A stretch of 64,000 nucleotides of DNA from Halomonas sp. 'Soap Lake #6' (lineage in GTDB: Bacteria; Pseudomonadota; Gammaproteobacteria; Pseudomonadales; Halomonadaceae): NCBI RefSeq assembly GCF_003031405.1, contig NZ_CP020469.1:4402001-4466000 (forward strand), read 5' to 3'. Below the pieces are notes generated by a model. That model ran no database searches. It saw only the letters and a program-made list of their open reading frames with translations, and was not told the DNA's origin. Shown here one piece after another: positions 1-64,000 of the stretch (position 1 is the stretch's first letter; each line of letters opens with the position of its first letter). The position numbers and the translations under genes were made by a program.

Positions 1-2
1 TT

Positions 3-1316
3 AAGAACAAAGGTGTACAGGCAGTATTGGATGGCGTTATCGAATACATGCCTTCGCCGACTGAAGTTAAGGCGATCGAGGGTGAACTGGACGATAAAGA
101 CGGCACCATCGCTACTCGTGAGGCTGACGACAGTGCTCCGTTTGCGGCCCTGGCGTTTAAAATCGCCACCGACCCCTTCGTTGGTACGCTGACCTTTATT
201 CGCGTCTATTCGGGCGTTCTGAAATCTGGTGACGGTGTGTATAACTCCGTTAAGCAGAAGAAAGAGCGTGTTGGTCGTATCGTTCAGATGCACGCCAACT
301 CCCGCGAAGAGATCAAAGAAGTTTTGGCTGGCGATATTGCTGCCTGTATCGGTCTGAAGGATGTCACCACTGGTGATACTCTATGCGATATCGATAACAA
401 GATTGTTCTTGAGCGCATGGAATTCCCGGATCCGGTTATCTCGGTTGCGGTTGAGCCGAAGTCCAAGGCTGACCAGGAAAAAATGGGTGTTGCACTGGGC
501 AAACTTGCCCAGGAAGATCCTTCCTTCCAGGTTAAGACCGACGAAGAGACCGGCCAGACCATTATCTCTGGTATGGGCGAGCTTCACTTGGATATCATCG
601 TTGACCGTATGCGTCGCGAGTTCAAGGTTGAAGCTAATATCGGTAAGCCGCAGGTTGCCTATCGCGAAACTATTCGCGGCAAGGTCGAGCAAGAAGGCAA
701 GTTCGTACGTCAGTCTGGTGGTCGTGGTCAATACGGTCACGTTTGGCTGCGTATTGAGCCGCTAACCGCAGAAGAGAAGGGTGAAGGTGAAGGAGAGATC
801 TTCTTCAAATTCAACTCTGAGATCGTAGGTGGCACGGTTCCTAAGGAATACGTACCTGCGGTTGAGAAGGGTGCTTTTGAGCAGCTGAAAAACGGTGTCA
901 TTGCGGGCTACCCGATGATCGATGTTAAAGTGACGCTGTTTGATGGCTCCTTCCACGACGTGGACTCCAACGAGACTGCGTTTAAGATTGCTTCTTCTAT
1001 GGCAGTTAAAGAAGGTGCCAGGAAGGCCAAGGCCGTGCTGCTGGAGCCGGTGATGAAGGTCGAAGTCGTGACCCCCGAAGACTTTATGGGTGACGTCATG
1101 GGCGACCTGAACCGTCGTCGCGGCTTGGTGCAGGGCATGGATGACTCCTCTTCTGGTAAAGTCATTCGTGCAACGGTGCCACTGGGTGAGATGTTCGGTT
1201 ACGCAACCGATCTGCGCTCACAAACCCAGGGCCGTGCGAGCTACTCTATGGAGTTCGCGAAGTACGAGGAGGCGCCCTCCAGCGTCGTTGAAGCCGTCAT
1301 CAATCAAAACGGTTAA
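3..1316 (+). CDS. fusA: Elongation factor G, 5' end outside window
   Basis: EF-G is the GTPase that drives translocation and, with RRF, ribosome recycling. The reading frame is open from base 3 ([19 protein letters not shown]), which corresponds to about residue 268 of a ~700-residue EF-G, so the G domain is missing from the window. Domain II ([13 protein letters not shown]), domain III, domain IV (the [11 protein letters not shown] segment) and the C-terminal domain V ([11 protein letters not shown], ending [10 protein letters not shown]) are all present. It lies 29 nt upstream of tuf, the usual str operon arrangement, so rpsL and rpsG are expected further upstream. An internal TTG at 27 is not a real start. 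Confidence 0.97.
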
Positions 1317-1345
1317 CCGTTAGCTAACGTAAAGAGGTTATAGCA

Positions 1346-2539
1346 GTGGCTAAGGAAAAATTCGAACGTTCCAAACCGCACGTCAACGTCGGCACCATCG
1401 GTCACGTCGACCACGGTAAAACGACTCTGACAGCGGCTCTGACCCGTGTGTCTGCTGAGGTTTTCGGCGGTGACTGGCGTGCATTTGATACCATCGATAA
1501 CGCTCCTGAAGAGCGTGAGCGCGGTATCACTATCGCTACATCTCACGTTGAGTACCAGTCAGAAGAGCGTCACTACGCGCACGTTGACTGCCCAGGGCAC
1601 GCTGACTACGTCAAGAACATGATCACTGGTGCTGCGCAGATGGATGGCGCGATCCTGGTATGTTCTGCCGCTGATGGCCCCATGCCGCAGACTCGCGAGC
1701 ACATCCTGCTGTCTCGTCAGGTTGGTGTACCGTACATCGTTGTGTTCCTGAACAAAGCGGACATGGTCGATGACGAAGAGCTGCTTGAGCTGGTCGAAAT
1801 GGAAGTTCGCGAACTCCTCGACGAGTACGACTTCCCGGGTGACGACACTCCGATCATCATCGGTTCTGCGCTGATGGCTCTGAACGGCGAAGATGAGAAC
1901 GGCATGGGTACTACCGCCGTTACTAATCTGATCAAAGCTCTGGATGACTACATTCCTGAGCCGGAGCGTGCTATCGACCAGCCGTTCCTGATGCCGATCG
2001 AAGACGTATTCTCTATCTCTGGCCGTGGTACTGTTGTTACCGGTCGTGTAGAGCGCGGTATCGTTAAAGCTGGTGAAGAAGTGGAAATCGTGGGTATCCG
2101 CGACACCACCAAGACCATCGTTACTGGTGTTGAAATGTTCCGTAAGCTGCTCGACGAAGGTCGTGCAGGTGAGAATGTTGGCGCCCTGTTGCGTGGTACT
2201 AAGCGTGATGACGTTGAGCGTGGTCAGGTTCTGGCCAAGCCGGGTTCTATCAACCCGCACACCGTTTTCGAAGCTGAAGTATACGTACTGTCCAAAGAAG
2301 AAGGTGGTCGTCACACGCCTTTCTTCAAGGGCTACCGTCCTCAGTTCTACTTCCGTACCACTGACGTAACTGGTACTTGTGAACTGCCGGAAGGTGTTGA
2401 AATGGTAATGCCGGGTGACAACGTTAAGTTGGTTGTTACTCTGATCGCTCCGATCGCTATGGACGACGGTCTGCGCTTCGCGATTCGCGAAGGTGGTCGT
2501 ACCGTTGGTGCTGGCGTTGTGGCCAAGATCGTTAAGTAA
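1346..2539 (+). CDS. tuf: Elongation factor Tu
   Basis: EF-Tu delivers aminoacyl-tRNA to the ribosomal A site as a GTP complex. The 397-residue protein has the P-loop GHVDHGKT near residues 19-26, DCPGHADY (G3), and NKADMVD (G4). Domain II follows with [16 protein letters not shown], and domain III ends in [14 protein letters not shown]. The start is GTG at 1346, preceded by AAAGAGG. It follows fusA by 29 nt and is closed by the hairpin at 2561, so it is probably co-transcribed with fusA. Length matches the Pseudomonas type rather than the 394-residue E. coli type. A second tuf copy elsewhere is common in this group but cannot be seen here. Confidence 0.99.
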
Positions 2540-2560
2540 GCTGTTTACTTGACTGATCAA

Positions 2561-2584
2561 GGGGGCTCTTGCGAGCCCCCTTTT
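2561..2584 (+). terminator. Rho-independent terminator of str operon
   Basis: A perfect 8-bp stem GGGGGCTC/GAGCCCCC with a TTGC loop is followed by TTTT. It lies 21 nt after the tuf stop and before the promoter of the S10 operon, so it separates the two transcription units. Confidence 0.93.
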
Positions 2585-2605
2585 CTGCGCACCATCAGCA
2601 AATGT

Positions 2606-2634
2606 TTGACATGGGCTGTTGGCGTGCCTATAAT
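2606..2634 (+). promoter_or_regulatory. Sigma-70 promoter of the S10-spc ribosomal cluster
   Basis: TTGACA (2606-2611) and TATAAT (2629-2634) are both perfect consensus hexamers separated by exactly 17 nt. The G+C-rich stretch ATGCGC follows the -10 box, as expected of a discriminator in a stringently controlled promoter. It gives a 5' leader of about 55 nt before rpsJ, too short for an E. coli-like S10 leader. Confidence 0.93.
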
Positions 2635-2698
2635 GCGCATCCTTTGAATGCGTGGGTAGACGGCTCGCGCTGTCGACATCCATTGGAGTTTAGGGCAA

Positions 2699-3010
2699 AT
2701 GCAGAACCAAAAGATTCGCATTCGGTTGAAAGCGTTCGACCATCGCCTGATCGATCAGTCCACAGCGGAGATCGTTGAAACCGCTAAGCGTACTGGTGCT
2801 CAGGTTCGTGGACCGATTCCGCTGCCGACCAACCGCGAGCGCTATACCATCCTGATTTCACCGCACGTCAATAAAGATGCGCGCGATCAGTATGAGATTC
2901 GTACTCACAAGCGTGTGCTCGACATTGTTGAGCCGACTGAAAAAACTGTTGATGCGCTGATGAAGCTCGACCTCGCCGCTGGCGTAGACGTGCAAATCAA
3001 GCTCGACTAA
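2699..3010 (+). CDS. rpsJ: 30S ribosomal protein S10 (NusE)
   Basis: S10 is a small-subunit head protein and also the NusE component of transcription antitermination complexes. The 103-residue product starts [20 protein letters not shown] and has the family length. It is the first gene behind the strong promoter at 2606. Unlike the tightly packed genes downstream, it is separated from rplC by a 151-nt structured spacer (3011-3161), so its expression may be uncoupled from the rest of the operon. Confidence 0.98.
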
Positions 3011-3036
3011 TTACACTAGTCACTTTGCGGCCCAGC

Positions 3037-3059
3037 GCTCATTAATTTTTAGAATGAGC
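3037..3059 (+). promoter_or_regulatory. Hairpin in rpsJ-rplC spacer
   Basis: GCTCATT (3037-3043) pairs with AATGAGC (3053-3059) around an A/T-rich loop. A second hairpin, GCGCC-GTGA-GGCGC with a GNRA-type tetraloop, follows at 3070-3083. No T-run follows either, so they look like leader RNA structure rather than terminators. Confidence 0.6.
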
Positions 3060-3090
3060 AGCAGCCGCCGCGCCGTGAGGCGCCACACAA

Positions 3091-3150
3091 TGTGCTAGTG
3101 GAATGCTCTGGAAAGGGCAGCCATAGCGGGTGATAGCCCCGTACACTATA
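3091..3150 (+). promoter_or_regulatory. 23S rRNA-like segment upstream of rplC, candidate autoregulatory mimic
   Basis: This stretch reads like 23S rRNA domain I, about nt 268-330 in E. coli numbering. It shares with rRNA (recalled from memory) the blocks AGTGGAA, TCTGGAAAGG, GGGTGA and AGCCCCGTACAC in the same order and spacing. The rplC ribosome binding site (AGGAG, 3150-3154) follows at once. Ribosomal protein L4, encoded by rplD just downstream, assembles on domain I of 23S rRNA and is the autogenous repressor of the S10 operon in E. coli. An mRNA mimic of its target before rplC-rplD is therefore a natural regulator. A chance relic of rRNA recombination is the alternative. Confidence 0.7.
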
Positions 3151-3161
3151 GGAGACTGAGT

Positions 3162-3800
3162 ATGACTATCGGTTTAGTCGGTAAAAAGGCCGGGATGACC
3201 CGCGTCTTTACCGAAGATGGCGCTTCTGTGCCCGTGACCGTTATTGAAGTTGATCCTAACCGTGTAACGCGCGTTAAGACTCTTGAGTCTGACGGCTACG
3301 CAGCGGTTCAGGTCACCACAGGTTCTCGTAAAGCCAAACACCTCACCAAAGCGCAAGCTGGTCAGTTTGCCAAGGCGGGTGTTGAGGCTGGTCGTTCACT
3401 AATGGAATTCCGTCTTTCAGAAGGCGAAGAAGCTCCAGAAGTGGGTGGCGAACTCACCGTATCCCTCTTCGAAGCTGGTCAAATGATCGACGTGACCGGC
3501 ACCTCTAAGGGTAAAGGCTTCCAGGGTGCTGTTAAGCGCTGGAATTTCCGTACCCAAGACAACACGCATGGTAACTCCCTGTCGCATCGCGCGCCGGGTT
3601 CTATCGGCATGTGTCAGACCCCGGGTCGTGTATTTAAAGGCAAAAAAATGGCCGGTCAGATGGGTAATGCCCGTTGCACCGTACAGAGCCTTGAGATCGT
3701 CCGTGTCGACGCCGAGCGTAACCTGCTGCTGATCAAAGGTGCTGTTCCGGGCGCTCCCGGTAGTGACGTTATCGTTCGCAGCGCCGTGAAAGCTGGCTGA
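3162..3800 (+). CDS. rplC: 50S ribosomal protein L3
   Basis: L3 is an early-assembling large-subunit protein that reaches towards the peptidyl-transferase centre. The 212-residue protein begins [16 protein letters not shown] and carries the loop [24 protein letters not shown], which includes the glutamine that PrmB methylates in E. coli. The ATG at 3162 has AGGAG 7 nt upstream. rplD follows after 15 nt. It is the first gene downstream of the rRNA-like leader, so it would be first in line for any L4-mediated control. Confidence 0.98.
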
Positions 3801-3815
3801 AGGGGATAATTACCA

Positions 3816-4421
3816 ATGAATCTGAATCTTGCTGCAGGCGCGGGTACCGTTGAAGTAGCCGACGCCACTTTTGGCAAAGAATTCAACGAAGCGCTGGTCC
3901 ATCAGGTTGTCACCGCCTACTTGGCTGGTGGTCGCCAAGGCTCACGCGCTCAAAAGAGCCGTTCCGACGTGCGCGGTGGTGGTAAGAAGCCGTGGCGTCA
4001 GAAGGGTACCGGTCGTGCACGTGCTGGTACTATCCGCTCTCCGTTATGGCGCAGCGGCGGCGTAACTTTTGCAGCGCGTCCTCAGGACCACTCGCAAAAA
4101 GTTAACCGCAAAATGTACCGTTCGGCGATGCGTTCCATCCTGTCTGAGCTGGTTCGTCAAGAGCGCTTGATCGCAATTGAAGAGTTCAGCGTTGAAGCGC
4201 CGAAGACCAAGCAGGTAGCTGCCAAGCTGAAAGAGCTCAACCTTGAAAAAGTGTTGATCGTCACTGAAGAAGTTGACGAAAAGCTCTATCTGGCCGCACG
4301 CAACCTTCCCCACGTTGATGTGGTGGATGTCGCGGCAGCTGATCCGGTAAGCCTGGTAGCCTTTGATAAGGTCCTGGTTACCGTCTCCGCCCTGCGTAAA
4401 TTCGAGGAGAAGCTGGCATGA
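3816..4421 (+). CDS. rplD: 50S ribosomal protein L4
   Basis: L4 binds 23S rRNA domain I, lines the exit tunnel and, in E. coli, represses its own operon at both transcription and translation. The 201-residue product has the tunnel-loop segment [20 protein letters not shown] around residues 48-67, of family length. Its 3' end overlaps rplW by 4 nt (ATGA), implying translational coupling. The rRNA-like element before rplC is a plausible target for this protein. Confidence 0.98.
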
Positions 4422-4714
4422 ACCAGGAACGCGTATTCAAGGTTCTGCTTGGACCGCACGTGACCGAAAAGGCCGCGATGGCTGCTGAGCGCAACCAGTA
4501 CGTTTTCAAGGTGGCAAGCGATGCTACCAAGCCCGAGATCAAGAAAGCCGTTGAAGCACTATTCGGCAAGAAGGTCGGCAGCGTTCAAGTATTGAACATG
4601 AAGGGTAAAACAAAGCGTACTGCTCACGGCGTTGGCCTGCGTAAGGGTTATCGCAAAGCGTATGTGACCCTGGCTGCGGGTGAAACGCTCGAAGACTTCT
4701 CTGGCGCCGAATAA
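4418..4714 (+). CDS. rplW: 50S ribosomal protein L23
   Basis: L23 sits at the tunnel exit and is the docking site for trigger factor and SRP. The 98-residue product starts [19 protein letters not shown], the usual L23 opening, and ends in an acidic tail (EDFSGAE). The ATG overlaps the rplD stop by 4 nt. rplB follows after 17 nt with GGGCAGGAG as ribosome binding site. Confidence 0.98.
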
Positions 4715-4731
4715 GGGCAGGAGTACGGATA

Positions 4732-5562
<831 letters not shown>

Positions 5563-5595
5563 TCTAAATTGCCAAGACATTAAGGGGTAACGGCT

Positions 5596-5871
5596 GTGCC
5601 ACGTTCACTAAAGAAAGGTCCCTTCATTGACCTTCATCTTTTGAAGAAGGTAGAGGCTGCAGTGGAGAAGAACGATCGCAAACCGATCAAGACTTGGTCG
5701 CGTCGTTCGATGATCCTGCCAAACATGGTAGGCCTCACAATCGCTGTCCATAACGGTCGCCAACACGTCCCGGTGCATGTCTCCGAGGAAATGGTTGGTC
5801 ACAAGCTGGGCGAATTCGCTGCTACTCGCACTTATCGCGGGCATGCGGCGGACAAGAAAGCCAAACGGTAA
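5596..5871 (+). CDS. rpsS: 30S ribosomal protein S19
   Basis: S19 is a head protein that forms a complex with S13 near the A-site tRNA. The 91-residue product starts at GTG 5596 ([19 protein letters not shown]), behind AAGGGG at 5582. It has the core [23 protein letters not shown] and the basic end [10 protein letters not shown]. Confidence 0.97.
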
Positions 5872-5889
5872 GCCAGAGAGGATTGAGAG

Positions 5890-6222
5890 ATGGAAGTCAC
5901 AGCTAAGCTGCGTGGCGCTCGTTTATCCGCCCAGAAGGCCCGTTTGGTGGCTGACCAGGTGCGCGGTAAACCGGTCGCCGAGGCACTCGACCTGCTGACC
6001 TTCTCACCGAAGAAGGCTGCCAAGCTGGTTAAGAAAGTGCTGCAGTCCGCCATTGCAAACGCGGAAGAAAATAACGGCATGGATATCGACGAGCTGCGTG
6101 TCTCGACCATCTGCGTCGATGAGGGCATGACGCTCAAGCGTATCAAGCCGCGTGCCAAAGGGCGTGCGGATCGTATCTTGAAGCGCACCTGCCACATCAC
6201 CGTCAAGGTAGCCGAGAAGTAG
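5890..6222 (+). CDS. rplV: 50S ribosomal protein L22
   Basis: L22 lines the exit tunnel with its beta-hairpin, the site of erythromycin-resistance mutations in other bacteria. The 110-residue protein starts [27 protein letters not shown] and carries the hairpin [22 protein letters not shown] intact. AGAGAGG precedes the ATG; rpsC begins 11 nt downstream. Confidence 0.98.
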
Positions 6223-6233
6223 GAGTCGACCAG

Positions 6234-6938
6234 ATGGGTCAGAAAGTCAATCCAACAGGCATTCGACTGGGCATCGTCAAAGACCATGCTTCTGTCTGGT
6301 ATGCCGAGCGCGGCGCATATGCCGATAAGCTCAACAATGATCTCGAAGTGCGCAGTTTCCTGGAAGAGCGTCTGAAAAACGCCTCCGTGAGCCGCATTCA
6401 CATCGAGCGTCCGGCGAACAATGCCCGCATCACCATCCACACTGCCCGTCCGGGTATTGTGATTGGTAAGAAAGGTGAAGATGTCGACCGTCTGCGTCGC
6501 GATCTCACCGAGATGATGGGTGTTCCCGTGCATGTGAACATCGAAGAAGTTCGCAAGCCGGAGCTGGATGCCAAGCTAGTCGCTGCTAACGTAGCGGGTC
6601 AGCTTGAGCGTCGCGTAATGTTCCGTCGTGCTATGAAGCGCGCGGTACAGAACGCAATGCGTCTTGGCGCTGGCGGCATTAAGATTCAGCTGTCAGGTCG
6701 TCTGGGTGGCGCCGAAATCGCACGTACTGAATGGTACCGCGAAGGTCGCGTTCCGCTGCACACTCTGCGTGCGGACATCGACTACGCCACTTACGAAGCT
6801 CACACCACCTACGGCGTCATCGGCGTCAAAGTGTGGATCTTCAAGGGCGAAATCCTCGGTGGTATTGAGGAAGTACGTGCCAAGGCTAAGCAACAGCAGC
6901 CTGCCGGCAACGCGCCCAAGAAGAAAGGTTCCAGGTAA
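6234..6938 (+). CDS. rpsC: 30S ribosomal protein S3
   Basis: S3 is part of the mRNA entry channel and helicase activity of the 30S head. The 234-residue product has the N-terminal [13 protein letters not shown] and a KH domain with [11 protein letters not shown] (GxxG loop) near residues 74-84. The C-terminal domain contains [26 protein letters not shown] basic tail rich in K/Q/P closes it. rplP follows after 15 nt. Confidence 0.98.
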
Positions 6939-6953
6939 GGGGAGAGCGAGTCG

Positions 6954-7367
6954 ATGTTACAGCCCAAGCGTATGAAATTCCGTAAGATGATGAAAGGCCG
7001 TAACCGTGGCCTGGCGCATCGCGGAAGCAAGATCAGCTTCGGGGAGTACGGTCTCAAAGCAACCGGTCGTGGCCGCATTACTGCGCGCCAGATCGAAGCA
7101 GGCCGTCGTGCGATCACACGTCACGTTAAACGTGGCGGTAAGATCTGGATCCGCGTTTTCCCTGATAAGCCGATCTCCAAGAAACCGCTCGAAGTTCGTA
7201 TGGGTAAGGGTAAAGGTTCAGTTGAGTACTGGGTAGCCCAGATCCAACCGGGTCGGGTCCTGTATGAAATTGAAGGTGTATCCGAAGAGCTGGCCCGTGA
7301 AGCATTTGAACTGGCCGCCCAGAAGATGCCCCTGTCCACCACCTTTGCGAAACGGACGGTGATGTGA
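6954..7367 (+). CDS. rplP: 50S ribosomal protein L16
   Basis: L16 is a late-assembly protein contacting A-site tRNA. The 137-residue protein starts [24 protein letters not shown]. It includes the central loop [26 protein letters not shown], in which an arginine is hydroxylated by RoxA in E. coli. The stop codon overlaps the rpmC start (ATGTGATG). Confidence 0.98.
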
Positions 7368-7558
7368 TGAAAGCCCAGGAAATTCGTGAAAAGTCCGTAG
7401 GAGAGCTTCAAGAGCAACTCCTCGAGCTCCTCCGCGAGCAGTTCAACCTGCGCATGCAGAAGGCCACTGGCCAACTGAGCCAGACTCATCTGCTCAAGCA
7501 GGTCCGTCGGGATATCGCCCGCGTGAAGACTATGCTCAACGAGAAGGCAGGTGATTGA
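7367..7558 (+). CDS. rpmC: 50S ribosomal protein L29
   Basis: L29 is a small two-helix protein next to L23 at the tunnel exit. The product is 63 residues from ATG 7367 ([21 protein letters not shown]). An in-frame GTG at 7364 would add one residue, but the ATG gives the family start. It overlaps the rplP stop by 1 nt and ends 1 nt before rpsQ, so translation is probably coupled on both sides. Confidence 0.96.
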
Positions 7559-7559
7559 G

Positions 7560-7820
7560 ATGGCCGAAGAAAAGAAAGCACGTACGCTCACCGGCAAGGT
7601 GGTGAGCGACAAGATGGATAAATCCATCGTCGTTATGATCGAGCGCCGTGAGCGTCACCCGATCTACGGAAAATACGTTAAGCGCTCCACCAAGCTGCAC
7701 GCCCATGATGAGGCGAACCAGGCTAAGGCAGGCGATACGGTTTCCATTCAGGAGTGCCGTCCGCTTTCCAAGAAGAAAGCTTGGACGCTGGTCGAGGTGG
7801 TTGAGCAGGCCAAAGGTTAA
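7560..7820 (+). CDS. rpsQ: 30S ribosomal protein S17
   Basis: S17 is an early-binding 30S protein of OB-fold type. From ATG 7560 the product is 86 residues ([22 protein letters not shown]), matching the family. An upstream in-frame GTG at 7551 lies inside rpmC and is less likely. The conserved KVHAHDE-like segment ([27 protein letters not shown]) is present. Confidence 0.96.
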
Positions 7821-7870
7821 CCCCTGCGTCTGTTCTACCAGTGCAGTCAGATTAGGTTTGGAGAAAACCG

Positions 7871-8242
7871 ATGATTCAGACTCAGACAATGCTGGATGTC
7901 GCCGACAACAGCGGAGCGCGCCGGGTGCAATGCATCAAGGTGTTAGGCGGTTCACACCGTCGCTACGCCCGCGTTGGTGACGTCATTAAGGTAACGGTGA
8001 AGGAAGCTATTCCGCGCGGCAAGGTCAAAAAAGGCCAAGTGCTGAAAGCGGTAGTAGTTCGCACCCGTAGTGGCGTCCGTCGTAGTGACGGTTCGCTGAT
8101 CCGTTTCGATGGAAATGCGGCAGTTTTGTTGAATAACACCAACGAACAGCCGATCGGCACGCGTATCTTCGGGCCGGTAACTCGTGAACTTCGTAATGAA
8201 AAGTTCATGAAGATCATTTCCCTAGCGCCTGAAGTGCTGTAA
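7871..8242 (+). CDS. rplN: 50S ribosomal protein L14
   Basis: L14 forms inter-subunit bridges with 16S rRNA and is the target of RsfS. The 123-residue protein starts [27 protein letters not shown] and contains [21 protein letters not shown] 50-nt gap from rpsQ marks the conventional S10/spc boundary. I see no strong promoter in this gap, so read-through is likely. Confidence 0.98.
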
Positions 8243-8256
8243 GGAGCGAGGCGGAT

Positions 8257-8571
8257 ATGCAAAAGATCAAACGTGACGATGAAGTCATCGTCATCGCCGG
8301 GAAGGATAAAGGCAAACGTGGCACCGTTAAGCGGGTACTAGAAAACCGCTTCGTGGTGTCCGGTGTGAATATGATTAAACGTCACACCAAGCCTAATCCC
8401 ATGGCGGGTAATCAGGGCGGTATCGTCGAGCGTGAGGCTCCGATTCACGCGTCCAACGTAGCCATCTTCAATTCGGAGACCGGTAAGGCGGATCGCGTCG
8501 GCTTCCAAGTTAAGGAAGACGGTACCAAGGTACGTATCTACAAGTCGACGCAGACGCAGATCGACGCCTAA
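8257..8571 (+). CDS. rplX: 50S ribosomal protein L24
   Basis: L24 initiates 50S assembly by binding 23S rRNA domain I. The 104-residue product has the KOW motif [26 protein letters not shown] at its start. It also has the typical [34 protein letters not shown] precedes the ATG, 14 nt after rplN. Confidence 0.98.
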
Positions 8572-8589
8572 CGCGAGTCGGGTAGCAAA

Positions 8590-9129
8590 ATGGCGAACTT
8601 GAAAGAACGTTATCAAAACGAGGTTGTAGCTCAGCTTAAAGAGCAGTTTAGCTACGCCAACGTAATGCAGGTACCCCGGATCACGAAAGTGACCCTGAAC
8701 ATGGGTATCGGCGAAGCAGTCAGCGATAAAAAGTTGATTGACAACGCCATCGGCGACCTGGAGAAGCTTTCCGGTCAGAAGCCGCTGGTGACCAAGGCAC
8801 GCAAGTCCATCGCGGGCTTCAAGGTGCGCGAAGGTTGGCCGATCGGTGTCAAAGTAACACTGCGCTCAGCGCGTATGTGGGACTTCCTGGACCGCCTGGT
8901 GAACATTGCGATTCCCCGCGTGCGTGACTTCCGTGGTCTTAACCCGAAGTCTTTTGACGGTCGCGGCAATTACTCAATGGGTGTGCGTGAGCAGATCATC
9001 TTCCCAGAGATCGAGTATGATAAAATCGATCGTATCCGGGGGCTGGACGTCACTATCACTACTACCGCCAACACCGACGAGGAAGGTCGTGCGCTACTAG
9101 CGGCACTGAACTTCCCGTTCAAGAAATAA
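8590..9129 (+). CDS. rplE: 50S ribosomal protein L5
   Basis: L5 binds 5S rRNA and contacts P-site tRNA. The 179-residue protein begins [20 protein letters not shown] and shows [32 protein letters not shown] and [19 protein letters not shown]. It is 18 nt downstream of rplX. Confidence 0.98.
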
Positions 9130-9139
9130 GGGTTGGATC

Positions 9140-9445
9140 ATGGCTAAGAAAAGTATGATAGAGCGTGAGCTTAAGCGTACGCAATTGGTGGCGAAGTATG
9201 CCACCAAGCGTGCTGAGCTCAAGAAGATCATCTCAGACGTTAACACGACTGAAGAAGACCGCTTCGAGGCGACGCTGAAGCTGCAGCAACTGCCGCGCGA
9301 CTCAAGCCCGGTGCGTCAGCGTAACCGCTGCCGCGTGACTGGCCGTCCGCACGGTTTTTACAACAAGTTCGGCCTCGGCCGTAACAAGCTGCGTGAAGCC
9401 GCCATGCGTGGCGACGTTCCTGGCCTTAAAAAGTCCAGCTGGTAA
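9140..9445 (+). CDS. rpsN: 30S ribosomal protein S14 (zinc-free form)
   Basis: S14 is a head assembly protein. The 101-residue product is the long C-minus form: it has a single cysteine ([29 protein letters not shown]) and no CxxC zinc ribbon. It is therefore zinc-independent, in contrast to L36 in the same cluster, which keeps its zinc ligands. It lies 10 nt after rplE. Confidence 0.98.
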
Positions 9446-9477
9446 CGCCACGTAGAATCATCAGGAGCGCACATTAA

Positions 9478-9870
9478 ATGAGCATGCAAGACACTCTGGC
9501 GGATATGTTTACTCGTATCCGCAATGCGCAGATGGCCACCAAGGAGACGGCAACTATGCCGTCCTCCAAGCTGAAAGTTGAAGTGGCCCGAGTGCTAAAG
9601 GAAGAAGGCTACATTACCGACTTTACGGTGGCTGAAGGCGTTAAACCCGAGCTGACCGTTACTCTCAAGTACTTTGAGGGTAAGCCGGTTATTGAGCATA
9701 TTCAGCGGGTTTCCAAGCCGTCTCTGCGTCGTTACATGGGCAAGGACAACCTGCCCAAGGTCGCCGATGGTCTGGGTATCGCGATTGTCACCACCTCTAA
9801 TGGTGTCATGACCGATCGTGCCGCGCGCCAAGCAGGCGTCGGTGGCGAAGTCATCTGCACCGTATTCTAG
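9478..9870 (+). CDS. rpsH: 30S ribosomal protein S8
   Basis: S8 binds the central domain of 16S rRNA and in E. coli represses the spc operon by binding near the rplE start. The 130-residue protein begins [24 protein letters not shown] and ends [11 protein letters not shown] second ATG two codons in (9484) is an alternative start and would make [14 protein letters not shown] lies upstream. Confidence 0.97.
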
Positions 9871-9879
9871 GAGGCTGGA

Positions 9880-10410
9880 ATGTCCCGCATAGCGAAATAT
9901 CCGGTTAAAGTGCCTGCTGGTGTCGAGATCAAAATCGACGCTGGCCAGCTGATCGCCAAAGGCGGCCAGGGCACGCTGTCTCTCGCCATTCACCAGGATG
10001 TGGTGATTGGTCAAGAAGATGGCCAGCTGACCTTCGCCCCGAGTGAGTCTGCCAAGAGCTGGGCAATGGCCGGTACTACCCGCGCCTTGGTTCAGAACCT
10101 GGTAACGGGCGTATCCGAGGGTTTCACAAAAACTCTCGAAATTGTAGGCGTCGGTTATCGTGCCCAAGCAAAGGGCCAGACGCTCAATCTTTCACTGGGC
10201 TTCTCGCACCCGGTCGACTATGAACTGCCTAAGGGTGTATCAGCGGAAACGCCGAAAAACACCGTGATCGTGCTGAAAAGCGCGGACAAGCAGATGCTCG
10301 GCCAGTGCGCCGCGGAAATCCGCGCCTTCCGTCCGCCTGAGCCGTACAAAGGCAAGGGTGTTCGGTACGCCGACGAGCAGGTGCGTCGCAAAGAAGCCAA
10401 GAAGAAGTAA
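9880..10410 (+). CDS. rplF: 50S ribosomal protein L6
   Basis: L6 stabilises the sarcin-ricin region. The 176-residue protein starts [20 protein letters not shown] and has the duplicated L6 fold. The second repeat contains [32 protein letters not shown], and the end is [26 protein letters not shown]. It lies 10 nt after rpsH with TAGGAGG as ribosome binding site. Confidence 0.98.
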
Positions 10411-10419
10411 GGCAGGGTT

Positions 10420-10770
10420 ATGAACGCGAAGAAAGAATCTCGTCTCCGTCGTGCCCGCCGCGCTCGCGCCAAGATCCGCGAGCTGGGCGTGTATCGCCTG
10501 TGCGTCAACCGTACCCCGCGTCACATCTATGCGCAGATTATCTCGCCGGATGGTGGCAAAGTGTTGGCCAGCGCTTCCACGCTGGACAAAGCACTGCGCG
10601 AGGGTGCGACCGGTAATTCAGACGCGGCCTCTAAGGTCGGTGCTCTGATTGCTGAGCGCGCTAAAGAAGCAGGCATCACCCAGGTGGCCTTCGACCGTGC
10701 TGGCTTTAAGTATCACGGTCGCGTCAAGGCTCTGGCCGACGCCGCTCGTGAAGGCGGCCTGGAATTCTAA
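10420..10770 (+). CDS. rplR: 50S ribosomal protein L18
   Basis: L18 brings 5S rRNA into the large subunit. The 116-residue product has the basic N-terminus [23 protein letters not shown] followed by [29 protein letters not shown]. The end [27 protein letters not shown] is typical of the family. Confidence 0.98.
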
Positions 10771-10781
10771 AGGGTTTTACG

Positions 10782-11282
10782 ATGGCGAAGAACGAACAGC
10801 AAAGCGGTGATCTGCAAGAGAAGTTAGTGCAGGTTAACCGCGTCGCCAAGGTGGTCAAAGGTGGTCGTATTTTCGGCTTCACCGCGCTGACCGTCGTTGG
10901 TGATGGTAAAGGTCGTGTCGGTTTTGGTCGTGGCAAGGCGCGTGAAGTGCCGGTTGCGATTCAAAAAGCGATGGACCAAGCTCGTCGCAACATGGTCAAG
11001 GTGAACCTTGCTGGCCATACGCTGCAGTATCCTGTGAAAGCCCGTCATGGTGCTTCTAAGGTCTACATGCAGCCGGCTTCCGAGGGTACCGGAATCATCG
11101 CTGGTGGTGCTATGCGCTCTGTACTAGAGCTTGCTGGTGTCCACGATGTACTGGCCAAGTGCTACGGTTCCACCAACCCGGTTAACGTGGTTCGAGCGAC
11201 TGTTAAAGGTCTCTCTGCCATGCAAGCACCGGAAGACATCGCCGCTAAACGCGGTCTGTCTGTCGAAGCGATCACGGGGTAA
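10782..11282 (+). CDS. rpsE: 30S ribosomal protein S5
   Basis: S5 contributes to decoding fidelity and the mRNA entry channel. The 166-residue protein contains the double-stranded RNA binding-like [35 protein letters not shown]. It also has [33 protein letters not shown]. Spectinomycin-resistance positions lie in the first of these segments, which looks wild type. Confidence 0.98.
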
Positions 11283-11288
11283 GGCACC

Positions 11289-11471
11289 ATGGCAGCAACG
11301 ATCAAGGTTACCCAGATCCGCAGCACCATCGGCGTTTTGCCCAAGCACAAGGCTACTATGAAAGGCCTGGGTCTGCGTCGCATCGGTCATACGGTTGAAC
11401 TGGAAGACACCCCTGCCGTACGCGGCATGATCCACAAGGTAAATTACCTTGTGCGCGTTGAGGGAGAGTAA
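11289..11471 (+). CDS. rpmD: 50S ribosomal protein L30
   Basis: L30 is a short 23S-binding protein. The 60-residue product ([36 protein letters not shown]) matches the bacterial family. It lies 6 nt after rpsE and 3 nt before rplO. Confidence 0.97.
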
Positions 11472-11474
11472 TCC

Positions 11475-11909
11475 ATGAAACTTAATACCCTGAGCCCGGC
11501 AGCGGGCTCCAAACACGCTGCAAAGCGCGTTGGTCGTGGTATCGGTTCCGGTCTTGGTAAGACCGGTGGCCGTGGTCACAAAGGTCAGAAATCACGCAGT
11601 GGCGGCAGCGTCAAGCCTGGTTTCGAAGGCGGTCAGATGCCGCTGCAGCGCCGTTTGCCGAAGTTCGGCTTTACGTCCGCTAAATCGCTGGTATCTGAAG
11701 AAGTACGTCTGGCCGAGCTTGCTAAAGTTGCCGGTGACGAAGTCACTCTGCAAACCTTGAAGCAAGCCAACGTGCTGAAGGATGCAACGCTTCACGCGAA
11801 GATCATCCTTTCTGGCGAACTGAACAAGGCGGTTACCGTTCGTGGAATCAAGGTCACCAAAGGTGCCCGTGAAGCGATCGAAGCCGCCGGCGGCAAGGTA
11901 GAGGACTAA
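11475..11909 (+). CDS. rplO: 50S ribosomal protein L15
   Basis: L15 is a late-assembly protein with an extended glycine-rich N-terminus. The 144-residue product starts [43 protein letters not shown]. The stop codon directly abuts the secY ATG (TAAATG at 11907-11912). Confidence 0.98.
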
Positions 11910-13241
11910 ATGGCCAAGTCAGGAAATATGCCGGCGATGGGCAGCGGTCTGAGTGAACTGTGGGCGCGTTTGCGCTTCGTGCTCCTCGCCATCGTGGTGT
12001 ACCGTATTGGTGCCCACATTCCCGTTCCCGGTATCAATCCTGACCAGCTTGCTGCCTTGTTTAGGGAGCAACAGGGCACCATCCTGGGCATGTTTAACAT
12101 GTTCTCGGGTGGCGCCCTGGAGCGTATGAGTGTCCTCGCCCTGGGTATTATGCCCTATATTTCGGCGTCGATTATCATGCAGCTCATGACTGCGGTCTCC
12201 CCTCATCTTGAACAGCTCAAGAAAGAGGGCGAGGCCGGCCGCCGCAAGATCAGCCAGTACACCCGCTACGGCACGGTGTTACTGGCGTTTGTCCAGGCTA
12301 CCGGCATGTCCGTCGGTCTGGCTAGCCAAGGCATCGCGTACAGCGCTGACTTCAGCTTCTATTTCACCGCTATCATCACCTTTGTGTCTGGTGCGGTGTT
12401 TATGATGTGGCTAGGTGAGCAGATCACTGAGAAGGGCATTGGCAATGGTATTTCGTTGCTAATCTTCGCAGGGATCGTCGCTGGGCTGCCCAGTGCCGTG
12501 GGGCAAGCGTTTGAGCTTGCTCGTAACGAAGGGGCCTGGAATGTTCTTCCGCTGTTAGCGCTGTCAGTGTTAGGTGTTGCGACTGTCGCCTTTGTAGTCT
12601 TCATTGAGCGTGGCCAACGCCGCCTCAAGGTGAACTATCCTCGGCGCCAAGTGGGCAATAAGATGTATGCAGGGCAAAGTAGCTACCTGCCTTTGAAGGT
12701 TAATATGGCCGGCGTTATTCCGGCGATCTTTGCCTCCAGTATTCTCCTCTTTCCGGCCTCTATTGGTCAGTGGGTGGGTGCCGGTGAAGGTATGGAGTGG
12801 TTGCAGCGTGCATCTCAGGCATTAGGCCCAGGTCAACCGCTTTACATCTTGCTTTTTGGCGCGGCGGTGGTATTCTTCTGCTTCTTTTACACAGCGCTGG
12901 TCTTCAACCCCAAGGATGTGGCTGACAATCTTAAAAAGTCAGGCGCTTTCCTGCCGGGCATTCGCCCCGGCGAGCAGACCGCTCGCTATATCGACAAGGT
13001 TATGACTCGTCTGACCCTGTTCGGTGCCTTGTATATCACTGCGGTTTCCCTGATGCCCCAGTTCCTGATCGTTGCATGGAACGTTCCGTTCTTCTTTGGC
13101 GGTACGTCGCTTCTGATCGTGGTAGTGGTCATCATGGACTTCATGGCTCAGGTGCAATCGCATCTCATGTCGCATCAGTATGACTCAGTGATGAAGAAGT
13201 CCAACCTGAAAGGCTACGGTAGCGGCGGCATCATGCGCTAA
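11910..13241 (+). CDS. secY: Protein translocase channel SecY
   Basis: SecY is the channel of the Sec translocon in the inner membrane. The 443-residue protein has ten predicted membrane segments. The N-terminal block is [27 protein letters not shown], followed by the plug region [30 protein letters not shown]. The cytosolic loop [40 protein letters not shown] precedes the C-terminal [31 protein letters not shown]. It is the last large spc gene and is followed by rpmJ after 51 nt. Confidence 0.99.
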
Positions 13242-13292
13242 GGCGCTGCCCAATTTATTGGCGCGCCGCGAGCCGTTTTTGGAGAAAGAACG

Positions 13293-13406
13293 ATGAAAGT
13301 TCGAGCTTCCGTAAAGAAGATGTGCCGTAACTGCAAGATCATTCGTCGCAATGGCGCTGTCCGCGTCATCTGCAGCGAGCCACGGCACAAACAGCGCCAG
13401 GGTTAA
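13293..13406 (+). CDS. rpmJ: 50S ribosomal protein L36
   Basis: L36 is the smallest large-subunit protein. This 37-residue ORF ([20 protein letters not shown], then [17 protein letters not shown]) carries the zinc ligands C11, C14, C27 and H32, so it is the zinc-binding form. TGGAGAAAG lies upstream of ATG 13293. Its place between secY and rpsM is the standard spc/alpha junction. Confidence 0.97.
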
Positions 13407-13435
13407 TTCCTCTGGGTTGTTTTTAGCGGGTGCCG

Positions 13436-13472
13436 GCATACCCCTTGCCTTAGGGCTTATAAAGGGGTATGC
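13436..13472 (+). promoter_or_regulatory. Strong hairpin between rpmJ and rpsM
   Basis: GCATACCCCTT (13436-13446) is perfectly complementary to AAGGGGTATGC (13462-13472), an 11-bp stem with a 15-nt loop that can itself fold (GCC-TTAG-GGC). There is no clean T-run after it. In E. coli the leader before rpsM folds into the S4-binding pseudoknot that controls the alpha operon, so this may be the equivalent site or an attenuator. The sequence itself is not recognisably the E. coli one. Confidence 0.55.
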
Positions 13473-13530
13473 TGTTGCGCCTTTTGTAGATGAATAAACG
13501 AGCAAGCCGCTCAAATTTCGGAGTAAGCTG

Positions 13531-13887
13531 ATGGCCCGTATTGCAGGCGTCAATATCCCGGACAACAAGCATGCGGCGATCTCGCTGACCTATATCTTCG
13601 GGATTGGCCGTACTCGCGCTCAGCACCTATGTGCTGCTGCCGGTATCGCGCCGACTACCAAGATCCAGGATCTGTCTAGCGAAGAGCTGGATACCCTGCG
13701 TTCTGAAGTTGGTAAGTACACCGTAGAAGGCGACCTTCGTCGTGATGTCACGCTTAACATTAAGCGTCTCATGGACTTAGGCTGCTACCGTGGTCTGCGT
13801 CATCGTCGTAGTCTTCCGCTGCGTGGTCAGCGGACTAAGACTAACGCGCGTACCCGTAAGGGCCCGCGTAAGCCGATCCGCAAATAA
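13531..13887 (+). CDS. rpsM: 30S ribosomal protein S13
   Basis: S13 is a head protein that contacts P-site tRNA. The 118-residue product starts [30 protein letters not shown] and ends in the basic tail [25 protein letters not shown] precedes the ATG. It opens the alpha operon, 125 nt after rpmJ. Confidence 0.98.
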
Positions 13888-13926
13888 CACGCACGTTCTG
13901 GCGTAAAGACAGGAATAGACATCAAC

Positions 13927-14313
13927 ATGGCTAACCCGCGTAGTAACCGTAAAAAGGTTAAAAAGCAGGTAGTGGACGCCGTAGCGCACATCCATGCCTC
14001 TTTTAACAACACGATCGTGACGATCACAGACCGCCAGGGCAACGCTCTTTCTTGGGCGACAGCCGGTGGTTCGGGTTTTCGTGGTTCTCGCAAGAGCACC
14101 CCGTTCGCTGCTCAAGTGGCAAGTGAGCGTGCAGCAACTGCTGCAGCCGAGTATGGTGTGAAAAACGTAGACGTGCTGGTCAAGGGCCCCGGTCCCGGCC
14201 GTGAATCCGCCGTGCGTGCACTGAACGCCGCCGGCTTCCGCGTGCAAAGCATCACAGACGCGACGCCCATTCCCCATAATGGCTGCCGTCCGCCTAAGAA
14301 ACGCCGCGTTTAA
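13927..14313 (+). CDS. rpsK: 30S ribosomal protein S11
   Basis: S11 lies on the platform near the mRNA exit. The 128-residue protein has [45 protein letters not shown] and ends [18 protein letters not shown], as in other bacteria. rpsD follows after 12 nt. Confidence 0.98.
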
Positions 14314-14325
14314 GGAGACAGATTC

Positions 14326-14946
14326 ATGGCTCGTTATATTGGACCGAAGTGCAAACTGTCTCGTCGTGAAGGCACAGACCTCTTTTTGAAGAGCGGTGTG
14401 ACTCCCTTCGAGAAAAAGTGTAAATCCGAGCAAATCCCGGGTGTACACGGCCAGCGTCGTCAGCGTCTTTCCGACTACGGCTTGCAGCTTCGCGAGAAGC
14501 AGAAAGTACGTCGTATGTATGGCGTACTCGAAAAGCAGTTCCGCAACTACTACAAAGAAGCCGCTCGCCTGAAAGGTGCGACTGGTGAAGTATTGTTGCA
14601 GTTGCTCGAATCCCGACTGGATAACGTCGTCTACCGCATGGGCTTCGGCTCGACTCGCTCTGAAGCGCGTCAGCTGGTCAGCCACAAGGCGATTTCCGTG
14701 AACGGCCGCACCGTTAACGTAGCTTCCTACCAAGTGAAGCCGGGTGACGTTGTATCCATTCGCGAGAAGGCGAAAAACCAAGCCCGTATTCAAAACGCGT
14801 TGACCATTGCGGCCAACCGTGGCGACATCGCTTGGATCGAAATCGACGCCAAGAAGATGGAAGGCACTTTCAAGGCTCTGCCTGAACGCGGTGACCTGAC
14901 TGCCGACATCAACGAAAACCTGATCGTCGAGCTGTACTCCAAGTAA
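14326..14946 (+). CDS. rpsD: 30S ribosomal protein S4
   Basis: S4 nucleates 30S assembly and is the autogenous repressor of the alpha operon in E. coli. The 206-residue product starts [20 protein letters not shown] and has an S4 RNA-binding domain ([37 protein letters not shown]) near residues 97-133. The N-terminal region lacks the four-cysteine zinc cluster found in some S4 proteins. Confidence 0.98.
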
Positions 14947-14978
14947 GCAGTTTGATTTATTTTTCTGCTTCTTGAGGC

Positions 14979-15008
14979 CTGGGCGGGATAGCAAAGCTAA
15001 CCGCCCAG
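14979..15008 (+). promoter_or_regulatory. Hairpin in rpsD-rpoA spacer
   Basis: CTGGGCGG (14979-14986) pairs with CCGCCCAG (15001-15008), and inside it TAGC-AAA-GCTA adds a second stem. The 128-nt rpsD-rpoA spacer is otherwise unremarkable. No T-run follows, so it is more likely a processing or attenuation element that sets RNA polymerase alpha levels apart from the ribosomal proteins. Confidence 0.5.
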
Positions 15009-15074
15009 ATGCTCTTGAGTATTGTGCTTTAGAGTACTCAGTATCCGTTTGGCAGCCTGAAGAAAGGTGTTCAT

Positions 15075-16070
15075 ATGCAGCGTTCAGTGACAGAGTTTCT
15101 TCGCCCTCGCGACATCAAGGTCGAAGAAATCAGCGCACATCATGCCAAAATCGTTCTCGAACCGTTCGAGCGCGGCTTTGGTCACACCCTGGGGAATGCA
15201 CTCCGTCGCATTCTGCTTTCGTCCATGCCCGGCGCTGCCGTGGTAGAGGCTGAAATTGCCGGTGTAGAGCACGAATATAGTGCGCTCGAAGGGGTGCAGG
15301 AAGATGTCATCGAAATCCTCCTGAACTTGAAAGATGTTGCGATCAAGATGCACAGCCGCGATGAGGCGGTGCTCTCGCTGAACAAGCAGGGCCCAGCCGT
15401 CGTCACCGCTGGCGACATTGCGCTTGATCATAGCGTCGAAATCGTCAACCCGGACCACATCATTGCGCATGTCAATGAAGGTGCCGAGCTGAAAATTCAG
15501 CTTAAGGTCGCGCTGGGTCGTGGTTACGAACCGGCTGACGCTCGTGGCTCTGATGAAGAGACACGTGCAATTGGCCGCCTGCAGCTGGATGCTACCTTCA
15601 GCCCTGTCCGCCGCGTTTCCTACTCGGTTGAGGCCGCTCGTGTTGAGCAGCGCACCGATCTCGATAAATTGATTATCGACCTGGAAACCGACGGTACTCT
15701 GGATCCGGAAGAGGCTATCCGTCGCAGTGCGACCATTCTGCAAGAGCAGCTGGCCGCCTTCGTCGACCTGGAAGCTGACAAAGAGCAGGAAGTCGAAGAG
15801 GAAGAGGATCATGTTGATCCTATCCTATTGCGCCCCGTAGACGATCTTGAGTTGACCGTTCGTAGCGCTAACTGCCTAAAAGCCGAGAATATTTATTACA
15901 TCGGTGATCTGATTCAGCGCACTGAAGTTGAGCTGTTGAAGACCCCGAACCTCGGTAAAAAGTCTTTGAATGAAATCAAAGATGTATTGGCGGCGCGCGG
16001 CCTGTCCCTCGGTATGCGGCTGGAAAATTGGCCACCCGCTAGCCTGAAGGACGACAAAGCCTCCGCGTAA
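15075..16070 (+). CDS. rpoA: RNA polymerase alpha subunit
   Basis: The alpha subunit assembles RNA polymerase and its C-terminal domain contacts UP elements and activators. The 331-residue protein has the N-terminal domain motifs [32 protein letters not shown]. An acidic linker ([19 protein letters not shown]) follows. The C-terminal domain contains [64 protein letters not shown] lies upstream of ATG 15075. Confidence 0.99.
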
Positions 16071-16109
16071 GCGTCGACTTGAGTCCCAGTTTGGTAAGGA
16101 ATTACAACC

Positions 16110-16496
16110 ATGCGTCATCGTAAGAGTGGTCGTCATCTGAATCGTACCAGCTCGCATCGTCAGGCCATGTTTAAGAACATGTCTGTCTCGCTGGTCGAAC
16201 ATGAAGTCATTAAGACAACCCTGCCTAAGGCCAAGGAACTGCGTCGCGTTATCGAGCCGCTGATCACCTTAGCCAAGCAGGATAGCGTTGCAAACCGCCG
16301 TCTGGCATTTGCTCGTACGCGCTCTAAAGAAGCCGTCGGCAAACTGTTTAACGAGTTGGGTCCGCGTTACGCCGAGCGTCCGGGTGGTTACATCCGTATT
16401 CTCAAGTGCGGTTTCCGCACCGGCGACAACGCACCTATGGCGTACGTTGAGCTAGTTGACCGCCCGGTTGCTGAAGAAGAAGCTGTTGCAGAGTAA
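16110..16496 (+). CDS. rplQ: 50S ribosomal protein L17
   Basis: L17 lies near the tunnel exit. The 128-residue product ([24 protein letters not shown]) has the family pattern and an acidic end (VAEEEAVAE). It closes the alpha operon 39 nt after rpoA and is followed by a terminator. Confidence 0.98.
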
Positions 16497-16529
16497 TATC
16501 CTGCACTCTTTTTCAAGCAAAATGAAAAG

Positions 16530-16555
16530 CCGACCCTGCGGGGTCGGTTTTTTTT
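16530..16555 (+). terminator. Terminator of the ribosomal protein cluster
   Basis: CCGACCC (16530-16536) pairs with GGGTCGG (16541-16547) around a TGCG loop, followed by eight T. It lies 33 nt after the rplQ stop. Confidence 0.95.
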
Positions 16556-16696
16556 ATGTCTATCTGTTTGTGCTTAACCTATATACTCTTTAGTGGGCAG
16601 TACTTTGCTGGGCTACCGTGCTAGTCTGGTACGGCTATTTCTGGCGAACTGGCTATCATTGAGTATTTAACATACGTTGATTGAGCGGGGGCATGT

Positions 16697-18118
16697 ATGG
16701 CCACAACGGGAATGTATGCAAGAGCAGTAGCGCGTTGGTGGCTGCAGCTTACGCTTTATTTATTAGTGCTGGGAACTATCAGCCAGGCCCAGGCCAATCC
16801 GCGCTATGCTGGCATTGTCGTTGATCTGGAAAACGGTGAAGTGCTATACGCAGAAAATGCTGATGAGCCTCGTTATCCGGCATCGCTTACTAAGATGATG
16901 ACACTGTATCTTACCTTTGAAGCGCTTGAGAAAGGCGAGCTAAGTATAAATCAGGCGTTACCTGTTTCAGCACAGGCCGCAGCTATGCCTGCGACCAAGC
17001 TATGGCTATCTGCTGGCAGTTCCATCCCCGTTGATACGGCGATTCGGGCGTTAGCAGTGCGTTCAGCCAATGATGTGGCAGTGGTGGTGGCTGAAGCGTT
17101 AGGGGGTAGTGAGCAGCGTTTTGCCCACTTAATGACCGCTAAAGCACGTGAACTGGGCATGAACTCTACTACTTTTCGTAATGCCTCTGGTTTACCAGAT
17201 GATCAGCAGATAACCACAGCGCGGGATATGCTGAGGTTATCAGTGCGGGTCATGCAGGACTTCCCCCAGTATTACCACTACTTCGGCCTTCAAGAGTTTA
17301 CCTATCGGGGAACTCGCCATACCAGCCATAATCGTTTGGTACGCAACTACCCCGGTGCCGATGGCCTAAAAACAGGTTTTATCCGTGCCTCGGGTTTCAA
17401 TGTGGCAACCACCGCCGTTCATGGTAATCGGCGTTTGGTAAGTATTGTGATGGGTGGCTTTACTGGCGCATCGCGTGATACCCATATGGCGAACCTGCTA
17501 GATCGTGGCTTTGCTCGTGCAGCACTGCGCGACCAGCGGACGTGGCTGGCAAGCACTAATTTTTCGCGTGAATTTATGGGTTTCTCGGGCTCTGCCCAGC
17601 CGATGCCTACTCAACCGCAACAGCCTACACCTAGCCGTCCGATGATGGCCAGTGTGGACGCAACTGCTCGGACAACAGCTTCGCAGGCAACAGCTTCGCA
17701 GACACCAGTTATCTCTCAAGGTGGCTCCACGGCGGCGGCAGCCGTTGAACAGCAGCTTTTACGCGCCCAGGCTGCTCCCGTGCAGGAACAAGACCCTCTG
17801 CAGGAATTTGTTGAACGGGAACGAGTGGTCGCCTCTTCACCTTCTACCCCTTCAGCGCAATCGCAAGCGCCTGATGGTAATTGGGGGATTCAGGTGGGGG
17901 CTTTCAGTCAGGCAGCTCATGCCGAGCAATTAGCTCAACAAGCTGCCCAAAGGTTACCCAATAATATGGGTGGTCGCGTAGCGGTGGATACCTTGGAAGG
18001 TCAAACGACGGTATTCCGAGCCCGAGTAGTGGCCCTGGATGAAGGGAGAGCCAGGCAGGCTTGCCAAACACTGCAGGCTCAGGGGATGGACTGTATGGTG
18101 GTTAACGCAAGCTTGTAA
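16697..18118 (+). CDS. D-alanyl-D-alanine carboxypeptidase with C-terminal SPOR domain
   Basis: This is a peptidase S11 (low-molecular-weight PBP5-type) enzyme that trims the terminal D-Ala of peptidoglycan stem peptides in the periplasm. Residues 1-33 form a signal peptide ending SQAQA-NP. The active-site motifs are SLTK (SxxK, about residue 62), SAN (SxN, about 123) and KTG (about 225). A low-complexity Q/T/S/P linker runs from about residue 295 to 395. The last 80 residues (WGIQVGAFSQAAHAEQLAQQ) form a SPOR domain, which binds denuded glycan at the septum. The 473-residue length reflects that fusion; classical DacA has an amphipathic membrane anchor instead. It is monocistronic with its own terminator. 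Confidence 0.92.
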   Translation: MATTGMYARAVARWWLQLTLYLLVLGTISQAQANPRYAGIVVDLENGEVLYAENADEPRYPASLTKMMTLYLTFEALEKGELSINQALPVSAQAAAMPATKLWLSAGSSIPVDTAIRALAVRSANDVAVVVAEALGGSEQRFAHLMTAKARELGMNSTTFRNASGLPDDQQITTARDMLRLSVRVMQDFPQYYHYFGLQEFTYRGTRHTSHNRLVRNYPGADGLKTGFIRASGFNVATTAVHGNRRLVSIVMGGFTGASRDTHMANLLDRGFARAALRDQRTWLASTNFSREFMGFSGSAQPMPTQPQQPTPSRPMMASVDATARTTASQATASQTPVISQGGSTAAAAVEQQLLRAQAAPVQEQDPLQEFVERERVVASSPSTPSAQSQAPDGNWGIQVGAFSQAAHAEQLAQQAAQRLPNNMGGRVAVDTLEGQTTVFRARVVALDEGRARQACQTLQAQGMDCMVVNASL

Positions 18119-18138
18119 CTGCCACCAGATTTACTTAC

Positions 18139-18172
18139 CCCGCCAATGCCTCATCTCATTGGCGGGTTTTTT
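18139..18172 (+). terminator. Terminator after the D,D-carboxypeptidase gene
   Basis: CCCGCCAATG (18139-18148) pairs perfectly with CATTGGCGGG (18157-18166), followed by TTTTTT. It separates the carboxypeptidase gene from the EamA permease gene. Confidence 0.94.
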
Positions 18173-18215
18173 ATATCTAACGGCATTGCCACTTCGCGAG
18201 CAAAAGGGGGAAAGC

Positions 18216-19091
18216 ATGACAACATCGTTTAAAGGCATTCTCTGTATGTGCCTAGGTGTGCTGTTTCTAGCACTTGGCGATGCTGTTTCAAAGTGGCTTG
18301 GCGAAGTGCATTCGCCGCTGCAGATTATTTTCTTCCGTACGCTCGTGTCATTACCGCTCATTGCGCTGTTGGCTCATTTTGCGGGAGGGTTACGCAAGTT
18401 GCGTACCAAACGTCCCCGTGTGCACCTCTTAAGGGGGCTGATTTATACTGCCACGATGGTGTGTTTCGTCTGGGGGCTAACGCTACTGCCGCTAGCTGAA
18501 GCCACTGCCATTGCGTTTGTGGCGCCGCTGTTTGTGACGTTGCTGTCGGTGCCGCTGCTTGGTGAGCGGATCGCCTCACCTGTATTGATCGCCTCTCTGG
18601 CAGGTTTTGTGGGTGTGCTGATTGTTGTACGCCCTGGTGGCGACGCGTTCCAGCTAGGCACACTTACACTATTGGGGGCGGCCTTTTTCTATGCACTGAT
18701 GATGATTACGGCACGCCGCTACGGTGCCCGGGAGCACCTGTGGGCCATGGTGTTCTATATGACGTTAGTGCCATTTATCATCACTGCCATTAGCTTGCCC
18801 TGGGTATGGCAAACGCCGCAGCCTGGGCATTGGCTTGGATTTTTGGCTGCGGGTGTTTTAGGTATTGGGGCAACGGCTTTTATTACACTGGCATTCCGCT
18901 TTGCACCTGCGGCGATAGCCGCGCCGTTTGATTATACGGCGATGTTGTGGGCAGTACTGCTAGGCTGGTGGTTCTGGGGAGAATTGCCTGATGTATGGGT
19001 ATGGGTGGGTAGCGCGCTGATTATGGGCAGTGGTTTAGCGATTGCCTACCATGATCGCCGCACGACGCTGAAAACTCGTCCGAGTGCTTAA
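18216..19091 (+). CDS. EamA/DMT-family permease
   Basis: This is a drug/metabolite transporter superfamily protein of the inner membrane. The 291-residue product has ten hydrophobic segments arranged as two five-helix EamA repeats (first at about residues 5-140, second at about 150-280). The first repeat holds FRTLVSLPLIALL and the second ends GSALIMGSGLAIAY. The start is ATG 18216 (MTTSFKGILCMCLG) after AAAGGGGGAAAG; a longer frame reaching back to 18039 overlaps the upstream gene and terminator and is rejected. The substrate cannot be predicted. Confidence 0.88.
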   Translation: MTTSFKGILCMCLGVLFLALGDAVSKWLGEVHSPLQIIFFRTLVSLPLIALLAHFAGGLRKLRTKRPRVHLLRGLIYTATMVCFVWGLTLLPLAEATAIAFVAPLFVTLLSVPLLGERIASPVLIASLAGFVGVLIVVRPGGDAFQLGTLTLLGAAFFYALMMITARRYGAREHLWAMVFYMTLVPFIITAISLPWVWQTPQPGHWLGFLAAGVLGIGATAFITLAFRFAPAAIAAPFDYTAMLWAVLLGWWFWGELPDVWVWVGSALIMGSGLAIAYHDRRTTLKTRPSA

Positions 19092-19120
19092 AGCGCTCTT
19101 TTCACCACCTGGTTTTTGTC

Positions 19121-19190
19121 ACTAAAAGGTCTCTTAATAACTAAAAGGTCTCTTAATCACTAAAAGGTCTCTTGATAACTAAAAGGTCTT
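19121..19190 (+). repeat. 19-nt tandem repeat, about 3.6 copies
   Basis: The unit ACTAAAAGGTCTCTTAATA begins at 19121, 19140, 19159 and 19178, with the last copy truncated after ACTAAAAGGTCTT. It lies in the 272-nt interval between the EamA permease gene and trhP. No gene or terminator was found in that interval; a TATAAT at 19302 has no good -35 partner. Confidence 0.9.
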
Positions 19191-19363
19191 TGGCACCCAA
19201 AGGTATTTGTTGTCACTGTGCCATCAACGGCCTGTTAGCGTTACTTTTTGATCTGGGTCAGCAAAGTAGGCTGTTGAGCAAGACAGGGTGTTGGAGCTGG
19301 CTATAATCCAGCCCTTTCATCATAGCACCCTGCGTGCCATCGTCCTGATAACGGTGACTCTTT

Positions 19364-20734
19364 ATGCAAGCTCCTGAACTGCTTTCTCCTGCCGGTACCT
19401 TTAATAATATGCGTTATGCCTTTGCCTACGGTGCGGATGCGGTGTATGCAGGGCAGCCGCGCTATTCACTGCGTGTGCGCAATAACGATTTCAAGGTCGA
19501 CAATTTGCACCGTGGTATCGAATATGCTCATGCACGTGGCAAACAGTTTTATGTAGCTTCAAATATTGCACCGCATAACAGCAAGCTGAAAACCTACCTG
19601 CGTGATATGGAACCGGTGATTGATGCCGGACCTGATGCGCTGATCATGTCAGACCCCGGCTTGATCATGATGGTGCGTGATCGCTGGCCAGACCAAGAAA
19701 TTCATCTTTCGGTGCAATCTAATGTCGTTAATTGGGCAGCCGCTAAATTTTGGCAGCGCCAGGGCATTAGCCGAATTATTTTATCCCGTGAGCTCTCTCT
19801 GGAAGAGATTGGCGAAATACGTGCTGAGTGCCCGGACCTAGAGATTGAAACCTTTGTTCATGGAGCGCTATGTATTGCTTACTCAGGACGCTGCCTGCTA
19901 TCGGGGTACTTCAATCATCGTGACCCTAATCAGGGTACCTGCACCAACGCATGCCGCTGGAAGTATAATACTGTAGCGGCAACGCATGATGAGACCGGTG
20001 ACCTGATACCGGCACAGCAGGGGGTGGCGGTAGCCGCTAATGATCAGGATGAGCTTTCGGCACTGATTGAGGACGTCACCCGCCCTGGTAAGTTAATGCC
20101 CGTCTATGAAGATGAGCACGGCACCTACATTATGAACTCAAAAGATCTGCGTGCTGTTCAGCACGTGGCGCGGCTGGCGGAGATGGGGGTCTCATCGCTA
20201 AAGATCGAAGGGCGCACTAAGTCTTATTACTACGTGGCGCGAACGGCCCAGGTGTATCGCCAAGCTATTGATGATGCCGTTGCCGGACGGCCCTTTAATA
20301 TGCGCCTTATGGATGAGCTTGAGAATCTAGCAAACCGGGGATATACCGAAGGCTTTTACCGGCGTCATGTACACGATGAGTTTCAGAGCTATGAACAAGG
20401 CAGCTCAATTGGTGTTCATCAGCAGTTTGTTGGCGATGTACTGGCTTACGATGCCAGCCGTGAGCTGCTTGAGATCGAAGTGAAAAACCGCTTTGAGGTA
20501 GGCGATAGCATGGAGTTAATGCTACCTGATGGAAATCGCCGCTTCGTGCTCAAACACATTGAGAACCTGCGCGGCGAAAGCCAGTGCGCCGCGCCTGGTT
20601 CTGGGCATCGGGTGCGTATCCCGATGCCAGCTGACAGCCTGCAACCCGAGCAGCTTGAGTTTGCACTGTTAATGCGTGATCTGGCCTCCCCCAGGGCAGC
20701 ACAGCCTGAATCCCTAGGGGTATCGATCAGCTAA
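19364..20734 (+). CDS. trhP: Peptidase U32 family tRNA hydroxylation protein TrhP (YegQ)
   Basis: TrhP acts with prephenate in forming 5-hydroxyuridine at position 34 of several tRNAs. The 456-residue protein starts MQAPELLSPAGTFNNMRYAFAYGADAVYAG. It has the U32 signature ETFVHGALCIAYSGRCLLSGYFNHRDPNQGTC, with several cysteines expected to bind an iron-sulfur cluster or metal, and C-terminal KNRFEVGDSMELMLPDG. Length equals E. coli YegQ. The stop overlaps the convergent dioxygenase gene by 8 nt. Confidence 0.92.
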   Translation: MQAPELLSPAGTFNNMRYAFAYGADAVYAGQPRYSLRVRNNDFKVDNLHRGIEYAHARGKQFYVASNIAPHNSKLKTYLRDMEPVIDAGPDALIMSDPGLIMMVRDRWPDQEIHLSVQSNVVNWAAAKFWQRQGISRIILSRELSLEEIGEIRAECPDLEIETFVHGALCIAYSGRCLLSGYFNHRDPNQGTCTNACRWKYNTVAATHDETGDLIPAQQGVAVAANDQDELSALIEDVTRPGKLMPVYEDEHGTYIMNSKDLRAVQHVARLAEMGVSSLKIEGRTKSYYYVARTAQVYRQAIDDAVAGRPFNMRLMDELENLANRGYTEGFYRRHVHDEFQSYEQGSSIGVHQQFVGDVLAYDASRELLEIEVKNRFEVGDSMELMLPDGNRRFVLKHIENLRGESQCAAPGSGHRVRIPMPADSLQPEQLEFALLMRDLASPRAAQPESLGVSIS

Positions 20735-21464
20735 AAGCGTAAACATCCATGGTGAGTACGCCGTGCTCTACACTATGGTGCAGCTGTGTTGCTTCGCCTC
20801 CCGCCCCCATAGCCACTAGTAAAGGCTGAAAGTGTTCGGGGGTGGGGTGGTTTTCCTGTGCTTTTGGGGCGTGCTCCCAGTCGAGCAGTGCCTGACGATC
20901 GTTGGCGGTAATATGCTCGCTCACCCAATGGGAAAACTCACCCACCCAGGCGGGAATCGGACTGTCCTGGGGCAACGTTTCATACAGGTTATGGGTCAGG
21001 CTGCCCGAGCCGATAATCAACACTCCTTCTTCCCGTAGTAACGATAGGCGCTCGCCCAGGGTGACTAGCGCCTGATTACTCCAGCGCACGGGTAGCGAAA
21101 GAGAAACAACCGGTATATTCGCCTCTGGAAACATCAATGAAAGCGGCACCCAGGCGCCGTGATCTAGGCCGCGTTCTACACGTTCGGCATCCAGTAGTAC
21201 GGCCACTCGTTCAGCCAGCTCAGGATCACCAGGGGCGGGGTACTGGCAATCGAAGAGGGCTTGCGGGAACCCGCCAAAATCGTGAATGGTTTCCGGCTTG
21301 GCGCTAGTACTGACTTTAAGCGTTAGGCTCTCCCAGTGTGCTGAGACGACGACCACCGCCTTGGGAGAAAGCCGCTTACCCAATTTGCGTAGAAAAGCAT
21401 GGGCCGGTGTTTTATTCAGCGCCAGCATGGGAGAACCATGGGAAATAAACAGGCTCGGTAACAT
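20727..21464 (-). CDS. LigB/DODA-type extradiol ring-cleavage dioxygenase
   Basis: This is a class III extradiol dioxygenase-type protein (YgiD/DODA family), a non-haem Fe or Zn enzyme of the cytoplasm. The 245-residue product shows the metal-site histidines in SHGSP (about residue 9), SAHWES (about 42), LDHGAWVPL (about 105) and GSGSLTHNL (about 155). Its natural substrate in bacteria is generally unknown; in plants the homologue cleaves DOPA. It lies 73 nt downstream of doxX on the same strand and may be co-transcribed with it. Confidence 0.85.
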   Translation of the reverse strand: MLPSLFISHGSPMLALNKTPAHAFLRKLGKRLSPKAVVVVSAHWESLTLKVSTSAKPETIHDFGGFPQALFDCQYPAPGDPELAERVAVLLDAERVERGLDHGAWVPLSLMFPEANIPVVSLSLPVRWSNQALVTLGERLSLLREEGVLIIGSGSLTHNLYETLPQDSPIPAWVGEFSHWVSEHITANDRQALLDWEHAPKAQENHPTPEHFQPLLVAMGAGGEATQLHHSVEHGVLTMDVYAFS

Positions 21465-21537
21465 GATTCAATCTCCTAATTCAATCTCCTACAAGGTGTC
21501 CCCAGCGCATGCTGGGGCACTGCGAAGGTGAAGCGGT

Positions 21538-21945
21538 TTAGCTGAACCGACGGTTTAAGACCAGGCTACCGCTGCCTAGGCCTGCTTGAACGAGCAGGGC
21601 GATGGTCCAGAAAACAGGAAACTCCCAGCCGCCGCCTGCGTTAGAGAACAGCCAGCCATTGCCAACGTGTACCCAGGCAGCGCCTAACAGCACGGGCACC
21701 AAGGCAAGGCTTACCCAGCGAGTATAAACGCCCAATAGAAGTGCTAAGCCTCCGCCGACTTCAGCGGCAATCGTCAGGTAGGCAAGAAAGCCCGGTAAGC
21801 CCAGGGATTCAAAATAGCCGACGGTACCCGGCAAGGTGAAGACAAACACCTTAAGCAAGCCGTGAGCTAAGGCCATTACGCCTAAGCTGATGCGTAGCAA
21901 GGCGGTTGCGTGGAGGGGGAGCGATGCAGTGTTAGCAGTGGTCAT
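21538..21945 (-). CDS. DoxX family membrane protein
   Basis: The 135-residue protein has four hydrophobic segments. The DoxX pattern is visible: LRISLGVMALAHGLLKVFVFTLPGTVGYFESLGLPGFLAYLTIAAEVGGGLALLLGVYTRWVSLALVPVLLGAAWVHVGNGWLFSNAGGGWEFP. DoxX proteins are inner-membrane proteins associated with quinone or thiol redox stress. The neighbouring LysR regulator and dioxygenase fit a small aromatic/quinone response unit, which is an inference from context. Confidence 0.88.
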   Translation of the reverse strand: MTTANTASLPLHATALLRISLGVMALAHGLLKVFVFTLPGTVGYFESLGLPGFLAYLTIAAEVGGGLALLLGVYTRWVSLALVPVLLGAAWVHVGNGWLFSNAGGGWEFPVFWTIALLVQAGLGSGSLVLNRRFS

Positions 21946-22036
21946 GGCAGTTTCTCTTAGTCGTTAGCATCACGTTGGATGCGATAACGCTACTCTACTG
22001 CTGAAAGAGGCTGGGATAATCCACTGCTAGTGAACT

Positions 22037-22957
22037 TCACTGTTGCGAAAAAGGCGACAATCCCAGCTCGACTTCCCATACTGGTGGGTCACCCCACGCC
22101 GCGGCCAATAGCTCAATAAAGCGCTCTACCTTAGCCGGTAAGTAGTGGCGGGCCGGGTAAAGGGCATGAATTTCCAGCAGGGCGGGCGGTAAGTCTTGCA
22201 AAATAGGCACTAAACGCCCGCTAGCAATGCTATCGGTCACTAAAAAGCTAGGCTGCTGTGCAATTCCCAGGCCTGCCTCCGCCGCATGGGTCAGCATATC
22301 GCCATTATTGCTTTCTAGTGGCCCAGAAATGCTAAAAGCACGATCGCCAACCCACCAGTCTCCACTGTTTTGCCCGCTTCGATAACGTAAACAGCGGTGA
22401 GATGACAGCTCTTCAATACGCTCTGGTGTGCCATGTTGAGCGAGGTAGTCAGGTGATGCGCAAAATAACATTTGGCACCGGGTGAGTCGCCGTGCAACCA
22501 AACTGGAGTCGGGTAGGTTGCCGATACGAATAGCGATGTCGTAACCCTCTTCCAGTAGATCAACTCGGCGATCATTCAGGTCTAAACGCACCTCAAGCTT
22601 AGGGTGGGTTTGCATAAACTGTGCGACGAGCGGCGAGAGGTAACGGGTACCAAAGCTCATAGGGCCGTTGATGCGTAACCGCCCGCTCACCGTGTTGGTA
22701 CCACTGCCGACTTCTGCCGCTGCTTCTTCTAAAGAGAGCAAAATCCCCTGGGCCCGAACCAGGTAACGCTCGCCAGCTTCCGTAAGATGCAGCCGCCGCG
22801 TGGTACGCTGAATCAGCCGAGCGCCTAACGAGGCTTCAAGCGCCATCACTTGGCGGGATACGCGCGTGCGGGACAGGTCCAACGCCTCAGCTGCGCGAGT
22901 ATAACTGCCCAGCTCGGCCACCTTTACAAAGGCCATTAGGTGTTCGAGCTGGTTCAT
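22037..22957 (-). CDS. LysR-family transcriptional regulator
   Basis: The 306-residue protein has an N-terminal winged HTH (MNQLEHLMAFVKVAELGSYTRAAEALDLSRTRVSRQVMALEASLGARL) and a C-terminal effector-binding domain with the CrgA-group pattern GRLRINGPMSFGTRYLSPLVAQFMQTHP. The start ATG overlaps the thiE stop in an ATGA, so it is translationally coupled to a thiamine gene. The DoxX and dioxygenase genes lie downstream on the same strand and are its likely targets. No inducer can be inferred. Confidence 0.9.
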   Translation of the reverse strand: MNQLEHLMAFVKVAELGSYTRAAEALDLSRTRVSRQVMALEASLGARLIQRTTRRLHLTEAGERYLVRAQGILLSLEEAAAEVGSGTNTVSGRLRINGPMSFGTRYLSPLVAQFMQTHPKLEVRLDLNDRRVDLLEEGYDIAIRIGNLPDSSLVARRLTRCQMLFCASPDYLAQHGTPERIEELSSHRCLRYRSGQNSGDWWVGDRAFSISGPLESNNGDMLTHAAEAGLGIAQQPSFLVTDSIASGRLVPILQDLPPALLEIHALYPARHYLPAKVERFIELLAAAWGDPPVWEVELGLSPFSQQ

Positions 22958-23568
22958 TGGCTATGGAATGCCTGCGCTGCCAGGCGCGGGTCGGGCTGGC
23001 CGCAGATAGCGGAAATAACCGCGCTGCCGTCTGCCCCTGCAGCTTTTACCCGTGCCGCGTGTTCGGCCTTTAAACCGCCAATCGCCACGCAGGGTAGTTG
23101 GCACGCGCTGGCAAGTTGGGCCAGCCCCTCAAAGCCTATTGGTTGGGCATGGTCTTGCTTGGTGGCGGTCGCAAACACAGGTCCTAAACCAACGTAATCC
23201 AGTAGCTCAAAGGGGGCATCCTGCAACTGGGTAAGGGTGTTAATTGAAAGACCGATGATGGCGTTGGAGCCTAGGGTTTGGCGAGCTTCCTGCACCGCAG
23301 TGTCGCTTTGGCCTACATGTAGGCCATCGGCCCCACTTTCTACGGCCACCACCAGGCGATCGTTAATAATCAGCGGCACGCCACTACCTGCTAAAACGGC
23401 TTTAAGGCGTTTAGCTTGGGCGATCATATATGCGTCACTGGCGTGCTTGTCGCGTAGCTGCACCATGGTAATACCACCTTGAACAGCAGCTTCCACCGTT
23501 TTTTCAAGGCCAATGCCAGCACACAGCTCTGCATCGGTGATTAAATAGAGCGAGAGATCAAACGGCAT
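22954..23568 (-). CDS. thiE: Thiamine-phosphate synthase
   Basis: ThiE couples HMP-PP with HET-P to give thiamine phosphate. The 204-residue TIM-barrel protein contains MVQLRDKHASD (pyrophosphate site), LIINDRL, GLHVGQSD and the C-terminal phosphate loop VAIGGLKAEHAARVKAAGADGSAVISAI. The start is taken at ATG 23568 (MPFDLSLYLITD), which overlaps the end of thiM by 11 nt; an upstream ATG at 23589 would add seven residues. It forms a salvage operon with thiM. Confidence 0.93.
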   Translation of the reverse strand: MPFDLSLYLITDAELCAGIGLEKTVEAAVQGGITMVQLRDKHASDAYMIAQAKRLKAVLAGSGVPLIINDRLVVAVESGADGLHVGQSDTAVQEARQTLGSNAIIGLSINTLTQLQDAPFELLDYVGLGPVFATATKQDHAQPIGFEGLAQLASACQLPCVAIGGLKAEHAARVKAAGADGSAVISAICGQPDPRLAAQAFHSQ

Positions 23569-24367
23569 GCACTGCCTCCATTTGGGCAATAGTAGAGAGG
23601 TCTTCTGGCGTTAACTGATAGAGCGCGTCTAATAGCGCTACTTGAAAACTGCCTGGGCCTTGGGCCTGCTGGCCCGCACGGTTACCTGCAATGCTAAAGC
23701 AGGCCAGTGCGGCCAAGCTGGCTTCCAGTGGTTGTGTGCGATTAGCCGCCACAAAACCTGCGACTAGCGCACTTAATCCACAGCCTAAGGTAGTAACACG
23801 CGGCATCAGCGGGTGACCGCCTTTAAGACGATAATGGTCAGTGCCGTTAGTAATGAAGTCTTCCTCACCGGTTACCGCCACCACACAGCGATGCTGCTGC
23901 GCTAACGAAATAGCTGCTGCCGCTGCTTCATGGGTACTGGCGGTGGCATCCACACCACGCCCCTGGCCAGCTAATCCGTTGAGTGCCTGGATTTCAGATG
24001 CATTGCCACGAATAACGCTGGGTTGATGTACTAGTAACGCGCTGCAAAGCTGTTGACGAAACGCTGTAGCGCCAACGGCGACAGGGTCGAGAACCCAAGG
24101 AATATGCTGCTCATTGGCGGTGCGTGCTGCTATCAGCATGGCATCCGCCCAATGCGCCGAAAGGGTACCAATATTAATCGATAGCGCACCAGAAATAGCC
24201 GTAAATTCAGCCACTTCTTCTTGAGCATGGAGCATTGCAGGGGAAGCGCCGGTGGCGAGTAGCAGGTTGGCAGTACTATTCATGGCCACATAGTTAGTAA
24301 TGCAATGTACCAGCGGTGTGGCATCGCGCAGTGCACTAAGGTAATCGCCGAGGGGGCGTGAAGGCAT
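23558..24367 (-). CDS. thiM: Hydroxyethylthiazole kinase
   Basis: ThiM phosphorylates 4-methyl-5-(2-hydroxyethyl)thiazole for thiamine salvage. The 269-residue ribokinase-like protein has PLVHCITNYVAMNSTANLLLATGASPAMLHAQEEV at the start. The ATP/anion-hole segment is TLGCGLSALVAGFVAA, where family enzymes have a catalytic cysteine or aspartate region. The ATG at 24367 is preceded by GGGAGG held in a perfect palindrome. A TPP riboswitch lies just upstream, so expression should fall when thiamine pyrophosphate is abundant. Confidence 0.94.
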   Translation of the reverse strand: MPSRPLGDYLSALRDATPLVHCITNYVAMNSTANLLLATGASPAMLHAQEEVAEFTAISGALSINIGTLSAHWADAMLIAARTANEQHIPWVLDPVAVGATAFRQQLCSALLVHQPSVIRGNASEIQALNGLAGQGRGVDATASTHEAAAAAISLAQQHRCVVAVTGEEDFITNGTDHYRLKGGHPLMPRVTTLGCGLSALVAGFVAANRTQPLEASLAALACFSIAGNRAGQQAQGPGSFQVALLDALYQLTPEDLSTIAQMEAVHAV

Positions 24368-24372
24368 AGTGT

Positions 24373-24388
24373 CCTCCCGGCCGGGAGG
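24373..24388 (-). promoter_or_regulatory. Self-complementary element masking the thiM ribosome binding site
   Basis: CCTCCCGGCCGGGAGG is a perfect 16-nt palindrome. Its 3' half on the minus strand is GGGAGG, the Shine-Dalgarno sequence 5 nt before the thiM ATG. Folding into a 6-bp stem with a GGCC loop hides the ribosome binding site, so it is the likely expression platform of the TPP riboswitch, acting on translation. Confidence 0.8.
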
Positions 24389-24402
24389 TGATGCAGCAGC
24401 AC

Positions 24403-24483
24403 CACGACTCCCTACGCCGGTGTTATCCGGTTCAGGTTCAAAGGGTGCTTCTCAGCCCACTAAGCATGGGCGCCCCTGTCGTG
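24403..24483 (-). ncRNA. TPP riboswitch (THI element)
   Basis: On the minus strand the conserved blocks occur in order: GGGGCGCCC, GGCTGAGA, ACCCTTTGAACCTGA, CCGGATAACACCGGCG and TAGGGA. The closing P1 helix is formed by CACGAC (24483-24478) and GTCGTG (24408-24403). It senses thiamine pyrophosphate and lies 36 nt upstream of thiM. The 15-nt segment ACCCTTTGAACCTGA is the diagnostic THI box. Confidence 0.97.
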
Positions 24484-24558
24484 AGAGTACTATCCTTGGC
24501 TCAGGCCGGTCTGTAAAGCCTCTAACGCTAGGCAAGCGTATCCGTAGCGTAAATTAGC

Positions 24559-24903
24559 TCAGCGAAACGCGATGCGAGTACCATATGTCAGCATTTCTTC
24601 GGGCGTCATGGCTTTGCCCTCTACGCCTATCATCTCATCGCCGCACTGGTCGGAGAACGTCAGTACGCCATGGGTTAGCCCCAGTTGGCCAAGCGTATCG
24701 CGAATTTCACCGGTACCTAAAAAAGTGCTCACCTGGCCTTCGTTATTGCACAGGTCAGAGACGCCGTGAGCGTGATGAAAGCGCACTTTATAAATGCCAT
24801 CCATCGACTCGACCTCCACTATCGGTGAAAAGCCGTGCTGTAGAGCGTGCGCCAACTGTTTTAAGGTTAGGCGGTCGCCAAGGGAAATATCGATTTCAGT
24901 CAT
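24559..24903 (-). CDS. Uncharacterised small acidic protein, possibly DUF6482
   Basis: The 114-residue product (MTEIDISLGDRLTLKQLAHAL) has no signal peptide or membrane segment. It appears to be a small alpha/beta protein, with EVESMDGIYKVRFHHAHGVSDL in the middle and a C-terminal MTPEEMLTYGTRIAFR. ATG 24903 is preferred because GGAG lies 7 nt upstream; an ATG at 24945 would add 14 residues without a clear ribosome binding site. It weakly resembles DUF6482 proteins of Pseudomonas and Halomonas. Function is unknown. Confidence 0.6.
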   Translation of the reverse strand: MTEIDISLGDRLTLKQLAHALQHGFSPIVEVESMDGIYKVRFHHAHGVSDLCNNEGQVSTFLGTGEIRDTLGQLGLTHGVLTFSDQCGDEMIGVEGKAMTPEEMLTYGTRIAFR

Positions 24904-24945
24904 GACAAGCTCCGTATGAAAGCCGTCCGCTAGGCATCTCTTCAT

Positions 24946-25293
24946 CTATGGAAAGGCTGTAGATTAAACATGCCATGTGAAACTTCTGAAATATAATTGT
25001 TAACGTTTTTGTTAACGTTTTGCATCGGTTTTTCCAGAGGGTGTAATACTACTGACGCACCCGGGCTTTTCCCGTGGGGCATCGAGCCTCCTTACCTTTC
25101 CCAAAACGTTTTACCCAGAGCGTTTTATCTAGAGTGCTCTTCTTAGCATAGAAACAGGGCTGGAATTAGCCATCAGCCACCCTCATGGTAAATACTAGTA
25201 GCAGGATTACGGCTTATTTAGTGGGATGTAGATTAAAGCCTTGTACAAAGTGTTAATTTCGTCAAAGTTTCGCGTTATTTAAAGGAGTGTATT
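24946..25293. other. 348-nt intergenic region with repeated GTTAACGTTTT
   Basis: No gene was found. The direct repeat GTTAACGTTTT occurs at 24999-25009 and 25011-25021, and AACGTTTTA or GCGTTTTA recurs near 25105 and 25121. The 3' part is A/T-rich and ends with AAAGGAG, the ribosome binding site of gloA. It probably holds divergent promoters for the minus-strand small-protein gene and for gloA. Confidence 0.5.
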
Positions 25294-25827
25294 ATGAGTT
25301 TCCAAGGTGAACAGCACCCTGGTGTTGCCCCCGCTGCACCTCAAACGCAAGGGTTTCGGTTAAATCATACGATGCTGCGGGTAAAAGACCCCGAACGCGC
25401 CCTGGCGTTTTACTCCAAGGTGTTTGGTATGCAGGTGCTGCGCCGGTTAGATTTTGAAGAGATGCAGTTTTCGCTCTATTTTCTCGCCAATGTGGAAGCT
25501 GACGATAATGTGCCCGAAGAGACCCAAGCCCGCACTGCCTGGACATTCAGTCAAAAAGGCCTGCTAGAACTAACCCATAACTGGGGTACTGAAGACCAGC
25601 CAGATTTTACCTACCATGATGGCAATGCCGAGCCACAAGGCTTTGGCCATATCTGCTTTGCCGTACCGGATTTGGAGGCCGCCCAAGCGTGGTTTGATGA
25701 GCACGATGTCACCTTTGTTAAACGTGCTGACCAGGGCAAAATGAAAGACGTTATTTTCGTCAAAGACGCCGATGGTTACTGGATCGAAGTGATTCAGGCA
25801 GACCGTATGGCGGCCATGGGCGACTAA
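25294..25827 (+). CDS. gloA: Lactoylglutathione lyase (glyoxalase I)
   Basis: Glyoxalase I converts the hemithioacetal of methylglyoxal and glutathione into S-lactoylglutathione. The 177-residue protein has the family pattern LNHTMLRVKDPERALAFYSKVFGMQVLRRLDF, ending in GFGHICFAVPDLEAAQAWFDEHDV and DADGYWIEVIQ. Metal ligands are H (LNHTML), E (LLELTHN), H (GHICF) and E (WIEVI). The length fits the longer, zinc-type class known from Pseudomonas and eukaryotes rather than the ~135-residue nickel class of E. coli. It is followed after 1 nt by the next gene. Confidence 0.93.
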   Translation: MSFQGEQHPGVAPAAPQTQGFRLNHTMLRVKDPERALAFYSKVFGMQVLRRLDFEEMQFSLYFLANVEADDNVPEETQARTAWTFSQKGLLELTHNWGTEDQPDFTYHDGNAEPQGFGHICFAVPDLEAAQAWFDEHDVTFVKRADQGKMKDVIFVKDADGYWIEVIQADRMAAMGD

Positions 25828-25828
25828 T

Positions 25829-26194
25829 ATGGCCCATTTGCTGTTCCGGCTGCGTCATGTGACGGATGAAGAGGCGCTGGAAGTTCGCCAACTGCTAGAT
25901 GAGCATGGCTTTGATGTATACGAGACCCAGGCGGGTTTTTTTCGCCTGGGGGTCGATGCTATCTGGCTGCGTAATCCTCATCAGCGCGAGGCTGCTGAAG
26001 CCGCTTTGGCGGAGTATCAGGCTGAGCGCCAAACGAGAGCTCGGCGGGAGCACGACGAAGCGATGGCTAGAGGAGAGGCGCCAACACTATGGCGCCGGTT
26101 AACCGCTAACCCGCTACAAGTGACGCTGGTGCTGGTCGCTGTTGTCTTGATTGTGCTGGTAACGCTACTGCCCTTTATAGGCTTGGTGGGCTAA
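25829..26194 (+). CDS. DUF6164-like single-span membrane protein
   Basis: The 121-residue protein has an N-terminal ferredoxin-like or DUF2007-like domain (MAHLLFRLRHVTDEEALEVRQLLDEHGFDVYETQAGFF). A charged helical linker (AEYQAERQTRARREHDEAMARGEAP) and one C-terminal membrane helix (LQVTLVLVAVVLIVLVTLLPFI) follow. I associate this layout with DUF6164 proteins of halomonads; the function is unknown. It starts 1 nt after gloA and so is likely co-translated with it. Its 3' end overlaps the convergent bicupin gene by 20 nt. Confidence 0.7.
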   Translation: MAHLLFRLRHVTDEEALEVRQLLDEHGFDVYETQAGFFRLGVDAIWLRNPHQREAAEAALAEYQAERQTRARREHDEAMARGEAPTLWRRLTANPLQVTLVLVAVVLIVLVTLLPFIGLVG

Positions 26195-26855
26195 CCCTAG
26201 CTAAGTGACCACGCTTCAGATACAGCTGCACTCCTGTTTTACCTGCCTGTAGCTGCGGTGCTGCGCCCACAGGGTAGCGGCACCAACTACCCTGCGGGTA
26301 TTCAGTATCGCCATCCCTCAGTGACCCTTCCAGTACTAAGAGCTCTAGTCCACCGCTCAGGCACGGGTAGTTGACCTTCTCCTCAGCTGCCCAACGCTCC
26401 AGGCTAACTCGCTCCTGGCCGAACGTATGCAGCATTTTGTAGCTAACGCCGGTACGGCGATCGGGCTGCCAAGGTAAACGGTGGGCGGGGATAGCAAGTC
26501 GCAGAAGGTCATTTTCATCGAACTGGCGCAGTTTAACTAAAATAAGTGCACCTTCGCTGCCGATTTGAGGCGTATGGCCAGTACCGATGGGGTTGCGTAA
26601 ATAGCTCCCCGCTGGGTAGCGGCCATGCTCATCGGCAAACACACCATCGAGTACCAGAATCTCTTCACCACCACCGTGGGTATGATGGCTGAACTGGCTG
26701 TTTGGCGCGTAGCGCACCAAGCTGGTAGCCCTGGCTACTTCATCGCCAACGCGGTCGAGCATCATACGTTCCACGCCGGTACTTGGGGAGTTTACCCAGC
26801 GGTAATGTTCCGGTGTAACGCAGGCAAAGTGGCTAAAGTCGGCGTTCAGGCGCAT
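26175..26855 (-). CDS. ChrR-like bicupin protein
   Basis: The 226-residue protein contains two cupin domains. The first (about residues 25-110) has the metal-binding pattern HHTHGGGEEILVLDG followed by RYPAGSYLRNPIGTGHTP. The second (about 125-220) has LELLVLEGSLRDGDTEYPQGSWCRYPVG but lacks the HxH pair, so probably only the first binds metal. It resembles the C-terminal cupin of the anti-sigma factor ChrR but lacks the zinc-binding anti-sigma domain. It is therefore more likely an oxygenase-like or stress cupin than a regulator. Confidence 0.75.
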   Translation of the reverse strand: MRLNADFSHFACVTPEHYRWVNSPSTGVERMMLDRVGDEVARATSLVRYAPNSQFSHHTHGGGEEILVLDGVFADEHGRYPAGSYLRNPIGTGHTPQIGSEGALILVKLRQFDENDLLRLAIPAHRLPWQPDRRTGVSYKMLHTFGQERVSLERWAAEEKVNYPCLSGGLELLVLEGSLRDGDTEYPQGSWCRYPVGAAPQLQAGKTGVQLYLKRGHLARVSPPSL

Positions 26856-26929
26856 GGTATCGGCTCTTTGCAGTGGTTAAAACGAAGCGGTGGTGCCAAG
26901 TCTCCCCATCAACCGAATAAAATGCAATG

Positions 26930-26951
26930 CAAAAAACCGCCCGAAGGCGGT
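26930..26951 (-). terminator. Terminator downstream of ampC
   Basis: On the minus strand ACCGCC-TTCG-GGCGGT (26951-26936) forms a 6-bp stem with a stable TTCG tetraloop and is followed by six T. It begins 6 nt after the ampC stop codon. Confidence 0.92.
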
Positions 26952-26956
26952 ATCGT

Positions 26957-28129
26957 TCAAGGGGCCTCGGTTAAGGCTGTTAGGATATGGTGGGCTGCTT
27001 GAATACGTGCCTGATTGGGATAGTTTCGATTGGCCAGCATCACAATACCGATCTGCTCGCTGGGTACAAAGGCCACATAGCCACCAAAACCGTTGGTTGA
27101 ACCGGTTTTGTTGTACAGCGCAGCTTGCCGGGGCGGTAGCGGCGGGTTCAATCGGTTGGCGGGGTTAGGCTCCAGGATCATCTCAAGGGAGTTACCTTCC
27201 AGTAGCTGCTCAAGTGCTACCGGGTAGGCGTAGCTTTCCCAGCCCAGGCCCTGGGTCATATGACCCATCTCAAAGTACCCCGTGCGGGTGGTTGCCATGG
27301 CTTGGCTAAGTGACTCATCCGGTGCAGTGCTGTTCATGTTGGCTTCGATGAACGTCAGCACATCCGCTGCTGTTGATTTCAACCCGTATGCTTGGGCGTC
27401 TAGCATGCCAGGGTTCACCCTAACTGGTTTATCCTCTTTAGAGTAACCGTAGGCGTAGTGCGCCTGCTGCTCTTCGGGCACCTGAAAATAGCTATGTTCA
27501 AGCCCTAGTGGTGCGAACAGCGCTTCCCCCATTAGCGTCTCAAAGGGCTGGCCAAGGCTTTGTGCGGTTAAGTAACCCAGTAGGCCGATGCTCGGATTAG
27601 AGTACAGACGGTGGCTACCGGGGGACGACTCTGGTTGCCACTGTTGATAGTAGTTGATCATCTCCGCTTCGCTTTGTATCGCCTCGGGAAACTGCAGGGG
27701 AAGCTCGCCCGCGGTGTAGGTACCCAGCTCTAATAGCGTGATCTGATCAAAGGCACTACCTTCAAGGGCTGGCAGGTACTGGCTGGCCGGGTCGGAAAGC
27801 GAAAGGGCGCCGCTGGTTTGCGCGTAGCCTGCCAGTGCAGCAGTAAAGATTTTACTGACGGAGCCTAGCTCGAACAGCGTCTCTTCCGTTACTGGCAGCT
27901 CTGCTTCTTGATTAGCGAGCCCATAATTAAAGTAATGCTGCTGTCCATTAATACTCAGCGCGACGGCCATGCCTGGGATGCGATGCTCATCCATCAGCTG
28001 TGCGATAGTATCGTTCACTAGCGCCTCGATTTCCCTGTTATCTGTTTCCCCAAGCGCCCAAGCTGAGCTGCTAAATAGCAGAGAAGTCGCCATGAAAAGG
28101 TGGGTTTTTGCTGCTAATATCGTACGCAT
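26957..28129 (-). CDS. ampC: Class C beta-lactamase
   Basis: This is a periplasmic serine beta-lactamase of the AmpC class. The 390-residue precursor has a signal peptide (about residues 1-25, ending SSAWA-LG). The catalytic motifs are GSVSKIF (S-x-x-K), YSNPS (Y-x-N) and KTGSTNGFG (KTG). The divergent neighbour is an AmpR-type regulator, the classical inducible arrangement, so expression probably responds to muropeptides. The sequence is divergent from clinical AmpC enzymes, and its spectrum cannot be read from the sequence. Confidence 0.92.
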   Translation of the reverse strand: MRTILAAKTHLFMATSLLFSSSAWALGETDNREIEALVNDTIAQLMDEHRIPGMAVALSINGQQHYFNYGLANQEAELPVTEETLFELGSVSKIFTAALAGYAQTSGALSLSDPASQYLPALEGSAFDQITLLELGTYTAGELPLQFPEAIQSEAEMINYYQQWQPESSPGSHRLYSNPSIGLLGYLTAQSLGQPFETLMGEALFAPLGLEHSYFQVPEEQQAHYAYGYSKEDKPVRVNPGMLDAQAYGLKSTAADVLTFIEANMNSTAPDESLSQAMATTRTGYFEMGHMTQGLGWESYAYPVALEQLLEGNSLEMILEPNPANRLNPPLPPRQAALYNKTGSTNGFGGYVAFVPSEQIGIVMLANRNYPNQARIQAAHHILTALTEAP

Positions 28130-28238
28130 ACCAGAATCCTGTTCCTATTGTTGAAGCCAGGCGCTAAATGAATATCGCCAGTTGAGATAGCGTAAGCCTA
28201 CCTATATAAGCTTGCTAAAGAGCTAACATACGGTGCAC

Positions 28239-28252
28239 TGTGAAGATTCACA
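28239..28252. promoter_or_regulatory. Candidate AmpR operator in ampC-ampR intergenic region
   Basis: TGTGAAGATTCACA is an inverted repeat with 6-bp arms and a 2-nt centre. It lies in the 169-nt divergent promoter region, 46 nt upstream of the ampR start. LysR-type regulators bind such dyads. CRP is less likely because its half-sites are separated by 6 nt rather than the spacing here. Confidence 0.5.
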
Positions 28253-28298
28253 AACAGCGATATTTTGCATGAGCCATTAGAAAAATTTGGGAGTTAAA

Positions 28299-29180
28299 GT
28301 GGTACGTCCTTATCTGCCGCTAAAAGCGCTGCGTGCCTTTGAAGCGTCGGCCAGACATTTGAGTTTTACACGAGCGGCAGAAGAACTGTGTGTGACCCAG
28401 GCCGCTGTCAGTCACCAGGTTAAGCTGCTAGAAAGTCAGTTGAGGGTGCCACTATTCATACGTTTACCACGGGGGTTAATGCTTACCCAAGAGGGCGAGC
28501 TACTGTTGCCAGTGCTTGAAAGCTCGTTCGACCAGATGGCGCATACGCTGGATCGGCTCGGCGAGAGCCGCTACCGTGAAGTATTGAACGTCGGTGTGGT
28601 AGGCACTTTTGCCGTTGGCTGGTTACTGCCGAGGCTGGAGGGTTTCCAGAAAAAATACCCCTTTGTAGATCTGCGCCTCTCTACCCACAATAATCGTGCG
28701 GACTTAGCCGCCGAAGGGCTCGACTTAGCTATTCGCTTTGGCACTGGCGCTTGGCACGGCACCGCTGCACAGCCGTTGCTACCGGCATCGTTATCGGTAA
28801 TGTGTACGCCTGTTATTGCCGCCCGACTCACAACACCTTCTGACGTCTTGGGCGAGACGTGGTTACGCTCTTATCGCGCCGATGAATGGACCGAGTGGCT
28901 ATTAGCAGCGGGGCTACCACGTAGCTTTCCGATGACCAAAAGCATTGTGTTTGACTCTTCAATCGCCATGGTGGAAGCAGCCATGCAAGGGGCAGGCGTG
29001 GCCTTAGCGCCACCCCTGATGTTCTCCCGGCAACTAAACAGTGGCGCGCTGGTGCAACCCTTTGACACCACTGTCAGTCTGGGAGGTTACTGGCTCACTC
29101 GCCTACAGACGCGCACAGAAACCCACGCTATGGCGTCTTTTCGGGAGTGGCTGCTCACGGCAATTAATGCTGATGCCTGA
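28299..29180 (+). CDS. ampR: AmpR-type LysR regulator
   Basis: AmpR activates ampC in response to anhydro-muropeptides and represses it with UDP-MurNAc-pentapeptide. From GTG 28299 the product is 293 residues (MVRPYLPLKALRAFEASARHLSFTRAAEELCVTQAAVSHQVKLLE). It shows RGLMLTQEGELLLPVLESSFDQM, LNVGVVGTFAVGWLLPRLEGFQKKYP, STHNNRADLAAEGLDLAIRFG and FDSSIAMVEAAMQGAGVALAP, all close to known AmpR proteins. The GTG is chosen over a TTG at 28287 because GGGAG lies 5 nt before it. Confidence 0.92.
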   Translation: MVRPYLPLKALRAFEASARHLSFTRAAEELCVTQAAVSHQVKLLESQLRVPLFIRLPRGLMLTQEGELLLPVLESSFDQMAHTLDRLGESRYREVLNVGVVGTFAVGWLLPRLEGFQKKYPFVDLRLSTHNNRADLAAEGLDLAIRFGTGAWHGTAAQPLLPASLSVMCTPVIAARLTTPSDVLGETWLRSYRADEWTEWLLAAGLPRSFPMTKSIVFDSSIAMVEAAMQGAGVALAPPLMFSRQLNSGALVQPFDTTVSLGGYWLTRLQTRTETHAMASFREWLLTAINADA

Positions 29181-29203
29181 GCAGCGCTGTTGACGTTGGC
29201 TGC

Positions 29204-30382
29204 TTAGTGGCTATGACCATGATCGTCATGGTCATGGTCATGGTCATGGTCATGGTCATGGTCATGGTCATGGTCATGGTCGTGGGAATGACCGTGATCG
29301 TCATGACCCGGTTCGGCTAGTGCCGCGTGTAGCAACTGTGCATTGTGGCGCATCATACCCAGGTAAGTGCTAGCGTCACCTTCTGAAGCCAACGCATCAG
29401 CGTAAAGAGTACCTGCAATTGGTAAGCCGGTCTCTTCAGCCAACTGCTGGATAATCGCCTGATTGGTCATGTTCTCATGAAACAGTGCTTTGACATTCTG
29501 CTCATTAATAACATCGACCAGTGCAGCCATGCTGGCGCCGCTGGGCTCAGCTTCAGTGGAAAGACCTACCGGGGAGAGGAAATTAACCCCGTAAGCATTT
29601 GAGAAGTAGCCAAAAGAAGCGTGGCCGGTAATCACGCTGGCAGAGGCCGGAACCTCTTCAATTAATGCACGAATCTCTGCATCCAAGGCAGCCATCTCTT
29701 CCAGATAGCGCTCGGCGTTAGCCTGATAAGCTTCGGCATTGTCGCCATCTACCGCGATTAACCCATCACGAATATTGGCTACATACACCTTGGCTTGTTG
29801 CATATCCTGCCAGGCGTGAGGGTCATATTCACCATGCTCGTGGTCATGATCATGCCCGTGATCGTGATCATGTCCGTGATCGTGTCCGTGATCGTGATCG
29901 TGTCCGTGGTCGTGATCATGCCCGTGATCGTGGTCATGCCCGTGATCGTGATCATGCCCGTGATCGTGGTCATGTCCGTGGTCGTGATCATGTCCGTGAT
30001 CGTGGTCATGTCCGTGATCGTGGTCATGCCCGTCATACGCTATCGTCGAAATACCATCCGTCGCGGTGACCAGTGGGCCATCGTAGTCGCTAGCGCTAAC
30101 CAAGCGCTCCATCCAGCCCTCAAACATCAGGCCATTGAACACGACTAAATCGGCATTCGTTAGGGAGCGTGCATCCCCAGGGGTAGGCGAGTACACATGA
30201 GCATCACCATCGGGACCTACCAGGGAGGTCACATCAACGTGGTCACCACCTACGTTTTCCACCATATCGGCAAGGATCGAGAAGCTGGTGACGACCTGAA
30301 CGCGATCATTGGCGATGGCCGCAGGCAACGCCAGCATAGCGGAAACGCCAACTAACCAGCGCGATGAAGAGGCAATAGACAT
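29204..30382 (-). CDS. znuA: Zinc ABC transporter substrate-binding protein with two His/Asp-rich stretches
   Basis: ZnuA captures zinc in the periplasm and hands it to ZnuBC. The 392-residue precursor has a signal peptide (MSIASSSRWLVGVSAMLALPAAIA). The cluster A-I fold shows metal-site residues in GDAHVYSPTP, YDPHAWQDM, ITGHASFGYF and LYADAL. A roughly 70-residue HDHDHGH-type loop lies between strands at about residues 120-190, and a second run of HD repeats ends the protein. Most ZnuA proteins have only a short charged loop, so the pair of stretches is excessive. ATG 30382 has AAGGAG 8 nt upstream; the longer ATG at 30406 is less likely. Confidence 0.92.
   Translation of the reverse strand: MSIASSSRWLVGVSAMLALPAAIANDRVQVVTSFSILADMVENVGGDHVDVTSLVGPDGDAHVYSPTPGDARSLTNADLVVFNGLMFEGWMERLVSASDYDGPLVTATDGISTIAYDGHDHDHGHDHDHGHDHDHGHDHDHGHDHDHGHDHDHGHDHDHGHDHDHGHDHGHDHDHGHDHDHEHGEYDPHAWQDMQQAKVYVANIRDGLIAVDGDNAEAYQANAERYLEEMAALDAEIRALIEEVPASASVITGHASFGYFSNAYGVNFLSPVGLSTEAEPSGASMAALVDVINEQNVKALFHENMTNQAIIQQLAEETGLPIAGTLYADALASEGDASTYLGMMRHNAQLLHAALAEPGHDDHGHSHDHDHDHDHDHDHDHDHDHDDHGHSH
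29227..29281. repeat. CATGGT hexanucleotide microsatellite in the 3' end of znuA
   Basis: Near-perfect tandem copies of CATGGT (about nine) encode the C-terminal His-Asp run of ZnuA. Such an array can change length in steps of two residues without breaking the frame. Confidence 0.9.
29836..30032. repeat. Minisatellite encoding the internal His-rich loop of ZnuA
   Basis: Units built from CATGCCCGTGATCGTGGT and close variants (6-, 12- and 18-nt periodicity) repeat for about 190 nt. They encode the internal HDHDHGHDHDHG loop. Confidence 0.88.
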
Positions 30383-30418
30383 ACAGCACTCCTTACGGTT
30401 AAGCATGAACGATAAAGA

Positions 30419-31309
30419 TCAACACCCTTGCTCTACTGCCAACGGCGTTGTTTTACGCCGCAGTTTGGCTGCCAAACTGTGGTAGCGGCCAAACAGGGCC
30501 GAAAACAGATAACCAACCCCAGCCAGTAAAATAATGCTGGGCCCCGAAGGGATATCTAAGTGAAAAGAGAGCAGTAAGCCACCGGTGCTCGCCACCATGG
30601 CCAGCACAATAGCAATACCGATTAGCCCCTCTAAACGGTTGCTCCAAAAGCGCGCCGAGGTGGCGGGCAACATCATTAAGCCCACCGCCATCAACGTGCC
30701 CAGGGTTTGAAAGCCAGCGGTTAAATTAAGTACCAGCAGGCCTAAAAACACGCTATGCACCCAGCCACTACGGCGGCTTTGGCCGCGTAAGAAAAGCGGG
30801 TCTAAGCACTCCACTACCAGGGCGCGAAACACCACCGCTAGCGTCACTATAATCAGCGTACTGATGCCTGCTATCAGTAGCAGCGCGGTAGAGTTGATGG
30901 CCAAAATGGAGCCAAACAGCACGTGAGTTAAATCCACACTGCTGCCACCTAACGAAATCAGCATCACACCGGCGGCCAGAGAAATGATAAAGAAGCTCGC
31001 CATAGCGGCATCTTCGCGCTGGCCGCCCATTTTTGACACGGCTCCCGCCAGCAGCGCGACCAGTAAGCCAAACAGCACGCCACCAATACTCATTATCGGT
31101 AGCGAGAAACCCGCTAGTAGAAAGCCCAGCGCCACACCCGGCAAAATAGCGTGGGCCATGGCATCGCCAATTAAGCTCATGCCGCGCAGCACCAAAAACA
31201 CACCTAGCGGTGGGGCAGCCAGCGAAAGTGCTAAACCGCCTACCACGGCGCGGCGCATAAAGCCGTAATCGAATGGACTGATAAACCACGCATTAAGCAG
31301 GTCCAGCAT
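30419..31309 (-). CDS. znuB: Zinc ABC transporter permease
   Basis: ZnuB is the membrane component of the zinc importer. From ATG 31309 (MLDLLNAWFISPFDYGFMRRAVVGG) the protein is 296 residues with eight or nine hydrophobic segments. It has the ABC-3 family loop RGMSLIGDAMAHAILPGVALGFLLAG, which contacts the ATPase. GGGAGG lies 5 nt before this start; the frame is open to 31399 but that would extend deep into znuC. The start overlaps the znuC end by 17 nt. Confidence 0.93.
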   Translation of the reverse strand: MLDLLNAWFISPFDYGFMRRAVVGGLALSLAAPPLGVFLVLRGMSLIGDAMAHAILPGVALGFLLAGFSLPIMSIGGVLFGLLVALLAGAVSKMGGQREDAAMASFFIISLAAGVMLISLGGSSVDLTHVLFGSILAINSTALLLIAGISTLIIVTLAVVFRALVVECLDPLFLRGQSRRSGWVHSVFLGLLVLNLTAGFQTLGTLMAVGLMMLPATSARFWSNRLEGLIGIAIVLAMVASTGGLLLSFHLDIPSGPSIILLAGVGYLFSALFGRYHSLAAKLRRKTTPLAVEQGC

Positions 31310-32027
31310 GGCGTCCTCCCAACGTAAACGGCACCACTTGGGCAGGTGCATGTTGATGAGTAAGCTCACTGGGCGCGACCCAACGGCCATGTCCGCCACT
31401 TAACATCAGCACTTCGTCGGCCAGTCTGCGCAGGTGATCCATATCGTGCAGTACCACAATGATCGTTGCGCCATCGTCCGCCATCTGGCGCAGAATGCGG
31501 ATCAAAATGTCCACCGTATCGCTATCCACATTGGCAAACGGCTCATCTAACAGTAAAAGCTCAGCCTCTTGCATCAGTGTGCGCCCAATCAGCGCGCGCT
31601 GGCGCTGGCCGCCGGAAAGCTCACCTAGCGGGCGGTGGGCCAAATGTGAAATACCCAGGCGGGCCATGATCTCGCGGCCCCTGCGGTAGTGTGCCGCACA
31701 GTAGCCAGTGAACGCCCCGTGGCTTGGCCAACTGCCGGTCATCACCAACTCTTCCACACTCATGGGGAAGGTTAGATCTAATGCCAGCTGCTGGGGCAGC
31801 CACGCCCGGCGCTCTTTCGCCACCGTACACACGACTTTGCCGCTGATAGGGCGCAACTCACCCACGATGGCCTGAATCAGCGTACTTTTACCGGCGCCGT
31901 TGGCACCGATAAGTGCCGTAATCGCCCCCGGCTGAAAGTCGCCCTCAATATGTTCCAGTACGGTGCGCCTTGCTTGCGCCAAATGCAGATTATGCAGTTG
32001 TAGGCGTGATAGTGAGCGCTGACTCAT
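31293..32027 (-). CDS. znuC: Zinc ABC transporter ATP-binding protein
   Basis: ZnuC energises zinc uptake. From ATG 32027 (MSQRSLSRLQLHNLHL) the product is 244 residues. It has Walker A GANGAGKST (about residue 43), the ABC signature LSGGQRQRALIGR, Walker B LLLLDEPFANVD and the switch histidine in VVLHDMDHL. The start overlaps the upstream 49-codon ORF in an ATGA, suggesting coupling. Order znuC-znuB-znuA on one strand fits a single operon under the Zur-like box at 32201. Confidence 0.93.
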   Translation of the reverse strand: MSQRSLSRLQLHNLHLAQARRTVLEHIEGDFQPGAITALIGANGAGKSTLIQAIVGELRPISGKVVCTVAKERRAWLPQQLALDLTFPMSVEELVMTGSWPSHGAFTGYCAAHYRRGREIMARLGISHLAHRPLGELSGGQRQRALIGRTLMQEAELLLLDEPFANVDSDTVDILIRILRQMADDGATIIVVLHDMDHLRRLADEVLMLSGGHGRWVAPSELTHQHAPAQVVPFTLGGRHAGPA

Positions 32028-32173
32028 CTCAACCACCCGCCGGCCCACACCACTAAGACCCAAAGTATCAACAGTGGTACGCCAACAAACATCAGCCGTT
32101 TAGTAGCTGACAACGACATTAAGGAGAAATGACAAGGGCCTTCCTTATTATGGCGGTGCGTACGATGACTCAC
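32024..32173 (-). CDS. Predicted 49-residue membrane peptide leading the znu operon
   Basis: This ORF opens at GTG 32173, with GAGG 10 nt upstream, and ends in an ATGA overlap with znuC. The product has a His-rich start (MSHRTHRHNKEGPCHF), then a basic segment (SATKRLM) and one hydrophobic helix (FVGVPLLILWVLVVWAGGWL). It is the first ORF after the candidate Zur box. The histidines and cysteine suggest a metal-linked small protein, but no family was recognised. It could be a non-coding leader that happens to be open. Confidence 0.55.
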   Translation of the reverse strand: MSHRTHRHNKEGPCHFSLMSLSATKRLMFVGVPLLILWVLVVWAGGWLR

Positions 32174-32200
32174 AGACTACCCTCTTTGTTAACAGAATAG

Positions 32201-32213
32201 GTTATAACATAAC
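32201..32213 (-). promoter_or_regulatory. Candidate Zur box
   Basis: GTTATAACATAAC is an inverted repeat (GTTAT/ATAAC). It differs by one base from the core of the enterobacterial Zur consensus GTTATANTATAAC. It lies 28 nt upstream of the first ORF of the znu operon, where Zur with zinc would block transcription. zur itself is not in the window. Confidence 0.75.
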
Positions 32214-32272
32214 GTTAGTTAAAGCCAAAAGTTGCCAAATATTTTACGTGTAAATGCCGCGCTAGCAACGAT

Positions 32273-32305
32273 AAAGCGCTGGTGGCTAATCGCCACCAGC
32301 GCTTT
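32273..32305 (-). terminator. Long hairpin downstream of the 32345 gene
   Basis: AAAGCGCTGGTGGC (32273-32286) is perfectly complementary to GCCACCAGCGCTTT (32292-32305), a 14-bp stem with a 5-nt loop. On the minus strand it ends in TTTATC, a weak T-run. It lies between the hypothetical gene and the znu promoter and probably terminates the former. Confidence 0.75.
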
Positions 32306-32344
32306 AGAAGAGCAAAAAAAGAAGGCAGAGTTTAGAAAAGCAAA

Positions 32345-33016
32345 TTAGTAACGCCAGGTAGCACCAAGCTGCTGAGGCGTTACATGCAGCGCATACTCAC
32401 CGGGGATAGTGATAGGCCCAAGCGACAGGTTGGCAGGCTGAAAACGATTAATCGCGCTAGATGCCTGGTTGGGCTGCGTCCATATTTGCAGCTCATTAAT
32501 TAACATACCGGTAGCAAAATTAATCGCACCATCTCGCTCGCGACCATCGGCGGCAATCACCGCCCCCGCAAGGCTGTTGACCACGAGTGAGCTAATGCGT
32601 GCTTCAAAACCACGACGAGCCTGTTCGGCTTGGGCAAGCTCTAAGCCCAGCGCCTGCACACCGCTTAGCTCACCGCTGGTTTTCAGGCGCTCATACTCAA
32701 CCAGTGCCGCCTGGTGCGGCTGACGGTCTAGCAGCATGCCACCTAACGCCAAGGCAGATTTCACGACCCCCACCCGCGCATCAAAACGGTCATCTCGGCT
32801 GCTCGCCTCGCTTGATTGGTAGGCGTTGATCGCGAAGCTAGCGGCATAAATCCCCGTCCACCCAGCATCCCACCAAGCAGCATGGCGCGCCCCGCTTTCA
32901 AACACTTCGTCATAGATCGCCCAATCGGTAGAGGTTTGAGACGAAGTTTGTGCATAAGCAGGCAGCGCGATCACCAAGGTGGTAACCAACGCGGTAAAAA
33001 TGCGAAAAACATGCAT
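32345..33016 (-). CDS. Hypothetical exported protein
   Basis: The 223-residue product has a clear signal peptide (MHVFRIFTALVTTLVIALPAYAQ). The mature part is alpha-helical and alanine-rich with conserved-looking DAGWTGIYAASFAINAYQSSEASSRDDRFDARVGVVKSALALGGMLLDRQPHQAA, and a C-terminal beta-like stretch ends in LGATWRY. No catalytic motif was recognised. A final aromatic residue suggests a possible outer-membrane or periplasmic location. Gene context gives no further clue. Confidence 0.7.
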   Translation of the reverse strand: MHVFRIFTALVTTLVIALPAYAQTSSQTSTDWAIYDEVFESGARHAAWWDAGWTGIYAASFAINAYQSSEASSRDDRFDARVGVVKSALALGGMLLDRQPHQAALVEYERLKTSGELSGVQALGLELAQAEQARRGFEARISSLVVNSLAGAVIAADGRERDGAINFATGMLINELQIWTQPNQASSAINRFQPANLSLGPITIPGEYALHVTPQQLGATWRY

Positions 33017-33191
33017 GGTGAAGGCCTGTAAAAGGGGGCGGTAGCGCTAAGCGTAGCATGGAGAGCACCAGAGGCTAACGTGTATTCAAAAGGCGCGAAG
33101 TATGACTAAGGTCAATAGCATGGTGGGGCGAAGGATGGTTAGATGGGAGTAGAGCTAAACGGTTCAAATGTATCAGGCTCACTTCAAAAGA

Positions 33192-33204
33192 TTGCGTGGC
33201 GCAA
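33192..33204. promoter_or_regulatory. Inverted repeat upstream of the WYL regulator
   Basis: TTGCG-TGG-CGCAA lies 22 nt before the WYL-protein ATG. A short perfect dyad in this position is a plausible autoregulatory operator. The rest of the 209-nt gap (33017-33225) holds nothing else I can identify. Confidence 0.4.
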
Positions 33205-33225
33205 CCATAACTTGGGGAGAGCTAA

Positions 33226-34191
33226 ATGAGTCGATTCGACCGGATTTATAAAATTCATAAAATCCTGTGCGCCGCACGTCACCCGGTCCCCATGCGTGTC
33301 TTTATAGATGAATTGGAAGCCAGCCGTAATACCGTCACTCGCGATTTTGAATTCCTTAGAGACTCTTTAGGTGCGCCGCTAGAGTATTGCCGTGAATACA
33401 ATGGCCACCGTTATGATCCAGATGCTCCGTCGTTCGAGTTGCCTGGTTTCTGGATGACACCAGCAGAGCTGCATGCGCTTCTAGCCTGCGAACACCTGCT
33501 GGAGAATGTTCAGCCGGGTCTTATTGCCTCCCATTTGGTGCCTCTTAAGAAAAAGGTGCAGCAGTTGCTGGGCGAGTCAGGTCATGATGCCGAGCAAATC
33601 AGCGAGCGAATTCGAATCCAACCGACCCAGAATCGAATTTCAAAAAACAGAGTGTTTGATCCCGTGGCTCAGGCCACTTTGGCAGGGCATTGTCTTGAAT
33701 TTTGCTACCAGTCTAGAAGTGACACGGGCGACCCTCAGAGTCGATGTGTGCATCCTCAACGTTTACTTCACTACCGTTCAAATTGGTATTTGTTGGCGCA
33801 CTGTGAGCGTGCCTGGGCATTGCGACTATTCTCTCTGGACAGAATATCAAATATTTGCATAACAGAAGCAGATTGCCACCGGTTAAGTAGTTCAGAGCTT
33901 GATACATATGCACTTGCTGGGTTCGGGATTTTCGGTGGCAAGCCAAGAGGTATTGCACATCTACGATTTTCTGAACATGCCGCTAAGTGGGTAGCGGAGG
34001 AAACGTGGCATCCTGAGCAGGAAAGCCAGTGGCTGGATGATGGTTATCATCTCAGCGTTCCCTATGCCGATGACCGAGAATTAGTGATGGAAATTCTGCG
34101 TTACGGCGGTGAAGTGGAAGTATTAGCACCAGAAGCACTGAGGAAAGAAGTAGTCTGCCGAATCGAAAAAATGATGAAGATTTATAGGTGA
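33226..34191 (+). CDS. WYL-domain transcriptional regulator (YafY type)
   Basis: The 321-residue protein has an N-terminal winged HTH (MSRFDRIYKIHKILCAARHPVPMRVFIDELEASRNTVTRDFEFLRD). A WYL domain with HPQRLLHYRSNWYLLAHCERAWALRLFSLDRIS (about residues 178-210) and a C-terminal extension ending RKEVVCRIEKMMKIYR follow. WYL domains bind nucleic acid or nucleotide ligands and are often found beside CRISPR-Cas loci as regulators. It is upstream of and co-directional with the cas genes, 81 nt before the HD fragment. Confidence 0.88.
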   Translation: MSRFDRIYKIHKILCAARHPVPMRVFIDELEASRNTVTRDFEFLRDSLGAPLEYCREYNGHRYDPDAPSFELPGFWMTPAELHALLACEHLLENVQPGLIASHLVPLKKKVQQLLGESGHDAEQISERIRIQPTQNRISKNRVFDPVAQATLAGHCLEFCYQSRSDTGDPQSRCVHPQRLLHYRSNWYLLAHCERAWALRLFSLDRISNICITEADCHRLSSSELDTYALAGFGIFGGKPRGIAHLRFSEHAAKWVAEETWHPEQESQWLDDGYHLSVPYADDRELVMEILRYGGEVEVLAPEALRKEVVCRIEKMMKIYR

Positions 34192-34272
34192 CTCAGCGGG
34201 TGGTGCACTATTTGGGGCAGTAGGTGCCGTAGTGTAGCAGTCAGTTCAGCGCATAAAATCAGGAATACAGTC

Positions 34273-34644
34273 ATGACGATTAGTAAGCAAATTGCCCACG
34301 TTAAGCTTGATAATGAAACTGGTGACTGGCTTTTACCGCATGACTTGATGGGGCATCTAGAGTCAGTTGCACAACAGGCTGGTTTGAATGCTGTTCCTTT
34401 TGAATCATTCGCATGGTGCTATGCGGCTGGCCTTTGGCATGATTTGGGTAAATACCGTGCTCCCTTTCAATATTACATTCGGGTTGCCTCCGGTTTCGAG
34501 CGGGAAAATGCGCATGTCGAACGGGAAAAAAGCCCAGGGCGGGTGTTCCACTCAACAGCAGGCACTCTTCATGCCATCAAACAATGGCCCGGATGCAAGC
34601 GCATAGTGGTACAAAAGGAGCTTGTAACCAATGTGTCAAAATAA
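34273..34644 (+). pseudogene. Truncated HD-domain (Cas3''-like) protein
   Basis: The 123-residue ORF carries an HD nuclease-like domain: LPHDLMGHLESVAQQAG, AAGLWHDLGKYRAPFQYYI and VFHSTAGTLHAIKQWPG are the H, HD and HS segments in order. It then runs out at the start of cas3, which has its own complete HD domain with a different sequence. The ORF overlaps cas3 by 14 nt. It looks like the remains of another Cas3 that lost its helicase. A functional stand-alone Cas3'' cannot be excluded, since the frame is intact. Confidence 0.7.
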
Positions 34645-37096
34645 CTTCATTGCACATAAGCGGGAAAAGGATGGGGAAATACAACCCCTACATACTCACT
34701 TAGACGAAGTAGGAACGATTTCTGCTCACTTTGCAAAGAAAATTGGCATACCTGATGTTGGCAGGCTTATTGGACTTTTGCATGATTTCGGCAAGTACAG
34801 TGAATCATTCCAAAGCTACATCAAATCGGCTACGGGTGAGATTAACCCGGATGAAGATGCTTATGTAAATGCCAATGGTTTGAAAGGAAAGATTGATCAC
34901 TCAACCGCTGGCGCTCAGCTCATTTGGAACCGGCTGCGTAAAATTGGTGGGGCAGGTCAAGGCGAGCTGTGCGGCCAGATATTGGCACTGTGCATTGCTT
35001 CACATCACAGCGGTTTAATAGACTGTTTTAGCTTGGATGACAGGCCGGTTTTTGCTGATCGAATACAGAAAACCGACGACAAGGCACACTTGGAAGAGTG
35101 CCAGCGCGTAGCAGACCAAGAAATACTATCTCAAATTGATCAACTTGCCAGCTTAGATATTGTTAAAGAACTTTTTGGACAGCTGAGAAAATTTGTCAAC
35201 TTCAATGAATTGTCGACTATCGATCACTTTAACTTGGGTTTTTTTACCCGTTTTTTATTCAGCTGCTTGATAGATGCAGATAGGCTGAATAGTGCTGAAT
35301 TTGAAGACCCAGCCAGACTGCAAGAAAGGTTAAATAATACAGCGCCTGTTCAGTGGGGTGTTGCTTTAGAGCGATTGGAGAACCATCTTGCTGCTCTTAC
35401 CTCGCACAACTATGTGGATGAGTTGCGCAGAGAGATTTCCGAGAACTGCAAGAGCAATGCCTATAAAGAGCAAGGGTTGTACACCCTTACCGTGCCAACC
35501 GGCGGCGGAAAAACCTATGCCAGCCTTCGTTTTGCCTTAAATCATGCGAAGCATCATGGATTGGAGCGTATCATTTATGTAATCCCCTTCACCTCGATTA
35601 TTGAGCAGAATGCCAAGGTTGTCAGGGAGGTTCTGGAAAAAGATGAGGATTTACGACCGTGGGTATTGGAGCATCACTCCAATCTGGAGCCAGAGCAACA
35701 GACTTGGCAGACCAAATTGGTCTCCGAAAACTGGGATTCGCCGATCATACTCACAACCATGGTGCAATTTTTGGAGGCATTGTTCAGCGGGGGAACAAAA
35801 GGCGTAAGGCGACTGCATCAACTTGCTAACAGCATTCTAATCTTCGATGAAGTTCAGACATTGCCGGTCAATTGCGTCCACCTTTTTTGCAACGCCATAA
35901 ATTTTCTCTCGCCTAGATGTAATACAACAGCAGTGCTGTGTACAGCAACTCAGCCGTCACTAAATGAGCTAAGAGGTTCAAATAAAGGGCAATTGATTAT
36001 CCCGGAAGAAAATGAACTGGCCGGGGATTTTAGTCGACACTTTAGGGAGCTTAGGCGAGTTGATGTTAATAAATTGTTAAAGCCGGGAGGATGGAGTGCG
36101 CAGGAAGTCGCTGATTTGGCAGTCACTCAGTTTAATGAGCGCAATAGTTGTCTGGTCATCGTTAATACCAAAGCCTGGGCACAAGAGCTGTATCAGCGTT
36201 GTGCAGAAAAAATAAATGACCCGCACCTGTTCCATCTGAGTACAAATCAGTGCCCAGCTCACCGTAAGGTGTTGCTGGATGAAATTAGAGCGCGATTGGA
36301 TAACGATCAACCTGTGCTTTGTATCTCAACGCAATTGATTGAAGCGGGAGTAGATGTGGACTTCGCGACCGTGATTCGCTTCCTTGCAGGCTTGGATTCC
36401 ATTGCTCAAGCAGCTGGACGTTGTAACCGTAACGGCAGGTTGAAGGATGAGCAGGGCAACTTGGTTAAGGGGCAAGTTTATATTGTGAACCCTGACAAGG
36501 AGAGCACAGGGATGTTGAAGGACATCGAAATTGGAAAGGATAAGGCTGAGCGTGTCTTTTCCGAGAATCACGAGGACCTCTTGTCACCGGAAGCCATAAA
36601 ACAGTATTTCCGCTACTACTTCTTTGAACGGGCCGATGATATGACCTATCGGCTCAAGGATAGCAACAAATTCAGGAATGATAATCTTCTGAACCTGCTG
36701 AGTACCAGGGATGGTAGCAACGCTAATTTCACAGATAGGGAGGGAAAAATCCCACTCTTGCGACAAGCATTTATGGAAGCAGGGAAACAATTCAAAGCCA
36801 TTGATGCACCAACACAAGCCGTGATTGTGCAGTATGGTGACGGCCAGAAGCTGGTGGCTGAGTTATGTTCAGTTGCTAAAGAGTTCGATGCACATCGCTA
36901 TTACCAGCTATTACGGCAAGCCCAGAAATACAGCGTTAATGTGTTTCCCAATGTGTGGGCAAAATTAGCTGATGCAGAGGCAGTCCATGAAATCCAGCCT
37001 GGGCATGGTATCTATTATCTTGCCGAAGACTTTTATAGTAAAAAATTTGGGCTTAGCGATCAAGCGGTAGGACAGAAAGCATTTCTAAGCGTTTAA
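34631..37096 (+). CDS. cas3: CRISPR-associated nuclease/helicase Cas3 (type I-C)
   Basis: Cas3 is recruited by Cascade to nick and degrade the target strand. The 821-residue protein has an HD nuclease domain (HTHLDEVGTISAHF, LLHDFGKYSESFQSYI, DHSTAGAQ, SHHSG at about residue 123). The SF2 helicase follows, with Walker A TVPTGGGKTYAS (about 289), FDEVQTLP (about 406), the TATQPS motif, and motif VI STQLIEAGVDVDFATVIR...AQAAGRCNRNG. The start at 34631 overlaps the upstream HD fragment. A short C-terminal domain completes the protein. cas5c follows after 10 nt. Confidence 0.95.
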   Translation: MCQNNFIAHKREKDGEIQPLHTHLDEVGTISAHFAKKIGIPDVGRLIGLLHDFGKYSESFQSYIKSATGEINPDEDAYVNANGLKGKIDHSTAGAQLIWNRLRKIGGAGQGELCGQILALCIASHHSGLIDCFSLDDRPVFADRIQKTDDKAHLEECQRVADQEILSQIDQLASLDIVKELFGQLRKFVNFNELSTIDHFNLGFFTRFLFSCLIDADRLNSAEFEDPARLQERLNNTAPVQWGVALERLENHLAALTSHNYVDELRREISENCKSNAYKEQGLYTLTVPTGGGKTYASLRFALNHAKHHGLERIIYVIPFTSIIEQNAKVVREVLEKDEDLRPWVLEHHSNLEPEQQTWQTKLVSENWDSPIILTTMVQFLEALFSGGTKGVRRLHQLANSILIFDEVQTLPVNCVHLFCNAINFLSPRCNTTAVLCTATQPSLNELRGSNKGQLIIPEENELAGDFSRHFRELRRVDVNKLLKPGGWSAQEVADLAVTQFNERNSCLVIVNTKAWAQELYQRCAEKINDPHLFHLSTNQCPAHRKVLLDEIRARLDNDQPVLCISTQLIEAGVDVDFATVIRFLAGLDSIAQAAGRCNRNGRLKDEQGNLVKGQVYIVNPDKESTGMLKDIEIGKDKAERVFSENHEDLLSPEAIKQYFRYYFFERADDMTYRLKDSNKFRNDNLLNLLSTRDGSNANFTDREGKIPLLRQAFMEAGKQFKAIDAPTQAVIVQYGDGQKLVAELCSVAKEFDAHRYYQLLRQAQKYSVNVFPNVWAKLADAEAVHEIQPGHGIYYLAEDFYSKKFGLSDQAVGQKAFLSV

Positions 37097-37106
37097 GGGA
37101 GGAAGA

Positions 37107-37811
37107 ATGAAAAACAGCATCAGTTTCAAACTTTGGGGGCGATATGCGCTATTCACCGATCCCATTACCAAAATTGGTGGCGAAAAATGCTCCTACCATG
37201 TCCCTACCTATGAAGCGATCAAAGGTGTACTCAAGTCCATTTACTGGAAGCCCACCATTATCTGGCGCGTGGATAAAGTACGAGTAATCAAGCCTATTCG
37301 AACACAAACCAAAGGAACCAAACCACTGGCTTGGGGTGGAGGGAATAGCTTAGCTATTTACACCTTCCTGCATGATGTGGAGTATCAAGTTCAGGCTCAT
37401 TTTGAGTGGAACATGAATAGGCCAGAACTGGCGCAAGATCGAATTGATGGTAAGCATTTCTCTATTGCTCAGCGAATGTTGGAGAAAGGAGGCCGCCAGG
37501 ATATCTTCCTTGGTGTGCGAGATTGCCAGGCTTATGTGGAACCGTGTGAATTTGGAGAAGGGCCAGGAGCCTATGACGAAATAGATGAATTGTCATTTGG
37601 CCTGATGTTCCATAGTTTTGATTACCCAGATGAAACCGGGATAAATGAGCTGCACAGCCGCTTCTGGCGCGCCACCATGACAAAAGGTGTGCTTGAGTTT
37701 CCTACGCCAGAACAGTGTGAAATGCGCCGCTTTGTACGAAAAATGGAAGCAAAGGAGTTTAATCTTGGTGACAACCTCTTGGGTGTGAATGCTGAGGAGG
37801 TCTCGTTATGA
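37107..37811 (+). CDS. cas5c: Cas5c, type I-C crRNA-processing endoribonuclease
   Basis: In type I-C, Cas5c replaces Cas6: it cuts pre-crRNA within the repeat and then stays bound to the 5' handle. The 234-residue protein has Y46, K116 and H117, the same positions as the catalytic triad described for Bacillus halodurans Cas5c. The segments are YEAIKGVLKSIYWKP and DGKHFSIAQRML. A glycine-rich loop (AWGGGNSLA) lies at about residues 75-83. The stop overlaps the cas8c start by 4 nt (ATGA), implying coupled translation. Confidence 0.95.
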   Translation: MKNSISFKLWGRYALFTDPITKIGGEKCSYHVPTYEAIKGVLKSIYWKPTIIWRVDKVRVIKPIRTQTKGTKPLAWGGGNSLAIYTFLHDVEYQVQAHFEWNMNRPELAQDRIDGKHFSIAQRMLEKGGRQDIFLGVRDCQAYVEPCEFGEGPGAYDEIDELSFGLMFHSFDYPDETGINELHSRFWRATMTKGVLEFPTPEQCEMRRFVRKMEAKEFNLGDNLLGVNAEEVSL

Positions 37812-39790
37812 GTTGGATGGCTAAACTCTACGACACCTACCCGCACATACAGGGTGTAGCAGGAAATACTCCATGGCCAGTTGCCCATGTTAAAAAAAAT
37901 GCCCATGTAGAGGTAACGATTGACGAGAAAGGTAATTTCCTACGTGTAAAAGTTTTGGAAGGTGATGACTCATCAACTTTAATTCCTGTGACTGAAAAAT
38001 CAGGTGCTAGAACAGGGAATATCGACCCCCACCCTCTTTGTGAGGAGCTAAGTTATTTAGCTTTTGACTTGAACGACGGAGTAAAGAAAAAAGAGGAAAG
38101 AAACAAGCGGTACCTTGAACTTTTAAATAGTTGGTGTGAGTCTGATTTTTCTCACGCAAAAGCAATAGCCATCAGGGATTATATTTCAATAAAAAGACTT
38201 TGGACGGATGTTTCCAGATTTATAAGTTTTCCAATTGTTTTCAAAGCTAACAGCACCCAGAAAATTGAAGCTAATAAGTGTTTTGTCAGGTGGAGGGTTG
38301 AAGCCAGCGGAGATTTAATAACGGGAACTTGGGAAGATTTATCTTTAATAGAGTCTTGGGTAAGTTTTGAAAAAAGCTTGAACCCTAAAATTGGTTTTTG
38401 TCATGTGACAGGGGAAGAGTCAAGACTGGCTAAGTTTCATCCGAAATTTATCAGGAATGCGGCTGATGGGGCTAGGCTCATCACCCAAAATGATTGGGAA
38501 GGTTTTACATTTCTTGGACGCCTTACAGACTCGAAAAAAGAAATAACGGAAAAGTTTAATCCTAGCCAAGTTAGTGAAGTTTCTTATGAGGTTACCCAAA
38601 AAGCCCACAATGCCTTGCGCTGGTTGATTAGCAATCAAGCAAATAGAAATGGTGATCAAGTGCTTGTTGCTTGGGCTGTATCCGGCAAACCAAGACCTGA
38701 TCCGTTGGCACCCACTTGGGATCTAGATAATTTCGATGTGGTTACAAATGAAAACCATGACGTGTTATCCACAGTAACCGATCTTACAACCGATCTTGGG
38801 CAGAACTTTGCCAAGGCTCTGGGTCGTTATATGGCAGGATATTTTGATGGTCGCATTGCCAGTCTCAAAGACCATGAAAGCATCGTTGTGATGGGGTTGG
38901 ATTCTGCTACACCGGGGCGTATGGCAGTTATCTATTACCGAGATTTTATGGCCAGGGATTATGTAAAGACCATCGAGAAATGGCATTTACACTTGGCTTG
39001 GCCGCAGCGGGTAAGCAAAGAGATCCAAGCAGGCGGAAAGAAGCCAAAAACACAGGTGTATTGGCCTGTCAGCGCACCTTCACCTTGGAACATACTCCAA
39101 GCGGCTTATGGTGACGTGGTGAAAAGCAATGAAGAACTAAAAAAGAGTCTTTATGAAAGGATTATGCCCTGCATTCTGGAAGGCAGACCCTTACCCATTG
39201 ATTTGGTCAACCTTGCCGTAACTCGCGCGAGTAATCGGAATAACAGCGAGCATTGGGAATGGGAGAGAAACTTAGGGGTTGCTTGTGCGCTGTATCGCGG
39301 ATTTCGCCACCCAGAGCGTCAACCGGATTCAAAAAGGTGGAGAGAATACAAAATGTCACTGGATCTCAACTATACCGGCAAAGACTATCTGTACGGACGC
39401 CTGCTGGCTGTCGCAGAGCGGATAGAAGAAATGGCAATGTTTGTTGCAAAAGAGCCAAGCCGAACAACACACGCTAGTCGATTAATGCAGCGCTTTGCTG
39501 ATCGGCCGGCCTCAACCTGGCTGAATATTGAAACTGCACTCGGCCCATATCAGCAACGCTTGCGTACCAAGATCCCGCCCTTAGAAGCTGCATACAAAAG
39601 GCTGCTGGATGATATAACCGATACTTTTGATCGAAATGATTTTTCCGTGGATAAACGATTGAATGGTGAATATCTTCTGGGCTTCCATTGTCAGCGCAAA
39701 TGGCTACGGGATCATAAATTAAAAAATGGTGAATGGGTTATCAAGTCGCCAGGAGAGCCGGAATTAACTGTACCTGAAGGAGAAGAGTAA
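37808..39790 (+). CDS. cas8c: Cas8c (Csd1), large Cascade subunit
   Basis: Cas8c recognises the PAM and caps the type I-C Cascade complex. The 660-residue protein starts MSWMAKLYDTYPHIQGVAGNTPWP and contains the conserved FHPKFIRNAADGARLITQND region, then HNALRWLISNQANRNGDQVLVAWAVSG. The stretch from about 37900 to 38650 is visibly richer in A+T than the flanks, hinting at a mosaic N-terminal half. The last third includes a candidate internal start for Cas11c at 39353. The stop overlaps cas7c by 1 nt (TAATG). Confidence 0.93.
   Translation: MSWMAKLYDTYPHIQGVAGNTPWPVAHVKKNAHVEVTIDEKGNFLRVKVLEGDDSSTLIPVTEKSGARTGNIDPHPLCEELSYLAFDLNDGVKKKEERNKRYLELLNSWCESDFSHAKAIAIRDYISIKRLWTDVSRFISFPIVFKANSTQKIEANKCFVRWRVEASGDLITGTWEDLSLIESWVSFEKSLNPKIGFCHVTGEESRLAKFHPKFIRNAADGARLITQNDWEGFTFLGRLTDSKKEITEKFNPSQVSEVSYEVTQKAHNALRWLISNQANRNGDQVLVAWAVSGKPRPDPLAPTWDLDNFDVVTNENHDVLSTVTDLTTDLGQNFAKALGRYMAGYFDGRIASLKDHESIVVMGLDSATPGRMAVIYYRDFMARDYVKTIEKWHLHLAWPQRVSKEIQAGGKKPKTQVYWPVSAPSPWNILQAAYGDVVKSNEELKKSLYERIMPCILEGRPLPIDLVNLAVTRASNRNNSEHWEWERNLGVACALYRGFRHPERQPDSKRWREYKMSLDLNYTGKDYLYGRLLAVAERIEEMAMFVAKEPSRTTHASRLMQRFADRPASTWLNIETALGPYQQRLRTKIPPLEAAYKRLLDDITDTFDRNDFSVDKRLNGEYLLGFHCQRKWLRDHKLKNGEWVIKSPGEPELTVPEGEE
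39353..39790 (+). CDS. cas11c: Predicted Cas11c from an internal start in cas8c
   Basis: Type I-C systems make the small subunit Cas11c from an internal start in the 3' part of cas8c. Here ATG 39353 is in frame with cas8c (codon 516) and is preceded by AGGTGGAG about 10 nt upstream. It would yield a 145-residue helical protein starting MSLDLNYTGKDYLYGRLLAVAERIEEM. That size and position agree with known Cas11c. The exact start is an inference; other internal methionines nearby have weaker ribosome binding sites. Confidence 0.6.
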   Translation: MSLDLNYTGKDYLYGRLLAVAERIEEMAMFVAKEPSRTTHASRLMQRFADRPASTWLNIETALGPYQQRLRTKIPPLEAAYKRLLDDITDTFDRNDFSVDKRLNGEYLLGFHCQRKWLRDHKLKNGEWVIKSPGEPELTVPEGEE

Positions 39791-40623
39791 TGAGTTCATT
39801 AAGTAATAAAATTGATTTTGCCATTATTTTTTCAGTGAAGAATGCTAACCCAAATGGTGACCCGCTAAATGGTAACCGCCCGCGTACAGACTATGATGGT
39901 TATGGAGAGATTACAGATGTTTGTTTGAAACGTAAAACCAGAGACCGTTTACAAGACGCAGGTCATGCCATTTTTGTACAGTCTGATGAAAAGAAAACGG
40001 ATGCGTATCCAAGCTTGCGAGCAAGAGCTGAAGGTGTACTGGGTAAAGATGCACTGAATGCCAAAAAAACGGCACCTGAAAATGCCGCTAGGTTGGCTTG
40101 TGATACTTGGTTTGACGTGCGTGCTTTTGGGCAGTTATTTGCTTTTAAAAGTGAGGAAAAAGATGGCGTTTCCATCCCGATCCGCGGCCCTGTGAGTATT
40201 CATTCTGCATTCAGTGTTGAGCCTGTCAGCATTACGAGCACACAAATTACCAAAAGTGTAAGTGGTGATGGTGATGGCAGTAAAAAAGGTTCGGATACCA
40301 TGGGGATGAAGCATCGGGTTGATCAGGCCGTATATGTTACATACGGCGCGATATCACCGCAATTAGCTGAAAAAACCGGATTTAGTGATCAAGATGCAGA
40401 GGTACTAAAACAAATTCTACCAAAGCTATTCGAAGGTGATGCTTCTACTGCCAGACCCGAAGGCTCAATGGTCGTTGAGAAAGTTATCTGGTGGCAGCAC
40501 AGTAATAAATCGGGGCAGTATTCTTCTGCCAAAGTACACCGAACTCTTACAGTAAAAACTGACGGTAGCTATCGCCTTGATAACTTAGAGGATTTAACAG
40601 CAGAAGAGATTGAAGGCTTTTAA
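39790..40623 (+). CDS. cas7c: Cas7c (Csd2), Cascade backbone
   Basis: Cas7c subunits line the crRNA spacer in the type I-C Cascade. The 277-residue protein has the typical opening IIFSVKNANPNGDPLNGNRPRTDYDGYGEITDVCLKRKTRDRL. GPVSIHSAFSVEPVSI and the C-terminal MVVEKVIWWQHSNKSGQYSSAKVHRTL follow. It is followed not by cas4, as usual, but by a 372-nt stretch containing a decayed gene pair. Confidence 0.95.
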   Translation: MSSLSNKIDFAIIFSVKNANPNGDPLNGNRPRTDYDGYGEITDVCLKRKTRDRLQDAGHAIFVQSDEKKTDAYPSLRARAEGVLGKDALNAKKTAPENAARLACDTWFDVRAFGQLFAFKSEEKDGVSIPIRGPVSIHSAFSVEPVSITSTQITKSVSGDGDGSKKGSDTMGMKHRVDQAVYVTYGAISPQLAEKTGFSDQDAEVLKQILPKLFEGDASTARPEGSMVVEKVIWWQHSNKSGQYSSAKVHRTLTVKTDGSYRLDNLEDLTAEEIEGF

Positions 40624-40635
40624 TATCTTGCCGCT

Positions 40636-40776
40636 ATGAAATACGCTGCTGATCTTCATTACCTCAGCTGGATACAGATTGGCAGGGGTAATGATCAAAT
40701 TTTTTGCCTTGCCAGAGTTTGTTGCCCCTTACGGGATATCTGGCATGATGACTTTAAAACCAGGAGGCAGAAATGA
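40636..40776 (+). pseudogene. Possible remnant of a toxin (DUF4258-like tail)
   Basis: A 46-codon frame ends in LRDIWHDDFKTRRQK and overlaps the following antitoxin-like start in an ATGA. That tail and junction resemble DUF4258 toxin genes, which end in a similar W-xD-DF-xxRR motif just before a YgiT-type antitoxin. The body of the domain is missing, so this would be the last part of a deleted toxin. The family assignment is tentative. Confidence 0.4.
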
Positions 40777-40981
40777 AATGTGTCATCTGTATGCAGGGCG
40801 ACACCCGTGACTTTGACTCGCGGTGAAGTAACTGACGTGATTAAAAATGTACCAGCAGATATCTGCAAAAACTGCGGTGAATATTATCACAGCGATGAGA
40901 TTTCCAGAAAAACTCTGACTCTGGCAGAAAGAAGCTATGAAGCATAATCTGGAAGTTGAAGTCATCCAGCTCGCTGCCTGA
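40773..40981 (+). pseudogene. Frameshifted YgiT-type zinc-finger antitoxin
   Basis: Read with two +1 shifts, this encodes MKCVICMQGDT, then VTLTRGEVTDVIKNVPADICKNCGEYYHSDEISRKTLTLAERSYEA, then HNLEVEVIQLAA. That is a full YgiT/MqsA N-terminal-type protein with a CxxC...CxxC zinc finger. The unshifted frame stops at 40826, and the second segment stops at 40947. The gene is therefore a pseudogene lodged between cas7c and cas4, where type I-C operons normally have no insertion. Purified by decay, it points to a past toxin-antitoxin insertion. Confidence 0.78.
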
Positions 40982-40995
40982 CAGGACAAAAGCTT

Positions 40996-41637
40996 ATGGA
41001 TGATGAAAAACTTATCCCCTTGTCAGCTCTGCAGCACTATGCCTTTTGTCCCAGACAGTGTGCGCTGATTCATAACGAACAAGTCTGGGCGGAAAATTTC
41101 CTAACTGCCCAGGGCCAGCAGTTACATACGCGAGTCGACAGTGGTGAACCCGAAACCCGTAAAGGGGTGAGGTTTGAGCGAGGCGTACAGGTTGCGGCTC
41201 ATTCTTTGGGTTTGATCGGAAAAATGGATTTGCTAGAAAAAAAGCTGTCCACAGGCGAGTTGATCCCCGTTGAATATAAGCGTGGCAAACCGAAACCGAC
41301 CGACTGGGATGAAATTCAGCTTTGTGCCCAGGCACTTTGTCTGGAAGAAATGACCGGGCAAACCATCAAAGAAGGTGCGCTCTGGTATCACCAGACCCGC
41401 CATCGCCACCCCGTAGAGCTGAATGATCAACTTAGGCAACGAACGCTGGAAGTCATCAATGCCGTTGCCCAGCTTTTTGCCAGTGGGCAAACACCGCCTG
41501 CAAAATACGAAAAAAAGTGTAATGCCTGCAGCCTTTATGATCTTTGTAATCCAAAAATCATGCAAAGAGATAACAGTAATCAGTATATAGAGCAGCTATT
41601 TACAGAGAGGGCACAAGATGAAGAAACTCCAGAATAG
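40996..41637 (+). CDS. cas4: Cas4, adaptation nuclease
   Basis: Cas4 trims prespacers at the PAM and sets their orientation. The 213-residue RecB-fold protein has the iron-sulfur cysteines (CPRQC near residue 18-22 and CNACSLYDLC near the C-terminus). The nuclease motifs are GKMDLLE and PVEYKRGK, followed by QLCAQALCLEE. Its end overlaps cas1 by 20 nt. It starts at ATG 40996, 14 nt after the antitoxin remnant. Confidence 0.94.
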   Translation: MDDEKLIPLSALQHYAFCPRQCALIHNEQVWAENFLTAQGQQLHTRVDSGEPETRKGVRFERGVQVAAHSLGLIGKMDLLEKKLSTGELIPVEYKRGKPKPTDWDEIQLCAQALCLEEMTGQTIKEGALWYHQTRHRHPVELNDQLRQRTLEVINAVAQLFASGQTPPAKYEKKCNACSLYDLCNPKIMQRDNSNQYIEQLFTERAQDEETPE

Positions 41638-42634
41638 CCTCTATATCAACACTCAAGGTGCCTACCTGCATAAAGAGCGGGAAACGTTGGTGATCGATAT
41701 CGCCAAGGAAAAAGCACTACAGCTACCCATCCACTCAATCAGCGGTATTTTTTGTTTCGGCAATGTCATGGTTTCACCCCAGGTCATGGGTTTTTGCGGG
41801 GAGCGGGGAGTCAACCTGGCTTTTTTCACCGAATACGGTCGATTTCTTGCCAGAGTACAGGGTAAACAAACGGGTAATGTACTCCTGCGTCGAACCCAGT
41901 ACCGGCATGCAGACACACACGCTTCTGAAATTGCCCAGGTTATAGTGGCAGCAAAAATTCAGTCGCAACGTCAAGTATTGCAAAGGCATCAACGCAACTA
42001 TGGCAAACAACCCCAAGTCACCCAAGTCATTGCTCTGCTTAAAAGCACAGTGGAAAGGTTAAAAGTAACAACCGATCTGGATACTATTCGCGGCCTGGAA
42101 GGAGATGCCGCCGCACGCTACTTTTCAGTCTTTAATCACCTGATCACTGAAAAAACAGGGGATTTCACCTTTAATCAGCGCACCCGCAGACCACCCACTG
42201 ACCCAGTTAATGCCCTATTGTCTTTCTTCTATGCCATTTTGGGTAATGATATCAGCGCAGCATTACAGGGTGTGGGGCTTGATCCCCAGGTTGGCTTTCT
42301 TCATAGGGATCGCCCCGGTAGGGACAGTCTGGCCCAGGATATTCTGGAAGAGCTGCGAGCTTACTTTGTAGATCGATTGGTTTTGACCCTAATCAACCGC
42401 CAGCAGGTGAAATCCTCTGACTTTATTTATGAGGTCAGCGGTGCCGTCAAACTGAAAGACACGGCAAGAAAAACAGTCCTTCAAGAGTTTCAGGCCAGAA
42501 AACAGCAAACCATCACACACCCTTTTCTAAAAGAGGAAGTGCCTTTAGGGCTTTTACCCCATGCCCAAGCTTTATTACTGGCAAGGCACCTTAGAGGTGA
42601 CCTGCAACACTACCCGCCGTTTCTGGCCCGCTAA
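41618..42634 (+). CDS. cas1: Cas1, type I-C integrase
   Basis: Cas1 with Cas2 inserts new spacers next to the leader. The 338-residue protein has the metal-binding glutamate in GLEGDAAARYF, and histidine and aspartate in VGFLHRDRPGRDSLAQDILEELRAYFVDRLVL. The N-terminal beta-sandwich region is LYINTQGAYLHKERETLVIDIAKEKA. It matches the type I-C subgroup in order and sequence. cas2 follows after 19 nt. Confidence 0.96.
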   Translation: MKKLQNSLYINTQGAYLHKERETLVIDIAKEKALQLPIHSISGIFCFGNVMVSPQVMGFCGERGVNLAFFTEYGRFLARVQGKQTGNVLLRRTQYRHADTHASEIAQVIVAAKIQSQRQVLQRHQRNYGKQPQVTQVIALLKSTVERLKVTTDLDTIRGLEGDAAARYFSVFNHLITEKTGDFTFNQRTRRPPTDPVNALLSFFYAILGNDISAALQGVGLDPQVGFLHRDRPGRDSLAQDILEELRAYFVDRLVLTLINRQQVKSSDFIYEVSGAVKLKDTARKTVLQEFQARKQQTITHPFLKEEVPLGLLPHAQALLLARHLRGDLQHYPPFLAR

Positions 42635-42653
42635 TTAACAGAAGGAGCCAAAC

Positions 42654-42947
42654 ATGTTGGTATTGGTCACCTATGATGTTTCCTTTGATGATCCCGCAGG
42701 CCCCAGCAGACTCAGGCGTATTGCCAAAACCTGTGAGGACTTCGGAACACGAGTTCAATACTCCGTTTTTGAGTGCGACCTGGAGCCTGATCAATGGGTA
42801 AGGTTAAAAGCCCAGTTGCTGGATGTCTATGATGAAGAGGTGGACAGCCTGCGTTTTTATAAGCTAGGGAAAAACTGGCGTGGTAAAATTGAACACCATG
42901 GTGCCAAACCTGCGCTTGACCTATTCAAAGACCCCTTGATTATCTAA
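42654..42947 (+). CDS. cas2: Cas2, type I-C adaptation protein
   Basis: Cas2 forms the central dimer of the Cas1-Cas2 integrase. The 97-residue ferredoxin-like protein has the conserved aspartate in LVTYDVSFDDP. RRIAKTCEDFGTRVQYSVFECDLEPDQW follows. AGAAGGAG precedes the ATG. It is the last cas gene, 176 nt before the first repeat. Confidence 0.96.
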   Translation: MLVLVTYDVSFDDPAGPSRLRRIAKTCEDFGTRVQYSVFECDLEPDQWVRLKAQLLDVYDEEVDSLRFYKLGKNWRGKIEHHGAKPALDLFKDPLII

Positions 42948-43123
42948 ATGCTAACCATGAGTTCTCATAAAAACACACTTCGGTTAGCGTGCATCTATGT
43001 CACTGATCTTTAATAATATATTTACAATGATCACCTAAAGCATTGAATATCAAACGCAATCTTCCAGAGGTTAGCGAAAACCCGCCTCAGAAGGTAGTAT
43101 TGATCAGCCTTTCACGAAAGGCA
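42948..43123 (+). promoter_or_regulatory. CRISPR leader
   Basis: The 176-nt stretch between cas2 and the first repeat contains an A/T-rich centre (TTTAATAATATATTTACAATG), flanked by TGATC at 43000-43010 and GATCA further on. It should hold the array promoter and the Cas1-Cas2 integration signal. Repeats next to it are uniform while distal repeats decay, which fits a leader at this end. TTTCACGAAAG lies just before the first repeat. Confidence 0.8.
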
Positions 43124-44909
43124 GTCGCGCCCCACGCGGGCGCGTGGATTGAAACGAGTGCATCAGAGCGCAATCCTCCGGCCCTTATGGTCGCGCCCCA
43201 CGCGGGCGCGTGGATTGAAACGTTGGTGCGAACTTGGCAAACGCCCGCTTTAACGTCGCGCCCCACGCGGGCGCGTGGATTGAAACTCGAATACGGCGAA
43301 ACTCGCGCTGTCGAGAATGTGTCGCGCCCCACGCGGGCGCGTGGATTGAAACATCATCTGGACCGAGTGCCGCGAGGCCGGGCATAGGTCGCGCCCCACG
43401 CGGGCGCGTGGATTGAAACATTAATGACGTAGTGGCTGCCCTGCTCGGTTTTGTCGCGCCCCACGCGGGCGCGTGGATTGAAACCCCAGGCTCAAAAAAC
43501 TGATGCTCGATACCCGGCGTCGCGCCCCACGCGGGCGCGTGGATTGAAACAACCGGTCTCCCGACGATTAAACCCACGCCAGAGGTCGCGCCCCACGCGG
43601 GCGCGTGGATTGAAACTATGGAGCCCATGATTATGGACGGCTCGCCTATCGTCGCGCCCCACGCGGGCGCGTGGATTGAAACTCTTTAGCCATCCCTTTT
43701 CCAGGGCCTAACAATGGTCGCGCCCCACGCGGGCGCGTGGATTGAAACATCACTGATGGTGAGGCTCCCAAGAAAAGCGTCACGTCGCGCCCCACGCGGG
43801 CGCGTGGATTGAAACTTGTGCCTCCAGAGATTCATGTGACTCGAGATGGCGTCGCGCCCCACGCGGGCGCGTGGATTGAAACACCGACTGATGACGAATA
43901 AGCACGCGACTGGCACGTCGCGCCCCACGCGGGCGCGTGGATTGAAACATGCGGAATGGAAATTGCTGCCATTTAGCGAATAGTCGCGCCCCACGCGGGC
44001 GCGTGGATTGAAACACGCCCCCGCCTCAAGTTGACCTGGCTGAAAACCGTCGCGCCCCACGCGGGCGCGTGGATTGAAACCCGCCCGCTGCCCAGTTCGA
44101 TGCGTAGCACTGGGGTCGCGCCCCACGCGGGCGCGTGGATTGAAACATAAATTCCACCCATAAAAAAACCCCGCTTGATGGCGTCGCGCCCCACGCGGGC
44201 GCGTGGATTGAAACATCAAAGGCACGCTGGTCGGTGTCTTCCGGGTCCGTCGCGCCCCACGCGGGCGCGTGGATTGAAACGCGCATATATCTAGCGAAGT
44301 AATCTTTATTAGATGTCGCGCCCCACGCGGGCGCGTGGATTGAAACGTCAACGCATCCGGTGAGCAGGCGGAAGTACTGCGTCGCGCCCCACGCGGGCGC
44401 GTGGATTGAAACACGAACACGGGTATCGATACGCAGCGTCGCCCGCGTCGCGCCCCACGCGGGCGCGTGGATTGAAACACGATACGGTAAGCACCGAGTA
44501 CACACGTCGGCGTCGCGCCCCACGCGGGCGCGTGGATTGAAACCGAAGCGTTTTAGCGGGCACGCCTACCGAAGCCCGTCGCGCCCCACGCGGGCGCGTG
44601 GATTGAAACCTGGGCATGAGTCGAGGGGCTGCCCTTGTTTCGACGTCGCGCCCCACGCGGGCGCGTGGATTGAAACGTTAACGGCTCTGAAGAAGCTGAG
44701 GTGCTGACCTGTCGCGCCCCACGCGGGCGCGTGGATTGAAACGCGAAGAGCTGGGTCTTGTAGACCCCACTGCTGAGTCGCGCCCCACGCGGGCGCGTGG
44801 ATTGAAACTGCGACTTTGCCAGATGGGGTCGTGATGAATGGCGTCGCGCCCCACGCGGGCGCGTGGATTGAAACCAGTGATACATGTTGAGACTCGCTTA
44901 GCAGTAGGC

Positions 44910-45372
44910 GTCGCGCCCCACGCGGGCGCGTGGATTGAAACACTGAGCTACGTGCTGGATAAAGATCACCTGGGCGTCGCGCCCCACGCGGGCGCGTGGA
45001 TTGAAACACTGAGCTACGTGCTGGATAAAGATCACCTGGGCGTCGCGCCCCACGCGGGCGCGTGGATTGAAACCGCAGGATACGGTTTGGCATGAGGACC
45101 CAGTAACGTCGCGCCCCACGCGGGCGCGTGGATTGAAACTATGCAAGAGACGGCAACGCCATCAACTGCAAATGGTCGCGCCCCACGCGGGCGCGTGGAT
45201 TGAAACTGTAAGGCCCCATTGACCAGCCGTGAAGCTCGCGGTCGCGCCCCACGCGGGCGCGTGGATTGAAACATTCTGTCGGGGTGACGCTCGAACTCCT
45301 GATTTGGTCGCGCCCCACGCGGGCGCGTGGATTGAAACAGCACAGCGTTGTAAAGCGCCCTCTCTTTAGCAG
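44910..45372 (+). repeat. Spacer-block duplication, first copy
   Basis: Seven repeat-spacer units carry spacers that begin ACTGAGCTAC (twice in a row), CGCAGGATAC, TATGCAAGAG, TGTAAGGCCC, ATTCTGTCGG and AGCACAGCGT. Confidence 0.93.
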
Positions 45373-45769
45373 GTCGCGCCCCACGCGGGCGCGTGGATTG
45401 AAACACTGAGCTACGTGCTGGATAAAGATCACCTGGGCGTCGCGCCCCACGCGGGCGCGTGGATTGAAACACTGAGCTACGTGCTGGATAAAGATCACCT
45501 GGGCGTCGCGCCCCACGCGGGCGCGTGGATTGAAACCGCAGGATACGGTTTGGCATGAGGACCCAGTAACGTCGCGCCCCACGCGGGCGCGTGGATTGAA
45601 ACTATGCAAGAGACGGCAACGCCATCAACTGCAAATGGTCGCGCCCCACGCGGGCGCGTGGATTGAAACTGTAAGGCCCCATTGACCAGCCGTGAAGCTC
45701 GCGGTCGCGCCCCACGCGGGCGCGTGGATTGAAACAGCACAGCGTTGTAAAGCGCCCTCTCTTTAGCAG
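45373..45769 (+). repeat. Spacer-block duplication, second copy
   Basis: Six units repeat the preceding block in the same order but lack the ATTCTGTCGG spacer, so one 66-nt unit was lost from this copy or gained by the other. Homologous recombination between repeats explains both events. Confidence 0.93.
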
Positions 45770-48415
45770 GTCGCGCCCCACGCGGGCGCGTGGATTGAAA
45801 CTTGTTAGCAAAACGCGGGGGCATGCCTGCAAAGCCGTCGCGCCCCACGCGGGCGCGTGGATTGAAACATTGAAGAAGTGGCCGACGACGACTCTGGTGT
45901 TTGTCGCGCCCCACGCGGGCGCGTGGATTGAAACAACAGGAAGCCGCAGAACGCGAACAGAAAGAGCGTCGCGCCCCACGCGGGCGCGTGGATTGAAACA
46001 GACGTGGCAGATGAAGCGCGGCAACGATCTGGAGGTCGCGCCCCACGCGGGCGCGTGGATTGAAACTCATCTACCGCCTACATGCCGAGCAAGCTGTCGC
46101 GTCGCGCCCCACGCGGGCGCGTGGATTGAAACTCGCGGAACTCCTGCGATTTACGGAAAGCTTACGGTCGCGCCCCACGCGGGCGCGTGGATTGAAACTA
46201 TGCATCTGCCCCCTCGGGCCTAGTCGAAATCAAGTCGCGCCCCACGCGGGCGCGTGGATTGAAACATCATAATCGGATTCGTCATATGATTCGTCATATG
46301 TCGCGCCCCACGCGGGCGCGTGGATTGAAACTGGCTGAGCGCGCCGTGGATTTAGCCGAGATTGGGTCGCGCCCCACGCGGGCGCGTGGATTGAAACAGC
46401 ACCATGTAGCTGACGTTCAGCGTGTGCCGAGGTCGCGCCCCACGCGGGCGCGTGGATTGAAACCTTGATAGGGCGAACTGTGTTTACAAAAAGCTCTGGT
46501 CGCGCCCCACGCGGGCGCGTGGATTGAAACTCTCTGTCGCCTACTGACGCGGCTGAGTGGATCAAGTCGCGCCCCACGCGGGCGCGTGGATTGAAACTGA
46601 AGTATGGCAACATCGATATCGACCACAAATCGTCGCGCCCCACGCGGGCGCGTGGATTGAAACATTGATCGCACCGACATCTGCGTTTGTGATCGCACGT
46701 CGCGCCCCACGCGGGCGCGTGGATTGAAACGTCTCAAATTACAGCTATTTCAGAACGTTACCGTGTCGCGCCCCACGCGGGCGCGTGGATTGAAACCGCA
46801 CTAAGTAGCGCATCAAGTTCGTCTGGAGTGTCGCGCCCCACGCGGGCGCGTGGATTGAAACTCAGCACCTAGATTACGACCCCGAAGCTGGTATTGTCGC
46901 GCCCCACGCGGGCGCGTGGATTGAAACCCGCACCGCATCCGTAGCGAGTGGTGCTATCACAGTCGCGCCCCACGCGGGCGCGTGGATTGAAACATAACAT
47001 CGCCTCATGTTATCGCCTTGAAGGAGTGTCGCGCCCCACGCGGGCGCGTGGATTGAAACGCTGTTAGTGGCGGGGTGCGCCTCACAGCCAAGGGTCGCGC
47101 CCCACGCGGGCGCGTGGATTGAAACAAAATAAAATATCAAGAGGAAGCAGGCGACGCGCGTCGCGCCCCACGCGGGCGCGTGGATTGAAACATACTGTCA
47201 CCGCGCCCGCGCCCGCGCGATTACGGTCGCGCCCCACGCGGGCGCGTGGATTGAAACATGGGTAACTCCTAAAATGGGGCTGGGATTACCAGGTCGCGCC
47301 CCACGCGGGCGCGTGGATTGAAACAATCATGCCGCTGGTCTTGGGTAGGTAGGTAACGTCGCGCCCCACGCGGGCGCGTGGATTGAAACTTGCTATAACC
47401 CGCACGGATAGCCGCTTGGGTAGGTCGCGCCCCACGCGGGCGCGTGGATTGAAACTCGATGTAGCGCGCCAGAATGGCCTCGGCTACGTGTCGCGCCCCA
47501 CGCGGGCGCGTGGATTGAAACTGGGTTGGTCGCCAGAGCACTCCACCGATGCAGTGGTCGCGCCCCACGCGGGCGCGTGGATTGAAACGTCTCTGCTATG
47601 GCTGCTGGCACTGCATCCATGGGTCGCGCCCCACGCGGGCGCGTGGATTGAAACTATGAGCAATGCGATAGCAACGCTGACAGATGACGTCGCGCCCCAC
47701 GCGGGCGCGTGGATTGAAACCAGCTATCGACCGGATGCCCGCTTATTCGGGGCAGTCGCGCCCCACGCGGGCGCGTGGATTGAAACAGGGGTGCGGGCCT
47801 GCACGCCGTCAACGCGGACTGTCGCGCCCCACGCGGGCGCGTGGATTGAAACAGGCGTAGACTCGGGAATTATCTCTCTAAACGTCGTCGCGCCCCACGC
47901 GGGCGCGTGGATTGAAACCCGAATGGTGCGCGCTCTTTCCATGCAGCGCAGGGTCGCGCCCCACGCGGGCGCGTGGATTGAAACACAGAATTGATTTAAC
48001 TTGCGCGTCCGAATTTCGTCGCGCCCCACGCGGGCGCGTGGATTGAAACAGGTTGTCCATAGCCGCGCCGAACGCGCTAAATGTGTCGCGCCCCACGCGG
48101 GCGCGTGGATTGAAACATAGCGCCTCGCGTTTTTCGGGCACAAAAAAACCGTCGCGCCCCACGCGGGCGCGTGGATTGAAACTCATCCACGACGCCTTCC
48201 ACGCGAATGGTTTCCACGTCGCGCCCCACGCGGGCGCGTGGATTGAAACTCGCTGCCGCTCACGCAGTGCTGCAGCGGCCATTGTCGCGCCCCACGCGGG
48301 CGCGTGGATTGAAACGAACCAGCGAGCGTCATGGTCATGGTCAAATCCCGTCGCGCCCCACGCGGGCGCGTGGATTGAAACATAGTCAACGTCAATTCGA
48401 CGAAAATGAAAGTCT

Positions 48416-48813
48416 GTCGCGCCCCACGCGGGCGCGTGGATTGAAACATAAGAGGCTGCCGACCATGCCAGCGTCACTTGGGTCGCGCCCCACGCGGGCG
48501 CGTGGATTGAAACTATTTTGGCGGCATCTACTGGGAGCGCTATCGCGGGTCGCGCCCCACGCGGGCGCGTGGATTGAAACCTCTACAAGATGCCTGAAGA
48601 CGCAACTGAATTTCGTCGCGCCCCACGCGGGCGCGTGGATTGAAACATAAGAGGCTGCCGACCATGCCAGCGTCACTTGGGTCGCGCCCCACGCGGGCGC
48701 GTGGATTGAAACTATTTTGGCGGCATCTACTGGGAGCGCTATCGCGGGTCGCGCCCCACGCGGGCGCGTGGATTGAAACCTCTACAAGATGCCTGAAGAC
48801 GCAACTGAATTTC
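48416..48813 (+). repeat. Tandem duplication of a three-spacer block
   Basis: Spacers beginning ATAAGAGGCT, TATTTTGGCG and CTCTACAAGA (48416-48614) recur immediately in the same order (48615-48813). Both copies are 199 nt and look identical. Confidence 0.93.
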
Positions 48814-49800
48814 GTCGCGCCCCACGCGGGCGCGTGGATTGAAACATCGCTGGCTACCAAGTAGCCAACTGGCAAAACGAGTCGCGCCCCACGCGGGCGC
48901 GTGGATTGAAACTTATAGTCAGCCAGCAAAAGAAAACCTTTGAAGACGTCGCGCCCCACGCGGGCGCGTGGATTGAAACGCCAGCGCCGTGCTCAGCAGG
49001 AGGGATCGTCATGGTCGCGCCCCATGCGGGCGCGTGGATTGAAACTTCCACTTCACGCGCACAGCACTGGTAGTCGAGGTCGCGCCCCACGCGGGCGCGT
49101 GGATTGAAACTCAGAATAGCGCGCTTTCAGTTTTGCGATATTGCGGTCGCGCCCCACGCGGGCGCGTGGATTGAAACTCTGAAGATATGGTGCCGTTTAG
49201 CGAGCACCTGAAGTCGCGCCCCACGCGGGCGCGTGGATTGAAACGATCGACAAGATCGGCAAGCAACGCCTGGTTAAATGTCGCGCCCCACGCGGGCGCG
49301 TGGATTGAAACCAGTGGCGCGAGATCGGCACAGAGGATTGGCAGTGTCGCGCCCCACGCGGGCGCGTGGATTGAAACCATTCATCGATGTCCGGCGGATC
49401 TCCCAGATAGGCCCCACGCGGGCGCGTGGATTGAAACTTGGCAGAGTCCCACCAAACGACCGCTTGGCACAGTCGCGCCCCACGCGGGCGCGTGGATTGA
49501 AACGTGCGCACCCAGCGCCGCATCAAAAGCCGCCGCGTCGCGCCCCACGCGGGCGCGTGGATTGAAACGATACGGTTTTCTTGTCCAAGCCACTCTTGGC
49601 CGGTCGCGTCCCACGCGGGCGCGTGGATTGAAACACGTGATGCAAGAAACTTATTTGCTAGCTGTGGAGTCGCGCCCCACGCGGGTGCGTGGATTGAAAC
49701 ATCAATACCTTATCGAGCGCTTCGAGGATCTTGTGTCGCGCCCCACGCGGGCGCGTGGATTGAAACTTCGGGGGTGAGCAGATAGATAGTGCGGGATTTG

Positions 49801-49953
49801 GTCGCGCCCCACGCGGACGCGTGGATGAACCGGAGATGTCATGACCATCCTAATTTGGCTAGGCCCGATCCCCGCACGAGCGGGGATGCACCGTATCGAA
49901 TGCTGTTGATCGCACATGAAATGAGCCGATCCCCGCACATGAGGGAGGTATCG
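49801..49953 (+). CRISPR. Remnant of a type I-E array fused to the I-C array
   Basis: Three decayed repeats are spaced by exactly 32 nt, the type I-E spacer length. The first (49801-49832) is a hybrid: its 5' part is the I-C repeat, and its end, GTGGATGAACCG, is that of a I-E repeat. The second (49865-49893) is CCGAT + CCCCGCACGAGCGGGGATG + CACCG, differing from the canonical I-E repeat mostly in the first bases. The third (49926-49953) is more decayed. No I-E cas genes lie in the window. Confidence 0.85.
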
Positions 49954-50350
49954 AAATGCTTGGCAAAGGCACCAAGTTCTCTGGCGTTACCTGATATGTA
50001 CTCGACCTTAGAAGGAGGATGCTTCTTCGCGGGTGCGCTTACCCACGCTACTTGGTATGTGCTTGGTCTTATAAAGAGGGTTGCTGCTTCTTCGCGGGTG
50101 CGCTGACGCTTACCCACGCTACTTGGTATGTGCTTGATCTTATAGAGGGTTGCTGCTTCTTCGTGGGTGCGCTGTGTCAACGCCAATGAAGGTTGTCCAG
50201 GGGAAGTGCTGCCCCCCTATTGGGGTGTGCGGATGAGTTCGTTGTTGCCCAGGTGGCTACAGCTAGGTTTGAGGAATGCGCCCTTGGCACCGTTTCGCGC
50301 TGTATTTGCGGGTGCGTTTAAGGCTTACTGCACACAGCTGTAGTGTGAGG
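49954..50350. other. Intergenic region with decayed sequence
   Basis: No gene could be supported. Beyond the REP-like repeats at 50021-50175, the stretch 50176-50350 has no recognisable element. Minus-strand frames across it (for instance at 49839-50186) merely read the repeats as QRTHEEAATLYK-like peptides and are not credible genes. Confidence 0.5.
50021..50175. repeat. 65-69-nt tandem repeat, 2.3 copies
   Basis: Units begin GCTTCTTCGCGGGTGCGCT at 50021, 50086 and 50155, the last incomplete. The shared body reads TTACCCACGCTACTTGGTAT then GTGCTTG(G/A)TCTTATA. Each unit can form a hairpin between GCGGGT and ACCCACGC. The second unit has an extra GACGCT, explaining the length difference. They may be REP-type elements. 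Confidence 0.85.
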
Positions 50351-52603
50351 CTAGTTATTCTTTATCTTCTCCTCCGTCTGTCCTGCTGCCGTTAATGTGG
50401 GAAAGTTGGCCATGAGTAAGAGCTCAGCTTGCTTCTTCAATGGCAGGGGTTTGTGGTTCGGCCATGCATCGAGGGCGTTGCCTGCCGTGCGGCGAATGCT
50501 TTGCTCGGCATTATCCATATGCTCAAGGAAGCGTTCGGTGGTCAGGATCTCACCATAGATTCGGCTAAAGGAGTAGATGTGAAAGCCGCTCTGTGTCAGC
50601 TCTCGTGCCATCGCTCGGGCTTGCTCGATCAGCGCCAGGGCCTGTCGGGCCAGGCCTGCGGTGCGTTGAGGGGTGAAGTCCCACAGGGCGACAGCGGCCG
50701 TATAGCACAAGGTTGGTCGATAGGCCCGCAGGGCGATGGCGTCGTTATGGAACGTGATTTTGTCCAGCAGCTTGTGTTCCACAAACTGGTTGCCTTCTGG
50801 GGTGAGTGCGGCCTCCACATCATAGCCGCGCAGCCTCAGCAGGTTGATTGTCTGCTCCGCAGCCAGTGGCTGGCTTCCGTCCACTCGGCGCCTGTCATCA
50901 ATCAGTAGGTACGGGTCAGCGCGAAAGAACGCATTCAGCAGGCGAGCGCTGGCCAGCAGGAAGCTGGAGCGTAGGCCGGCAGGCGAGACGCTCATGCCTT
51001 TTTCGAAGAGGTCTGCGGCTTCTTCCAGCAGGGCCAGGAAGCGCTCCTCCTCGCCCATCGCGTTACCGGCGGCGCGGGAGAACTTGGCCAACGTGAGGGC
51101 CTCGGCCAGTGCTAATACGCCAACTTCACAGTAGTAATCCTCGGGTAGCGACGCGTTATGCTGACGAATACACCAGGCGTCCTGGGCCGCCATCCGAAAG
51201 AGTGCTTCGGCGCCGGAGAGTGTGGGGCACTCCACCGCCATATTGCGATAGATCATCATGCGCAGCGTGCGGGCCACCATGGAGCTTGGGTCTATGCTGA
51301 GCACGATACGCAGGATGTCGCAGGCTTCAGCAAAGCGGTGGCGATAATAGAGCGTCTTGGCGATCTCGATGCCCAGCATGGCGTTATGGGGAGTGCGCAG
51401 GAAGGTGCTGATGGCATCCTTGGCGGTATTTGGGGTGTAGGTTTGCCAGGTGTCGAATTCGAACCTGGTTCCTGTCGCGTTGAGCACGGGATCGCTCTGC
51501 AGTTCGGGTGCGAAATCGAAGTAGATGAAGCTCCAGAGCGCAGTGAGCGGCCAGGCTGCCAGCACTTCACCATTGAAGAGTGTCACCTCGGTGGGGCGGT
51601 CCTGGTACAGAACCCGTATGTCGTTGATCTGCAGGCATTGTCGGGTGAAATTTGACACTCGAACCACCGGGTCACCCGGGAGCTCGGCCCCGAGCAGTGG
51701 TAGCAAATAGCCGTCGAGACTCGAGAACTCGCCGGTCGTCAGACCGATAGAGAGAAAGCGCTTGTGGCTGGAGTGTTCCGACAGTGCCCAACTGATAGCT
51801 ACTTTGTGGGCCAGTGAAACCGCCTGGCGCAGGCATTGGCGGTAGGCGAGGGGGGCTCCGGAGTCATGCTCTTTGGGGATGTCGATATATAGCGTGGTGA
51901 TATCGTGCGAATATACCTTGCCCCAGCGCCCGCCGGGCGAACCTTCATCGCGCTGGTCGAGGTGGCGCTTGAGGGTTCGTTTGAGCCAGTTGACGACCGG
52001 GTTGTCGATCAGGTCGCCGCGGCTGCTGAGGGAAAACCCCATGCGTACTCCCGCCGTGAAGTTTTCTGTTCGCCTACTGGCCTGGCAGAGCGCCAACAAT
52101 GCTTCGAAGTGCCACTGATCACCGAGTGTTTGCCGCTGATGCCCGATCCAGAAAGCCAGGCTGCGGAGTACGTTCTGTTTATGCAGGTTATCGGCCGGTT
52201 CTCGCTTCAAGCGAGTCAGCATCGAGTTGCTGACTCGGGGGAGTGCGACTTGGTGCTTGTCGAGTAAGGCATTGATGCGCTCGGTCCAGGCGCGTATCGA
52301 TAGGGGGAGTGAAAGATGCGCTTGCTTGTTGTCGAGCAGCTCTTCCAGGGTTTGTGGCTTTCCTGCGTCCAGTGATCTGCTCGCGCCGCCGCCATGCTCG
52401 TCGACATAGCGATACAGGGCATCAAAGTCGGCCTCCTCTAAGACGCCATGGCGTTGAGCGAAAGCGAGCAGAGACTCCAGCAAGGGGGCGTTATCGCCCG
52501 CCTTCGCGAAGTGCTTCAGGCTGTCGGTGGTAGGAAAAACTGCCAGCATGGCCGAAGCAGCGTTCTGGTGCGCGCCAGGCTCCTGCCTATTGCTCTCCAT
52601 CAT
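50351..52603 (-). CDS. Orphan 750-residue protein of unknown function
   Basis: No family was recognised. The protein is cytoplasmic by sequence: no signal peptide or membrane helix is evident. The N-terminal third is helical with LLESLLAFAQRHGVLEEADFDALYRYVDEHGGG. The middle has beta-like segments (GKVYSHDITTLYIDIPKEHDSG, DIRVLYQDRPTEVTLFNGEVL). The C-terminal half is alanine- and leucine-rich and could form TPR-like helical repeats (TLYYRHRFAEACDILRIVLSIDPSSMVARTLRMMIYRN). The ATG at 52603 has AAGGAG 7 nt upstream. The gene faces away from the fusion dehydrogenase gene. It sits beside CRISPR remnants, but a defence role would be speculation. Confidence 0.75.
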   Translation of the reverse strand: MMESNRQEPGAHQNAASAMLAVFPTTDSLKHFAKAGDNAPLLESLLAFAQRHGVLEEADFDALYRYVDEHGGGASRSLDAGKPQTLEELLDNKQAHLSLPLSIRAWTERINALLDKHQVALPRVSNSMLTRLKREPADNLHKQNVLRSLAFWIGHQRQTLGDQWHFEALLALCQASRRTENFTAGVRMGFSLSSRGDLIDNPVVNWLKRTLKRHLDQRDEGSPGGRWGKVYSHDITTLYIDIPKEHDSGAPLAYRQCLRQAVSLAHKVAISWALSEHSSHKRFLSIGLTTGEFSSLDGYLLPLLGAELPGDPVVRVSNFTRQCLQINDIRVLYQDRPTEVTLFNGEVLAAWPLTALWSFIYFDFAPELQSDPVLNATGTRFEFDTWQTYTPNTAKDAISTFLRTPHNAMLGIEIAKTLYYRHRFAEACDILRIVLSIDPSSMVARTLRMMIYRNMAVECPTLSGAEALFRMAAQDAWCIRQHNASLPEDYYCEVGVLALAEALTLAKFSRAAGNAMGEEERFLALLEEAADLFEKGMSVSPAGLRSSFLLASARLLNAFFRADPYLLIDDRRRVDGSQPLAAEQTINLLRLRGYDVEAALTPEGNQFVEHKLLDKITFHNDAIALRAYRPTLCYTAAVALWDFTPQRTAGLARQALALIEQARAMARELTQSGFHIYSFSRIYGEILTTERFLEHMDNAEQSIRRTAGNALDAWPNHKPLPLKKQAELLLMANFPTLTAAGQTEEKIKNN

Positions 52604-52831
52604 GGCTTGCTCCTTGAGTGTTTTGCGAACTTATATTCCTCACTGCGGAAGAGATGTGAGGTGTTTCAGTATAAAACAATAATTTCAGTGAAACAGTGCC
52701 TTTTCTTTGTCGTTTTAGCATGCGTTGGGTAGGGTTTTTCAAGCAAGACCATTCCTACACAATCATAACGCGTCATTGCATGACCGCGCTTACCCACAGG
52801 GCGACGTCTGCAATCAGGAGGTACAACATCC

Positions 52832-55492
52832 ATGGATTCCTACCAGCTCTTCATCGACGGCGAGTTCGTCAATGCCGCCGATGGCAGAACCTTCACCACG
52901 TATGACCCGGGTAACGAGAAACCGGTCGCAACGGTGGCCCAGGCGGGAGAGGCGGATGCCTTGCGCGCCCTTGAAGCCGCACGTGAGGCCTTCGATCACG
53001 GTGAGTGGCCAAGGCTGACGCCGACGGAGCGTGCCAGCAGGGTCTATGACTTCGCTGACCACGTCACGAAGTTGGCTGGGCGCCTGGCCATGGCCGAATC
53101 CATGGATGCTGGCCACGTGATCAATCTGTCCAAGTTCTGGGCCTCCAATGGTGCCAGCCTGCTTCGTAACCTGGCTCACTACTCGGCGAACAGTTTTCCC
53201 TGGGAGGAGGAGATTCCCTACTCTGGGAATGTAGGGGCGCCGGGGCGTGACTATATCCGCCGTGAGCCGATCGGGGTTTGTGTTGGGATCATTCCATGGA
53301 ATTTTCCGGCTAGCATGGCGTTCTGGAAGATCTCACACTCCATCATCATGGGTAACACCATCGTACTGAAGCCAGCGACCCAGACGCCGCTTACCGCTTT
53401 GATCATTGCTGAGGCGGCCCAGGCTGCTGGTATTCCCAAAGGGGTCATCAACGTGATTACCGGTCAGGGGCGTGAAGTGGGCAATCTGCTCTGCACGCAC
53501 CCCTACGTCGACAAGATCTCCTTTACCGGCAGTACCAGTGTCGGCAACGACATCATGAAGCTGGCGGCAGACTCCACTAAGCGAGTTACCCTGGAACTGG
53601 GGGGGAAGTCGGCCAATATTATCCTCGACGACGCGGATCTGGATGCGGCGGTCGATGGTGCGGTCTTTGGCACCTTTCTGCACCAGGGGCAGGTGTGCGA
53701 GTCGGGTACCCGGCTGCTGGTTGCCTCAAAGATCTATGATGAATTCATTGCCAAGCTGAAGACGCGTACCGAGGCGCTGCGGGTCGGCTACCCGCTCTCG
53801 CCAGAGAGCCATCTGGGGCCGCTGATCAGTGCCAAGCAGCTTGAAACCGTCGATGGCTACGTCAAGCTGGGGCTGGAGGAGGGCGCTACCCTGCTCACCG
53901 GTGGGCATCGGGTCGAGGTACCCGGTATTACAGGCGGCCACTATTACGCGCCGACGATCTTCACGGATGTCGATAATGGTATGCGCATTGCCCAGGAGGA
54001 GATCTTTGGCCCGGTCGTGGCGGTGATCAAATTTGATAGCGATGAAGAGGCCGTTGCTATCGCTAATGACTCTATCTATGGCTTGGCGGGTGGCGTGTAT
54101 TCCGGCAGTAATGCTCGGGCACAGCGGGTTGCCGCCCAGATGCGCACGGGGACGGTGTGGATCAATAATTATCATGCCTTCGGCGACTTCTGCCCCTTCG
54201 GTGGCTACAAACAGTCCGGGTTCGGCCGTGAGATGGGGGCGTCTGGGCTATCGGAATTTGTCCAAGTCAAGCGGATCCATGTCAGCGCCTACGCGGCGGT
54301 TGGGGCCAGTCCGGCCATGGCCATCCTCTCGGACGACAAGAAGACGCCCTTCGTGCAGTACAAGGCACCCACCAATATCATTTCCGGTCACGGCAGCTTG
54401 CCAGCGATCTACAAAGAGATGGTCAAGCTGGGTTGTAAGCGTGCGGTGATCATGACCGACGAGGGCGTCAATGCGACGGGCCTGCCAGCCATGGTTAGAG
54501 AGGCGCTGGATGATTTCTGTGTAGGGCTTTACGACCGTATCGAGCAGGACTCGTCTCTGGATACCGTCGATGCGGCGGCGACCTATGCTCGTGAATGTGG
54601 TGCCGATGCCATCGTCAGTGTTGGTGGTGGCAGTGTGATCGATACCTCCAAGGCGGTATGCGTCGTGTTGAAGAATGGCGGCAAGTGTAATGATCATATG
54701 GCCATGCTTCGTTTGCAGGAGCCGCAGACCCCTCATATTTCTATCCCCACTACCTCCGGTACAGGCAGCGAGGTGACCAACGTGGCGGTGATCAAGAACA
54801 AGGCGGTGGGCCGCAAGGTCTATATCCTCGATCCCTATATCGTGCCCAACAGCGCCATTCTCGATCCTCTCTTTACCCTCGGACTGCCCCACCGCATGAC
54901 TGTGACCACGGCGCTGGATGCCATGACTCACTCTATTGAAGCGCTGACCAGTACCCGCTCGCAGCCAATCTGCGATGGTCAGGCGCTACAGGCCATTCGC
55001 CTGATCAGTGAAAACCTGCCCAGGGTAGTGAAAAATCCCCGCGACGAAGCCGCTCGTTCCAATCTCCAATTGGCGGCCACCATGGCTGGCTGGGCATTCA
55101 ATGTGGCACAAGTTGGCCTAGCCCATGCTATGGCCCATACGCTGGGGGTGATCCATGACATCCCACACGGGCTCGCCTGCGGCATCATGCTGCCTCGGGT
55201 GATGCGCTTTAACGTCGACCATGCCAGCCACAAGCTGGCACTGGCCGCCCAGGCGCTTGGCGTGGAAACCGCAGGTATGGACGAACGCGAAGCGGCGTTG
55301 GCCGCGGCCGCGGCGGTGGAGTCGCTGATGCAGGCGGTCGACCACCCGCGCCATCTGCGTGATCTCGTCGTACCGCAAGAGAATCTGCCAAACCTGGCCG
55401 TACATGCCATGGGGGACGCCGCTATCATGTTCAACGCAAGGCCGGTGAAGAGCCCTCAGGAAGTGGCCGCCGTCTATGAAGAGGCTTACTGA
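52832..55492 (+). CDS. Aldehyde dehydrogenase/iron-containing alcohol dehydrogenase fusion
   Basis: The 886-residue protein joins two enzymes. Residues 1 to about 490 form a classical NAD(P)-dependent aldehyde dehydrogenase: IIPWNFPASMAFWK, FTGSTSVGNDI, the general-base glutamate in VTLELGGKSANIIL and the catalytic cysteine in GQVCESGTRLL. Residues from about 510 form a Fe-dependent alcohol dehydrogenase: GGGSVIDTSKA, PTTSGTGSEVTN, and metal ligands in TALDAMTHSIEA, HAMAHTLGVIHDIPHGLACG. AdhE has the same order, but its aldehyde domain is the CoA-acylating kind, whereas this one looks non-acylating. It could oxidise an alcohol through its aldehyde to an acid. AGGAGG lies upstream of ATG 52832. 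Confidence 0.88.
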   Translation: MDSYQLFIDGEFVNAADGRTFTTYDPGNEKPVATVAQAGEADALRALEAAREAFDHGEWPRLTPTERASRVYDFADHVTKLAGRLAMAESMDAGHVINLSKFWASNGASLLRNLAHYSANSFPWEEEIPYSGNVGAPGRDYIRREPIGVCVGIIPWNFPASMAFWKISHSIIMGNTIVLKPATQTPLTALIIAEAAQAAGIPKGVINVITGQGREVGNLLCTHPYVDKISFTGSTSVGNDIMKLAADSTKRVTLELGGKSANIILDDADLDAAVDGAVFGTFLHQGQVCESGTRLLVASKIYDEFIAKLKTRTEALRVGYPLSPESHLGPLISAKQLETVDGYVKLGLEEGATLLTGGHRVEVPGITGGHYYAPTIFTDVDNGMRIAQEEIFGPVVAVIKFDSDEEAVAIANDSIYGLAGGVYSGSNARAQRVAAQMRTGTVWINNYHAFGDFCPFGGYKQSGFGREMGASGLSEFVQVKRIHVSAYAAVGASPAMAILSDDKKTPFVQYKAPTNIISGHGSLPAIYKEMVKLGCKRAVIMTDEGVNATGLPAMVREALDDFCVGLYDRIEQDSSLDTVDAAATYARECGADAIVSVGGGSVIDTSKAVCVVLKNGGKCNDHMAMLRLQEPQTPHISIPTTSGTGSEVTNVAVIKNKAVGRKVYILDPYIVPNSAILDPLFTLGLPHRMTVTTALDAMTHSIEALTSTRSQPICDGQALQAIRLISENLPRVVKNPRDEAARSNLQLAATMAGWAFNVAQVGLAHAMAHTLGVIHDIPHGLACGIMLPRVMRFNVDHASHKLALAAQALGVETAGMDEREAALAAAAAVESLMQAVDHPRHLRDLVVPQENLPNLAVHAMGDAAIMFNARPVKSPQEVAAVYEEAY

Positions 55493-55525
55493 CGCTGGCT
55501 TGACTGTCTCCCATCCATCGCTATC

Positions 55526-55556
55526 AACCCCGGCCCCTGTGGCCGGGGTTTTTTTT
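55526..55556 (+). terminator. Terminator after the dehydrogenase fusion gene
   Basis: AACCCCGGCC (55526-55535) pairs with GGCCGGGGTT (55541-55550) around a CCTGT loop and runs into eight T. On the minus strand the hairpin also ends in A-paired T, so it may serve both convergent genes. It overlaps the last codons of the convergent MFS permease gene. Confidence 0.93.
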
Positions 55557-56754
55557 ATGGTGTGTCTGTGGCTCGGGCATGGGTCGCTGGCAGGCGGTGT
55601 ATGACCAGCATGACCGCTATCAGGATCGCGGCGGCAGCGAAGGGGGCGCTAGGGTTCAGTTGATACAGCGGTGCGGCGACCAAGGGACCAATAATGAAAC
55701 CTACCGCGGGTGTGGCTGACACCAACCCGGTTGCTTTTGCCTGCTGTTGGGCGCTGCCGGTTGAGGTTGCTGCAGTGGCGGCTGCCGGGTAGCTCAATCC
55801 CATACCGAGACCGACCAGTGCCATGGCAACGTGCAAACTGACCATGCTGCCAGCGAATGCCAGCAGCATATAGCCGATAAGCAGGCTGGTTAGCCCGAGT
55901 ATTAGCATGCGACCTGTGCCCCAACGACTGCGTTGGACGAAACCGAACTGTACCGCGACCGAGACCAGTGCCAGCGTCAGGACGGCGAAGCCGACCTGTT
56001 GGGCGGCCCGTGGTGGTGAGAGATGCCAGATATCGATGAAGAAGAACCCCAGAGTCTGATGAATCATGGCCATGGCCGAGAATAGGGCGGCTGCCACCAT
56101 TAAATAGCGCCAGGAAGCCCAGGTGAGTCGTTCACTAGTGTTGAGGTGCGTCGTTTTTGCATCGACCTGCCCTGGCATCAGGCGATCATCGGGCAGCCTA
56201 AACCATAACCAGCCCAGCGCTAAAAAGGTCAGCAGCGCAACGGTGTAGAGGGGTACCAGCAGGCCTAAGGCCGCCAGTAAACCACCGAAAGCAGGCCCCA
56301 CAACCTGTCCCAGGCTATTGGCGGAGGTGGTCCGGCTGATTGCGGCTAGGCGCTTGTCGGCCGTCGTCAAGGCAATCGCATAGCCTAGGGCGGCAGGCGG
56401 GGTGGCTGACATGATCGAGGATTGCAGCATGCGGCTGAAGAGTAGTGCCATGAATAGCGGCAATCCCGCCAGCAACCCCAGCATGCCCAGCGAGAAGACC
56501 GTGGTGAAGAGCAGTGTACCCAGTGTATAGCCGGCCAGCCCAATAAGAATGATACGGCGCCGGCCGAAGTGGAGGCTCACCCGTCCCCAAACCGTGGTGC
56601 CCACAGCATAGACCAGGGCGGAAGACGATATGATGATGGCTACCTGGAATTCATTGAGTCCTACTTCACGCCCCAGGGGCGGGAGCAGCGTCATCACCAC
56701 GCCCTGGCCGGTAGCGATGGCAAGCAGAGCGGTAAATAGCAACCAGAGGGTCAT
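55555..56754 (-). CDS. MFS transporter
   Basis: This is a major facilitator permease of the inner membrane. From ATG 56754 (MTLWLLFTALLAIATGQGVVMTLLPPLGREVGLNEFQV) the protein is 399 residues with 12 predicted membrane segments. The loop VWGRVSLHFGRRRIILIGLAGYTLG is the MFS motif A between helices 2 and 3. An upstream ATG at 56832 would add 26 residues of implausible, non-membrane sequence. The resemblance is to multidrug or tetracycline-type efflux proteins, but the substrate is unknown. Confidence 0.85.
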   Translation of the reverse strand: MTLWLLFTALLAIATGQGVVMTLLPPLGREVGLNEFQVAIIISSSALVYAVGTTVWGRVSLHFGRRRIILIGLAGYTLGTLLFTTVFSLGMLGLLAGLPLFMALLFSRMLQSSIMSATPPAALGYAIALTTADKRLAAISRTTSANSLGQVVGPAFGGLLAALGLLVPLYTVALLTFLALGWLWFRLPDDRLMPGQVDAKTTHLNTSERLTWASWRYLMVAAALFSAMAMIHQTLGFFFIDIWHLSPPRAAQQVGFAVLTLALVSVAVQFGFVQRSRWGTGRMLILGLTSLLIGYMLLAFAGSMVSLHVAMALVGLGMGLSYPAAATAATSTGSAQQQAKATGLVSATPAVGFIIGPLVAAPLYQLNPSAPFAAAAILIAVMLVIHRLPATHARATDTP

Positions 56755-56880
56755 GTGGTTGTACTCCAGCGTTGTACTCCAGCAAAGCGAGAGGTCGGCA
56801 GTAGCAAAAAAGGGTTGTGCCCGTTGGCACAACCCATAAAGGCCCTCAGGGCCGAGAGAAACCTTGCGTGCCCTGGCGGC

Positions 56881-58974
56881 TCAGAGATCGGAGAAGCGTT
56901 TGCCTTCTTGCACCAGCCGCTCTAACAGCGGGGCAGCTTGCCAGGTATCGCCGTAGCGCTGTTGATACTGCTTGATGGCGGCGAGAATGGATGCCAGCCC
57001 GACGTTGTCGGCATAGTGCATGGGGCCGCCGCGGTAGGTCGGGAAGCCATAGCCGTTGATCCAGACCACGTCGATATCGCTGGGGCGTTGAGCAATACCT
57101 TCCTCGAGAATTTTTGCCGCCTCGTTGATCAACGGATAGATCAGCCGCTGCAGGATTTCCTCTTCGCTGATGTCACGGCGCTCGATGCCAAGCTGCTTGG
57201 CGGCCTGCTCAATGACCGTATCCACCTCTGGGTCGAGTATCGGCTTGCGGGAGCCAGCCTCGTAGCGGTAGTAACCCTTACCACTTTTCTGACCCAGACG
57301 GCCCATCTCCACCAGCCGGTCGGCCACAGCGCCATCGGTGGGGGAAACCGTTTCTCCACGCTGACGGCGCTCTTCCCGCGCTCGGGAACCGATATCCAGG
57401 CCAGCGAGGTCGCCCATCGCCATCGGGCCCATCGCCATGCCAAAGCGGTTCATTGTGCTATCAATCTGGGAGGGGCTAGCTCCCTCCAGCAGCAGAATAC
57501 CGGCTTCCCGGCCGTAGCCTTTGAGCATGCGATTACCGATGAAGCCGTCACAAACGCCAGAGACAACTCCCACTTTGCCAATGGTGCCGAGCAATTTCAT
57601 TGCGGTGGCGAGCACATCGTCGGCGGTCTTGTCGGCCCGCACCACCTCCAGTAGCCGCATTACATGGGCGGGGCTGAAGAAATGTAGGCCCAGCACATCC
57701 TGCGGACGCGAGGTAGCTGCGGCGATCTGGTTGACGTCCAGGTAGGAGGTGTTGGAGGCCAGGATGGCCCCCGGCTTGCAGACCTCATCGAGCTTGGCAA
57801 ACACCTCATGTTTGACGGCCATGTTCTCGAACACCGCTTCGATGGCTAGGTCGACGTCGTCGAAGTCAGCATAGTCGAGCGTACCGGCTAACCGTGCGAA
57901 GCAGGCATTGGCCTTTTCCTCCGACATGCGCCCCTTGGCTTTGCGATCATCGTAGTAGGCCTGAATGGTTTTTATGCCGCGCTCCAGGGCCTCACTCTTC
58001 ATCTCCAGCAGGGTAACGGGAATCCCTGCGTTGAGAAAATTGATAGCGATGCCGGAGCCCATTGTACCGGCGCCGATGATCCCAACTCGACGAATCTCCC
58101 GTTTCGGTGTGTCGCGCGGCAAGTCGGTAACCACGGGAGCTTGGCGTTCGGCAAAGAAAACGTGTCGCAGGGCAGCCGACTCGGGGGATGCCATTCGTTC
58201 GAGAAACAGCTCGCGCTCCTTCTTCAAGCCTTCGGCGAATGGCTGCGTAGTGGCTATTTCGATGGCCTCGATGCAGGCCTGAGGCGCTTCCAGCCCCCGC
58301 TGCTGCTTGGCAACCTGGGCGCGATATTCAGCGAAGAATGTTGCTCCGATATCAGCGGTGTTTACTGCCATGTCGCTGCAGCGGCGCAGGGGAGCTGAGT
58401 TGTCCACCAGTTCTCGCGCATAAGCCATGGCTTGTTCGGTCAGGTCGCCCTCGGCGATACGGTCAATGGCGCCCAGCGCCATGGCTTCAGGTGCCGCAAC
58501 CTGGCGGCCCGACACGATCATGTCTAGCGCACTCTTGACGTCGATCAGCCGCGGCAAGCGCTGGGTGCCTCCGGAGCCTGGTAGGAGGCCAAGCTTAACT
58601 TCCGGTAACCCCACTCGGGCCGATGCTTCGGCAATGCGGTAGTGGCAAGTCAGGGCTGTTTCGAACCCGCCACCGAGTGCTGTGCCGTGTAGTGCTGCCA
58701 CTACTGGCTTGGTGAATGTGTCGATTTGACCAAGCACTTCTGGCAAGGCGGGAGGCTGCATTGGCTTGCCGAATTCGGTGATATCGGCACCAGCGATGAA
58801 GGTGCGCCCCGCGCAACGCAGGACGACTGCCTTCACGGTAGGCTCCTGCTCGGCGACAGCGAACGCCTTGGATAGGCCTAGGCGCACAGCGGCAGAAAGT
58901 GCATTGACCGGGGGGTTATCAATGGTAATCAGCAGGACGCTATCGTGCTGCTTGCATGTGACGGGTTCGCTCAT
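56881..58974 (-). CDS. Enoyl-CoA hydratase/3-hydroxyacyl-CoA dehydrogenase
   Basis: This is a bifunctional beta-oxidation enzyme that hydrates enoyl-CoA and then oxidises 3-hydroxyacyl-CoA. The 697-residue protein has an N-terminal crotonase domain (residues 1-190) with the oxyanion hole in FIAGADITEF and the two catalytic glutamates in GGGFETALTCHYRIA and LPEVKLGLLPGSGG. The Rossmann fold at about residue 297 is VGIIGAGTMGSGIAINF, with the catalytic histidine in LGLHFFSPAHVMRLLEVV. Two C-terminal HAD domains end the protein. It is shorter than FadB/FadJ (~715-730) and resembles the peroxisomal-type layout. The gene faces away from the acyl-CoA dehydrogenase genes. Confidence 0.93.
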   Translation of the reverse strand: MSEPVTCKQHDSVLLITIDNPPVNALSAAVRLGLSKAFAVAEQEPTVKAVVLRCAGRTFIAGADITEFGKPMQPPALPEVLGQIDTFTKPVVAALHGTALGGGFETALTCHYRIAEASARVGLPEVKLGLLPGSGGTQRLPRLIDVKSALDMIVSGRQVAAPEAMALGAIDRIAEGDLTEQAMAYARELVDNSAPLRRCSDMAVNTADIGATFFAEYRAQVAKQQRGLEAPQACIEAIEIATTQPFAEGLKKERELFLERMASPESAALRHVFFAERQAPVVTDLPRDTPKREIRRVGIIGAGTMGSGIAINFLNAGIPVTLLEMKSEALERGIKTIQAYYDDRKAKGRMSEEKANACFARLAGTLDYADFDDVDLAIEAVFENMAVKHEVFAKLDEVCKPGAILASNTSYLDVNQIAAATSRPQDVLGLHFFSPAHVMRLLEVVRADKTADDVLATAMKLLGTIGKVGVVSGVCDGFIGNRMLKGYGREAGILLLEGASPSQIDSTMNRFGMAMGPMAMGDLAGLDIGSRAREERRQRGETVSPTDGAVADRLVEMGRLGQKSGKGYYRYEAGSRKPILDPEVDTVIEQAAKQLGIERRDISEEEILQRLIYPLINEAAKILEEGIAQRPSDIDVVWINGYGFPTYRGGPMHYADNVGLASILAAIKQYQQRYGDTWQAAPLLERLVQEGKRFSDL

Positions 58975-59366
58975 GGTGATCCCTTGCTCTTTTCCTTAAC
59001 GAATGACGATTGGCCCCCTGGGACAACAGGTCGATAGGCAGGCCCACTATCTATGCTATACGGTATGAATCTTTATTTGCAAAATATAATTCTGCATAGC
59101 GGTCTTCGTGGCGATCTTCATATTTATGGAAGCCTCGGGCGACGTCCAGGATGTCGCAAAAATGGTGGTGGGGAGAGCTGACTTTGCCGTGGTAGCAGCC
59201 TCGCTTCATGAGTAAATAGGTTATTTTGTTTTTCCTTGCATTGTTTCGCTGTGCGGTTGTATATTTCGCTTATTGGTTTTTGAGGGCTTATTTTGACCTG
59301 GTATATCAGACATAAGGTCAGAAACAAGGCGAACGGCTGCCGTGGAAATGGTGTGGAGGGGGCTAG
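58975..59366. other. 392-nt divergent intergenic region
   Basis: No gene could be supported. It separates the beta-oxidation enzyme on the minus strand from an acyl-CoA dehydrogenase on the plus strand. It contains AATTCTGCATAG at 59088-59099, with CTATGC (the reverse complement of GCATAG) at 59051. The second half (59210-59300) is A/T-rich. The acyl-CoA dehydrogenase ribosome binding site GTGGAGG is at its end. Confidence 0.6.
59088..59099. promoter_or_regulatory. Candidate operator AATTCTGCATAG, first copy
   Basis: The same 12 nt recur at 63603-63614 ahead of another acyl-CoA dehydrogenase gene. It may be the binding site of the regulator that controls this beta-oxidation set. No regulator gene is in the window, and the site matches no consensus I know. 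Confidence 0.45.
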
Positions 59367-61169
59367 ATGGGTTCTAAAATGATCTGTCGGAATGATCTGG
59401 ATTTTCTGCTTTATCAGGTGATTGGCACCGACGAGTTGGTGTCGTTGGAGCGGTTTGCCGAACACGGCCGTGAAACCTTCAACGCGGCTCTTGATACGGC
59501 CGAGTCCATCGCCATCGATTATTTCGCTCCTCATGCAGCAGAGCTGGATGAAAACGAGCCGCGCTTCGACGGAGAGAGAGTCGAACTGATTCCACAAGTT
59601 AAAGAGGCTCTCGATCAGTACTACGGTGCCGGCTTCGGTGCAGCCACCCAGGACTATGAATTGGGCGGAATGCAGCTCCCCTTTACGGTATCGGTGGCCT
59701 GCAAGGCGATCTTCAGTGCCGCCAATATCTCGACGCTGGCCTATGCCTCGCTCAGCGGTGCTAATGCCAATGTGATCGGCGCCTTTGGTTCGGAGAGCCA
59801 GCAGCGCCTTTATCGTCAGCCGTTGCTCGACGGGCGCTTTACCGGAACCATGGCCCTCACCGAGCCCCAGGCGGGGTCGTCGCTGGGAGATATCGCCACG
59901 ACTGCCGAGCCCATGGCCGATGGCGATTATCGTTTGCATGGCAGCAAGATTTTCATATCCGCCGGTGACCACGAATTGAGCGAGAACATCGTTCACCTGG
60001 TGCTGGCGCGTATAAAGGGTGCGCCGGAGGGGGTAAAGGGACTGTCGCTATTTCTGGTGCCCAAGTATCTGGTCAATGAGGATGGCACGCTCGGGCCGCG
60101 TAACGATGTGGTACTGGGCGGCCTGATTCACAAGATGGGCTATCGTGGCACGACATCCACCATCCTTAACTTCGGTGAGCAGGGTGGGGCCGTGGCCTAT
60201 CTCGTCGGTGAGCCCCACCGAGGGTTGGCCTATATGTTTCAGATGATGAACGAGGCCAGAGTAGGGGTTGGCGTGGGGGCTGTAGGCCTTGGTTATGCGG
60301 CTTATCGGCATGCCTTGGACTACGCACGCGAACGGCTCCAGGGGCGTCCCCCGGAAAGTAAGGACGCCTTGTCATCGCCGCAACCGATCATTGCCCATGC
60401 GGATGTGCGGCGCATGCTGCTCGCGGCGAAAAGTTATGTCGAGGGTGGCCTATGCCTGTCTCTGTATGGAGCCCAACTGGCCGATCGCAAAGCCTGGAGT
60501 GCGGATGCCGCCGAGCGGGAACGAGCCGCGATGTTGCTCGACTTGTTGACCCCGGTGCTCAAGTCTTGGCCGTCACGCTACTGCTTGGAAGCTAACTCCT
60601 TGGCGATCCAGGTGCATGGCGGCTATGGCTACAGCCGTGATTATCCAGTGGAGCGGCTCTATCGTGACAACCGGCTCAATCCGATTCATGAAGGTACTGA
60701 GGGTATTCAGTCGCTGGACCTGCTCGGACGCAAGGTCATGATGCACGATGGCAGGTCATTCAAGCTGCTCTGCGACGAGATCCAAGTCACCATCGAAAGT
60801 ACTCGTTGCGATTCACGCATACGGGAGTTCGCCGAGTCGCTGCAAGCCGCCCTCGATAGATTCCGCGATACCACCAAGGCGCTGTCAAACCTGCTGCGCG
60901 AAGGCGACGCCAAGCATGCCCTTGCCAACTCATCACTTTATTTGAATGCCTTCGGCCATCTCGTCGTGGCGTGGCTTTGGCTGCGCCAGGCCCAAGCGGC
61001 CTTGGGTATGCAAGCCGCTTCCGGCTCCGAGTCGGAGGCCTTCTGTCATGGTAAATACATGGCTTGCCAGTACTTCTTCCGCTGGGAGTTGCCCAGGATT
61101 GAGCACAGTTGCCACCTACTACGTGCCCTGGATACCACCTGCCTGGCCATGCCGGTCGATAGTTTCTGA
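59367..61169 (+). CDS. Acyl-CoA dehydrogenase with C-terminal extension (DmdC-like)
   Basis: This flavoenzyme forms enoyl-CoA from acyl-CoA. At 600 residues it is much longer than standard acyl-CoA dehydrogenases (~380). The core shows LTEPQAGSSLGDI, GSKIFISAGDH, LGGLIHKMGYRGTTSTILNF and HGGYGYSRDYPVERLYRDNRLNPIHEGTEGIQSLDLLGR. A C-terminal helical domain (about residues 475-600) follows, as in 3-methylmercaptopropionyl-CoA dehydrogenase DmdC and related enzymes. The ATG at 59367 is preceded by GGAGGGG. Its stop lies in a 12-nt minisatellite. Substrate specificity is not evident. Confidence 0.88.
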   Translation: MGSKMICRNDLDFLLYQVIGTDELVSLERFAEHGRETFNAALDTAESIAIDYFAPHAAELDENEPRFDGERVELIPQVKEALDQYYGAGFGAATQDYELGGMQLPFTVSVACKAIFSAANISTLAYASLSGANANVIGAFGSESQQRLYRQPLLDGRFTGTMALTEPQAGSSLGDIATTAEPMADGDYRLHGSKIFISAGDHELSENIVHLVLARIKGAPEGVKGLSLFLVPKYLVNEDGTLGPRNDVVLGGLIHKMGYRGTTSTILNFGEQGGAVAYLVGEPHRGLAYMFQMMNEARVGVGVGAVGLGYAAYRHALDYARERLQGRPPESKDALSSPQPIIAHADVRRMLLAAKSYVEGGLCLSLYGAQLADRKAWSADAAERERAAMLLDLLTPVLKSWPSRYCLEANSLAIQVHGGYGYSRDYPVERLYRDNRLNPIHEGTEGIQSLDLLGRKVMMHDGRSFKLLCDEIQVTIESTRCDSRIREFAESLQAALDRFRDTTKALSNLLREGDAKHALANSSLYLNAFGHLVVAWLWLRQAQAALGMQAASGSESEAFCHGKYMACQYFFRWELPRIEHSCHLLRALDTTCLAMPVDSF

Positions 61170-61246
61170 AATGGTTTTTGAAATGGTTTTTGAAATAGTT
61201 TCTGAGCTTGTTTTTGAAATAGTTTCTGAAATGGTTTCTGAAACTT
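61163..61246 (+). repeat. 12-nt tandem repeat, seven copies, at the end of the acyl-CoA dehydrogenase gene
   Basis: Seven units of TTTCTGAAATGG or TTTTTGAAATAG type run from 61163 to 61246, with a variant (TTTCTGAGCTTG) as the fourth. The first unit holds the stop codon of the upstream gene. The array ends 33 nt before the quinone oxidoreductase start. Confidence 0.93.
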
Positions 61247-61279
61247 CGAGTCATTACCGTAAACCTAGGGAGTGAGCCT

Positions 61280-62275
61280 ATGAAAGCCATCGTTTGCGAC
61301 CAATTCGCACCCGTTGAGAGCCTTCAGTATCGCGATGTTGAAGAGCCTGAACCTCGCAGCGGAGAGGTGCGCATCACCATCGAAGCGATCGGGGTGAACT
61401 TTCCCGATGGTTTGCTGGTGGAGGGAAGCTACCAGGCCAAACCCGCGTTGCCTTTTACCCCGGGAGTGGAATTTGCCGGCATCGTGGATGCGGTTGCCGA
61501 AGGCGTAACTGACTATGCCATTGGTGACCGGGTCATCGGGGTTAGTGATCACTACTCTGCCTATGCAGAGAAGGTCTGCTGTGCAGTAGAGCGGCTCATG
61601 GCGATGCCGAAGACGATGCCGTTCAGCGATGCCGCTAGTCTGGTGCTGGCCCATGGCACCGCGCACCACGCGCTAAAACAGCGCGGCCAACTGCAGCCCG
61701 GTGAAACCCTGCTAGTGCTCGGCGCAGCAGGCGGCACTGGTCTGGCTGCGGTACAGATCGGCAAGGCTATGGGAGCCAGAGTCATAGCGGCCTGTTCCAC
61801 CGATGCCAAGCTGGCCTTGGCAAAGGCCAATGGTGCCGACGAGCTGATTAATTATCAGACCCAGGAGTTGCGCGGGGAGCTGAAGCGGCTAACCGATGGC
61901 AAGGGGGTTGATGTGGTGTACGACCCGGTGGGTGGCGCCCAATTCGACACTTGTGCCCGCAGCATGGCGCCCTATGGTCGGCTGCTCGTTATTGGCTTTG
62001 CCAGTGGTGAGATTCCCAAACTTCCCGTCAACCTGGCGCTGGTGAAGGAGTTCTCCGCGGTGGGGGTCTTCTGGGGCGCCTTCGTGCGTCGGGACCCGGT
62101 GACCTTCGCCGCCAATATGCAGGAACTCTTTGTCTGGTACGAACAAGATCAGGTGCGTTTGCATATTGACCAGACCCTGCCGCTTTCGCGTGCCGCAGAG
62201 GCGTTGCGCCGGGTGCTCGATCGTCAGGTCAATGGAAAGCTGGTGCTGGTGCCTGACGCTGTTGCCCAGCGCTGA
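61280..62275 (+). CDS. NADPH:quinone oxidoreductase family protein
   Basis: This is a medium-chain dehydrogenase/reductase of the zinc-free quinone oxidoreductase group. The 331-residue product starts MKAIVCDQFAPVESLQYRDVEEPEPRSGEVRI. It shows FTPGVEFAGIVDAVAEGVTDYAIGDRV, the NADPH-binding AxxGxxG motif LVLGAAGGTGLAAVQIGKAMGARVIA and no zinc-site cysteines. It lies between two acyl-CoA dehydrogenase genes, so it may handle an enoyl intermediate. GGGAG precedes the ATG. Confidence 0.9.
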   Translation: MKAIVCDQFAPVESLQYRDVEEPEPRSGEVRITIEAIGVNFPDGLLVEGSYQAKPALPFTPGVEFAGIVDAVAEGVTDYAIGDRVIGVSDHYSAYAEKVCCAVERLMAMPKTMPFSDAASLVLAHGTAHHALKQRGQLQPGETLLVLGAAGGTGLAAVQIGKAMGARVIAACSTDAKLALAKANGADELINYQTQELRGELKRLTDGKGVDVVYDPVGGAQFDTCARSMAPYGRLLVIGFASGEIPKLPVNLALVKEFSAVGVFWGAFVRRDPVTFAANMQELFVWYEQDQVRLHIDQTLPLSRAAEALRRVLDRQVNGKLVLVPDAVAQR

Positions 62276-62338
62276 TTCTTTTTCATGCTTACTTCGGCCG
62301 CGCTTCGTCCAAGCCGCTGGCCCTACAGGAGTCGAATG

Positions 62339-63592
62339 ATGCACTTCGAATTCAACGAGCGGACTCAGGCACTGCGTGATCAACTGATCCGGTTTATGGA
62401 GGAGCATATCGTTCCTCGTATCGGACAGCATCGCGAAGAGGTCAGAACCGGCCACTATCCAGTGTCCTTTATGGCGGAGCTCAAGGAGCTGGCGCGTGCC
62501 GAGGGACTGTGGAATATGTTTCTGCCCGGGCTGCGGGACGATGAGCCTGGAACGCGGCTTTCCAACCTGGAGTACGCCCCGCTGGCCGAGCAGATGGGGC
62601 GAGTACCCTGGTGTGCCGAGGTGTTCAACTGCAATGCGCCGGATACTGGCAACATGGAGTTGCTGCACATGTTCGCGACGCCAGCACAGCGTGAGCAGTG
62701 GCTCGACCCTCTGCTCAACGGCGAGATTCGTTCTGCCTTCGCCATGACCGAGCCGGACGTGGCATCGTCCGATGCCACTAATATCCAAACCCTGATTACC
62801 CGTGAAGGTGGTGACTACGTCATCAATGGCCGTAAGTGGTTCATCTCCAACGCCAGCCACCCCCACTGCCGGCTCTTTATCCTGATGGGAAAGAGTGATC
62901 CGGACAATTCGGACCGTCATCGTCAGCAAAGCATGGTGCTAATCCCCCGGGATGCTCCGGGAGTGACGGTAGAGCGCAATATCACAGTGATGAACCATAC
63001 CAATCCCCATGGCCACTGCGAGATCACTTTTCGCAACGTCAGGGTGCCTGTCAGCAACTTGTTAGGCGGCGAAGGGGAAGGCTTTGCGATGGCCCAGGCG
63101 CGCCTTGGGCCGGGGCGGATACACCACTGCATGCGTTCTATTGGCCAGGCAGAGCTGGCCCTGGAGCTGATGATTGAGCGCTCCCAGGAGCGTAGGGCAT
63201 TTGGTAAACACCTTTATCAGTATGGCGCGGTATCTGACTGGATTGCCCATTCTCGGCTGGAGATCGAGCAGGCCAGGCTTCTGGTGCTGAAAACTGCCTG
63301 GATGATCGACCGAGTCGGCGCTAAGGCGGCTGCCAAGGAGATCTCCCTGATCAAGGCGCTGGTACCTAAGTTGCACACTCGAGTGGTGGATCGGGCAATG
63401 CAGACCTTCGGTGCCATGGGGGTGAGCCCGGACACGCCGTTGGCAGATATGTGGTCCCAAGGGCGAGCCTTACGCTTTGCCGATGGTCCCGATGAAGTGC
63501 ACTTGCGCAAGATTGCACGTATGGAATTGAAAGAGCGACAGGCCTCGCTCGGTAAGGGGGCGGCATACCTGACCCCACCGTTGCGAGACTGA
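62339..63592 (+). CDS. Acyl-CoA dehydrogenase family protein
   Basis: The 417-residue protein has the canonical fold: FAMTEPDVASSDATNIQTLI, NGRKWFISNASHPHCRLF, HNPHGH-like TNPHGHCEITFRNVRVPVSNLLGGEGEGF and GPGRIHHCMRSIGQAELALELM. The C-terminus has QTFGAMGVSPDTPLADMWSQGRALRFADGPDEVHLRKIARMEL. It resembles ACAD10/11-type enzymes. Starts ATG 62336 and 62339 are both possible; the second is 7 nt after AGGAG and is preferred. A longer frame from 62285 lacks a ribosome binding site. Confidence 0.9.
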   Translation: MHFEFNERTQALRDQLIRFMEEHIVPRIGQHREEVRTGHYPVSFMAELKELARAEGLWNMFLPGLRDDEPGTRLSNLEYAPLAEQMGRVPWCAEVFNCNAPDTGNMELLHMFATPAQREQWLDPLLNGEIRSAFAMTEPDVASSDATNIQTLITREGGDYVINGRKWFISNASHPHCRLFILMGKSDPDNSDRHRQQSMVLIPRDAPGVTVERNITVMNHTNPHGHCEITFRNVRVPVSNLLGGEGEGFAMAQARLGPGRIHHCMRSIGQAELALELMIERSQERRAFGKHLYQYGAVSDWIAHSRLEIEQARLLVLKTAWMIDRVGAKAAAKEISLIKALVPKLHTRVVDRAMQTFGAMGVSPDTPLADMWSQGRALRFADGPDEVHLRKIARMELKERQASLGKGAAYLTPPLRD

Positions 63593-63602
63593 AAGTTATT
63601 TC

Positions 63603-63614
63603 AATTCTGCATAG
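63603..63614. promoter_or_regulatory. Candidate operator AATTCTGCATAG, second copy
   Basis: Exact 12-nt match to 59088-59099, 81 nt upstream of the next acyl-CoA dehydrogenase start and in an A/T-rich, promoter-like stretch. Confidence 0.45.
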
Positions 63615-63694
63615 TAAAATTAAATACTGCTATTTGATATGTGGTTTTGCTGGTGATAGCTTTGGTTAAACATTCCTAGAGGTTGGAGAGCGGT

Positions 63695-64000
63695 ATGAAT
63701 ATCGATTTGACCGGCGACGAGCTCGCCTTCCGCGACGAGGTGCGGGCCTTCTTTCAAAATGAGCTGCCCCCCCAGGTCACGGAGAAGATCCAGAGCGGCT
63801 TACGTATCAGCCGTGACGACCAGATCGCCTACCAGCAGGCACTCCATGCCAAGGGGTGGGCAGGGGCGAATTGGCCGGTGGAATACGGCGGTACGGGCTG
63901 GAGCGCTACCCAGAAGTACATCTTCAACAATGAGGCGGCCACTGCTCAGGCACCACGTATCATTCCTTTCGGCCTCACTATGGTGGCGCCGGTCATCTAT
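63695..64000 (+). CDS. Acyl-CoA dehydrogenase, 3' end outside window
   Basis: The frame is open from ATG 63695 to the window edge (102 codons). It starts MNIDLTGDELAFRDEVRAFFQNELP and contains GWAGANWPVEYGGTGWSATQKYIFNNEAATAQAP, the N-terminal domain of an acyl-CoA dehydrogenase. GGTTGGAGAG precedes the ATG. It continues the beta-oxidation cluster; with its own upstream candidate operator it may start a new transcript. Confidence 0.88.
   Translation, partial: MNIDLTGDELAFRDEVRAFFQNELPPQVTEKIQSGLRISRDDQIAYQQALHAKGWAGANWPVEYGGTGWSATQKYIFNNEAATAQAPRIIPFGLTMVAPVIY

Follow-up and report, generated by a model that had tools for sequence, protein, structure and literature searches.

In Escherichia coli the ribosomal protein L4 (uL4) regulates the S10 operon at the levels of both transcription and translation, and a fragment of 23S rRNA that carries the uL4 binding site outcompetes the S10 leader for the protein, as outlined in a 2024 review (PMC10931766). 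Competition between the S10 leader and 23S RNAs for L4 is also described elsewhere (PMC7186457), and a study of 50S subunit assembly reports density for uL4 early after the formation of domain I (PMC9935924). According to the 2024 review, the L4 site of the E. coli type on the mRNA of this eleven-gene operon has been shown to be conserved in enterobacteria, Haemophilus and Vibrio, and not in Pseudomonas (PMC10931766).

A widely conserved candidate for control of the operon is the 63-nt element described here, which lies in the spacer between rpsJ and rplC and copies a junction of 23S rRNA domain I. We regard it as likely that the element is a translational operator bound by uL4, the binding and the repression being inferred.

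Gene context of the spacer element

The window analysed is a stretch of 64,000 nucleotides from Halomonas sp. 'Soap Lake #6'. Its S10 locus is encoded on the forward (+) strand, in the order rpsJ (S10; 2699–3010; Pfam PF00338, NCBIfam rpsJ_bact), the element, rplC (L3; 3162–3800; TIGR03625 L3_bact) and rplD (L4; 3816–4421; PF00573, TIGR03953 rplD_bact), so that rplC is the first gene past the element and rplD, encoding the proposed repressor, the second. The rpsJ–rplC spacer measures 151 nt, and the element occupies its 3' end. It lies in untranslated mRNA beside ribosomal protein genes, in an operon that encodes its presumed ligand, and 170 loci were found to have it at the same place in the rpsJ–rplC spacer. 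Elsewhere in the window we observed a TPP riboswitch (RF00059, 24392–24487, – strand, 74.5 bits).

A sigma-70 promoter of the S10 operon is predicted at 2606–2634 (+), with 12/12 consensus bases, and its end is 64 nt upstream of the start of rpsJ. A looser promoter pattern occurs 61–83 nt before rpsJ, mostly at 64, in all 37 Halomonadaceae-type loci (L010–L045 and L047, grouped by name and likeness). The closeness of the predicted promoter to rpsJ leaves little room for a long structured leader of the E. coli type. The preliminary description of this DNA placed the control element in the spacer that follows rpsJ, ahead of rplC, and not upstream of rpsJ, and the short predicted rpsJ leader fits that placement.

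Resemblance to 23S rRNA

When the element was cut out without flanks (cmscan query 3092–3148), positions 3093–3148 matched the Rfam model LSU_rRNA_bacteria (RF02541) at model positions 327–382, without gaps, at 34.6 bits and E 6.8e-10. The match spans an entire junction of domain I, formed by helices that we assign as H18, H19 and H20. The score stays below the gathering score of 50 that RF02541 sets for a large-subunit rRNA gene or fragment. With its flanks included, the element gives no 23S match in cmscan at the gathering score, nor at E≤10, which we attribute to a short inner piece of a long model being scored only when the query is cut there. No other Rfam 15 family was found in the spacer: a search of 2540–3400 at E≤10 returned two chance-level matches, both outside the spacer, the isolated element added to its 23S match a chance-level one to a group II intron (E 3.6), and eight relatives searched at E≤1 gave a single match, located outside the spacer.

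The resemblance is also visible by plain BLAST. Against the organism's own 4.8 Mb genome, 3081–3161 retrieved the leader itself and six further places, each with 86% identity over 43 nt and E 9.9e-8, the next matches being at chance level (E 2.2 and 4.1). The one of these six places that was checked with Rfam (L002) is 23S rRNA, and the matching stretch is identical in all six. Compared with this copy, 37 of the 43 nucleotides at 3101–3143 are the same without gaps, including all 24 of 3120–3143. In a blastn search of 5,426 E. coli genomes with 3085–3161 (limit E 10), 5,375 contained a match, at a median of seven places per genome, and all five of the matches listed are 23S; in the one of these that was inspected, 3091–3146 aligns to nucleotides 288–343 of the annotated 23S gene with 82.1% identity. 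The preliminary description had read the 60 nt at 3091–3150 as a mimic of 23S rRNA at the level of sequence, with the conserved blocks of nucleotides ~268–330 in their rRNA order. The sequence-level likeness and the blocks, their place and their order are borne out by these alignments, and the range has to be moved up by about 15–20 nt, to nearer 288–343.

A covariance model built from the leaders alone (R1), with 23S left out of its training, leads back to the rRNA. In the genome of the window's species it finds the leader, at 77 bits, and exactly the six 23S copies, at 56.2 bits each, the next match having E 0.37; a search of the window itself gives a single place, followed by a match with E 2.1. 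Among nine same-class genomes checked with the Rfam model, strong R1 matches lie inside 23S in eight (G270, G252, G184, G285, G196, G279, G223 and G250), and the weak matches outside 23S are a second one in G184 (E 0.59) and one in G249 (E 0.08).

Several observations bear on the age of the resemblance. The closing helix of the junction is GGC/GCC in the organism's own 23S and GUG/CAC in the leader, which is thus no fresh copy of its own gene; among 20 relatives examined, at least 13 likewise have GUG/CAC as the closing helix in their 23S genes (four of the 20 were not parsed). We compared leaders and 23S stretches across the window's species and 20 relatives from twenty families, all 20 of whose 23S stretches were confirmed by Rfam. 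In 20 of these 21 species none of 1,000 shuffles reached the leader–23S score, and in the remaining one (G014) two did. The possibility that each leader tracks the 23S of its own genome was rejected, own pairs being no better than mixed ones (permutation p 0.40 for the 21 species, 0.34 without the window's species). This result argues against ongoing gene conversion and speaks for an old element held under its own constraint, whether it arose by capture or by convergence.

Conserved secondary structure

The junction as printed with the Rfam match consists of a closing helix, GAA, H19, two nucleotides, CAUAG, H20, GUA and the other strand of the closing helix. The element repeats this layout part by part. 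Its P1, equivalent to the inner end of H18, pairs UAGUG (3096–3100, core GUG at 3098–3100) with CACUA (3144–3148, core CAC at 3144–3146). Then follow GAA, the P2 hairpin UGCUC-UGGAAA-GGGCA (3104–3119), counterpart of H19, the dinucleotide GC, whose G3120 pairs with C3137 in the loop of P3, and the stretch 3122–3143, which holds CAUAG, P3 (GGG/CCC with its loop) and GUA, corresponds to H20 with its linker and is identical to the organism's own 23S within the 24-nt run. The 3' strand of P1 stands directly before the ribosome binding site of rplC, in whose sequence AGGAG at 3150–3154 is the Shine-Dalgarno motif. Over 170 loci with 122 distinct elements, the end of the CAC core precedes the rplC start codon by a median of 15 nt (range 12–28), and an SD-like motif, sought with a broad pattern, lies a median of 3 nt past the core. 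The adjacency to the ribosome binding site that was first noticed in the window is shared by these loci.

The 23S structure, with the junction–loop pair added, was imposed on 42 leaders. Under this fold 99.8% of 546 cells are paired, with changes on both sides at 8 of the 13 pairs. None of 500 shuffles did as well on any of five measures, and slid-partner controls left 25–58% of cells paired; the slid controls preserve the relatedness of the sequences, which the shuffles do not. A wider set of 99 leaders (97 distinct), which was retrieved by the model as well as aligned with it and is to that extent biased toward the structure, has 99.5% of 1,126 cells paired and two-sided changes in 7 of 12 pairs. 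The covariation is most complete in P2, where all five pairs change on both sides, across the 42 sequences as across the 97. Two of the three P1 core pairs show two-sided changes, in few cells (two in the 42-leader set, five in the wider set). The junction nucleotide that follows P2 pairs with the final base of the P3 loop. This pair, which was no part of the model, is G-C in 95 of the 99 leaders and A-U in the other four, with no mixed combination; the pattern by which positives were picked required C or U in the loop and imposed nothing on the partner. At these two positions the 23S consensus reads a and u.

Other parts of the fold are less informative. P3 and the CAUAG pair are invariant among leaders, in part because the picking pattern fixed them, and for that reason they provide no covariation evidence in either direction. 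Unaided, RNAalifold pairs GUG with CAU and not with CAC, and, taken by itself, the element shows no unusual stability (z about –1.2), so P1 may need a ligand to form or may be wrong in detail. The length of P2 and the loops of P2 and P3 vary among leaders. Two leaders (L117 and L205) carry long insertions in the loop of P3 (H20) inside a preserved GGGU...AG-CCC frame, an indication that the tip of this loop is not read; R1 misses the first of them.

Phylogenetic distribution

The distribution of the element was surveyed with a core pattern sought in the rpsJ–rplC spacer, which occurred in 1 of 49,600 shuffled spacers. A sample of 145 genomes was drawn from the order of the window's species; 133 had an L3 place and 132 were readable. 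With the window's genome included, 107 of these 132 carry the element, and they belong to 35 of 45 families, many of which are represented by few genomes. Ten families lack it (f17, f19, f22, f26, f29, f33, f34, f36, f39 and f43, 24 genomes read), one is mixed (f25, with the element in three of four genomes) and the others are uniform. The 25 genomes without it, 24 from the ten families and one from f25, indicate that it is dispensable there.

Among named loci, taken as the best 80 by L3 similarity, 63 have the element, and the carriers include Halomonas, Vreelandella, Salinicola, Chromohalobacter, Kushneria, Oceanospirillum, Marinobacterium, Marinobacter, Pseudomonas, Microbulbifer and Amphritea besides others. 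The element is thus found in close relatives and also well outside Halomonadaceae. All 16 Vibrio loci lack it, as does one unplaced gammaproteobacterium, which together make up the 17 negatives of the 80. In other orders of the same class the core pattern was present in none of 36 readable spacers, and R1 had no match near rplC in 124 genomes with an L3 place, under stricter filters by which weak matches may be lost. In a sample of 150 genomes from the phylum, R1 matched at E≤0.01 in 33 genomes outside the order, in none of them beside rplC.

Six loci from other gammaproteobacterial orders (L226, L227, L231, L248, L257 and L258) share a different hairpin with a GGUCAAUCGWAAYC-like sequence, whose motif ends 23–32 nt before rplC and whose stem, judged by eye, varies in a compensating way. 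It may represent a second, unrelated leader candidate in the rpsJ–rplC spacer. An origin of this hairpin as a 23S copy was considered and dropped, since its local alignment to the 5' 1,834 nt of 23S was matched by shuffles in all six cases.

Upstream structures in Halomonadaceae

In the window the element is preceded by two further hairpins, at 3027–3068 and 3070–3083, and the region containing them (3011–3090) folds at –29.4 kcal/mol with z –3.9. Both had been pointed out from the sequence of the window, and both covary in Halomonadaceae. Across 36 Halomonadaceae-type spacers, 7 of the 14 pairs of hairpin 1 show two-sided changes, with 97.8% of cells paired in its outer part and 85.7% in its inner part, and two of the five pairs of hairpin 2 covary (22 G-C, 12 A-U and 2 other at one; 32 C-G and 4 U-A at the other).

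A further helix, P0, would compete with P1. The 5' end of the spacer has the form CACUAG-N-CAC (CACUAG-U-CAC at 3014–3023 in the window) and can pair with GUGCUAGUG at 3092–3100, which overlaps the 5' strand of P1 and would exclude P1 when so paired. Of 42 Halomonadaceae-type loci, 41 have the pattern CACTAG.CAC, which is absent from all other positive loci. Across 36 distinct spacers, eight of the nine P0 pairs are invariant and one is broken once, so P0 shows no covariation. The predicted fold depends on the stretch chosen: the best fold of 3011–3185 (–63.4 kcal/mol) contains P0, as against –59.8 kcal/mol when the five P1 pairs are forced, and the best fold of 3011–3161 (–56.5 kcal/mol, z –2.87) contains neither P0 nor P1. 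The idea that P0 is a general part of the element was rejected, as 73 other loci, with P1 taken from the model alignment, had a mean z of –0.34 and fell below –2 in five cases (23 loci were too short for the comparison). A P0/P1 switch is thus a possible arrangement, proposed at the level of this one family only.

Function and alternative explanations

How would such an element act? By comparison with 23S rRNA, the proposed spacer operator copies the H18/H19/H20 junction in sequence, in secondary structure and in one junction–loop pair. This junction, as a 53-nt fragment of domain I, is reported to be the L4 site in E. coli in a SERF study, and the choice of L4 as the reader is inferred from gene content together with the published mapping of that site. 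Left free by a shortage of 23S rRNA, uL4 would bind the operator as it binds domain I. A few nucleotides separate the 3' strand of P1 from the Shine-Dalgarno motif of rplC, and bound L4 could stabilise P1 and in this way block the 30S subunit. Translation of rplC, rplD and the coupled downstream genes would then drop until new 23S rRNA removed L4, and rpsJ, lying upstream, would escape direct control. In Halomonadaceae, P0 is predicted to hold the 5' strand of P1 in the unbound state, and the operator might there work as a P0/P1 switch.

Should L4 bind, the element would be a case of unusually literal rRNA mimicry, in which a model trained on leaders alone retrieves the 23S rRNA genes, and a comparison of leader and 23S would separate the nucleotides read by the protein from those kept for other contacts in the ribosome. 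A more speculative extension, to which we give a tentative place well below that of the operator itself, is that an ancestor of the order captured the 23S domain I assembly site into its S10 operon as a portable decoy for L4, possibly together with L24, and that Halomonadaceae turned it into a riboswitch-like P0/P1 switch thrown by a protein. If this were so, the operon would weigh early 50S proteins in their free form against the nascent 23S rRNA.

The alternative that fares best, at a low probability, is that another domain I protein reads the element, above all uL24, acting alone or with L4, in which case the leader would be a sensor of early 50S proteins. In a SERF study on L4, the 53-nt domain I fragment is also said to bind L24 independently. 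One study of 50S assembly names uL22, uL24 and uL29 as the first proteins on domain I (PMC9935924). Against uL24, the element sits in the S10 operon with rplD as the second gene past it, whereas L24 is described as encoded in the spc operon in E. coli, and the known regulator of the E. coli S10 operon is L4.

We think it improbable that the element is a structured RNA with no ligand, which would protect the mRNA, serve as an RNase processing site or set the rate of rplC initiation by its fold, the 23S fold having been borrowed once and kept. Conservation of structure and position would suit such a role as well. The nucleotides of the 23S junction and the junction–loop pair are kept, however, while the loop and length of P2 vary, which a protein-binding surface explains better, and the modest stability of the lone element is not what this explanation would lead one to expect.

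Slightly less probable still is that L4 acts here by transcription attenuation in the spacer instead of by a translation block, as it partly does in the E. coli S10 operon, where it is described as affecting transcription as well as translation. A strict scan of 2500–3300 for Rho-independent terminators found no such site; the scan passed over a G+C hairpin with four T's that follows tuf (2559–2584). In 170 loci the element abuts the ribosome binding site of rplC, which also points away from attenuation and toward the translational operator. A chance resemblance, or a stray 23S copy made recently by gene conversion, can be dismissed despite the 24 nt identical to the organism's own 23S, given the E values of 6.8e-10 and 9.9e-8, the occurrence in 35 of 45 families, the equal match of 21 species' leaders to their own and to others' 23S and the failure of shuffles in 20 of those species, with ancient capture left as a possible origin.

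Relation to known regulatory elements

Leaders of ribosomal protein genes that mimic rRNA are a known kind of element. As far as our searches show, what is new is this particular element, together with its location within the S10 operon, how deep its likeness to rRNA goes and its presence in the group for which conservation of the E. coli site was not demonstrated. We found no description of it in the literature searched, and its novelty is provisional, the search having stopped short of the likeliest prior sources.

The closest relative in function is the S10 leader of E. coli, with which the element shares the operon, the presumed repressor and the logic of competition with 23S domain I (PMC10931766). 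The two differ in position, as the E. coli site is a long leader before rpsJ and the Halomonas element lies between rpsJ and rplC, and in the 23S likeness, which here reaches the levels of sequence, secondary structure and a junction pair. Rho-independent termination has a site in the E. coli leader, and the strict scan found none at the present locus. The carriers differ as well: the Vibrio loci are without the element, and the 2024 review lists Vibrio cholerae, and not Pseudomonas, with the E. coli site (PMC10931766). Relative to helices 18–20 of 23S domain I itself (RF02541), which it matches without gaps over the full junction, the element is distinguished by being 56 nt in an mRNA spacer, by its sub-threshold score and by its variable P2 length and P3 loop.

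Two leader candidates reported from other lineages belong to the same operon family. The L4 Archaeoglobi leader (Eckert and Weinberg 2020, PMC7247131), whose structure was compared through Rfam only, also precedes rplC; it is rated borderline in that paper, whose Table 1 does not give it the star for rRNA-like motifs. The other is the rpsJ motif of Peptostreptococcaceae (Narunsky 2024, PMC11109978). The operators of L1, S8 and L20, as they are described, likewise resemble the rRNA site of the same protein and concern a different protein and a different rRNA site in each case; that of S8 also resembles the present element in lying inside its operon.
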